From: Fibrobacterota bacterium
Lineage (GTDB): Bacteria > Fibrobacterota > Fibrobacteria > UBA11236
Length of the DNA stretch: 36,367 nt
Assembly (NCBI GenBank): GCA_023249635.1
Contig: JAHFCH010000044.1
Span: forward strand, 1-36,367
Reading direction: 5' to 3'
The stretch's first letter is position 1, and each line of letters starts with the position of its first letter. Below the pieces are notes generated by a model. The model searched no databases, was not told the DNA's origin, and worked only from the letters and a program-made list of their open reading frames with translations. The position numbers were made by a program, and so were the translations under genes. This document shows, piece after piece, positions 1 through 36,367 of this stretch.

Positions 1-1910
1 TAAGGGGACACGAAGTGGAAACGCAGGGCGTAACGTCCGTTGGGAAGAGAAGCGAAGCGGTAGGCGCCTACGGGTTTCCGCAGGCTGCGGTATACCGCGA
101 CCGGGGCGGCATCGGCCAGGGCCTGGACGGCGACAATGGCCGTGCTCGTCTCGCGCGCGCCACCGGAAGCGGGCGCGAAGGATCCGGTATCCGCCGTCCA
201 TCCCGCGGCGGCACTGTCGGCGGCGGCCCCGGCGTCGAGGCGTAGGATATGGCGGGCGACGGAGACATGGCTGGTGCAGGCCAGCGCTCCCACGGAGGCG
301 CGGAACGCATAGCGCGCAAAGTAGGCGGAGTCGGCGATGACGGCGCCGGTCGCGGAGATGGGCAAAGCGTCGAGGGCGCTCCACGTCACGGTCGGCTGGG
401 GCGATAGCGGAGCTCCCGTCTGATCCAATACCGAGGCCTGGAAGCGCAGGCTATCGCCGGGCCGCAAGGCGGCGTGCATGGGAGCTACCCGCAGGGTGGT
501 GGCCACGGGATCGGAATACTTGAACTTCACGACGTAGGCCGCGCTGTCGGCGCCTTGGCCGAAGCTTATTTTCACCGTGGCGGAATAATCGCCCAGCGCC
601 AGGCCCGCGCGGTCCACCGCGTTGATGAGCTTGGGCGCATTGGTCCCGTTCGCCACCAGGGTCACCTTGAGCCACGCGGGCAAAGCGCCGAGCTTGAGAG
701 CGGGCAGGGTACCATCCCCGGAATTCCCCACCGCCAGGGTATCGGGCCTGGGATCGGCGCTGTCCTGCTTGAGCGACACGAACTCGCTAAGGGTTTTCTT
801 CAATTGGATTTTGGCGGGCGCGGCCCCTTCCTTGATCCACAGGTGCGGGTAATGGTTGATGCCGCCGCCCTTGAGCACGCGGCGGATCTGGTTATTGCCG
901 GTCCAGCCGATGCGCCCCATGTATACATCGCCTTCGGTCCAATTCTCGACTTCCTTGCTACCCACGGCCGTGAAGTAGTCTTCGTTCGTCGACCATTCGG
1001 AATGATCCCAGAACAGGTTGCCGCTGCTGTCGTTGTTGCAGTGCACTCCCGGAATGCCCATTTCCCACAGGGGCGTATTCAGGTCCTTGTCGCCGTAGCC
1101 GCGGATGACGATGGCCTTGTGATTGTCGAAAACCTCGCCGTTGGCCAAAGTCAGATAGGAGTTGAGGTGCATCAGGCGGTTCTGCCGGGCGGGATCGGAA
1201 GAAGGGCTGATGGATCCGTTGCAGGCGCCCCAGCCGCCGCTGTCCTGCCAATTGGTGGCCGAGAAGAACGCGTCCTGGACGCTGTCGGCGTAGAGCTTGT
1301 ACATGCCGGTGGAATGATGCGAAGTGCCGCCCCAGAGGCCGTTCTTCGAGCGGCCGCTGGCCATCATGAATGGAAGCAAGGTGAGCAAGGGGCCCGAGGG
1401 CTTGTTGTCCACGATCTTCTGGGCGAAGGTCTTGCCGCTCTTGGGCGGCCAGGTGAGATCGGCCACGTTGCCCGTGCAGAAGAGGATCCATTCCTCCTTG
1501 GTCTTGGGATTGATCCACCAATGCGGCTCGAAGGATTGCCCGTTGGTGGGGCTGCCGGAGTAGATGAGGAAACGCTGGGTGGAGTTCTCCTCCAGCAGGC
1601 GGATGTAGATGGAAGCCTGGGACTCGTATACGATGCGGGAACCGTCCGGGCTGATCATGGGACTCCAGCAATACGGATCATCCGAGATCTTGCGCTCCAA
1701 CAGGGCGCTGTCCGCGAAGTCCACGAAGTAGGCCTGCCTCAGCGAGTTCTTGAGATAGACGACTTTACCGGAACGCCCGCCCAGAAAGGCGCGCGCCTCG
1801 GCCCCGGTGACATCGACGGCGGCCCGCAGGGGGGCGGCGGCGGCGAGCAGCGCGAGGGGGGCGAGTGGCGCGAAAAGGGCGAGGGCGGAGCGGAGCGATC
1901 GCAGTAGCAT
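1..1910 (-). CDS. Secreted propeller/Ig/malectin protein, C-terminus beyond the window
   Basis: The frame stays open from the ATG at 1910 to the left edge (636 codons, no stop), so the protein is truncated by the window. It begins with a hydrophobic, Ala/Leu-rich signal peptide (about residues 1-33). A propeller-like region of about 350 residues follows and holds a TolB/PD40-type blade motif (SPMISPDGSRIVYE, near residue 85). Next come a BACON/Ig-like segment (about 389-469, with PAWLKVT), a second Ig-like segment (about 470-555) and the start of a malectin-like domain (about 557 onward, with YRSLRKPVGAYRF and NGRYALRFHF). Malectin domains bind carbohydrate, so binding of an extracellular glycan is likely; no catalytic motif is visible. 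It is the last gene of the glycan operon seen here, 5 bases after the SGNH-like lipoprotein gene. A C-terminal sorting domain may lie outside the window. Confidence 0.8.
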   Translation of the reverse strand, partial: MLLRSLRSALALFAPLAPLALLAAAAPLRAAVDVTGAEARAFLGGRSGKVVYLKNSLRQAYFVDFADSALLERKISDDPYCWSPMISPDGSRIVYESQASIYIRLLEENSTQRFLIYSGSPTNGQSFEPHWWINPKTKEEWILFCTGNVADLTWPPKSGKTFAQKIVDNKPSGPLLTLLPFMMASGRSKNGLWGGTSHHSTGMYKLYADSVQDAFFSATNWQDSGGWGACNGSISPSSDPARQNRLMHLNSYLTLANGEVFDNHKAIVIRGYGDKDLNTPLWEMGIPGVHCNNDSSGNLFWDHSEWSTNEDYFTAVGSKEVENWTEGDVYMGRIGWTGNNQIRRVLKGGGINHYPHLWIKEGAAPAKIQLKKTLSEFVSLKQDSADPRPDTLAVGNSGDGTLPALKLGALPAWLKVTLVANGTNAPKLINAVDRAGLALGDYSATVKISFGQGADSAAYVVKFKYSDPVATTLRVAPMHAALRPGDSLRFQASVLDQTGAPLSPQPTVTWSALDALPISATGAVIADSAYFARYAFRASVGALACTSHVSVARHILRLDAGAAADSAAAGWTADTGSFAPASGGARETSTAIVAVQALADAAPVAVYRSLRKPVGAYRFASLPNGRYALRFHFVSP

Positions 1911-1915
1911 GCAGG

Positions 1916-2632
1916 TTACTTATCGGCCCGGATGGCGGACGCCAGGGTTTCCGCGATCTTGAGCATGCCCGTATTCCCGGGATGCCAGCGCACGCCCGGG
2001 TTCGCGAACAGGGCGGTGTCGCCGTAGTTGAGGGTATCCGCCGCGACGGGGCTGATGTCCACGTAACGGTAGGCGGGGAAATCCATCAAGGCGGTATGCA
2101 TGGCCGCGGCATGGGGCCCTTGCGGATCCTTCTCTCCCCAGGAGGAGACGCAATACACGCGCGGGACGCCGGCCACGCGTAGGGAATCGAGCAGGGCCCG
2201 GTATTGGGTCGCCATCTTACCGCTGCGCAATTCGATTTCGCCGCTATGCTCGGCCAACTGCACCACCACGTAACGCGGGCGCACCCGCCGCACCTGATCC
2301 ATGTTGTGGATCTGCTCATCGATGGCGCCATCGCAATCCGGGCAGTCGCGTTCCGCGAGATGCAATTCCAGGTCCAGGCCCTTCTCCCCCAGCAGGCGCA
2401 CCAGCTGATGCGCGTAATCCTTTTCCGGCGCGGTCGCCGCCATGCCCCAATCTCCGGTCCATCCGATCACGGGCAACGGAGGATTACGCATGATGCTGTT
2501 GCCCATGATTAGAATGGCGGGATCCTGTTTCCGGGTTTCGAATACGCATGCGGCGAATACCGAAACCGCGGCGACGGCCATCGCCACCGCCGTCCGGATC
2601 CGGAATTTAAGGGTTGTTGGCCATCCCGGCAT
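1916..2632 (-). CDS. SGNH/GDSL hydrolase-like lipoprotein
   Basis: A 238-residue protein. I chose the ATG at 2632 because it has a GAGGAAG ribosome site and is followed directly by a lipoprotein signal (basic KFRIR, a hydrophobic stretch, then FAAC with Cys29). An in-frame ATG at 2728 lies inside the upstream methyltransferase gene and would bury the signal. After the lipobox, AILIMGNSIM resembles SGNH block I with Ser46 as nucleophile, and RWHPGNTG near the C-terminus resembles block V with His217. The usual Asp three residues before that His is Val, and the block III GxND is not evident, so activity is uncertain. Some SGNH enzymes remove or transfer acyl groups on exopolysaccharides, and the operon context fits a surface-glycan role. 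The start lies 11 bases after the methyltransferase stop. Confidence 0.75.
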   Translation of the reverse strand: MPGWPTTLKFRIRTAVAMAVAAVSVFAACVFETRKQDPAILIMGNSIMRNPPLPVIGWTGDWGMAATAPEKDYAHQLVRLLGEKGLDLELHLAERDCPDCDGAIDEQIHNMDQVRRVRPRYVVVQLAEHSGEIELRSGKMATQYRALLDSLRVAGVPRVYCVSSWGEKDPQGPHAAAMHTALMDFPAYRYVDISPVAADTLNYGDTALFANPGVRWHPGNTGMLKIAETLASAIRADK

Positions 2633-2643
2633 GGGGTTCTTCC

Positions 2644-3414
2644 TCAAACTCCCCCAGCGCGGACGGCCTTGGTCCTTTTCCAATGTTCCATATGCGCATC
2701 CAGGTCGATGGGCGCCGTTTTCCGGCATTTCACGAGCAGGGTATCGGAAAGCAGGGGGAATCGCCGCGCCAGGAAACGCGAAGTGAACAAGCGCGGAATG
2801 GTGATTTTGGTGGGGAGCAGCTCCGTGATTTTCAGGCCGATGAAATTCAGGGTTTTTTCCAGGGTCAGGTAATCGTAAGTCTGGAAGTGGAAGTCCTGGA
2901 GCTTATCTGGATTCCAGTAATCCATGCTCGGGCCGCGCCGGACCATATGCCATAGGAAGCGATGGATAGTGCAGGCGTTGGGGGTATGCAATACCAGCAC
3001 GCCGTCGTCCTTGAGCAGGGCGCGCAGATGCTCCAGGCCCACCACGGGATTCTTGAGATGCTCGATGACGTCCATGAAGAAGACGGCGTCGAAGCGTTTG
3101 CCCGCGAAGGGCGCGACTCCGGCTTCGATATCGGCCAGGTAGGCGTTTTCGAGCTTGACCCCCGCTTTGTCCGCTTCGGCCTGGGCCAGCTTGAGTTGGG
3201 TGGGCGCGATGTCACCGACGCTCACTCGGTGGCCTTGGCGCGCCAGCGCGGCCGCCAGCCGGCCTTCGGCGCAGCCCAGGTCGAGCACTTCCAGGCCGCC
3301 GCCCTTGGGCAGCACCGAGGCGAACTGGGCCAATTCGATCTCGTCCAACTGCTGGGGAAAGACCGTGGCCTTCTCGTAATAGGCTTGGTAATCGTTGGAG
3401 AGCGTCTTTTCCAT
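2644..3414 (-). CDS. Class I SAM-dependent methyltransferase
   Basis: A 256-residue soluble protein with a clear Rossmann-type methyltransferase core. Motif I is VLDLGCAEGR (residues 43-52), with an acidic residue (Asp68) ending strand 2. The motif DVIEHLKNP (about 113-121) and the post-motif VLVLHTPN are typical of the UbiG/BioC-like Methyltransf_11/23 group. The substrate cannot be read from sequence; in a polysaccharide operon a sugar or lipid-linked oligosaccharide is the obvious candidate. The ATG at 3414 is preceded by AAGGGA. The gene lies 15 bases after the FemAB-like gene and 11 before the lipoprotein gene, consistent with one transcript. Confidence 0.88.
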   Translation of the reverse strand: MEKTLSNDYQAYYEKATVFPQQLDEIELAQFASVLPKGGGLEVLDLGCAEGRLAAALARQGHRVSVGDIAPTQLKLAQAEADKAGVKLENAYLADIEAGVAPFAGKRFDAVFFMDVIEHLKNPVVGLEHLRALLKDDGVLVLHTPNACTIHRFLWHMVRRGPSMDYWNPDKLQDFHFQTYDYLTLEKTLNFIGLKITELLPTKITIPRLFTSRFLARRFPLLSDTLLVKCRKTAPIDLDAHMEHWKRTKAVRAGGV

Positions 3415-3429
3415 ACCGTCCCTTGCGGG

Positions 3430-4404
3430 TTACCCCAGCATTCCGCGTACGCGCGTGAAGGCGCCCATCAGGGCCCGGGTTCCCGGCCCCTTCCATTTCT
3501 CGATCCCATGGCGCACGACCAGCTCCTGGGCGTACTTTTCCTTGAACCCCGCCAAACCGCGTTGGTCCGCGCCGCACAGGTCGAACACTTCGTATTCCCC
3601 GCGGTACGCTTCCAGCAGGCGGAACATGAGGAGATGCATGGCGCCGGTCTTGTCGGCCTCTTCCAGCGAACAGGAATACCACAGCACCGCCCGCTTGCGC
3701 GGCTTGTCGAGCGCGACGCTGGCGAAGGCGATTTCCCGCGCGTCGGCGCCGCTGACGGCATGGTTGGCCAAAAGACCGGCGGCCGAAAGTTCCCGCCGCA
3801 TGGCTTTGGCCCATTCCGGTTTCCAGGCCATGGATATGCCTTTGCGGGAGAAGGTGCGGGCGAAGGCCTTGGCGAATCCCTCTTCGTCGCGGCCCGGCCC
3901 GAATGTCAGGCCGGCCTTCTCGGCCTTACGCACGTTGCGCAAGGTGTCGCCTCCCAGATCCAGGCAGGCGTCGGAATCCAGGCGGTTGACGACCGTGTAC
4001 ATGGGCCGACACGACCAGCCCGCGTCCAATCCGGCGCGGACGTCGGGATCGTCCAGGGTCAGGGAGACATGGTGGAACTCGCGCGCCGCGCGCGCCAGCA
4101 GGGCCGTCGTGACTTCATAACGGAGTTTCGTCCGCTCATGGAAACGCAAGTCGTCGGCGGAGGGTATATAAGGGCCGCCGTAATAGGCCAGGATGGGGGT
4201 GAAAGCCCGGGTCATACCGCCGCGCCGGATGACCTGCAAGGGCAGGTAACCTGCGAGTTTCCCTGCCTGGCGGGCTTCCAGGATACGGATGTCGAAGGGC
4301 AAGGCCTTGGCGGTGGCGGTAAGCCATTCCGCAGAACCGAAAACGGTTTCCCCCGGTGGAAGCTGATCCCATCCGGCCGCGAAGCCGGTCTCGATCCCGC
4401 TCAT
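3430..4404 (-). CDS. FemAB/GNAT-type acyl- or aminoacyltransferase
   Basis: A 324-residue protein of the Acetyltransf_6/FemAB-like superfamily. Supporting motifs are RNVRKAEKAGL (about 155-165), matching the R-x-x-RKA-x-K pattern, and LCGADQRGLAGFKEKY near the C-terminus (about 272-287), matching the family's G-x-x-x-x-x-GL-x-x-FK signature. Relatives transfer acyl or aminoacyl groups to peptidoglycan or exopolysaccharide precursors (FemX; the CelD/BcsL group in exopolysaccharide operons). The frame is open further upstream to 4833, but the ATG at 4404 is preferred: it overlaps the stop of the preceding membrane-protein gene as ATGA, a typical coupling arrangement, and the upstream extension is antisense-like sequence inside that gene. 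The exact substrate is unknown. Confidence 0.8.
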   Translation of the reverse strand: MSGIETGFAAGWDQLPPGETVFGSAEWLTATAKALPFDIRILEARQAGKLAGYLPLQVIRRGGMTRAFTPILAYYGGPYIPSADDLRFHERTKLRYEVTTALLARAAREFHHVSLTLDDPDVRAGLDAGWSCRPMYTVVNRLDSDACLDLGGDTLRNVRKAEKAGLTFGPGRDEEGFAKAFARTFSRKGISMAWKPEWAKAMRRELSAAGLLANHAVSGADAREIAFASVALDKPRKRAVLWYSCSLEEADKTGAMHLLMFRLLEAYRGEYEVFDLCGADQRGLAGFKEKYAQELVVRHGIEKWKGPGTRALMGAFTRVRGMLG

Positions 4405-5759
4405 GCCATCCTCCCGCTGGGCTCGGGGCTGGCGGCACGCGTCGTCGCGGAAGCCGGAGCGTCCAGGTCCCCGGCATCGGGACGGAGATAAGCGGAGCGA
4501 CCGGCTTTGCCGATCCACAGGAAAGCGGCGGCGGTAAGCGCGAGGTATTGGAACAGGCTGATCATGAGCACGCGGGGATTGGCCAGCTCGGACCACAAAT
4601 CGAAATACGGGAAGGCGCTGCCCCAATTGGTGAGCAGGGGAAGCCGCCAGGCTTCCGGTCCGGGATACTCGGGGAAAGGCCACGCCATACGCGTGCAGAT
4701 TATTTCCAGCAGCAGGAATGGGGCGATGCCGAAAGTCGCGAGGCGCAACTCCGACAGGACCAGGGACATGAGGGGAAGCAAGGCGAAGCAACCCCAGAAG
4801 TTGATACGGGTGGTATCCCCGCCCGCTGTCCATCCCAGCAGGAAGGTGATGAGCGGATAGATGCCCAGCAGGGGCTCGCGGCGGATATGCGCCCAGGCGC
4901 GGCGCCAGAACACCAGTACCGGGATGAGCGCGGTGCCGTAGCCATTATAGAAGGCGTGCACCAGGACCGGTAACGGTTTATGGTAGAGGAAATACGCCAC
5001 GGTGTTGAAGAACCCGTAAGGCCCGGTGGCTTCGGCCAAGCGATGGGTGATGGCGATGCCGAGGGCGGCAGCCAGCAAGGGCAGCGCGGAAAGACGCGCG
5101 GCGGGCGCGCGCAGGGCGGCCAGCCAACCCTTGTCGCGGGAGGCAACGACCAGTTCGGCCAGGCAAACCGCGGCCGCGGCGAAGGCCACGGACTCGCGGA
5201 AGAAGACACCCAGGAAGGCCAGCAGGGACAAGGCGCCATAACGCGCGCCCGGGCGCCCGAGGCGCAAATGCGCAAGGAAGATGAGGCAGGTAAAGGGTTG
5301 CGAGGCCGCGTCCACGCCGAAGGAGTCGTAAAATTGCTGGCGCAGGGGCGCGTGCCACTGTAGCAACCACACCGCGATCAGGAACAGCGAAATCCCCGTG
5401 CGCGCGCCCAAGGCGCGCATCATCGCCATGATGAGCAGACCCGTTAACAGGATGGAAGCGAGATTGACGGCGTGGAAAGCCTTGCGCGCGTCCCGGAAGC
5501 CGAGATGGCCCGCGATCCAGGGCGTGGCCACGCGGTAGGCGAAGGGTTTTTCCGCGAAGAATTTCTGGCCGTCGCGCGCTTGTTCGTACATGACTTCGTA
5601 GCGGGCGCCGTCCCATCCCAGGCCGCCGTTGAAGGCCACGGGTTTTTGCGCCCGCGCGTAAACCAATACCGCGGCCAGCCACAGGGCGAATACCAGCGCG
5701 TAAGCGAGCCCGGCGGGCGTCTTTTTGGTTTCCTGCATGCCTGTTCCGAAAGTCACCAT
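4401..5759 (-). CDS. Polytopic membrane protein, GT-C glycosyltransferase-like
   Basis: A 452-residue integral membrane protein with roughly ten hydrophobic helices. The first is near residues 17-36 and is followed by a large loop with GWDGARYEVMYEQARDG and FAYRVATPWI. An acidic, aromatic-rich first external loop followed by many helices is the plan of GT-C glycosyltransferases and related EpsG/Wzy-like proteins, which use lipid-linked sugars. No family-specific motif is certain, so function is inferred from layout and from the neighbouring flippase. Two starts are possible: the ATG at 5759 with GGGGGA upstream, or the internal ATG at 5738. The 3' end overlaps the FemAB-like gene by four bases. 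Confidence 0.65.
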   Translation of the reverse strand: MVTFGTGMQETKKTPAGLAYALVFALWLAAVLVYARAQKPVAFNGGLGWDGARYEVMYEQARDGQKFFAEKPFAYRVATPWIAGHLGFRDARKAFHAVNLASILLTGLLIMAMMRALGARTGISLFLIAVWLLQWHAPLRQQFYDSFGVDAASQPFTCLIFLAHLRLGRPGARYGALSLLAFLGVFFRESVAFAAAAVCLAELVVASRDKGWLAALRAPAARLSALPLLAAALGIAITHRLAEATGPYGFFNTVAYFLYHKPLPVLVHAFYNGYGTALIPVLVFWRRAWAHIRREPLLGIYPLITFLLGWTAGGDTTRINFWGCFALLPLMSLVLSELRLATFGIAPFLLLEIICTRMAWPFPEYPGPEAWRLPLLTNWGSAFPYFDLWSELANPRVLMISLFQYLALTAAAFLWIGKAGRSAYLRPDAGDLDAPASATTRAASPEPSGRMA

Positions 5760-5761
5760 AA

Positions 5762-5779
5762 TGTAGGAATCCCCCTACA
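5762..5779 (-). promoter_or_regulatory. Small hairpin across a gene junction, ribosome site in the loop
   Basis: On the minus strand TGTAGG-GGGATT-CCTACA forms a six-base stem with a six-base loop. It spans the stop of the flippase gene and ends two bases before the ATG at 5759. The presumed Shine-Dalgarno sequence GGGGGA lies partly in the loop. It could adjust translation of the next gene or be incidental. Confidence 0.3.
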
Positions 5780-7133
5780 TCCAGAACCGGACCCAGGCCA
5801 GGTAGGCCGCGCAGCCCGCCAGTAAACCCAGCATCCGCGGCCACAACGCCCCGGGCCTCCCCGCATACAGCGAAGCCAGCCACCATCCGGTGAAAACCAC
5901 ATCCGCCCCCAGGGCCCACATCGGCAGGGATTCCGGGCTGCCCAGGTAGGTTCCGGCCGCCACCGCGCCGGCATTGGCCGCCCCGGCGATGAGGAAACGT
6001 CCGCAATACGTCCAGGATCGGCCCGTCGCGAGCGCCTGGGTCAACGGAGGCATGCGCAAGAGATGCAGGTAAGTGGATAGCCCCATCACCGCCAGGGCCC
6101 AGGCCGCGTAGCCCAGGGTGGCCGCATCCCAACCCGCGCGCGGGAACAACAGCATGAGCAGGTGCTTGGCCAGGAAAGGCGCGCAGGCCAGGGGCAATGC
6201 CAGGGCGACGGCCATGCCGTCGAAAGCGCGGCGCAGGGATTGGCCCGGATCACCCACCCGCGCCGCGAAGCGGGGCAAGAGCACCAGGAAAATGGAGGAA
6301 GCGAAAAGCGAAGCGGCTACGATCACGCGGTAGGCCGCGCCGTACGCGCCCATCATGGCGTTCTCGCCGCGCAGCTCGCGGTAGACGTAATACCCCAGGG
6401 GCAGGAACAGGAAATCGCTGAAGCCGGTGATGGCGATGGGGAGCGCGCGCGCCCACAGCCAAGCCATACGCCGCGAGGTTGGGCCGGGCCAGGGCAGGCG
6501 CGTTCCCTTACCCCCCTCTGACGCCCGCGCCAACAGGAAGCCGAAGGAGACCGCGGCTCCCGCCGAGAACGCGCAGGCCGCCGCCGGCAACGAGGGCGAG
6601 CGGCGCACCCAGAACCACGCCAACAGGAAGGTCGCGGCGCCTCCCAGCAGACGGTGGGCGATGAGATCGCTCCAGCGCTGGCGCGCTACCGACCACCATT
6701 CCAACTGCGCCGCGTTGAACATCACCGCCGGGGCCAGCGCCAGACCCGTAACCGCCATGCTACGGGTGCGGAAGCCGTTCTCGAAGGCCAGGTACAAAAT
6801 GACGGCTGCGAGGGAGGTCCACCAACGGGTCCCCATCGCCAGCGCGAAGGCGCGATCGGAAAAGCGCGCGCGCACCGCCAGGGTTACCGAAGGCCCCGGC
6901 AGGGCGAAGTTCGCCAGGTTGGAGAAGATGGTGAAGTCCAGCAGGCATACCGCGTATTGCCCGAAACGTTCCAGGCCCAGGCAGGCCGTGAATACCGAAA
7001 GCGCGGCGAAGTTGAGGACCTGTCCCGTGGCCAGGGAAGCGAAGACCCAGGCCGTCGGCCGGGCCGGGAGGATTTCCGCCACCGCGGCCGCGCGCAAACC
7101 GGCGGCCCCGACTCCGGGAATGCGCTCAGCCAT
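5775..7133 (-). CDS. Wzx-like polysaccharide flippase (MATE/MVF-type membrane protein)
   Basis: A 452-residue protein with about twelve hydrophobic segments. The pattern of the first helices (LATGQVLNFAALSVFTAC, then LERFGQYAVCLLDFTIFS) fits the oligosaccharide flippase/MOP superfamily, where the first helices carry G-x-x-x-x-N and a conserved FG-x-Y/F turn. Such proteins flip undecaprenyl-linked repeat units to the outer face of the inner membrane. Its place between a deacetylase-like gene and a GT-C-like gene supports that role. The start overlaps the preceding gene by eight bases (7126-7133), so translation is probably coupled. Confidence 0.75.
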   Translation of the reverse strand: MAERIPGVGAAGLRAAAVAEILPARPTAWVFASLATGQVLNFAALSVFTACLGLERFGQYAVCLLDFTIFSNLANFALPGPSVTLAVRARFSDRAFALAMGTRWWTSLAAVILYLAFENGFRTRSMAVTGLALAPAVMFNAAQLEWWSVARQRWSDLIAHRLLGGAATFLLAWFWVRRSPSLPAAACAFSAGAAVSFGFLLARASEGGKGTRLPWPGPTSRRMAWLWARALPIAITGFSDFLFLPLGYYVYRELRGENAMMGAYGAAYRVIVAASLFASSIFLVLLPRFAARVGDPGQSLRRAFDGMAVALALPLACAPFLAKHLLMLLFPRAGWDAATLGYAAWALAVMGLSTYLHLLRMPPLTQALATGRSWTYCGRFLIAGAANAGAVAAGTYLGSPESLPMWALGADVVFTGWWLASLYAGRPGALWPRMLGLLAGCAAYLAWVRFWM

Positions 7134-8574
7134 CCACGCCTACGTAACGCGCGCGCGTCCCCAGGGGATCGAAATCCGGCAGGCCGCGGGCATCGCACCA
7201 GGCGATGAGGTCGGAATAGACCCGGCCATGCCCGGGGAATTCGGCTTCGTGGAAGTATTGATTGTGGAAGAGTACCGTGAATACGCCTCCATGCTTGCAG
7301 GCGGTATCCAGGTAACGGCGCAAGGTAGCCCGCACCGCGTCGGCGTCGAACGCGAGCGGATCGTAGAACTGGAATTCGGCCAGGATCAAGGGGACTTCCA
7401 GCAAGGACGTGGGGCGATCGGCGGCGCAATCGAACCACAGGAAAGGCCAAGCCGTTCCGCAGCGGAAGCCCGGCGAATCATTGTACCCAAGCGTAGAGTC
7501 GACCTGGATGCCTGCGGCTTCAAGATGGGCGAAGGTGCGGGCCGCGTCCCAACGCAGGTAATGCTGACGGTTGAGGCGCGTAGGCGCGCCCGCCAAGGAC
7601 GAGAACTTGTCCGCCTCGGCGCGGATGCCGGCGGCATCGGAAATGCAATGGACCTGACCATGCAGGCCCACCTGCTTGCCCGGGGCCTGGCATTGCCGGA
7701 GTATACGCAGGTAACGTGGATGGGACAGTTCGTAGCGATGGAACAGGTGATCGCGCCCGTTGGCGAGCAGGAAGCTGGCCGATCGCCGTTTTCCTTCGAG
7801 CGCGTATACGACATCCATGACATCATACGGATCCTTGCCGCTGAACGCACGCACGGCGATTTCGCCCCAGTTGCGCCGCAGCAGGCCGAGATGGCCTCCG
7901 GCCAGGTAGCGCGGCGCGCGCAGGATCTGGCCCGCCACCGAGCGCGGACGCCACTTGGAAAGGCTGTCGAGATCGTGGGTGAACCACACGGACGCCTGCG
8001 CGGGTAAAGCCGCGATACGGGTGCGCAAGCGGGGCAACAGCCCCAGCAGCAGGAACATCCAGTCGTCGACCCTGGGTTGGGTATCCAACCCGAAGTCGGC
8101 GTCGGGGAGATCGCGGTATACCGCCTCCCGGGATGCGCGGGCAAAGCGCGGTAGCCGTTCGGCCCGCCGGAAAAGGATATCGGCGCAGAAGGAAAGCAGA
8201 TCCCAATCGGCGAGAATGGCATCGCCGACGCGCAGTAAAGCGCGATCCTCGCAGGCATCCAGGATTTCGGTGGCGCCGGAAAAGGCGGCCACGTGGGATG
8301 CTGGTCCCGCCGCATCGGCGGCCGGCACGATCATCCCTTGGTTGGTCGCAAGGCATGCGAGCGCGGATTCCAGCGTCGGGCGTCCGGGAAAAATCAGGCA
8401 GGGATCCGGAGACGCCTCTACCTGGCGGTCCCAATGGATATCGGCAACCCCTTCATCGATCTCGGTCACGCCCAGGCCCAGATGACGGGCGTAGGTCCGG
8501 ATTAGATGGAGGACGGCGTTGTGGTTGGGATTCGTTCGGTTGCCGCGGAACCGCAAGGGATCGGGCGAAGCCAT
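7126..8574 (-). CDS. Polysaccharide deacetylase-like (NodB-fold) protein
   Basis: A 482-residue protein from the ATG at 8574; an open extension to 8661 is made of upstream repeat sequence and is rejected. The N-terminal ~190 residues look like the accessory region seen in long deacetylase-like proteins. The C-terminal half has VWFTHDLDSLSKW (about 195-207), equivalent to the metal-binding D-D motif of the NodB fold. GLHGQVH (about 303) fits the H-x-x-x-H type position, RQHYLRW follows, and a late FHNQYF fits the catalytic-His strand. NodB enzymes remove N- or O-acetyl groups from surface glycans. It is the first gene of the seven-gene minus-strand operon; no signal peptide is seen, so it may act in the cytoplasm. 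Confidence 0.7.
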   Translation of the reverse strand: MASPDPLRFRGNRTNPNHNAVLHLIRTYARHLGLGVTEIDEGVADIHWDRQVEASPDPCLIFPGRPTLESALACLATNQGMIVPAADAAGPASHVAAFSGATEILDACEDRALLRVGDAILADWDLLSFCADILFRRAERLPRFARASREAVYRDLPDADFGLDTQPRVDDWMFLLLGLLPRLRTRIAALPAQASVWFTHDLDSLSKWRPRSVAGQILRAPRYLAGGHLGLLRRNWGEIAVRAFSGKDPYDVMDVVYALEGKRRSASFLLANGRDHLFHRYELSHPRYLRILRQCQAPGKQVGLHGQVHCISDAAGIRAEADKFSSLAGAPTRLNRQHYLRWDAARTFAHLEAAGIQVDSTLGYNDSPGFRCGTAWPFLWFDCAADRPTSLLEVPLILAEFQFYDPLAFDADAVRATLRRYLDTACKHGGVFTVLFHNQYFHEAEFPGHGRVYSDLIAWCDARGLPDFDPLGTRARYVGVDG

Positions 8575-8582
8575 GGTCCCGG

Positions 8583-8591
8583 AATATAGCA
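8583..8591 (-). promoter_or_regulatory. Extended -10 element upstream of the glycan operon
   Basis: On the minus strand TGCTATATT has the TGn plus TATAAT-like pattern of an extended -10 box. Only eight bases separate it from the ATG at 8574, so a transcript would start almost at the start codon and have little or no leader. No convincing -35 was seen. Confidence 0.4.
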
Positions 8592-8608
8592 AGGTCACAC
8601 GCCCTGGG

Positions 8609-8644
8609 CGCTTCGTCCCGCGTACGGGACGCTTCGTCCCGCGT
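8609..8644. repeat. Duplicated 15-base element with internal hairpin in a divergent promoter region
   Basis: CGCTTCGTCCCGCGT occurs at 8609-8623 and again at 8630-8644, a 21-base spacing or about two helical turns. Between the copies CGTCCCG-CGTA-CGGGACG (8614-8631) can form a seven-base stem. The element lies between the divergent deacetylase-like operon and the GT4 gene, where a regulator site would be expected. Confidence 0.5.
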
Positions 8645-8721
8645 TGACGCCCGCCGGGCACAATCGTAGTTTGCCTCGCCGGGCAGGGTCGGCCGTCCCC
8701 GACCGGGCGGCCGCGGAAAGC

Positions 8722-9885
8722 GTGAGCTTGGACCAGAATCTACAGCAAGGACCGGCGGCCGGGGAAATTACCCTCGTAGTGGCCCAGTCCCCGCGCTACT
8801 ACCCCCACGTGGCCCGGCACCTGCGCAGCCTCAAAAAAGCCTACGCGCGGGTGCGGCTCCTGTATTGGGAAAAGGACGCGAGCGAACCGCTGTACGCCTT
8901 TCCCGAAGTCGAAGCCGAGCGGGTGGTTCTGCCCAGCGGCGGGGGCGGCGTTTTCTTCCTTAAGCTGATGCTGCGATTCTGGAGCGCGCTGCGCCGGATG
9001 CGGCCGGACGCCATCGAGGCCATCGATCCGTACGCCTTGGGCCCTGCCCGCTGGTATTCCGCTTTCGCGGGCAAGCCCGTGCGCATGGCCTATTTCTCCA
9101 TGGAGTATTTCACGGAGCTTCCCAGCTTGCGCGCCAAGCCCCTCAAACGCCTGGCCTGGAAGTCCCTGGAAGCTTGGGGCGTGGGCGGATGCGCGGCGGT
9201 CGCGACGGTATGCGATAGCATCGCGGAGCGCTTGCGCGCCGATTTCTCCAAACCCGTGTCCACCGTCCGCAACGTGCCCGACCGGGCCGATCAGGGTAAC
9301 ATGCAGGATACCTGGGTGGGATTGCACGCCCGTTGCGGCCTGGCCGGCGGCGAGCCGGTCCTGCTTTACCAGGGCATGCTGCAGGAAGGCCGCGGCCTGG
9401 AGGTTTCCATCCGGGCCCTGCCCAAGGCTCCCGGCCTGCACCTGGCCATCGTCGGCGGCGGGGGCCTGCGCGCGTCCCTGGAAGCCCTGGCCCGGGAAGG
9501 CGGCTGCGCAGCGCGCGTGCATTTTCTCGGCGAGGTCGGATACGGCGAGCTGGTCCACCTCACCCGTGACGCCCTGGCCGGTTTGGCCCTGTTCGAACCG
9601 CTCGCCCCCAGCTACCTCTTCTCCTTGCCCGGAAAGTTGTTCGAATACATCCAGGCCGGCGTACCCGTGATCGCCACCGCGCTTCCGGAAATGCGCAAGA
9701 TCATAGAAGGCTACGGGGTGGGCCTCTGCCTACAAGACATTTCGCCGGAACCCGTAGCGGCAGCCATGCGACGCATGGCGGAAGATCCGGACTGGCGGGC
9801 AGGATTCCACGCCGGCTTGGAAAAGGCCTCCCAAGAGTTGTGCTGGGAAGCCGAAGAATCCCGCTACCTCGCCCTCTATCGCTGA
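8722..9885 (+). CDS. Glycosyltransferase family 4 (GT-B fold)
   Basis: A 387-residue protein if translation starts at the GTG at 8722. The frame is open to a TTG at 8644, but neither start has a well-spaced ribosome site, so the start is uncertain. The N-terminal Rossmann half begins at ITLVVAQSPRYYPHVARHL. The C-terminal half has LLYQGMLQEGRGLE, LHLAIVGGG and HFLGEV. It also has the nucleotide-sugar motif SLPGKLFEYIQAGVPVIAT, whose conserved E is in FEY, characteristic of GT4 retaining enzymes. It probably adds a sugar to a growing lipid-linked glycan at the cytoplasmic membrane. It is convergent with the aminotransferase gene, with 12 bases between the stops. Confidence 0.85.
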   Translation: MSLDQNLQQGPAAGEITLVVAQSPRYYPHVARHLRSLKKAYARVRLLYWEKDASEPLYAFPEVEAERVVLPSGGGGVFFLKLMLRFWSALRRMRPDAIEAIDPYALGPARWYSAFAGKPVRMAYFSMEYFTELPSLRAKPLKRLAWKSLEAWGVGGCAAVATVCDSIAERLRADFSKPVSTVRNVPDRADQGNMQDTWVGLHARCGLAGGEPVLLYQGMLQEGRGLEVSIRALPKAPGLHLAIVGGGGLRASLEALAREGGCAARVHFLGEVGYGELVHLTRDALAGLALFEPLAPSYLFSLPGKLFEYIQAGVPVIATALPEMRKIIEGYGVGLCLQDISPEPVAAAMRRMAEDPDWRAGFHAGLEKASQELCWEAEESRYLALYR

Positions 9886-9897
9886 AGCAACCCCGCC

Positions 9898-11010
9898 TTA
9901 TGTGAAGCCGTTGACGGCGTCGATTACCCGATCGCTTTGGACCGTTTTCATCCCGTAGTACAATGGCAGGCTGACCACCGATCGCGCCAGGGCAATCGAA
10001 GCGGGGTAACGTTCCGGTTTCCCCGCAAAGGCGCGGAAGGGGGGCAGCTCCGGCAGGATGATGGGGTAATGGATCCCGTACCCGATGCCGAGTTTGTCGA
10101 GATGCACCAGCAGACGTTCGCGCCGCGCCGCCCTGCACACGAACAGGTGCCATACGGAATCGCGGCCGCCGCCGAGCGGGGTAACCTCTTCGTTACGGAG
10201 ACCGCCCAAATAGGCCGCGGCGAGCTTGGCCCGGGCCGCATTCATGCGTTCCAGGTACGCCAGCTTCTTCTCCAGGAAAAGCCCTTGCAGCCCATCCATG
10301 CGGTAATTGTAGCCGGTCAGATCGTGGTGGTAGCGCAGCTTCTGGCCATGGTTGCGCAGGCGCGCGATGCGATCGGCCATGGCCGGGTCGCGCACGGCGA
10401 TCGCCCCGCCTTCGCCGGCCGCTCCCAGGTTCTTGCTCGGGTAGAAGGAAAAGCAGCCGATGTCGCCTACCGCTCCCGCGCGCTTGGCGCCGATGCGGGC
10501 CCCATGGGCCTGGGCCGCGTCCTCGATGAGCGCGATACCCTTACCCTGGATGGCCCGCTTTATGGCCGCCAGCGGGGCGGGACGGCCAAACAAGTGAACG
10601 GCGATCACGGCTTTGGTACGACGCGTCATCACGGCGGAGACGGTGGCGGCGGAAATGCAAGCGGTGGCGGGATCCACGTCGGCGAAGACGGGCTTGGCGC
10701 CGCAGTAGAGGATGCCCCAGGCGCTGCCTACGAAGGTGAAAGCCGGAACGATCACTTCGTCGCCGGGGCCTATGCCCAAAGCCGCCAAGGCCAGATGCAC
10801 CGCGGAAGTTCCGCTATTGAGGCCCAATACATGGGGCGAGCCCAGATATGCGCCGAAGGCGCGCTCGAACGATTCCACGTAAGGGCCGCCGCTGAAGGCG
10901 CTTTCGCGGTACAACTTGCGGGCCGTCGCAAAAAAGGATTTCTCTACGAGCAGGTTGGCCGGGAGCAGATCCTGGAAGGGCACGCCCCGGGGCGGCGGAC
11001 GCGCGGTCAT
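9898..11010 (-). CDS. DegT/DnrJ/EryC1 sugar aminotransferase (WbpE/WlbC/PorR type)
   Basis: A 370-residue PLP-dependent nucleotide-sugar aminotransferase. Visible signatures are NSGTSAVHLAL (65-75), DEVIVPAFTFVGSA, LIEDAAQAHGA (161-171) and CFSFYPSKNLGAAGEGG, with Lys193 as the Schiff-base lysine. The family makes amino sugars for LPS, capsule or antibiotics. Its partner just upstream is a hexapeptide acyltransferase, and an oxidoreductase lies nearby. The three together match the WbpB/D/E (WlbA/B/C) route to 2,3-diamino-uronate sugars. Alternatives are a QdtB/FdtB-type 3-amino-hexose or PseC-like enzyme. The ATG at 11010 overlaps the acyltransferase stop as ATGA, so the pair is coupled. Confidence 0.9.
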   Translation of the reverse strand: MTARPPPRGVPFQDLLPANLLVEKSFFATARKLYRESAFSGGPYVESFERAFGAYLGSPHVLGLNSGTSAVHLALAALGIGPGDEVIVPAFTFVGSAWGILYCGAKPVFADVDPATACISAATVSAVMTRRTKAVIAVHLFGRPAPLAAIKRAIQGKGIALIEDAAQAHGARIGAKRAGAVGDIGCFSFYPSKNLGAAGEGGAIAVRDPAMADRIARLRNHGQKLRYHHDLTGYNYRMDGLQGLFLEKKLAYLERMNAARAKLAAAYLGGLRNEEVTPLGGGRDSVWHLFVCRAARRERLLVHLDKLGIGYGIHYPIILPELPPFRAFAGKPERYPASIALARSVVSLPLYYGMKTVQSDRVIDAVNGFT

Positions 11011-11468
11011 TTGAAGCGCATGGGCGGACCGAGCACGGTCTTGCCCGGGGGCACGGTTTTGGTGACCACGGCGCCGGCTCCGATCACGGCCCCGGCTCCG
11101 ATCTCGATGCCGGGCAATATGGTGGCGTTGTTCCCGATGGAAGCGCCATCCCCCACCTTGGTCTCCAGCAGGGTCCAATCCTTATGGTCCCGGATCGGCT
11201 CTCCGTCCTTGGACGCCTTGGGGTATTTGTCGTTGCTGAAGATTACGCCGTGGCCCACGAAGACATCGTCGCCCAGGGTCACTCCGGTGCAAAGGAAAGA
11301 GTGGCTTTGTATCTTGCACCTGCGGCCGACCACGGCACCGCGCTGGATCTCCACGAAGGGCCCCACCATGCTGTCATCGCCGATTTCGCAACCGTACAGG
11401 TTCACGAAATCGCTGATGCGCACGTCCTTGCCGAGCTTTACGTCCACCAGGTTTTTCTTCGGATCCAC
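11007..11468 (-). CDS. Hexapeptide-repeat N-acyltransferase (WbpD/WlbB type)
   Basis: A left-handed beta-helix acyltransferase of about 153 residues, assuming the GTG at 11468. The hallmark coil sequence NLYGCEIGDDSMVGPFVEIQ is followed by VVGRRCKIQSHSFLCTGV, then VFVGHGVIFSNDKYPKA and a final coil series ending IGAGAVIGAGAVV. This layout is typical of sugar-nucleotide N-acetyltransferases such as WbpD, WlbB, QdtC and FdtC. The frame remains open to 11624, but the extension is antisense to the GT2 coding region and lacks family sequence. A TATATT lies seven bases before the GTG, suggesting a very short leader. The product feeds the aminotransferase/acyltransferase step of sugar synthesis. Confidence 0.85.
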   Translation of the reverse strand: MDPKKNLVDVKLGKDVRISDFVNLYGCEIGDDSMVGPFVEIQRGAVVGRRCKIQSHSFLCTGVTLGDDVFVGHGVIFSNDKYPKASKDGEPIRDHKDWTLLETKVGDGASIGNNATILPGIEIGAGAVIGAGAVVTKTVPPGKTVLGPPMRFK

Positions 11469-11471
11469 GCC

Positions 11472-12374
11472 TTGAAATATAGTCTCCTGCTTCCCGTTAG
11501 GAACGAGGCGGCCCGCATCGACGAGGTGGTGCGCGCCGTCTTTGCCGACCTGGGCGCCAACCCCGATTGGGAAGTCTGCTTCGGCGACGACGCCTCGGAC
11601 GACGGCACTTATGAACGCCTGCATTCCCTGGCCGATCTTTTCCCGTTCCGGCTCTTGAGGCCGCCCCAGAACCTGGGCCGCGGCGGTATCCGCAATCTAC
11701 TGGCCCAAGAGGCCCGCGGCAGCATCCTGATCTTCCTGGACGGCGATTGCAAACCGCGTCCGGGCTTCTTCCAGGCCTGGGAGAGCCTGGAAGACGAGGC
11801 GGCCTGGATGGGGCGGGTAAGCTATGAGACGCGGCCGGCCAGCGGCTTCAGCCGCTTCCTGGCGAAGGGCTCGGGCATGGGCAAACGCAAGCTGCCCGGT
11901 CCGGTGCCGGCCGCCTATTTCATCTCCCAGAACTTCCGCCTCTCCAAGGATCTGTTCCTGCGCATCGGCGGCTTCCGTACCGATCTACTGGGATGGGGCG
12001 GTGAAGATACCGACTTCGGATGCAAGCTGGCCCGCGCGGGCGCGCCCATGCGCTTCCGACCCGAAGCCGAGGCCCGTCACCCCTCGGTTACCGGGGTTGA
12101 GGCCTACTTCGCGCGCCTGTTCCATTTCGGCCGCGTCAACCTGCCCGTGCTCATTGCCGCCAATCCCGATCTGGGGCGCCAGTTCAAGCTTCGATTCGCG
12201 CGCGGACCATGGCGCCTGGTCTTCCTCAACCCGGCGATCTTTTCGCTTTGCCGTAGCCTGGTGACGGCGCGTAAGGGATGGCCTTGGCCTTTCGCCTTCT
12301 ACCGTTACGTGATCTTCAATTGTTATGCGCGGGGCTTTCTGCAGGCCCCGACTTCGCCGCGCCCGCGGGCCTGA
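11472..12374 (+). CDS. Glycosyltransferase family 2 (GT-A fold)
   Basis: A 300-residue GT-A enzyme starting at the TTG at 11472 (KYSLLLPVRNEAARI), where the family N-terminus normally begins; an open extension to 11184 is antisense to the acyltransferase. Motifs are FGDDASDDGT for the nucleotide site, FLDGDCKP with the DxD-type metal site, and GWGGEDTDFGCKLARAG, the Glyco_transf_7C/chondroitin-synthase-like acceptor-side motif with ED. A C-terminal hydrophobic patch near WPFAFYRYVIFNCY may touch the membrane. The substrate is unknown; LPS or exopolysaccharide assembly is likely. Its start is three bases from the start of the opposite-strand acyltransferase, and it converges on the PorZ-like gene. 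Confidence 0.85.
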   Translation: MKYSLLLPVRNEAARIDEVVRAVFADLGANPDWEVCFGDDASDDGTYERLHSLADLFPFRLLRPPQNLGRGGIRNLLAQEARGSILIFLDGDCKPRPGFFQAWESLEDEAAWMGRVSYETRPASGFSRFLAKGSGMGKRKLPGPVPAAYFISQNFRLSKDLFLRIGGFRTDLLGWGGEDTDFGCKLARAGAPMRFRPEAEARHPSVTGVEAYFARLFHFGRVNLPVLIAANPDLGRQFKLRFARGPWRLVFLNPAIFSLCRSLVTARKGWPWPFAFYRYVIFNCYARGFLQAPTSPRPRA

Positions 12375-12401
12375 AGCGGGCGCAGGTAACGACTACCCGC
12401 T
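12375..12401. terminator. Weak stem-loop between convergent genes
   Basis: AGCGGG at 12375-12380 pairs with CCCGCT at 12396-12401 across a 15-base loop, directly between the GT2 stop and the PorZ-like stop. There is no U-run, so this is only a possible terminator. Confidence 0.25.
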
Positions 12402-14673
12402 ACCGGGCCACGATGATCTTGCCGTGGCGGGTTTCCTTGGGGGAACGGGCCACCCAGAAGTACACCCCTTCGCGCACGCGCTCCCCGCCTTGGTTGCGGC
12501 CGTCCCAGCGGATTTGATCGCCGGCGCCGCCGGAGGTAAGCGAACGATGGTAGACCACCGATCCCGATTGCGTCAGCACTTGCACTTCGCTTCCCGCGGA
12601 TAGCCCGTCGAACACCACCTGGGCATGCTTGGAAAGGAACGGGTTGGGATAGACCTTGATGTCGGAAAGGTCGGAACGGACGGGGCGGGAAGCGCTTTCG
12701 TATCGGGCCAGGCCCTTCTCGGTGGTGACCCAGATGTCGCCGTTATCGGGGTTGACCGAAAGGTTGTAGATGACCTCGGAGAGCACGCCGTCATTGAGCC
12801 CGTATTTGCGGAAGGCATGGGAAACGCTGTCGCGGCCCGGAGTGATTTCGAATACGCCGCCTTCCGTGCATCCCGTCCAGAGATGACCCAGCTTATCGAT
12901 TTCGAGATTGTGGCACGCCGTTCCCGAGAAACCCTCAAGGCTATGGAAGGCTTGGCCGGTGTCGGCCTTGTATTGCAACGCGGGAACGAACAGCATGCGC
13001 GTGCCTTCCGTAGTAACCCAGAAGTTACCGCGCCGATCGGCCTGGCCCGCGAGGGTGGGCTCCGGCGTGGAAGGCAGGCTCGTCAGCAGGTTGGCCGTCT
13101 CCAGCGAGACCAGGCCGCCGTTATCCTTGATGCGGTAAGCCTCCAGCCCCTGTTCCGTGACCACGGCCAGCACGGAATCGCCCACCACGGAAACGCTATG
13201 CGATTCCTTGTCGCGGTTCTGCGGCTCGAAGCAGGAGATTTTCCCGGAAGCCAGATCATAGTATGCCAGGCGATAGCGCTCGAAGGCGCTGTACATCCCG
13301 ATGAAGTAACCCTTATCGCGGTACGGGGCCTGCGCCTGTACGGCCGGGAAATTCGGATCCTTGGCGTCGGCGGTGCGCAGGCAGGAATTGACGGCATCGA
13401 AATGGGTTTCCGTCCCGGACCGCAAGGTGGTGTAGCCGCCGCCCCAGTTGCCGACCAGGAAGTCCTGCGGGCCTACCGGAGCGAAGCTATGCAGGCCGCG
13501 GCGCTTCGATTCGACGGCGTCGTTGGGGACGGACAGGAAAGCCACCGAATCCCAGCGATTTCCGTGGAGCTGGTAAACCAACGGCACGGCCCAGCCGAAT
13601 ACCCCGTAGCGGTTGGCATGGGTGCTGATGATTTCGTGCAAGGGGAGCCCATCGGCGCTCGTCAAAGGGTAAAAGATGTCCGGCGTTTTCCAATCCTCGT
13701 TGGCCGGCTGGAAGCGGAACATGTTGTTGGCATGGCCCAGATACCAATGGCCTCCCGCGAAGGCCAGGGCCTGCAGCCCGAAAGGATTCCGGAATGGCTT
13801 GCCGTCGAGTTCCATCACCGACGAGTACCGCGAGATTTTCGCGGGGGGGTCAGTCAGCGCCATACCGTCGAATTCGCTGGCGATACCCTTCTCGGTATAG
13901 AAAAGCATCCCGTGGGCCTTGGCCGCATCGTTTTCCGCGGGCATGTGGCGTGAAGTGTCCATTACCGGAGGGTTGGTATCGCCCGGGGCGGGATCGGGAT
14001 GGACGGGATCGTAGAACAGTCCGCCCTTGGTGATTTCGGTCCAGATGCCGGGATTGAAAATGTTCACCTGCGGATCGCTCAGCAGTTTGTCCAGATGCAA
14101 CACGGCACGGAAGATGCCCACGCCCGTGCCGGCGAAAAGGGTGTCACCCTGGAAGAGCAGCGAGTTGACCGAGAATCCCGAAGCGGTGGCCATCTTGGAA
14201 ACATTGGCCTCGGCAATCTTACGCTTTACGTTGAAGAAGCTGAGCCCCTTGTCGCTGCCCAATACCAGATAACCGGCGCGGTACGCCATGGCGCGCTTGT
14301 TCATGCGCCAGCCCGCTCCCTTGTACGAGGTTCCCAGCACCTCCCAGGTATCCGCGACCCAATCGTACCGGTATAGGAAGCCAAGCTCGGAAGCGGCGAA
14401 CACGGTGCCTTCGGGGCTGACCGCCAAAGCGTTGATGCCCACGTCCCGCAATCCCTGCTGGTTCCGGTAGGTCTTTTCCTCATCGTTGGCGGGATTGATC
14501 TTGCGCACCCCGCCGGCGGTGGCCGCGAACACCAAGCCCTTGGCCACCTTGAGATCGCGGATGCTCTGCACGTAGGTATAGCTGGTCCAGTCCCCGACGA
14601 GCGCCGTCGTGAGGGAGGCGCACGCCATTACGATGGCGCAAGCGGACGCGCAGGCGGAGGCCAAGGGTTTCAT
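12400..14673 (-). CDS. PorZ-like double beta-propeller protein with C-terminal FlgD-like/T9SS domain
   Basis: A 757-residue exported protein. A signal peptide (about 1-26) leads into VGDWTSYTYVQSIRDLKVA and then FAATAGGVRKI, NQQGLRDVGINALAV and FAASELGFLYRYD. These are regularly spaced blades like the two-component-regulator propeller and the PorZ N-terminal propeller. Later blades include GDIWVTTEKGLARYES. From about residue 667 a C-terminal Ig-like domain begins with DIKVYPNPF, contains IRWDGRNQGGERVREGVY and ends KIIVAR, like FlgD_ig/T9SS type A domains. Length and architecture match P. gingivalis PorZ (two propellers plus a C-terminal domain), the T9SS attachment-complex subunit that binds anionic LPS. 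It could instead be a general T9SS-exported propeller. Its ATG overlaps the oxidoreductase stop as ATGA. Confidence 0.65.
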   Translation of the reverse strand: MKPLASACASACAIVMACASLTTALVGDWTSYTYVQSIRDLKVAKGLVFAATAGGVRKINPANDEEKTYRNQQGLRDVGINALAVSPEGTVFAASELGFLYRYDWVADTWEVLGTSYKGAGWRMNKRAMAYRAGYLVLGSDKGLSFFNVKRKIAEANVSKMATASGFSVNSLLFQGDTLFAGTGVGIFRAVLHLDKLLSDPQVNIFNPGIWTEITKGGLFYDPVHPDPAPGDTNPPVMDTSRHMPAENDAAKAHGMLFYTEKGIASEFDGMALTDPPAKISRYSSVMELDGKPFRNPFGLQALAFAGGHWYLGHANNMFRFQPANEDWKTPDIFYPLTSADGLPLHEIISTHANRYGVFGWAVPLVYQLHGNRWDSVAFLSVPNDAVESKRRGLHSFAPVGPQDFLVGNWGGGYTTLRSGTETHFDAVNSCLRTADAKDPNFPAVQAQAPYRDKGYFIGMYSAFERYRLAYYDLASGKISCFEPQNRDKESHSVSVVGDSVLAVVTEQGLEAYRIKDNGGLVSLETANLLTSLPSTPEPTLAGQADRRGNFWVTTEGTRMLFVPALQYKADTGQAFHSLEGFSGTACHNLEIDKLGHLWTGCTEGGVFEITPGRDSVSHAFRKYGLNDGVLSEVIYNLSVNPDNGDIWVTTEKGLARYESASRPVRSDLSDIKVYPNPFLSKHAQVVFDGLSAGSEVQVLTQSGSVVYHRSLTSGGAGDQIRWDGRNQGGERVREGVYFWVARSPKETRHGKIIVAR

Positions 14674-15683
14674 GCGGTTACCGGTGCTACGGGTTTGCCG
14701 CCCTGGGCCATGGAGGCCTGGGCCGCTTCCACCAGCCGAACGATGCGTTCGCCTGCGTCCCCGCCTATGGCCGTGGGCGCGCCATTGTGCAGTACCTCAT
14801 GCACGTGGGCCACCAGCTTCCGCAAGGCTTCGACCTGGGGCAGCTTGGGGATAACGATATCGCCGGTGCGGTAATCGACGAGCAGGGAATGCTTGATGCC
14901 TTCGGGCTTACGCTCCACGCCGTGATCGTACACGCGCAGCTTTTCCGAGGGTTCGGTGTCGTCGAAGAGGATCATCTTGCGCGATCCGCCGATCAGGGTT
15001 TTGCGCACCTTGACCGGGGAAAGCCAGTTGAAATTGAAATGGCAGATCATCCCGCTCGCATAGGTGAAGGTCACGTAGGCGAGGTTCTCCACGTCTTTGT
15101 CGAGATGCCCCGCGCCCACGGCAGCCACGGTGGCGGGCTTTTCGTCGAGCAGGAAATCCACGATGGAGAAATCGTGCGGGGCCAGATCCCAGACCACGTT
15201 GGTGCGCTCCTGGAACAACCCCAGGTTGATGCGCGTGGAATCGAAGTAGCGCAAATCGCCCAGGTCTCCCGAGACGATGGCCGATTTGATGTACTCGATG
15301 GCGGGATTGAAGAGAAAGGTATGGTCGACCAGGATGCGCAGGCCCTTGGCGGCCGCCCGCAGATTCAACTCGCGGCAATGGCCCGACTCCAGCGCCATGG
15401 GCTTTTCGATGAGCAGGTGCTTGCCCGCATCCAGCGCCGCCATGCCCAGGGCATGATGGGTTTCCGGAGGCGTGGCCAAGACGACCAGATCGATATCGGC
15501 GGCGAGGGCGGCGGAAAAATCCTGGGACAGCGGCAGCGAAGGGTAGATGGCGCGGACGGATTCCAGGCGGGCCGGATCCTTATCGATCACGGCGCCGACG
15601 CGGAAATGCGGCGAGGAGAAAAAATTGCGGATGAGATTGGGACCCCAATAACCGCAACCGACTATCGCCACACGTGTCAGCAT
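14670..15683 (-). CDS. Gfo/Idh/MocA oxidoreductase (WbpB/WlbA type)
   Basis: A 337-residue NAD(P)-dependent sugar dehydrogenase. The N-terminal Rossmann motif is VAIVGCGYWGPNLIRNF (residues 5-21) and the family EKP motif (LLIEKPMAL, 90-98) supplies the active-site Lys. The conserved WDLAPHDFSI region carries the catalytic-side His. G-x-WG-x-N and WDL-PHD are typical of the WlbA/WbpB branch that oxidises UDP-GlcNAcA at C3. The frame is open upstream to 16004, but the ATG at 15683 begins the domain; upstream sequence belongs to the LpxK-like gene, overlapped by seven bases. The 3' end overlaps the PorZ-like start by four bases, so the three genes are probably translated as a coupled unit. Confidence 0.88.
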   Translation of the reverse strand: MLTRVAIVGCGYWGPNLIRNFFSSPHFRVGAVIDKDPARLESVRAIYPSLPLSQDFSAALAADIDLVVLATPPETHHALGMAALDAGKHLLIEKPMALESGHCRELNLRAAAKGLRILVDHTFLFNPAIEYIKSAIVSGDLGDLRYFDSTRINLGLFQERTNVVWDLAPHDFSIVDFLLDEKPATVAAVGAGHLDKDVENLAYVTFTYASGMICHFNFNWLSPVKVRKTLIGGSRKMILFDDTEPSEKLRVYDHGVERKPEGIKHSLLVDYRTGDIVIPKLPQVEALRKLVAHVHEVLHNGAPTAIGGDAGERIVRLVEAAQASMAQGGKPVAPVTA

Positions 15684-16753
15684 CGGGGGTAATGTACCAA
15701 ATATCGGTTCCGCGGGAGTAGCTGCAGGCGCGCTTCCAGGGCCTGCCAAGCCGCCGCATCCAACCGCGTTTCCCGGTCGATGACAAGCACGGGAGGAAGC
15801 CCTGCCACCCCCGCCAGCTTCAAGCCTTCCTTGCGCGTACAAAGTATGGCGGCGCCGGGATGGCGCGCGGCAGCGGCCTTGAGGCGCCCCAGTGGCGCGG
15901 GCCCGTGATTGCGCCCCGGTACGGTCTCCAGAATGCGGACGCCGGCGCGGCGCAGCTCCTCCAGAAAGGGCTGGTTGTTCCCCAGGGCGCAATGCACGAT
16001 GCAAGGCGCGTCCCAGCCATCGGGAAGCATCATCGGGCGAGTGAATCCCGGGCCGGGTAACGTGTCAGTTACGGAGGCGGGTCCCGTTAGGATCAAATCG
16101 GCCCGCGCCGCAGCGGAAACGGTTTCGCGGAACGGCCCCCCGGGCAGCAGATCGAACAGGCCGGGCCGCTCACCCGGAGCCATCAGCGCAATATGGACGG
16201 CGCCCGGCAAGCGCGGATCCTGGTACCCATCATCGGAGACGAGCGTATCGAAGGGTTCGCCCCCGACCGCGCCCCCGGCCAGCCTTTCCCATGCCCGCGC
16301 ACGGTTCCGTGTCACGAATACCCGGATTCCTGATTCGCGCCGCAGCAGCACGGCTTCTTCCGAAGTGGCTCGCCAATCCGAATCCGGAAATACCTCGATG
16401 GGATCGGCGCTCGAGCCGTCGCCGGGACCGATGCGGTAAGCCAGGATCGCCGGTCGACGGCCACGCAGTTGGAGACCTTGGGCCAAGGCCAGGGTCACGC
16501 TGGTTTTCCCCGAGCCTCCCGAGCGCAAAGCCCCGACTACGACCATGGGCAAACGTGACGGGGCGGACGCCCTGGAACGGGGAAAGCCCACACGCATCCA
16601 GGCCCGATGAGCGCGGGAGAAAGCCCAGTAAAGCGGTGAAAATGCCGCTAAAACCCGGTGGGGCCGCCACAGTTGCCGGCCCCAATCTTCGCAAATCCGG
16701 GCTGCGCCTAAAAAGGGCCTAAAAGCTGACAAAATTGAATTCCTGGCGGCCAC
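15677..16753 (-). CDS. lpxK: Tetraacyldisaccharide 4'-kinase (lipid A kinase)
   Basis: A 358-residue protein of LpxK length. LpxK phosphorylates the 4'-position of the lipid A disaccharide at the inner membrane. The Walker A region is VGALRSGGSGKTS (canonical VGN-x-x-x-GGTGKTP, so three conserved positions differ). The EEAVLLRRESGIRVFVTRNR segment matches the E-P-x-L-x-x-R region. SDDGYQD matches the DDGFQ catalytic motif, and LLPGGPFRET matches the LPAGPLRE motif. Translation may start at the GTG at 16753 or at an internal TTG at 16732 that has AGGA eight bases upstream. It is the first gene of the lpxK-oxidoreductase-PorZ-like group and is divergent from the DUF2225 gene. Confidence 0.85.
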   Translation of the reverse strand: MAARNSILSAFRPFLGAARICEDWGRQLWRPHRVLAAFSPLYWAFSRAHRAWMRVGFPRSRASAPSRLPMVVVGALRSGGSGKTSVTLALAQGLQLRGRRPAILAYRIGPGDGSSADPIEVFPDSDWRATSEEAVLLRRESGIRVFVTRNRARAWERLAGGAVGGEPFDTLVSDDGYQDPRLPGAVHIALMAPGERPGLFDLLPGGPFRETVSAAARADLILTGPASVTDTLPGPGFTRPMMLPDGWDAPCIVHCALGNNQPFLEELRRAGVRILETVPGRNHGPAPLGRLKAAAARHPGAAILCTRKEGLKLAGVAGLPPVLVIDRETRLDAAAWQALEARLQLLPRNRYLVHYPRC

Positions 16754-16843
16754 GTGGGATAATGGTTGCGTTGCTCAGGCTGGATGCCGCGCGCTCTGGA
16801 AATCTAGCTATTCCACGGGTTTGCGCCCCAGGTAAGGATGCGT

Positions 16844-17818
16844 ATGGGATTGGACGATAAGCTGGTCCGTAAGAAGCTGGAGGTGCTCCTCAAGGACGAG
16901 GTCCTGGTGGAGAAATACCTGCGGGTATTCGGGCCGCGCCTGGATATGAACAACATCAACAAGCTCAAGCAGGAGACCCAGCGCGCGGGCGCGCCCGAGG
17001 GCAGCATGGGGGACAAGGATGACCCGACCTACCAGATCAAGGTCAAGTGCCCCATCTGCAATCAGGCCGACATCATCTGCTACGAACTCAAGGCCAAGAG
17101 CCTCACCACCACTCCGGACAAGTTCCTGGTTCCGCGCTATGGGGGCGTCAAACCCTTCCGTACCATCAACTATAGCCTCTACTCCGTCACCGTTTGCCCC
17201 TCGTGCCTGTTCGCATCGCCGGACAAGCGCGACTTCGTAACCTTTTCCGTACAGGCCCGCACCGAAAACAAATCCCAGCTGAGCCCCTTCGTGCTGGAAG
17301 AGTTGCGCAAAAGGGTGGAAGATCGGAAGAAGATCGTTACGGCGCCCGATTTCGCGGCCTACTTCAAGCATCCGCGTTCGCCCGAATCGGGCATGGCGAG
17401 CTACAAGTTGGCCATCCACCGCACGCTGGTGGAAGCCTCCCTGGAAACGCCCCTGGCCTGGTACAAAGCGGGCATGTACACGCTCAAGATCGCGCTTATC
17501 CAGCGCGATATCGGCAGGGACGATACCGACTCGCTCAAGGAAGCGGTCAAGTACTTCGCGAATTCGTTCAAGGCCAGCGAGCTCAAACAGCCCGAGTTGG
17601 AATACCAATTGGTCTACCTGCTTTCCACCCTGTTCCTGCGTATCGAGGATCAGACCCAATGCCAGTTGTATATGGGCGTCCTGGAGAAGTGGAAGTCGGA
17701 GCTGACCAAGGCGGCCAAAGACGATCCCAGCATCACCACCGCCCACGTCGACCGCTGGATCGACAAGACCAAAGAGCTGTGGACCGATCGCGAACAGCCG
17801 GATCTGTGGAAGCATTAG
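16844..17818 (+). CDS. DUF2225 zinc-ribbon protein
   Basis: A protein of about 324 residues. The ATG at 16844 is preferred over the ATG at 16838 because TAAGGA is well spaced before it. Two cysteine pairs, KCPICNQ (about 68-74) and VCPSCLF (about 117-123), form a probable zinc site flanked by YELKAKSL and NYSLYSVTV, the pattern of DUF2225. The C-terminal half is helical with TPR-like stretches (AWYKAGMYTLKIALIQRD, LEYQLVYLLSTLFLR). Function is unknown for the family. It lies 25 bases or less before the PorV-like fusion gene on the same strand, suggesting a shared transcript and perhaps a shared envelope process. No signal peptide is visible, so it is probably cytoplasmic. Confidence 0.8.
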   Translation: MGLDDKLVRKKLEVLLKDEVLVEKYLRVFGPRLDMNNINKLKQETQRAGAPEGSMGDKDDPTYQIKVKCPICNQADIICYELKAKSLTTTPDKFLVPRYGGVKPFRTINYSLYSVTVCPSCLFASPDKRDFVTFSVQARTENKSQLSPFVLEELRKRVEDRKKIVTAPDFAAYFKHPRSPESGMASYKLAIHRTLVEASLETPLAWYKAGMYTLKIALIQRDIGRDDTDSLKEAVKYFANSFKASELKQPELEYQLVYLLSTLFLRIEDQTQCQLYMGVLEKWKSELTKAAKDDPSITTAHVDRWIDKTKELWTDREQPDLWKH

Positions 17819-17843
17819 CGTAGCAACGCCCGGATGAGTGCGC

Positions 17844-20831
17844 ATGGCCAAGTTCCCTGCCGCCGCGCGTAAGCGCGCGCGGTCCCTTCTCCTCCCGCTA
17901 TTGATCGCCTTGCCCGGCGGGGCCCGGGCGTTCGATCTTAATGGCGGCGGCCTCGTCGATTTCGACGGCTCCGGCGCGGGCGTCCCCGCCCTCGGATTCC
18001 TCAAGCTTCCGTCTTCGGCCCGGGGCGTAGGCATGGGCACGGCCAGCCTCACCACCGATGAAGAAGCCACCATGGTCCAGGGCAATCCCTCGCTGCTGGC
18101 GCTGGTCGAAGATTACTACTACGCGGTTTCCCACGCGGAAATCCTCGGCGAGTTCCGTCACGAGAACCTGGCCTTCACCTATCCCACCCAGGCCTACGGG
18201 AATTTCGGCGGCGCGGCCCGCATCCTGGCGGCCACCACCTTCGAGGATGCGCGCGACATCGACGAGAACCGTTCCCAGCCTTCGGCCTACGATTTGGCCT
18301 TGGGGCTTTGCTACGGCAAGACCATCTGGGAAGACCACGTGAGCGCGGGAGGCCGGCTGGATCTGATCCACAGCAACGTGGACAAAGCCACCGCCAACGG
18401 TTACGCGCTCAATGCGGGCATCCTCTTCATGCTGGTCTCCGATCTGCGGCTGGCCTTCACCGTCAATAACCTTTCCCACGGTATCACCTACGATGACCAT
18501 AGCGGGGCGCCGAGCGAACCGCTTCCCTTCTCCTTCGGCTTGGAGCTGGGCAAGCCCTTGCTCGACTCGCGTTGGTCCGGGCAGGTAGGCGCCTCCCAGG
18601 GGAACGACGGCATCACCCGGTACTACCTGGGAGCCGAATGGCGCATGATCAAATACATGCTGATACGCGCCGGCTACAACGGTTCCAGCCAGGATCGCGA
18701 ATTGGGGCCATGGAGCGGCATGGCGACGGGACTGGGGATCAAATACGATCGCATCACCCTCGACTACGGCTACCAATCCATGGGCCCGTTGGGCGACTAC
18801 CATGCCTTCACCCTAAGCTATTCGCATAAATCCAAGTTCCGGCCGCGCGACGAGATTTACCTGGAACGGGCGCAGGCGAAATTCCGGGCGGGCGATTACC
18901 GCAAGGCCTTGTCGTTGGCGCGCAGCGCCATTACGGTCAATCCTTACAACTTCAAGGCGCAAGCGCTGGCGCAGAAGGCCGCGTTGGAACTGGATCGGTT
19001 GGACGAGATGGCCGTGACCATCGCCTATACCGCCAACACCGATGGCCGCCTGGCTTCGGAATGGCGCGACGGGCGCCCCATGGGCGGGCTGCCGCGCCGC
19101 AAGACCAAGCTGCTGGAACTCAAAGGCGCCGAGGGCCGTATGCTCATCGTAGACGCCGGCGACCTGACGAATCCGGCCTCCAAGCTGGACAAGGAGAAGT
19201 ACGTCTACGGCGCTTATGCGCAGATGCCCTATGACCTGGTCAATATGGGGGCCGCGGAACTGACCCTGGGAGCCGATCGCTGGGACAGCCGCCTGCCCTT
19301 CATGGCTTCGCAAATCCCCCTCGAATCCATCCATCCCGTGCTCAAGGAAAAATCCCTCAAGCTCAAGCACGGCGCCGAAGTGCTGGTGTTGGGCGCCTTG
19401 GACCCGAAGGCGGTCAAGGCCGAGGCCCTGGGAGGCAAGGAACTCGAAGGCGTCGCCGAAGCCGTGCGCCGCCGCGCGGGCCCTGCACGGGACAATCGCA
19501 TCCTGGTACTGCTTATGCACGGCAGCGTGACCGGCGCCAAACAGTTGGCCGCCAAAGTCCCCGAGCTCGATGTCATCATCCTTTCGGGCGAAGCGCTGCA
19601 ACTGGGTAGTCCCATGAAGGCGGGCAAGACCTTGATCTGCTCGCCGGGCAAGGGCGGAACGCATGTCGGAGAACTGACATTGCAACTCGACAAGAACGGC
19701 CAACTGCGTTCCTTCCGCCACTCCCTGGTGCCCCTGGACGCGGCCACCCCCGAGGATCCCGAGCTGAAGAAATTCCTGGAGCCGGTGACGGTCGATCCCA
19801 ACAAGGTCGGTTTCGACGACGCCGATGACGATTACCGCGGCCAGGTGCTGGCCTACGTAAATGCCGAAGCCCCGGGCAAAGGCGGCGATGTATACCTACG
19901 CGATCTGCGCACGGCGCGCGACTACCATCTCCCGGCGCCCGGCCTGCTTTGCTCGCGCCCTATCCTGGGCTACGGCAAGAACAAGGTGGCTTTCGAGGGC
20001 GAGGATGCTTCCGGCGCCCGGGAAATCTACGCCTTCGAGCCCGGCCTCGATCGCCTGGATACCCTTACGTCCCTGCACGGGCATGCGGGGGAGCTGCGGT
20101 GGATCCTGCGCAACAACGCGCTCTTGGCGGGCTACGAGAAGGCCGGAAAATCGGAATTGTACCGCATCGACCCCTGGAGCCGCGAAGTGCGCAACCTGAC
20201 CAAGGGCCGCTTCGGCAACGTAGCCGGCTTCGATGTTTCGCGCGCGGGCGATCGCCTGGCCCTGAACGGCGAGGACGGCAAGGGGGGTACCATCTGGGTT
20301 ACCAATGCCGAGCTCGAATCCCCCCTGGCCGTGGCCTCGGACCGGGCCTTCCTGGGTTCGCCCCGTTGGAACCCCGCCGGCGACAAGCTGGCCTTCCTTA
20401 CCCTCTCGCCGCCCGATAGCGCCGCCGCCTCCGATACCGCGGGCCGGGGAGCCGCCATGGGGCCCATAGGTCCCGCCGGAGAACTACGCGTATTCGACTT
20501 CGCGGGCAAGGTCCTCATCAACGCCACGGCCCAGAGCCGGGTGCGCAGCTTCGCCTGGTCCGCCGACGGCAAGCGCATCTTCTACTCGGCGGGCGTGAAC
20601 CTTTCCGACGTGAACGTATTCCACCTCGATTCCATGACCCTCTCCAAGGTGACCCCGGGATTGTCCGGACCCCGCAGCGAGGATAATCCCGTGCCCAAGA
20701 TGCTGGGCGATCGCGACGGCTTGCTCTTCGAAGCCGCCACGGGAGATAGCCGACGCATCCTCTGGATGGATCTGAAGACGCGCGAAGAGCGCGTGCTCGC
20801 CGATTCCGCCGGCAACAACTCCCTCAAGTAG
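17844..20831 (+). CDS. PorV/PorQ-like barrel fused to a degenerate metallophosphatase and a TolB-like propeller
   Basis: A 995-residue exported protein (ATG at 17844; a GTG at 17838 is possible). The signal peptide ends near GGARA. Residues ~45-335 are PorV/PorQ-like: GFLKLPSSARGVGMGTASL followed by QGNPSLLA matches the family's FLK-x-P-x-x-AR-x-x-xMG-x-A and NPA motifs, then comes a barrel of beta-strands. A TPR-like helical pair follows (~337-388). Residues ~390-650 resemble the N-terminal 5'-nucleotidase metallophosphatase domain (TIAYTANTDGRL, LIVDAGD), but the usual GNHE is GADR and the terminal GHxH is replaced by SGEA. A six-bladed TolB/PD40-like propeller (~665-995) ends the protein. 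PorV shuttles T9SS cargo at the outer membrane; this fusion may be a cargo-handling variant, and the middle domain is probably non-catalytic. Confidence 0.75.
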   Translation: MAKFPAAARKRARSLLLPLLIALPGGARAFDLNGGGLVDFDGSGAGVPALGFLKLPSSARGVGMGTASLTTDEEATMVQGNPSLLALVEDYYYAVSHAEILGEFRHENLAFTYPTQAYGNFGGAARILAATTFEDARDIDENRSQPSAYDLALGLCYGKTIWEDHVSAGGRLDLIHSNVDKATANGYALNAGILFMLVSDLRLAFTVNNLSHGITYDDHSGAPSEPLPFSFGLELGKPLLDSRWSGQVGASQGNDGITRYYLGAEWRMIKYMLIRAGYNGSSQDRELGPWSGMATGLGIKYDRITLDYGYQSMGPLGDYHAFTLSYSHKSKFRPRDEIYLERAQAKFRAGDYRKALSLARSAITVNPYNFKAQALAQKAALELDRLDEMAVTIAYTANTDGRLASEWRDGRPMGGLPRRKTKLLELKGAEGRMLIVDAGDLTNPASKLDKEKYVYGAYAQMPYDLVNMGAAELTLGADRWDSRLPFMASQIPLESIHPVLKEKSLKLKHGAEVLVLGALDPKAVKAEALGGKELEGVAEAVRRRAGPARDNRILVLLMHGSVTGAKQLAAKVPELDVIILSGEALQLGSPMKAGKTLICSPGKGGTHVGELTLQLDKNGQLRSFRHSLVPLDAATPEDPELKKFLEPVTVDPNKVGFDDADDDYRGQVLAYVNAEAPGKGGDVYLRDLRTARDYHLPAPGLLCSRPILGYGKNKVAFEGEDASGAREIYAFEPGLDRLDTLTSLHGHAGELRWILRNNALLAGYEKAGKSELYRIDPWSREVRNLTKGRFGNVAGFDVSRAGDRLALNGEDGKGGTIWVTNAELESPLAVASDRAFLGSPRWNPAGDKLAFLTLSPPDSAAASDTAGRGAAMGPIGPAGELRVFDFAGKVLINATAQSRVRSFAWSADGKRIFYSAGVNLSDVNVFHLDSMTLSKVTPGLSGPRSEDNPVPKMLGDRDGLLFEAATGDSRRILWMDLKTREERVLADSAGNNSLK

Positions 20832-20834
20832 CGG

Positions 20835-20856
20835 CCCCGATCGCGCGTGATCGGGG
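20835..20856 (+). terminator. Stem-loop after the PorV-like fusion gene
   Basis: CCCCGATC at 20835-20842 and GATCGGGG at 20849-20856 form a perfect eight-base stem with a six-base loop, three bases after the stop codon. It is not followed by a clear U-run, so it may be a weak terminator or an RNA 3'-end stabiliser. Confidence 0.5.
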
Positions 20857-20891
20857 CGATCACGGTATTTCCGGATTCGCGCGCGATGGTA

Positions 20892-20919
20892 TTGATCGCG
20901 CTCGGCGGCCGGATATAGA
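20892..20919 (+). promoter_or_regulatory. Sigma-70-type promoter for the CBM21-like gene
   Basis: TTGATC at 20892-20897 and TATAGA at 20914-20919 are separated by 16 bases. This implies a leader of about 35 bases before the ATG at 20962, which has an AAGAAGAGG ribosome site. It is the best-formed promoter noticed in the window. Confidence 0.5.
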
Positions 20920-20961
20920 TTCCATCCGTTCCGAATCGTCCATCCGAAAGAAGAGGCCCGT

Positions 20962-21972
20962 ATGTGGAAGCCCCGTTCCAAGGCTATCGCCATAGCCATC
21001 GCATTCATGTCCCTTTCCACCCTTTGCGCGTTGCCCGCCCGGTCCGCCGGCGAGGTGGCCGTGGTCCGCGCCAGCTCCCGGCTGATGCTGGATACCGCGC
21101 GCATCTCCGACTCCGCCGCCGCCGCCGACAGCAACGCCTCCCAGTCCGTCTATCTGCAAATCCTCATCCAGAACCTGGCATACGAGAAGATCGTGGAGTT
21201 GCTTATCCGCAACGATACCGCCTGGGATACCATTCCCTGCCGCTGGGTGCGCCAGGCCGACGACGATTTCGAATACTGGGAGGCTAGCAAACAATACGGC
21301 CTCACCAACAACCATACGGCGCCCCGCGATTTGGAATTCAAGTTGCGTTACGTGGTGAACAAGACCACTTACTGGGCCGACAACGGGGGCAAGAATTACC
21401 TGCTCGCCAAGAACGGCGGAAGCCTGCTGCCCGGCAACGGGATAGCGTTCAAGAACTGCCGGTGGGAACTCGACACCGGTCTCAACGCCGACACTTCCGT
21501 GTTCACGGGCGAAGCGGACGTGCGCGGCTGGAAAGCCGGCGCCTCCATGACCGTGGTCTACTCGCCCGACAACCTGCAGACCCAGGGATTCTTCACCGTC
21601 AAGGATGAGCCCGCGCCCACCTGGCTGGGCGACGCGCCCGCCGACTCCGATGCCGTGCGTACCTACAAGTTCCGCGTCAGCGGCATCAAGCTCCCCTACT
21701 CGAAGCTGCCCGTGCTCAACTTCCACCTCAAGTACTGGGACGGCGTCAAGGATTGGCGCGATGACAACCGCCATAACCGCTACGCCATCATGCTCGGCAG
21801 CAAGCTGGATGATTTGTTCTATGAGGAATTGCCTTTGCCCGCGGCCCTGGGACGCCGCTTCGAAGGCGGCAATGCGCGGTATCCCCTCCGCTCGCGCATC
21901 CAACCCGGATGGTCCCCGGTTTATAGTGCCGGCTCACGCGGATTCTTCGATGGGATGGGGAGAAGCAGGTAA
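20962..21972 (+). CDS. Exported CBM21-like carbohydrate-binding protein
   Basis: A 336-residue protein with a signal peptide (about 1-29, cleaved after PARSA) and its own promoter and ribosome site. Residues ~62-150 resemble a family 21 carbohydrate-binding module. LQILIQNLAYEKIVELLIRN matches the V-x-V-x-NLAFEK-V-x-VR strand, DTAWDTIPCRWV the D-x-W strand, DDFEYWE the D-x-F-x-F strand, and YWADNGGKNYLL the W-D-NN-x-GKNY motif. CBM21 modules bind starch, glycogen or related glucans. The second half (160-336) is unrecognised; it may hold a second beta-rich module. No catalytic domain is present, so the protein may be a binding subunit or a surface sensor. A strong hairpin separates it from the convergent lipoprotein gene. 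Confidence 0.65.
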   Translation: MWKPRSKAIAIAIAFMSLSTLCALPARSAGEVAVVRASSRLMLDTARISDSAAAADSNASQSVYLQILIQNLAYEKIVELLIRNDTAWDTIPCRWVRQADDDFEYWEASKQYGLTNNHTAPRDLEFKLRYVVNKTTYWADNGGKNYLLAKNGGSLLPGNGIAFKNCRWELDTGLNADTSVFTGEADVRGWKAGASMTVVYSPDNLQTQGFFTVKDEPAPTWLGDAPADSDAVRTYKFRVSGIKLPYSKLPVLNFHLKYWDGVKDWRDDNRHNRYAIMLGSKLDDLFYEELPLPAALGRRFEGGNARYPLRSRIQPGWSPVYSAGSRGFFDGMGRSR

Positions 21973-21994
21973 GCCCCACTTCCCTGCCTCCCCT

Positions 21995-22029
21995 AGGCGC
22001 GGCGTCCCATGTGAGCGGGACGCCCGCCT
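21995..22029. terminator. Strong bidirectional stem-loop between convergent genes
   Basis: AGGCG-C-GGCGTCCC pairs with GGGACGCC-CGCCT around the loop ATGTGAGC, giving a 13-pair stem with one bulged C. It lies between the CBM21-like stop and the lipoprotein stop and can serve both strands, although no U-run is obvious. Confidence 0.55.
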
Positions 22030-22045
22030 CCCGCCCTCGGCATGA

Positions 22046-22759
22046 CTACCAGATTTTCTTCTTCACCAGGGCTTCCCCGCGGCCGCATTCGTATTCGAAG
22101 CTGAAGGCCTTGTTCCGGAAGCGCTCCGCCGTCGCCGCGCCCCAGGCCGCGCACGAGTCCAGGAGCTGGAAGCGCGCCGCGGCCGGCATCAGGGTATCCG
22201 AATCGATGCGATAGGCGCCCCTCCACGAAGTGTCCGGAGGCGCGGGAGCCGCGGGCGGCGGGGCCGGGACCAGGGCCGCGGTGCGGTCTTCCTGGATCAT
22301 GCGCCAGCGGATCTTGCGGTAGCGCTCGAAAAGTTCCCGGTTCTGCGAGTCGCCTATCAGCCGAGCGATACGACCGGCTCCGGCTTCGGTGCCGCGCGGT
22401 CGCCGCAGCTTGCCGCTGGCATCGAAGCGGTTTCCCCCGGTGGAATAATCCTCGTAGCGGAAGGCATAGGCGCTGTCGCCCTCGGCCTTCAGGGCCTTGA
22501 GGATCTCGGCGTCGCGCGGATCGGCCTTGATGAGGAACTCCAGGCTGTTCTTCTCGATCTTCAACTGCACCGGTGTCAGGGAATCCGGTTGCAGGTATCC
22601 GTACAGGGATCCGTATTGGTTGACGTGGGAATCGGCGGGATGCGTCGGCAGGGGCGCAGGCTTATCGCAGGGGGCGCCGCAATACCGTGAAGTGCACGCG
22701 GCGGGTCCCAGCAGAATGCAGAGGGCGGCTGCGAGAGGGGCGATGCGGAGCGGATTCAC
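22046..22759 (-). CDS. Lipoprotein of unknown function
   Basis: A 237-residue protein read from a GTG at 22759. The N-terminus is a lipoprotein signal (hydrophobic LAAALCILLGPAAC, lipobox Cys22), so the mature protein is probably anchored in the envelope. The mature part starts with a Cys/Pro-rich stretch and is then mostly hydrophilic. It has a Pro/Ala-rich linker (VPAPPPAAPAPP) about two thirds along and a C-terminal segment with two cysteines (LLDSC and YEC) that could form a disulphide. I recognise no family. It follows the small 88-residue gene on the same strand by 77 bases. No good ribosome site was seen, so the start is uncertain. Confidence 0.6.
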   Translation of the reverse strand: MNPLRIAPLAAALCILLGPAACTSRYCGAPCDKPAPLPTHPADSHVNQYGSLYGYLQPDSLTPVQLKIEKNSLEFLIKADPRDAEILKALKAEGDSAYAFRYEDYSTGGNRFDASGKLRRPRGTEAGAGRIARLIGDSQNRELFERYRKIRWRMIQEDRTAALVPAPPPAAPAPPDTSWRGAYRIDSDTLMPAAARFQLLDSCAAWGAATAERFRNKAFSFEYECGRGEALVKKKIW

Positions 22760-22836
22760 GGATGCGGGAACGTTTCAGGGGCCCGCGAATACCGGGAAGG
22801 AAGGGGACATGGGGGAAAAGATAGTGCAAAGGCTTC

Positions 22837-23103
22837 TCAACCAGGACCGGAGAGCCCCGCGATGTGCCGGACCAGGGCATCTTCGTTCTCGAACTCCGAG
22901 TCCAACGACTCCCAACCGTAGCCGGACGGCCGCAGCCGGGATATGCCCAGCCCAACGCGGGGATAATATTCCACCACGAAAGCCTCTCCTTTGATGGTCA
23001 GATCGATCAGGTAAGCCCCGTTGGCGAGGGGGTCAAGACGGGGATGGCAGGCGGGAATTTCGCATTCCAGGCGCTGGGCGAGGGGGATTCCGGGGCTTTC
23101 CAT
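22837..23103 (-). CDS. Small conserved-looking protein of unknown function
   Basis: An 88-residue soluble protein whose ATG at 23103 is preceded by GAAAGG about ten bases upstream. The core IKGEAFVVEYYPRVGLGISRL and then GYGWESLDSEFENEDALVRHI looks like a compact beta fold ending in a helix. No signal peptide or metal motif is present. I do not recognise the family. It is divergent from the HD/LuxR regulator gene across a 208-base gap with direct repeats and could be under that regulator's control. Confidence 0.55.
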   Translation of the reverse strand: MESPGIPLAQRLECEIPACHPRLDPLANGAYLIDLTIKGEAFVVEYYPRVGLGISRLRPSGYGWESLDSEFENEDALVRHIAGLSGPG

Positions 23104-23226
23104 AGCTGGGCAACCTTTCCGCGCTTTCCCCGATTAAGTCCTTTGTGCCGACACGAAGGAATGCGGGTAAGACGCGAGCGACGGATTAAGACGACCGGGA
23201 ACGACGGATACGCTACTGGAACCGGT

Positions 23227-23286
23227 CGATAGGGATTGTAAATACGGGCGATAGGGAAAATAGATAATTCGGATCCATTCGGATCC
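23227..23286. repeat. Direct repeats in the divergent promoter region of the HD/LuxR gene
   Basis: CGATAGGGA occurs at 23227-23235 and 23249-23257, a 22-base spacing or about two turns. ATTCGGATCC is tandemly repeated at 23267-23276 and 23277-23286. The region is AT-richer than its surroundings and sits just upstream of a LuxR-type regulator gene, so these may be operator half-sites. Confidence 0.4.
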
Positions 23287-23311
23287 TGAGGCGATTCCTA
23301 GTTTTCCGCCC

Positions 23312-24868
23312 ATGGCGCCACCGGCCCTGCAGGTAAGATTGGCCGAAATCGTGGCGCTATTATCCCAGGCCACCGACCTGGCCTGGGGCCAGCCCCGGGA
23401 ATATGCGCTTCCATCGTGCCTATTGGCACTGCGCCTGGCCCACGCGGCGGGCGCTACCCGCGAAGAGCGATCCCAAGTCTATTACCATTCCCTGTTGCGG
23501 TATCTGGGCTGCAACGCCGAAACCTCGCTGTTGGCCGCCATGGCCGGTGACGATATCGTGTTCCGCAGCGAGTACGTGCGCATCGACGGGGGCCGTCCCG
23601 CGGAATTGATCCCGGCCATCTGGAGATCCCTGAAACGCGCGCGGCCCGACGCCGGCGCCTGGGAGATGGCGCGCATGGCCGCCCGCAGCGTGCTCGCCAT
23701 GCCCCGCGCCCGGGACAGCCTGGGGGCCCATTGCGAAGTGGCGCAACGCCTGGCGGCGCGCCTGGGATTCGGCGCGGACCTGATCGAGGCCCTGGGCCAG
23801 TTGTACGAACGCTGGGACGGGAAGGGCGCGCCCAAGGGAGTGCGCGGCGAAGCCCTCGCCTTTTCCACCCGCATCGTGGCGCTTTCGCAAGATGCCATGG
23901 TGTTCCATCATCTGGGCGGTCCCGAAGCCGCGCGCGCGGCCATCCGCAAGCGCACGGGAACCGCCTACGATCCGCGCCTGACGGGGATTTTCGATCGCGA
24001 GGCCGCCGCCTGCCTGGCGGGCTTGGACGGAGCGACGTTGTGGGAAGACGTACTCGCCGCCGATCCCGGACCCAGCGTTCCGCTTTCCGATGCCGCCCTC
24101 GACGCCGCCTTGGGCGTGCTGGGAGATTTCTCCGACGTGAAATCGGCCTATACCAACGGGCACTCCCAGGCGGTGGCCGCCCTGGCCGAAGCCGCGGGCA
24201 AGGCCTCCGGGCTTCCGGACGAGGAAACCTGCATGTTACGTAGGGCGGGCCTGGTCCACGGGCTTGGCCGCGTGGGGGTTTCCGCCGGGGTGTGGGATAA
24301 GCCCGCGCCCCTGCGGGACGAGGAACGCGAACAGGTGCGGCAATACCCCTACCACACCGAACGCCTGCTCTCGCGTTGCCCCGGCTTATTGCCTCTGGCC
24401 GGGCTGGCGGGCAAGCAAGCCGAACGCCTGGACGGCTCCGGCTATCATCGCGGGCTGCCGGCCGCCATGCTGCCTCCCGCGGCCCGCATCCTCTCCGCCG
24501 CGCACCTGTACCGGTCCCTCTTGGAGATGCGCGCCTGGCGCGAGGCGTTCCCGCCTGAGAAGGCCGCGGAAATGCTTCAGGCCGAAGCGACGGCGGGACG
24601 TCTCGATCGCGAAGCCGTGAAAGCCGTACTCGCGGCGGCGGGGCAAGGCGCCGCCGCCCGGCGGACCAAGGCGGTGGCGGGCCTCAGCGAACGCGAGACG
24701 GAAGTGTTGGGATTGCTGGCGCGGGGCAACTCCATGCAGGCCATCGCGGAGAAGTTGTGCATCGCCAAGAAGACGGTCGACCGGCACATCCAGAACGTGT
24801 ACGGCAAGATAGGCGTCTCCACGCGCGCGGCCGCCGCCCTGTTCGCGGCCGAAAACCACCTCCTTTAG
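23312..24868 (+). CDS. HD-type phosphohydrolase-like regulator with LuxR DNA-binding domain
   Basis: A 518-residue regulator. The N-terminal and middle parts match the HD/HD-GYP-like family often joined to LuxR domains. YYHSLLRYLGC (57-67) holds the first HD position, and HCEVAQRLAARLGFG, ERWDGKGAPKGVRG and VHGLGRVGV (~315) follow. YPYHTERLLSRCPGL and ERLDGSGYHRGL (~371) complete the pattern. The catalytic HD pairs appear as RY and HG, and the usual HHE before LDGSGY is KQA, so metal-dependent hydrolysis is doubtful. From ~457 a GerE/LuxR helix-turn-helix follows (LSERETEVLGLLARGNS, CIAKKTVDRHIQNVYGKIG). No receiver domain is present. It may sense a ligand through the degenerate HD fold and act as a transcription factor. 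The start lacks a ribosome site. Confidence 0.8.
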   Translation: MAPPALQVRLAEIVALLSQATDLAWGQPREYALPSCLLALRLAHAAGATREERSQVYYHSLLRYLGCNAETSLLAAMAGDDIVFRSEYVRIDGGRPAELIPAIWRSLKRARPDAGAWEMARMAARSVLAMPRARDSLGAHCEVAQRLAARLGFGADLIEALGQLYERWDGKGAPKGVRGEALAFSTRIVALSQDAMVFHHLGGPEAARAAIRKRTGTAYDPRLTGIFDREAAACLAGLDGATLWEDVLAADPGPSVPLSDAALDAALGVLGDFSDVKSAYTNGHSQAVAALAEAAGKASGLPDEETCMLRRAGLVHGLGRVGVSAGVWDKPAPLRDEEREQVRQYPYHTERLLSRCPGLLPLAGLAGKQAERLDGSGYHRGLPAAMLPPAARILSAAHLYRSLLEMRAWREAFPPEKAAEMLQAEATAGRLDREAVKAVLAAAGQGAAARRTKAVAGLSERETEVLGLLARGNSMQAIAEKLCIAKKTVDRHIQNVYGKIGVSTRAAAALFAAENHLL

Positions 24869-24981
24869 CATTCTACCGGCTGGCTTCCCGGCACAATGGG
24901 GAGTTCTCCCGATGAGGAGCGGGGCCCCTTGGCCTTATCCTTACTGCGTGCCCCCAAGCCCGGGGCGACCAGGAGGATCCC

Positions 24982-26583
24982 ATGGAAACGCTCGTCTCAA
25001 CCCACACCACCGCCGCTGCGCAACACCCCACCCGTAACACCCAGGATACCCTGGTGGGCCTGGGCGCCGCCGAATTGGCGCGCCGCATAGCCGCCGGGGA
25101 AACCTCCTCGGCAGCCGTCGTCGAGGCGCATATCGCCCGCATGGAGGCCGTCAACCCGGCCCTGAACGCCGCCGTAGTCAAGCTGTACGATCAGGCCCGC
25201 GCCCAGGCCAAGGCCGCCGATGCGCGGCAAGGCCAGGGCCTGCCCTTGGGCCCGCTGCATGGGGTTCCCATCACGATCAAGGAGTGTCTGGACGTGGCGG
25301 GAACGCCTTCCAGCTTCGGCCTGCCTTCGCGCAAGGATGCGCGGGTCGCTGCCGATGACGTATACGTGGCCCGCCTGCGGGCGGCCGGGGCCATTCCCCT
25401 GGCCAAGACCAACGTGGCCCAATTGCTGTTCTATTACGAGAGCGACAATCCCGTGTACGGCCGCACCAATCACCCCACCCATCCTGATCGGAGCCCGGGC
25501 GGCAGCAGCGGCGGCGAGGCCGCCTTGATCGCGAGCGGAGCCTCGCCCCTGGGATTGGGCACAGATCTGGGCGGCAGCGTGCGCATCCCTTCCGCCTTCT
25601 GCGGGATTACCGGGCTCAAGGCCACGGCGGGACGGTTCCCGGATTCCGGACGCGGCAGCGTGGCTTGGGGCCAGCGCGCCATCGCCAGCCAAGTAGGCGT
25701 GCTCGCCCCCAAGGTCGCCGACGTAACCCTGGGGTTACGGGTGATGGAAGCCGGCCGCGACAACGCGGTGGATCCCGCGCCCGCCCTGGGCGACCCCGCG
25801 CGCATCGACGTAGCCGGGCTGCATGTCGCATATTTCGAGGACGACGGAGTCTTCGCCCCCGCGCCCGGTGCGCGCCGCGCCGTGCGCGAAGCGGCCGAAG
25901 CCCTGCGACGTCGCGGCGTAAAGGTCACGGCCTGGAAGCTACCCGATGGCCGCGCGGCCCTGGACCTATGCGGGGCGTTGCTCTTCGGCGATAATGGCGC
26001 GGGTTTCCGCGCCTTGCTCGGCAAGGACAAAGCCGTTCCGCAACTGAAGGATTTGATGGCCTTATCGCGGCTTCCCGGCGGGCTGCTCGCGCTGCTCCGT
26101 TCGCTTTTGGGCGCTATCGGCCAGCAGGGGATGGCGGAAAACCTGGGCATCTTCGGCCAGGCGGACGCGGCGGAATACTGGCGCAACGTGGAAGCCCAGT
26201 CGGCCCATCGCGAACGCTTCACCCGCGCCTTGGACGAACTGCCCGGCGGCCCCGCCGACGCCATCCTCTGCCCGCCTTGCGCTTTACCGGCGTTTACCCA
26301 TGGGGCAAGCCGCGATCTGGTGACGGCCGGAATCTATGCCATCCTGTTCAACCTGCTCGGCTGGCCCGCGGGAGTGGTGCCCTTTTCCAAGGTGCGGCCC
26401 GATGAAGAAATCGGCCGCGCAACAACCCGGGACAAGGTCGGCAGCACCGCGCGCAAGGTGGAGCAAGGCAGCGCGGGGTTGCCGCTGGGCGTGCAGATCG
26501 CCGCGCGACCGTGGCGCGAAGACATGGTGTTGGCTTTGCTGGCGGTATTGGAAGCGGAGGGAGAAACGGGTCCGCGGGTTTAA
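24982..26583 (+). CDS. Amidase-signature hydrolase, FAAH-like
   Basis: A 533-residue amidase-signature enzyme with a strong AGGAGG ribosome site before the ATG. The Ser-cisSer-Lys triad is intact: Lys100 in ITIKECLDV, Ser175 in PGGSSGGEAAL and nucleophile Ser199 in GLGTDLGGSVRIPSAFCGI. The spacing of the three (75 and 24 residues) and the surrounding residues equal those of fatty acid amide hydrolase (Lys142, Ser217, Ser241). Enzymes of this type cleave fatty-acid amides or other carboxamides. No GatB or GatC partner is nearby, so a role in Gln-tRNA amidation is unlikely. No signal peptide is seen, so it is probably cytoplasmic. It follows the HD/LuxR gene by 113 bases and could be a target of it. 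Confidence 0.88.
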   Translation: METLVSTHTTAAAQHPTRNTQDTLVGLGAAELARRIAAGETSSAAVVEAHIARMEAVNPALNAAVVKLYDQARAQAKAADARQGQGLPLGPLHGVPITIKECLDVAGTPSSFGLPSRKDARVAADDVYVARLRAAGAIPLAKTNVAQLLFYYESDNPVYGRTNHPTHPDRSPGGSSGGEAALIASGASPLGLGTDLGGSVRIPSAFCGITGLKATAGRFPDSGRGSVAWGQRAIASQVGVLAPKVADVTLGLRVMEAGRDNAVDPAPALGDPARIDVAGLHVAYFEDDGVFAPAPGARRAVREAAEALRRRGVKVTAWKLPDGRAALDLCGALLFGDNGAGFRALLGKDKAVPQLKDLMALSRLPGGLLALLRSLLGAIGQQGMAENLGIFGQADAAEYWRNVEAQSAHRERFTRALDELPGGPADAILCPPCALPAFTHGASRDLVTAGIYAILFNLLGWPAGVVPFSKVRPDEEIGRATTRDKVGSTARKVEQGSAGLPLGVQIAARPWREDMVLALLAVLEAEGETGPRV

Positions 26584-26599
26584 CGAACCGCGATGCGTG

Positions 26600-26617
26600 G
26601 TCGGGCTAGCGCCCGAC
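26600..26617. terminator. Stem-loop between the amidase and PilZ genes
   Basis: GTCGGGC-TAGC-GCCCGAC is a perfect seven-base stem with a four-base loop. It begins 17 bases after the amidase stop and includes the PilZ stop codon, so it may end both convergent transcripts. Confidence 0.45.
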
Positions 26618-26929
26618 TACCTGGTTGAACCACTTCACCAGGTCGAACTTCTGGGCGTCGTCCATGGGCTGGAAGCGGACACCGATGCCGCGGAGGCCGG
26701 GTTCTTCCACGATCCAGATTACCTGGGCGTAGACGCCGTTCAGCTTCGGGTTATAATAGCTGTGGAGCAGGATGACGTCCATTTCCCGCAGGCCGAAACC
26801 GCCTTCCAGGAAACAGCCGCCCAGATTCACGTTGAGAATGCTGGAATCGAAGTACTGGCCGTTTTGCAGGGTTACCCGGGTGGTGACCGCCACTGGCCAC
26901 CGGGCTGAGCTTCTACGTTCTTCAGACAT
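26606..26929 (-). CDS. Single-domain PilZ protein (probable c-di-GMP binder)
   Basis: A 107-residue protein. The ATG at 26929 follows GAGG by ten bases; an open extension to 26980 has no better site. ERRSSARW near the N-terminus supplies the RxxxR motif, and NVNLGGCFLEG (about 33-43) corresponds to (D/N)xSxxG with Asn in place of Ser. The remainder alternates beta-strands (VILLHSYYNP, VYAQVIWIVEE, GIGVRFQPMDD) and a terminal helix. PilZ proteins bind cyclic di-GMP and control motility, pili or polysaccharide synthesis. The Asn substitution could weaken binding. No partner domain or adjacent cyclase is present. Confidence 0.82.
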   Translation of the reverse strand: MSEERRSSARWPVAVTTRVTLQNGQYFDSSILNVNLGGCFLEGGFGLREMDVILLHSYYNPKLNGVYAQVIWIVEEPGLRGIGVRFQPMDDAQKFDLVKWFNQVVGR

Positions 26930-27010
26930 AATGACTTGACCTCGCCCGCTTATCATAGCGCCCGGTGTCGGGTAAATCATCAGTTTTTTGGGTCATATGA
27001 GGGTAAATGA

Positions 27011-27044
27011 AAGGCCCCGGATGCGTCTCCGCACCAGGGGCCTT
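27011..27044 (-). terminator. Rho-independent terminator after the dksA-like gene
   Basis: On the minus strand AAGGCCCC and GGGGCCTT form an eight-base stem, with further pairing inside the 18-base interior, followed directly by TTTCATTT. It lies about 70 bases past the DksA-like stop, as expected for the end of the ileS-dksA transcript. Confidence 0.75.
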
Positions 27045-27112
27045 GTATAACTTGGCGCTCTACCTTGACCGCGGACGGCTAACGTAGAGCTTTTGAGTTT
27101 TGAGCTTTGAGG

Positions 27113-27652
27113 TCAGCCCTCGGAGGCGGCCGCGGCGGCGCGCTCTTGCTTGGTCTTGCAATCGATGCACATCTTGGCCGTGGGCACCGCTTCCAGGCGG
27201 GGCTTGGGAATCAGCTTGCCGCACTTCTTGCAGACGCCGAAGGTTCCGTTACGGACCCGGTCCAAAGCTTCCTCGATATAGAACAGGTATTTGCCTTCGC
27301 GGCTGGCCATATGGAAGGCCTGCTCACGGTCCTGGGTCTCGGTCGCATGATCGGCCAAGTGATAGGCATGGCTGGACAAATCCCCCGCGCCTTCCTTGGA
27401 CGAAAGCCTCATGGTGTTGTCCTCGAGGTATCCGAGTTCCTGGATCAGGGTCTCCTTCTTGTCGTTCAGGAGGGTCTCGAAGAACTTCAGCTCGGGCTTA
27501 CCCATCCGCACCTTGGGCGCGGAAGCAGCGGGCGCCGATTCTTCCACCGCTACCGCTTTGGCAGCCTTCGGCTTTTCCCGCGGGGCTTCTTTGGCCGCCT
27601 CCTTGACGGGGGCTGCCTTGCTCGGGGTTTCCTTACCAGCGGGCTTCTTCAT
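27113..27652 (-). CDS. DksA/TraR-family C4 zinc-finger protein
   Basis: A 179-residue protein with AAAGGA before its ATG. The first ~47 residues are a Lys/Ala/Pro-rich disordered extension. A helical coiled-coil follows (ETLLNDKKETLIQELGYL, then ATETQDREQAF), and a four-Cys zinc finger (GVCKKCGKLIPKPRLEAV, then KMCIDCK) is near the C-terminus. Members bind the RNA polymerase secondary channel and modulate transcription, often with ppGpp. The acidic tip between the helices (SSKEGAGDLSSHAYHLADHA) has Asp residues in the position of the DksA tip, but DxxDxA itself is not clear. It follows ileS by 54 bases, an order seen in many bacteria where lspA often comes next; no lspA is found here. Confidence 0.85.
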   Translation of the reverse strand: MKKPAGKETPSKAAPVKEAAKEAPREKPKAAKAVAVEESAPAASAPKVRMGKPELKFFETLLNDKKETLIQELGYLEDNTMRLSSKEGAGDLSSHAYHLADHATETQDREQAFHMASREGKYLFYIEEALDRVRNGTFGVCKKCGKLIPKPRLEAVPTAKMCIDCKTKQERAAAAASEG

Positions 27653-27706
27653 TTGAGCGGATCCTTTCCCACCAAACCCCGGTAAAGGGCGATGGATCGG
27701 TTTAAT

Positions 27707-30700
27707 CTAAACTTTTCTCGACACCGAAAATACAGCGAATTCGCCATTCACGTCCAAGGAATTCGCCTCCGATTCGGCTATCGATTCGGAGAATCCCAGG
27801 GATCCCGCCAAAACTTCGGCCGTAATATAGGCAAAATGGGTTTCTAAAGCCTCACGGAAAAGCGGAGATCCGGTTTTGACCTGGACCTCTACCCGATCGG
27901 TTACCTCGAATCCCGAATCCTTGCGCAAATTCTGGATTTTGCTGACCGACTCCCGGGCCAACATTTCCAGGCGTAAACCATGGTCGATGGAGGTATCCAG
28001 GGCCACGGTCAGATCCGGGCTGGCTTCCACCACCAAACCTTCCCGCGTTTCACGCACCACCAGGATATCTTCCGCGACCAATTCGCCTTCCTCCAGCTTC
28101 AGGGCCGTCCCCGAAAGAAGGGATTTTATCTCTTCATGGGAGAGTTTTGCAACCTTTTCGGCGACTGTTTTCATTGCCTTGCCCAGCTTGGCTCCCAGGC
28201 TCTTGAAGTTGGCCTTGGCCTTGTAGGTCACCAGGGAGGATTCGTCTTCGGAAACCGTCACCGATTTCACGTTCAGCTCTTCCCTGATCAGGTCTTCCAT
28301 GTCCAGAATCTCCCGTTTCTGGGACTGATTGCGAACCACAACGATAAGCTGGCGCAAGGGCTGCCGGTTCTTCACGTTATGCGCCGACCGTAAGGATCGG
28401 CCCAGATTCACGGCCTGCCGGACCAGGGCCATGCGGGCATTCAGGGGGGCATCGAGCAGGCTTGGATCCACGACCGGAAAATCACACAGATGAACGGATA
28501 CGGGTTGGCCCGGGACTTTGAGTTCCCGGACCAGAATCTGGTAGATCTCCTCGGCCAAGAAGGGCAGGAAGGGAGCCAGCACCTTGGAAAAGTCGACCAG
28601 CACCCGGTACAAGGTGGCATAGGCCTGGTTCTTGTCCTGGTCATCCTCGGATTTCCAGAAGCGGCGCCGCGAGCGGCGGATGTACCAATTGGTCAAATCG
28701 TCGATGAACTCCACCACGGCAGGCACCACGTTGTACAGGCGATAGGCGTCCATCTCGGTTTGCACCTTGGCCAAGAGCTGTTGCAGATCGGAAAGCACCC
28801 AGCGATCGAGCTCGTTGGACGAAGCGGATTGCGCCAGGCCCGGACGCCAGCTGAGCTGGCCTTTCTCATGGTCCGCGTTGGCGTAGGTCGTGAACAGCGA
28901 AAGGGAATTCCACAACGGGAGCAATACCGCCCGTACGATGTTCTTCACGCCGATCTCGCTGAACTTCAACTCTTCGCCCTTCACGGCGGCGGAGTCGATC
29001 ATGAACAGTCGGATGGCATCGGCGCAGGTGCGATCGATCAACTCGTTGGGATCGGGATAGTTCTTCAGCCGCTTGGACATCTTCTGCCCATCTTCGGCCA
29101 GGATGATCCCGTTCACGATCACGTTCTTGAAGGCCGGCTTCTGGAACAGGGCGGCGCCCAGCACCGTAAGCGTATAGAACCAACCGCGCGTCTGATCCAG
29201 GCCTTCGGCGATGAAGTCCGGCGGGAAGTTGGCGTCGAAGGAGTCGGCGTTCTCGAAGGGATGATGCCGCTGGGCATAAGGCATGGAACCCGATTCGAAC
29301 CAGCAATCGAGCACTTCCGGAGTGCGGCGGTATTCCTTGCCGTCGGCTGCGAAGGTTTTCTTGTCCTTGGTCTTGATCACGAGCGGATCGATGATGTGCT
29401 TGTGGAGATCGACCACCTTGGTGCCGGTGAGGGCGCATAGCTCATCGACGCTGCCCACGCAAAGCATATCGCCGTCTTCGGCCAGCCAGATGGGGATGCA
29501 GGTTCCCCAGAAGCGGTTGCGGGACAGGTTCCAGTCGCGCGCGCCGTCCAGCCATTTACCGAAGCGCCCGCCCTTAATATGCTCGGGCACCCAGTTGATC
29601 TGCCGGTTGCAATGGATCATCCAATCCTTGAGCGTCTTGGTAACGCCGTGCGCATCGGTGAGCGGCTTCTCCAGGCTCAGGAACCAGTTCTTCTGGGCGC
29701 GATACAAGAGCGGCACATCGGTGCGCCAGCAATGGGGATAGCTGTGCACCATGGTTTCATGCTTGAACACGCGGCCTTGCGCCTTGAGATGCTGCAGGAT
29801 GGATTTATCCGCGTCCTTGGCCCCGATGCCTTTCCATTCCGGCACCACGTCCATGAACTTGCCGTCCGCATCCAGGGGATCGAACAGGCTCAGGCCTTCC
29901 CTTTGGCCGAGCTGGAAATCCTCTTCGCCGAAGGAAGGTGCGATATGCACGGCGCCCGCCCCGTCATCGGCGCTGACGAAGTCGGCCATCAGCAGGGTAT
30001 ACTGCTTGTCGTTCGTGTACTCCATATACTCGAACAAGGGCTTGTAACGACGGCCGGCCAGCTCCCGACCCTTGCAGGTCTTAAGCACTTCGGTCGCGGC
30101 GGGAGGGGTGGCCTCGCCTTTTTTCGCTTTCGGTTCGGGAAAGTACGCGGTGCGGCGCGCTTCCGCGATCCAATATTTCTTGCCTTCGTGCCTCACCAGC
30201 GTATAGTCCAGATCGGGATGCAGGGCGATGGCCATGTTGGCGGGAAGGGTCCAAGGCGTCGTGGTCCACACCAGCATCTGCTCGTCCGATTCTTCCTTGG
30301 TCGAAGGCGCGTGAAGATCGCCCACATGATGCGGCGCCTCCAGTTGGAACGCCAAGGTCACGGAAGGATCCTGCCGATCCTTGTACGCCTGGTTCACCTC
30401 GAAGTTCGAGAGTGAAGTCGCGAGCGCGGGCGAATAGGGTTGGATACGGTAACCCTGGTAGATGAGCCCCTTGTCGAAGCATTGCTTGAACACCCACCAT
30501 ACCGATTCCATGAATCCCGGATCCATGGTCTTGTACTCGTTATCGAAGTCGACCCAGCGGCCCATGCGCGCCACCGTCTTGCGCCATTCCTTCGTGTACG
30601 TGAACACGCCCGCGCGGCAGGCGTCGTTGAACTTGTCCACGCCGAAGTTGGTGATGTCCTTGACCGTATGCAGGGACAGCTTGTCCTGGATGATGTTCTC

Positions 30701-30976
30701 GATGGGCAGGCCATGGCAGTCCCAGCCGAACCGGCGCTCCACGCGATAGCCCTTCATGGTCCAATAGCGGGGGACGATATCCTTGATGGTGCCGGCGAGC
30801 AGGTGGCCGTAATGGGGCAGGCCTGTGGCGAAAGGCGGCCCGTCATTGAAGACGAAGGGCTTGTCCACGGGGCGGTTCTTCACGCTTAGCTGGAAGCTGT
30901 CGTCGCCTTCCCAGAGCTTGAGGATGCGCTCCTCCATCTCGGGAAAGGACTGGTTCTTATCCGGACTGCGGAACAT
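27707..30976 (-). CDS. ileS: Isoleucyl-tRNA synthetase, eukaryote-like (type 2) form
   Basis: A 1089-residue class I synthetase that charges tRNA-Ile. The ATG at 30976 is chosen because GAGGGG lies eight bases upstream and the family N-terminus (MFRSPDKNQSFPEMEE) begins there; the frame is open to 31051. The HIGH motif appears as PHYGH (54-58) within FNDGPPFATGLPHYGH, and GWDCHGLP follows. The KMSKS motif is KMSKRLKNYPDP at about 631. The form of both motifs and the length are those of the type 2 IleRS found in eukaryotes and some bacteria, which is typically insensitive to mupirocin. A CP1 editing domain and a long C-terminal region (anticodon binding) are present. Upstream DNA is AT-rich with inverted repeats. 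Confidence 0.95.
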   Translation of the reverse strand: MFRSPDKNQSFPEMEERILKLWEGDDSFQLSVKNRPVDKPFVFNDGPPFATGLPHYGHLLAGTIKDIVPRYWTMKGYRVERRFGWDCHGLPIENIIQDKLSLHTVKDITNFGVDKFNDACRAGVFTYTKEWRKTVARMGRWVDFDNEYKTMDPGFMESVWWVFKQCFDKGLIYQGYRIQPYSPALATSLSNFEVNQAYKDRQDPSVTLAFQLEAPHHVGDLHAPSTKEESDEQMLVWTTTPWTLPANMAIALHPDLDYTLVRHEGKKYWIAEARRTAYFPEPKAKKGEATPPAATEVLKTCKGRELAGRRYKPLFEYMEYTNDKQYTLLMADFVSADDGAGAVHIAPSFGEEDFQLGQREGLSLFDPLDADGKFMDVVPEWKGIGAKDADKSILQHLKAQGRVFKHETMVHSYPHCWRTDVPLLYRAQKNWFLSLEKPLTDAHGVTKTLKDWMIHCNRQINWVPEHIKGGRFGKWLDGARDWNLSRNRFWGTCIPIWLAEDGDMLCVGSVDELCALTGTKVVDLHKHIIDPLVIKTKDKKTFAADGKEYRRTPEVLDCWFESGSMPYAQRHHPFENADSFDANFPPDFIAEGLDQTRGWFYTLTVLGAALFQKPAFKNVIVNGIILAEDGQKMSKRLKNYPDPNELIDRTCADAIRLFMIDSAAVKGEELKFSEIGVKNIVRAVLLPLWNSLSLFTTYANADHEKGQLSWRPGLAQSASSNELDRWVLSDLQQLLAKVQTEMDAYRLYNVVPAVVEFIDDLTNWYIRRSRRRFWKSEDDQDKNQAYATLYRVLVDFSKVLAPFLPFLAEEIYQILVRELKVPGQPVSVHLCDFPVVDPSLLDAPLNARMALVRQAVNLGRSLRSAHNVKNRQPLRQLIVVVRNQSQKREILDMEDLIREELNVKSVTVSEDESSLVTYKAKANFKSLGAKLGKAMKTVAEKVAKLSHEEIKSLLSGTALKLEEGELVAEDILVVRETREGLVVEASPDLTVALDTSIDHGLRLEMLARESVSKIQNLRKDSGFEVTDRVEVQVKTGSPLFREALETHFAYITAEVLAGSLGFSESIAESEANSLDVNGEFAVFSVSRKV

Positions 30977-31276
30977 GGTCGACGCCCCTCTGGTCGTAAA
31001 GAGAAAGGGGAGTGAATTTAGCATTTTACGGGGTTTCGGGCTCTCCTTCACGAGAATGCTGTGGAACGGTTGGAACCGTTTTGATAACGGATAACCGGGA
31101 ATATTCGTTATCCTTTTACTTGTATTTGGTATATCTCGAATTTCTAAATAGTGCCATTTTAGTAGATTAATAGCGATTATTGGGCGAGTTTCCCGTTATC
31201 TTATTTGTACTTACTTATTGCGCTAGGCCCCGGGATTAGGTATCTTTCCGGTAACGCCATAACCCGCGAGGATAGC
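30977..31276. other. AT-rich divergent promoter region between ileS and the DUF6515 gene
   Basis: No credible gene lies here; the DNA from about 31090 to 31230 is distinctly AT-richer than the rest. It contains AACGGTT-GG-AACCGTT (31065-31080) and GGATAAC-(11)-GTTATCC (31089-31113), two inverted repeats that could be operator sites for ileS or the divergent gene. Several -10-like hexamers occur (TATATC, TAAAAT on the minus strand), but no -35/-10 pair could be assigned with confidence. No T-box-like specifier structure was recognised. Confidence 0.45.
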
Positions 31277-31822
31277 ATGCGCCTTTCCAATTTCATCCCA
31301 GCCCCTGCCCTGCTTATCGCCGCCCTGCTCGGCTGCGCACCCGCTTCCCACGCGCACCCCCGCAGGGTGGTGGTGGTGCGCCCCTACACGCACGTGGTCG
31401 TGAACCGAGGGCATTACTGGTACCATGACGGCTACTATTACCGCCGCCACGGCAGCCGTTATCTGCTCACCGCCGCCCCCCGGGGCGCCGTGGTCACGGT
31501 GGTTCCCGCGGGAGCCATCCGCCTGCGCTTCGGCGCGGTACATTACCGCTACTTCGGCGGCGTGTACTACCAAAGCACCCCGAGGGGATATGTCGTGGTC
31601 GAGCGGCCGGCCACCATCTATCTGGAACGGGAAGTGGAGACAACGGCACCGGATACCGTATTCGTGGAGCCGACCTACCGCATCGTAAACGTGCGGAATA
31701 CCAACGGATCGGAAATCCCGGTGCGCCTGGAACAGGAAGGCGCGAAGTGGAAGGGGCCGAAGGGCGAACTCTACGACGATTTTCCCAGCGACGATCAGTT
31801 GCGCCAGGCGTACGGATTCTGA
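31277..31822 (+). CDS. DUF6515-type exported protein, probable lipoprotein
   Basis: A 181-residue protein read from the ATG at 31277, which follows GAGG by six bases. The signal peptide contains LIAALLGC, a possible lipobox; PASHA just after it would also suit signal peptidase I. The mature part is rich in Tyr, Val, His and Gly (VVVNRGHYWYHDGYYYRRHG, AIRLRFGAVHYRYFGGVYY, STPRGYVVVERPA), the layout of DUF6515: a repeated beta unit of the type GYYY, then a P-x-G-x-x-V strand. The C-terminal ~60 residues (IVNVRNTNGSEIPVRL, GPKGELYDDFPSDDQL) look like a separate small beta domain. Function is unknown; an envelope or periplasmic location is likely. Confidence 0.75.
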   Translation: MRLSNFIPAPALLIAALLGCAPASHAHPRRVVVVRPYTHVVVNRGHYWYHDGYYYRRHGSRYLLTAAPRGAVVTVVPAGAIRLRFGAVHYRYFGGVYYQSTPRGYVVVERPATIYLEREVETTAPDTVFVEPTYRIVNVRNTNGSEIPVRLEQEGAKWKGPKGELYDDFPSDDQLRQAYGF

Positions 31823-31833
31823 GACCCGGGCGC

Positions 31834-32955
31834 TTACGGCGCGATAAGGCGGCCGCGCAAATCCATTAGACGCGGATCGGTAAGGCCGTAATCGGAGAGG
31901 CGGAGATCCAAGCGGCCGGCTTCCCGCTGGAACCGCGGCGGCGCAGAGAGGCCCCCGCGCTCGGGCACAATGCGGATACGTATTCCCGCGGTCGGAGCCG
32001 GGGCGCCGTTGAACCAGTTCAGGGAATCGTCGCGCAGGCAAAAGAGCACGTCGCGACCCAGCGTCCAGCCGCGCAGATCTTCGCGGCCGGCGATGGGTTG
32101 CCATTTTTCCGGGGCATCCGTGGTGCGCCGGTATAGGGTAGAATCGGAAAGCGCGAACAGCGACCCGGTGGCATCGGCGAACAAGGCCTGGGCTTCGCCG
32201 AAAGGCACGGCCGCCGTGGCGCTGCCCGCGCCGCAATCCGATTCCAGCCGACCTTCCCGCAACGCGTACACGCAGCCATGCGCAAGCCCAACGGCGGCGT
32301 GGGCCGTAAGCCAATTCCAACTGCGTCCCCCGTCGGCACTGACGGCGGCCCGCTGGGAGTTGCCCGCATCGCGGACGCGCAGGATAATGCGATCGCCTTC
32401 CGCCAAAACATCGTCGAAATAAGTCCCGACCCGCACCGAATCGGGCACGGGGATGGCCGACCAGGTAACGCCCCGGTCACGGGTGACGCGCAATCCGTGA
32501 TCGGCGGACAGAACGTATAGACCGTCGCCCGCCCCGGCCGCAGCCATCGCGCCCGGCACGCATCCGGAATCGGTCCAATCGTCGGCGGAGGCATCGTAGC
32601 GCCAGGCCAGCGCCCCACTGCGATTGCCCAGCCACAAGGCCTGGCTGGTGCGCGTAAACCAGCCGCCCTCCAGCAACGGGACCGGGCCCTTGGGGGTTTG
32701 TATCACCCAGTCGCGGCTTTTCCAGGTGCGTCCCGCGTCGGCGGACCACCAGGTGCGCAGATCGTGGTGGACGAAGAGGCGGCCGTCCCAGCGGGCCACC
32801 GCGGCGAAAGCCCCCGAAGCCGCCGCGGGAGGCGCAGGCGCCGCCATCACCCTTTCGCTGAATGCCGAAGGGGAAGCGGGCGCCGCGAACGTGAGTAACA
32901 TCCAAGTTACGGCCGACAATACGGGATGGGGAAGATGTTTAAAGCTGGGGCGCAT
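31834..32955 (-). CDS. Exported Asp-box (BNR) beta-propeller protein
   Basis: A 373-residue protein with an N-terminal signal peptide (hydrophobic to about residue 31, ASPSA). At least three Asp-box motifs of the S-x-D-x-G-x-T-W type are visible: SADAGRTWKS, TRDRGVTWSA and SADGGRSWNW. These mark a BNR/sialidase-like propeller without visible sialidase catalytic residues. The C-terminus LSDYGLTDPRLMDLRGRLIAP resembles the last strands of a T9SS-type domain (D-x-x-G-R-x-x), although a full domain of about 80 residues is not present. It may be a secreted adhesin or sensor. Its ATG lies six bases after a small candidate ORF on the same strand. Confidence 0.7.
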   Translation of the reverse strand: MRPSFKHLPHPVLSAVTWMLLTFAAPASPSAFSERVMAAPAPPAAASGAFAAVARWDGRLFVHHDLRTWWSADAGRTWKSRDWVIQTPKGPVPLLEGGWFTRTSQALWLGNRSGALAWRYDASADDWTDSGCVPGAMAAAGAGDGLYVLSADHGLRVTRDRGVTWSAIPVPDSVRVGTYFDDVLAEGDRIILRVRDAGNSQRAAVSADGGRSWNWLTAHAAVGLAHGCVYALREGRLESDCGAGSATAAVPFGEAQALFADATGSLFALSDSTLYRRTTDAPEKWQPIAGREDLRGWTLGRDVLFCLRDDSLNWFNGAPAPTAGIRIRIVPERGGLSAPPRFQREAGRLDLRLSDYGLTDPRLMDLRGRLIAP

Positions 32956-32961
32956 GTCGTT

Positions 32962-33096
32962 TCATTCCGTCTCCGGTAAAAATAGGTCCGCGCATGCGCT
33001 GTAGGCGCTTTCTTCCGGCCGCGCGCCGCGTACAAGCTGTACGGGATGCGGATCCATTCCGGCGCAAGCGGGACATGTGTCGAAGGGGAAAAACAT
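32962..33096 (-). CDS. Candidate 44-residue Cys-motif protein
   Basis: A short frame from the ATG at 33096 to the TGA at 32962. It begins MFFPFDTCPACAGMDPHPV and continues with LVRGARPEESAYSACADLF. GGA lies six bases before the start, and the stop is six bases before the start of the propeller gene, as in an operon. CPAC could hold a metal or a disulphide. A longer frame on the same strand (32907-33539) overlaps it but has no family features. The rest of the gap to 33344 holds no recognisable gene. The product may not exist. Confidence 0.3.
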   Translation of the reverse strand: MFFPFDTCPACAGMDPHPVQLVRGARPEESAYSACADLFLPETE

Positions 33097-33344
33097 GATC
33101 GTTCCAAAGCCCCCGCGCAGGGCGCGGTGATCGCATCCGGGACCGCGACCTTGGCCGGCCCCGAGGGGGCGGCGGCAACCGCCGTCCGTCCGATCTTGAC
33201 CTTGCCGGCGCGGGACCGGTAACGCAAATAGCCGCAATCCCCGCGCCCGCGTCCCCAAATGGCAGCGTCTACGCAAAAAGCGCGCCTTGGGGCGTCACGA
33301 AGTGCCTGTCGCATGGTCGCGCTCCTGTCTACCTTAAGCGCGGG

Positions 33345-33370
33345 CCCCCTGGGGTGGAGGGCCCAGGGGG
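33345..33370 (+). promoter_or_regulatory. Hairpin that can hide the ribosome site of the BNR-4 gene
   Basis: CCCCCTGGG (33345-33353) and CCCAGGGGG (33362-33370) form a perfect nine-base stem with an eight-base loop. The 3' arm contains the Shine-Dalgarno AGGGGG that serves the ATG at 33376. If it forms in the mRNA, ribosome access would be blocked, so translation could be controlled by opening the stem. Confidence 0.5.
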
Positions 33371-33375
33371 ATTCC

Positions 33376-34866
33376 ATGCAGGGGTATTTGGGTGGTCGGA
33401 TGCTTGCGTCCGGTTTCGCGTTTTGGATTACCGTATCGATTTCCGCAGGCGCCCAAGCGCAACCGGGAGCGCCGGCCGAAGCCTTCGCAGCGGCCACGGC
33501 GGACGGGGCGTATACCTTCTTCACCGATCCGCGCGCCATCGACTACAAGGGCGCGCACGATAAAACCTACCTGGGATTCCTGGACAAGGTGGGATCGGAT
33601 CGCGTCTGGTCCCTTGATCATGTCACCGGCAAGGTGGACACCTTCACCTTGCACGTGAAGCTGCAGCAGGACGACCATGACAATCCCGCCCTATACCTGC
33701 GCAAGGACGGCCGCCTGACGGCCTATTACCAGCGCCATGGCACGGACAAATTCGTGTTCCACCGCACCACCTCGAAACCCGAGGACATCTCGGCCTGGGA
33801 CGCGGAAGACACCATCCGCATGACGGAAGGCGTTACCTATTGCCATCCCTTCCGCCTCGACGGCGAAGGCGCCGCCGGCCGGCTGTACATTTTCAATCGC
33901 AGCGTGGGATGGCACCCCACCCTCATGTACTCGGATGACGAAGGCAAGACCTTCTCCACGCCGGTCAAGCTGATCGCGGGCCCGGGGGAGCGGCCCTACG
34001 TGAAGTACGTCAGCGACGGCGCCAGCGCCATCCACATCGCCTTCACCGATGGCCATCCCCGCAACGAGGCCGAGAACAGCATCCATTACATGCGCTACAG
34101 CAAGGGCGCGTTCTACAAGGCCGACGGCACCCTCATCCGCAAGCTGGCCGATCTGGCGGCGAAACCCATCGAACCCTCCGAGGCCGATCTCGTATACGAC
34201 GGCAAGACCGCGGGGCGCGCCTGGATCTGGGACATAGCCTTGGACGCCAAAGGGCAACCGACGCTGGTGCATTCGGTAATCCCAACCGAAACCGATCATC
34301 GCTATTACTACGCGCGCTGGAACGGCAAGGCCTGGGAAGACGCTCTGCTGACCAAGGCGGGCAAATGGTTCCCGCAAACGCCGGCCGGGACCGTGGAGCC
34401 AGAGCCGCAGTATTCCGGAGGCATCATCCTCGATCCCGTCGATCCTTCCATCGTGTACCTGTCCAAGCCCGCGGCTTCGGGGATTTTCGAGATCGAGAAA
34501 TGGACCACGCCGGACGCCGGCAAGAGCTGGAGTTCGAAAAACATCACGGCGGGTTCGGCCAAGGGGAACGCGCGCCCCATCTTGCCGCATCCCGCGCTGG
34601 GGCAAAGGCCGTCGCATCGCATGTTGTTCTGGATGAGCGGGGATTATACCTACTACAAGGATTACGCGACGGGCATACGCTATTACGCCTGGAACGATCC
34701 CGTGGATGCCGTGGTTCCCCACGCGCTCAGGGGGGCAGCGGGCCGGGAGGCAACGCGCGCGACCCGCCACCGGGATGCGCGGGGACGGAGCGCGCCCGCG
34801 GAGGACTTCACATCCGTGGGTGCAGGCGCCGCAATTCCCTTTCCAGATCGCTTACCTGGCCTTTGA
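33376..34866 (+). CDS. Secreted BNR-4 repeat propeller protein
   Basis: A 496-residue exported protein. The ATG at 33376 has AGGGGG five bases upstream and leads into a signal peptide (LASGFAFWITVSISAGAQA); the frame is open to 33259, but that part lacks a signal. The mature protein reads like BNR-4 repeat proteins: YTFFTDPRAIDYKGAHDKTY, LQQDDHDNPALYLRKDGRL, WHPTLMYSDDEGKTFS, RPYVKYVSDGASAIHIAFTD, EPQYSGGIILDPVDPSIVYL and FWMSGDYTYYKDY. The same fold occurs in several polysaccharide lyase families (PL24, PL25, PL40, PL42), so glycan cleavage or binding is likely, but I cannot assign catalysis. The family normally ends near YYAWND; about 50 extra residues of Arg/Ala-rich tail follow and overlap the convergent HTH gene, perhaps through loss of the original stop. 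Confidence 0.75.
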   Translation: MQGYLGGRMLASGFAFWITVSISAGAQAQPGAPAEAFAAATADGAYTFFTDPRAIDYKGAHDKTYLGFLDKVGSDRVWSLDHVTGKVDTFTLHVKLQQDDHDNPALYLRKDGRLTAYYQRHGTDKFVFHRTTSKPEDISAWDAEDTIRMTEGVTYCHPFRLDGEGAAGRLYIFNRSVGWHPTLMYSDDEGKTFSTPVKLIAGPGERPYVKYVSDGASAIHIAFTDGHPRNEAENSIHYMRYSKGAFYKADGTLIRKLADLAAKPIEPSEADLVYDGKTAGRAWIWDIALDAKGQPTLVHSVIPTETDHRYYYARWNGKAWEDALLTKAGKWFPQTPAGTVEPEPQYSGGIILDPVDPSIVYLSKPAASGIFEIEKWTTPDAGKSWSSKNITAGSAKGNARPILPHPALGQRPSHRMLFWMSGDYTYYKDYATGIRYYAWNDPVDAVVPHALRGAAGREATRATRHRDARGRSAPAEDFTSVGAGAAIPFPDRLPGL

Positions 34867-35173
34867 TGGACAGGAGGCGGGCGATGGCGGGAGAGAAGCG
34901 CCCGCCGCGCTTGTTTTTCGGCTCCTTGATTTTCGGATCCTTGTTCTTGGCATTCGTGTTCTTGGGATCAAGCTTGCCGGTCAGCCAATTGCGTAAGGCG
35001 ATATAACTTACCTGGAACTGCCGCTGGGCCGCGGCGATGCCGCCCCGTCCATGCTTCTCGTCATACTCCTGCACGAAGCGCGTCACGCGCAGCTTTTGAT
35101 CCTCGCTGTAACGGTTGCCCGTGAATCCCTTGACCTGCCGCATCGGCACCGCTAAAGCTAACTCGTTCCGCAT
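34808..35173 (-). CDS. Small helix-turn-helix protein
   Basis: A 121-residue basic protein; the ATG at 35173 follows AAGGG by six bases, and the frame is open to 35251 without a ribosome site. NRYSEDQKLRVTRFVQEYDE followed by GRGGIAAAQRQFQVSYIALRNW (about 20-61) is a helix-turn-helix of the type found in transposase-like and Fibrobacter-type small regulators. A Lys/Asn/Asp-rich linker (PKNTNAKNKDPKIKEPKN) and a short C-terminal helical segment with heptad Leu (LLSIKGQVSDLERELRRL) follow, which may allow dimerisation. It probably binds DNA; the target is unknown, and a GC-rich inverted repeat lies just upstream. No transposase catalytic part or inverted ends are present. Confidence 0.6.
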   Translation of the reverse strand: MRNELALAVPMRQVKGFTGNRYSEDQKLRVTRFVQEYDEKHGRGGIAAAQRQFQVSYIALRNWLTGKLDPKNTNAKNKDPKIKEPKNKRGGRFSPAIARLLSIKGQVSDLERELRRLHPRM

Positions 35174-35189
35174 CCCTGGCCCTTCGTGG

Positions 35190-35208
35190 GACCGGCCCCG
35201 GGCCGGTC
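35190..35208. promoter_or_regulatory. GC-rich inverted repeat just upstream of the HTH gene
   Basis: GACCGGCC-CCG-GGCCGGTC has an eight-base perfect stem and sits 17 bases before the ATG at 35173, next to the ribosome site. It could be an operator for the HTH protein itself or an RNA hairpin affecting its translation. Confidence 0.4.
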
Positions 35209-35284
35209 GCGTAGACTCGACCAAATAAACATATGGGAAGGCTCCTCGCAAGCTTTTTGCGGGGCAGGATAGGCTATCTGGGAG

Positions 35285-35309
35285 GGCTTATCGGCTTAAT
35301 GGCTAATAT
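35285..35309 (+). promoter_or_regulatory. Three imperfect 8-base repeats covering a -10-like box
   Basis: GGCTTATC, GGCTTAAT and GGCTAATA run in tandem at 35285-35308. TAATAT (35304-35309) at their end is a good -10, seven bases before the ATG at 35317. Transcription would start at or near the start codon. No -35 was found. Confidence 0.35.
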
Positions 35310-35316
35310 TTAGGGA

Positions 35317-36367
35317 ATGCCCCACGATCCGGAATCGCGTCTCCCGGCCGGCACCGCCCGGAACCCGTTTCCGGTCCCCGGCGACCCCGCGCCGGGCGAA
35401 GCCGGTAAGTTGCGCCGGGAACTGGATCGACTGCTTAAGGAAATCGCCGCCGCGCGTTCCGGGCTGGCGGGCCGCGCCGAATCGCTGCGCGCCGTGCATG
35501 TGCGGTTGGCGGGCGAAATCAGCCCGCTGGAATCCCGCCTATCGCAAGCGCGCCGCGAGACCCTGCGGATCCTGGGCCGCCATTACCAGGAAAAATGGTT
35601 GCCCCGCCGCGATGGCGAGCGTCTGCTGGAAGCCCTTTGCGGGTTGGCCGACGAATTGGAAGCCGGCTTCGGGATGGATCTCACGGAAGAACGCCGAACC
35701 CTGCTCGATCAGGAAGCGCTCACCGACGCCGAAGAGGAAGCGCGCGAAGCCGAAGCGGCCCGGGAAAGGCTGCAGCGCCTGGAGGCCCTGCGTAAAGCCA
35801 TCGGCGATGAGGATGGGCCGCGCTCGGCTTCCGATCGGGAGCGGCAGGAACGCTTGGATGCCCTGCGCGCCGCGCTGGAGCGGGAAGCCGCCGATCCGGG
35901 ACCGCGACCCCGTAACGCCCGCCCGAAATCGCCTCCGCCGCGCGCCGACCGAAAACCCGCGGACGACGATAGCGCATTGGCCGGCGACATCCGCGCGCTC
36001 TATCTGCTGCTGGCCCGCGCCCTGCATCCCGACAAAGAAGCGGATCCCGATAGGCAGGTGGCCAAGACGGTGTGGATGCAGAAGGTGACCGACGCCTATG
36101 CCGCCCGCGACCTGGCGCGGCTCTTGGACATACTCGCCCAGGATCCGCTGCAAGCCGTAGGCCCGTACCTTTCCTCGGCGCCGCTGGCCACGGTAAAGGG
36201 TTTCGCCAAGCGCCTGCGCCGCGAGCTGGCGGGATTGCGGGCCAAGGCCCAAGCCGGTCTGGCGGAATTGCATCCTTCCCTGCACCGCTTTTTGGGGCCC
36301 ACCGGCGTGGTCGAAGCCGAGGTCAAGCGCTACGCCGCCGCCCTGCGCAAAGAAGTCCGCTTCGTGC
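35317..36367 (+). CDS. J-domain-like coiled-coil protein, C-terminus beyond the window
   Basis: The frame is open for 350 codons from the ATG at 35317 to the right edge. The N-terminal two thirds are charged, Arg/Glu/Ala-rich helix likely to form coiled coils (KLRRELDRLLKEIAAARSGL, EREAADPGP), with a Pro/Arg-rich linker (RPRNARPKSPPPRADR). Near residue 237 the segment LYLLLARALHPDKEADP, then QKVTDAYAARDLARLLDI, resembles helices II and III of a J-domain with its HPD motif. J-domains stimulate Hsp70 ATPase. The protein has no signal peptide and continues beyond the window, so full architecture is unknown. It lacks a spaced ribosome site, which agrees with a leaderless or very short-leader transcript. 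Confidence 0.65.
   Translation, partial: MPHDPESRLPAGTARNPFPVPGDPAPGEAGKLRRELDRLLKEIAAARSGLAGRAESLRAVHVRLAGEISPLESRLSQARRETLRILGRHYQEKWLPRRDGERLLEALCGLADELEAGFGMDLTEERRTLLDQEALTDAEEEAREAEAARERLQRLEALRKAIGDEDGPRSASDRERQERLDALRAALEREAADPGPRPRNARPKSPPPRADRKPADDDSALAGDIRALYLLLARALHPDKEADPDRQVAKTVWMQKVTDAYAARDLARLLDILAQDPLQAVGPYLSSAPLATVKGFAKRLRRELAGLRAKAQAGLAELHPSLHRFLGPTGVVEAEVKRYAAALRKEVRFV

Follow-up and report, generated by a model that had tools for sequence, protein, structure and literature searches.

The barrels of the PorV/PorQ family are known as stand-alone proteins of the type IX secretion system (T9SS). What, then, should one make of a gene in which such a barrel is followed, in the same reading frame, by a 5'-nucleotidase-type domain with a damaged catalytic site and by a beta-propeller? 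The gene lies in a stretch of 36,367 nucleotides of a Fibrobacterota contig (JAHFCH010000044.1, hereafter the window). A first-pass annotation, made from the letters of the DNA alone, had read in its product a PorV/PorQ-like N-terminal domain, a TPR-like pair, a 5'-nucleotidase-type domain and a TolB-like propeller. Profile searches and a structural model confirm this composition, the order being predicted signal peptide, plug and 14-strand FadL/PorV-type barrel, TPR-like pair, 5'-nucleotidase fold and beta-propeller (Table 1). The fusion gives a known family of barrels a new architecture, and it is both real and conserved; among the titles and abstracts searched we found no report of a PorV fusion.

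Table 1. The fusion gene, its parts and its neighbours in the window (residues are numbered with the GTG codon at 17838 as residue 1)
Feature	Position	Strand	Remarks
PorZ-like propeller protein with T9SS-type tail	12400-14673	-	NF052228, E 1.6e-37, below cut-off
LpxK (lipid A 4'-kinase), divergent neighbour	15677-16753	-	PF02606, E 2.2e-38
DUF2225 gene, 25 bp upstream of the fusion	16838-17818	+	PF09986, E 1.5e-17; CPIC and CPSC Cys pairs
Fusion gene	17844-20831	+	995 aa from ATG; GTG at 17838 also possible (997 aa)
Predicted Sec signal peptide MAKF...GGARA, without lipobox Cys	17844-17930	+	Read from the sequence
Plug and 14-strand FadL/PorV-type barrel, residues 45-330	17970-18827	+	NCBIfam PorV_fam, AlphaFold2 model
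ARDIDE signature, residues 138-143, beta3-beta4 loop, putatively extracellular	18249-18266	+	
TPR-like helical linker, residues 338-388	18849-19001	+	Weak TPR_14 match, model helices
Pseudo-5'-nucleotidase (calcineurin-like) domain, residues 390-650	19005-19787	+	Profiles, model, alignment
Degenerate DxH metal motif, N400-T-D402	19035-19043	+	Alignment
DAGD, residues 439-442	19152-19163	+	Alignment; present here, last position D/N/E/R in the family
GAAE, residues 471-474, equivalent of GNHE	19248-19259	+	Alignment
SGEA, S583-G584-E585-A586, equivalent of GHxH	19584-19595	+	Alignment
C-terminal beta-propeller, residues 665-992	19830-20813	+	Profiles, model (seven blades)

The gene is one uninterrupted reading frame, present in a single copy in its genome, and its orthologs measure about 950-1040 aa throughout Fibrobacterota. 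The idea that assembly or annotation has artificially united unrelated genes has no point in its favour and is refuted by dozens of assemblies, independent of one another, that show the same single-frame layout with identities of about 20-73%; we give it practically no weight. Since this same architecture recurs in independent assemblies, and since dN/dS lies between 0.17 and 0.33 in every domain within the genus, the fusion is not a product of chance.

How close is the barrel to PorV itself? For the protein as a whole Pfam returns only weak TPR and PD40 signals (TPR_14 at 339-375, E 0.0012, under the cut-off), and the barrel is caught by the NCBIfam model PorV_fam (NF033709), which matches residues 51-329 with E 3.5e-31 and 109 bits, above its curated cut-off of 90. 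An AlphaFold2 model of the mature protein, built from 12 aligned sequences (mean pLDDT 74.7; pTM 0.47, so that the relative placement of the domains is unreliable), contains plug helices, 14 strands (residues 93-330), three TPR-like helices at about 338-388, an alpha/beta domain and a propeller. It has a barrel where the first-pass annotation expected one (residues 45-335) and a calcineurin-like fold within the predicted residues 390-650, and it displays the structural feature of the PorV/PorQ family, a 14-strand FadL-type barrel with a plug. With VIA-align the model barrel superposes on FadL 3pgr (Z 30.5, 275 residues, 3.9 A) and on PorV 6h3i_F (Z 29.9, 281 residues, 4.2 A, 20% identity), and it is equally near FadL, CymD and PorV; Foldseek agrees with these matches for both barrel and nucleotidase, and a profile built from the orthologs matches PorV 6h3i_F with E 9e-10. 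The description "PorV-like" holds, therefore, at the level of the PorV/PorQ family and not below it: the protein scores 25.9 bits against the T9SS PorV equivalog (NF033710, cut-off 250) and 73.7 bits against the PorQ equivalog (NF033711, cut-off 220), and another protein is the best PorV match of the genome. The PorQ cut-off may be too strict for Fibrobacterota, since no protein in any of the 31 genomes scanned reaches it. Finally, the barrel carries a signature of its own, F..ARDIDE (residues 135-143), nearly invariant in the fusion family except in genus g21 (some members show small variants) and absent from every other PorV-family frame examined. By strand order it should lie in the beta3-beta4 loop (a poorly modelled region), which would face outwards if the ends of the barrel are periplasmic as in FadL.

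Other unusual PorV-family proteins came to light during these searches. The genome of the window encodes a second PorV fusion (L179:962-3622 (-), on G000:C310), in which about 500 residues, forming a propeller of the two-component-regulator type, separate the plug from the first strand of the barrel, and frames like it occur in nearly all of 21 genomes scanned (for example L124-L143). As it gives the best match to PorV_fam (179 bits) and to T9SS PorV (108 bits), this second, propeller-bearing protein may be the real PorV of the phylum. A genome of another phylum (G282) has PorV-type barrels with long TPR arrays, of 670-700 aa (L162:825-2834 (-) and L163:1474-3573 (-)), and a third frame (L164:1-1830 (-)) where repeats of other kinds and an OmpA-like end come after the barrel. 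C-terminal tails may be commoner on PorV barrels than described.

The domain that follows the linker has kept the fold of the 5'-nucleotidase/UshA superfamily. Residues 412-621 match the UshA-like PCGU model (UshA_like_PCGU, NCBIfam NF041198; E 1.7e-16, 59.9 bits against an equivalog cut-off of 275), and there is a further match, also below the equivalog cut-off, to SoxB (E 4e-9). A profile of 26 orthologous domains matches solved 5'-nucleotidases with E 1e-23, and the model superposes on them with Z 29.5 (263 residues of 2z1a at 2.8 A; 270 residues of 3ivd_A at 2.9 A). The metal motifs of the superfamily (DxH, GDxx, GNHE, H, GHxH) have not fared as well. The catalytic degeneration noticed in the first-pass annotation extends to all orthologs covering the sites, none of which has DxH, GNHE or GHxH. 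That annotation was correct in reading SGEA for GHxH and in finding DAGD kept; the equivalent of GNHE is GAAE, however, and not the GADR at 478-481 that it had proposed, and the loss of DxH (N400, D402), which it did not mention, appears in the alignment. Two of the roughly six metal-ligand positions survive in the fusion protein, D442 and H561 (by alignment the His of SHxG), and neither is conserved in the family: among the orthologs covering the site, the last residue of DAGD may be D, N, E or R. What the family does retain is structural, namely the GGLxR residues and the SPG/SAG..G loop.

When was the catalytic set lost? In a midpoint-rooted tree the nucleotidase domains of the fusion proteins form one clade with respect to outside relatives (branch support 99/96). 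Outside the phylum they are closest, for the most part, to UshA-like proteins bearing a Cys/Sec motif; DxH and GNHE are missing from most of these too, but SHxG is still there, and often GHSQ. Read most simply, some of the motif loss is common to the UshA-like Cys/Sec lineage and the remainder occurred in the stem of the fusion family; this polarity is inferred, since the root was placed at the midpoint. Within the genus, dN/dS is 0.17-0.30 for the barrel, 0.20-0.31 for the pseudo-nucleotidase and 0.22-0.32 for the propeller, and a value for the pseudo-nucleotidase like that of the barrel indicates that the domain is retained under selection. Given motifs lost in every member, a single clade and purifying selection, we consider that the domain, judged by its sequence, is inactive in every member and represents an ancestral pseudoenzyme, not a case of recent decay. 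One might object that the domain could still be catalytic, its metal site having been rearranged as in the Cys/Sec UshA-like relatives, many of which do without DxH and GNHE while keeping SHxG and GHxQ and bearing the Cys/Sec motif; D442 and H561 are, after all, still present. But in the fusion family the Cys/Sec motif is missing too, and every candidate ligand varies, be it the final D of DAGD, the His of SH or the GHxH positions, which makes this reading very improbable. Several of the UshA-like relatives (L176, L177, L178, L180 and L181) have an in-frame TGA in the CGU motif, and C-terminal CxxCH heme motifs, belonging to a multiheme cytochrome part, are found in several of them, L176, L177, L180 and L181 among others.

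The C-terminal part is indeed a propeller, but probably not of the TolB kind that had been suggested. The TolB model (TIGR02800) matches residues 668-862 with E 1.4e-7 and 30.9 bits, against an equivalog cut-off of 343, and the ortholog-built profile matches TolB with E 3e-11. In the model, however, the propeller looks seven-bladed, whereas TolB has six blades. Modelled alone (pLDDT 76.5, pTM 0.78), it best resembles the propeller of an S9 peptidase (8wt1_C; Z 27.6, 302 residues, 2.9 A), and the other top matches are seven-bladed kinds.

Each of the five remaining genomes of the genus has a full-length ortholog (62-73% identity), as do one genome of the same order (G010, 32%) and one of the same class (G055, 28%). 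Profile matches, most of them full length and in one frame, are found in 43 of 168 Fibrobacterota genomes and in 25 of 41 genera, a count that takes in a few matches cut by contig ends or without a barrel. A scan of genome contigs for close relatives with the single protein gave no match; a search with a mixed alignment returned 11 loci, all from Fibrobacterota. The named loci with the fusion belong to Fibrobacteres, Chitinivibrionales, Chitinispirillaceae and other Fibrobacterota MAGs. Two genomes (G084 and G085) have orthologs of 663-673 aa that keep the pseudo-nucleotidase and the propeller alone (L096:7188-9176 (-) and L097:7499-9517 (+)); since these sequences nest inside the fusion family, the barrel was probably lost in their lineage, and it is evidently not always needed. 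In the genomes searched outside Fibrobacterota the fusion was not found, the matches listed being separate barrels (as a rule frames of about 300-350 aa) or separate nucleotidase domains. As the first-look candidates were partly scored (two per genome in one scan, nine in another, and three genomes only in a third), the absence of the fusion beyond the phylum is likely rather than certain. Apparently we are dealing with a Fibrobacterota family of outer-membrane proteins, inherited vertically, in which the joining predates the diversification of the phylum.

Does the neighbourhood tell us in which process the protein takes part? In the window LpxK, a GFO-type oxidoreductase gene and the PorZ-like gene are divergent from the fusion and DUF2225. 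The order fusion-DUF2225-LpxK-PorZ is kept through the genus and in G010 and not further, that is, in the window's order only, and the adjacency of DUF2225 and the fusion is seen in two families. In other lineages the fusion has just housekeeping neighbours (Smr, Tgt and others), so that no operon partner emerges beyond DUF2225. The identity of the latter is clear (PF09986, 64.5 bits for a gathering score of 21); no signal peptide is seen in its sequence, and phmmer found no solved relative. The neighbour had already been pointed out from the sequence, with the suggestion to survey Fibrobacterota for co-occurrence, and this survey shows that the association is real and wider than the neighbourhood. 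Counting strong DUF2225 matches only, 38 of the 43 fusion genomes have DUF2225, several of the others being incomplete assemblies, and by genus 23 have both, 2 the fusion only, 2 DUF2225 only and 14 neither (Fisher p 3.5e-7, uncorrected for relatedness). Genome size alone does not explain this pattern, since the small genomes of g21 (2.0-2.9 Mb) mostly have both genes and the larger Fibrobacter-type genomes (3.5-4.1 Mb) neither. Just downstream of the fusion, in some members of the genus only, there is a gene for a small secreted CBM21-type carbohydrate-binding protein (20962-21972 (+) in the window). A VimE-like deacetylase of the anionic-LPS pathway (7126-8661 (-)) shares a surface-polysaccharide region with the PorZ-like gene, and the two genes in one region hint at an A-LPS-like anchor in Fibrobacterota.

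We think that the fusion is best explained as a non-catalytic protein, anchored in the outer membrane and equipped with a periplasmic binding arm, that serves as an adaptor or scaffold, and we put the probability of this joint reading at about 0.55. By analogy with the FadL family, whose 14-strand barrels start and finish on the periplasmic side, the barrel would serve as the outer-membrane anchor, and linker, pseudo-nucleotidase and propeller would form a periplasmic arm. The pseudo-nucleotidase, whose active site would have been lost before the phylum diversified, may offer a surface to which a partner protein or ligand binds, and the propeller a second one; the ARDIDE loop may make a contact at the cell surface or close to it. 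As a whole, the protein would act as an adaptor between the outer-membrane surface and periplasmic partners, in a pathway that may also employ DUF2225, a zinc-ribbon protein of the cytosol; the likeliest candidates for the process served are protein export and the biogenesis of the envelope. The earlier suggestion of a binding module is supported, but an arm that should lie in the periplasm cannot simply hold surface cargo, and we found no evidence of a phosphorylated ligand for the domain. A more specific version is tentative and clearly less probable than the general one: a phylum-specific trans-outer-membrane adaptor in which the barrel has been turned from a channel or shuttle into an anchor, the extracellular ARDIDE loop and the periplasmic arm connect a process at the surface with machinery of the periplasm, and DUF2225 is an obligate cytosolic helper.

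Two other roles deserve discussion. The barrel model is as near FadL and CymD as PorV, and the N-terminal plug is retained, so one may picture a channel of the FadL type that takes up a small compound, hydrophobic or phosphorylated, with the periplasmic domains receiving or sensing the solute; we regard this as unlikely, no conserved transporter gene adjoining the fusion. About equally unlikely, in our opinion, is a T9SS component standing in for PorV or PorQ (as a substrate shuttle or PorZ anchor) with extra periplasmic domains. The attachment complex PorU:PorV:PorQ:PorZ has been described in P. gingivalis, where PorQ anchors PorZ (PMC5562754), and proteomic work has led to the proposal that Fibrobacter uses the T9SS (PMC6851124). 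In favour of such a role, the fusion belongs to the PorV/PorQ family, it scores higher with the PorQ model than with the PorV model (73.7 against 25.9 bits), and there is a PorZ-like gene within a few kb of it in 6/6 genomes of the genus and in G010. Outside the window's order, however, PorZ is not adjacent, and the same genomes contain better PorV and PorQ candidates. A core component should be present wherever the T9SS is, and while PorU and PorZ models match in 61/61 relatives, the full-length fusion is found in 8/61; it is absent from genus g4 (Fibrobacter-like) and from genus g2 (of the window's own family), though these models match there. Since the protein falls under both equivalog cut-offs, and T9SS-positive Fibrobacter-type genomes are without it, identity with the T9SS PorV or PorQ is rejected, and a role in the T9SS is possible, though not a core one. 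Genomes of this genus carry two tandem PorU sortase homologs, namely the genome of the window (G000:C210:5305-11918) as well as G002 and G005, on contigs of theirs.

If it is an adaptor of the specific kind outlined above, the fusion would reveal a new envelope system of Fibrobacterota. It also offers a clean example of an outer-membrane protein that incorporates a conserved pseudoenzyme, predicted to be periplasmic, the 5'-nucleotidase fold being kept after the loss of catalysis. Its link with DUF2225, a zinc-ribbon protein that is widespread but whose function is unknown, provides a testable lead on the latter, and PorV-like barrels, given the second, propeller-bearing PorV, prove to be a flexible platform in this phylum.

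It remains to compare the fusion with known systems. By sequence, the closest relatives of its nucleotidase domain are the UshA-like PCGU proteins (NF041198), UshA, CD73 and SoxB, which have the same calcineurin-like fold; these proteins mostly keep SHxG and GHxQ or GHxH, with either DxH/GNHE or Cys/Sec, whereas the fusion family has lost the catalytic set and carries the domain attached to a barrel. With TolB and S9-peptidase (PD40-type) propellers it shares PD40-like repeats in sequence and the propeller fold, but it has neither the N-terminal domain of TolB nor a peptidase domain, and seven blades in the model instead of the six of TolB. PorE of the T9SS is a periplasmic protein at the outer membrane that combines TPR and beta-propeller, a lipoprotein with an OmpA-like domain; in its domain make-up it resembles the fusion by pairing TPR and propeller, but it has no barrel. 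PorV (PDB 6h3i_F / 8gl6_F) and PorQ have the same 14-strand FadL-type barrel with a plug, but they are barrels alone, whereas the fusion has about 600 more residues after the barrel and an ARDIDE loop peculiar to its family. Finally, BamG of the Flavobacterium BAM complex is essential, occurs in most FCB phyla and has its partner on the outside, while the fusion is missing from many Fibrobacterota; in BamG, nevertheless, a FadL-like barrel likewise serves as a scaffold for an accessory protein, and this provides a precedent for the role that we favour here (PMC12611786).
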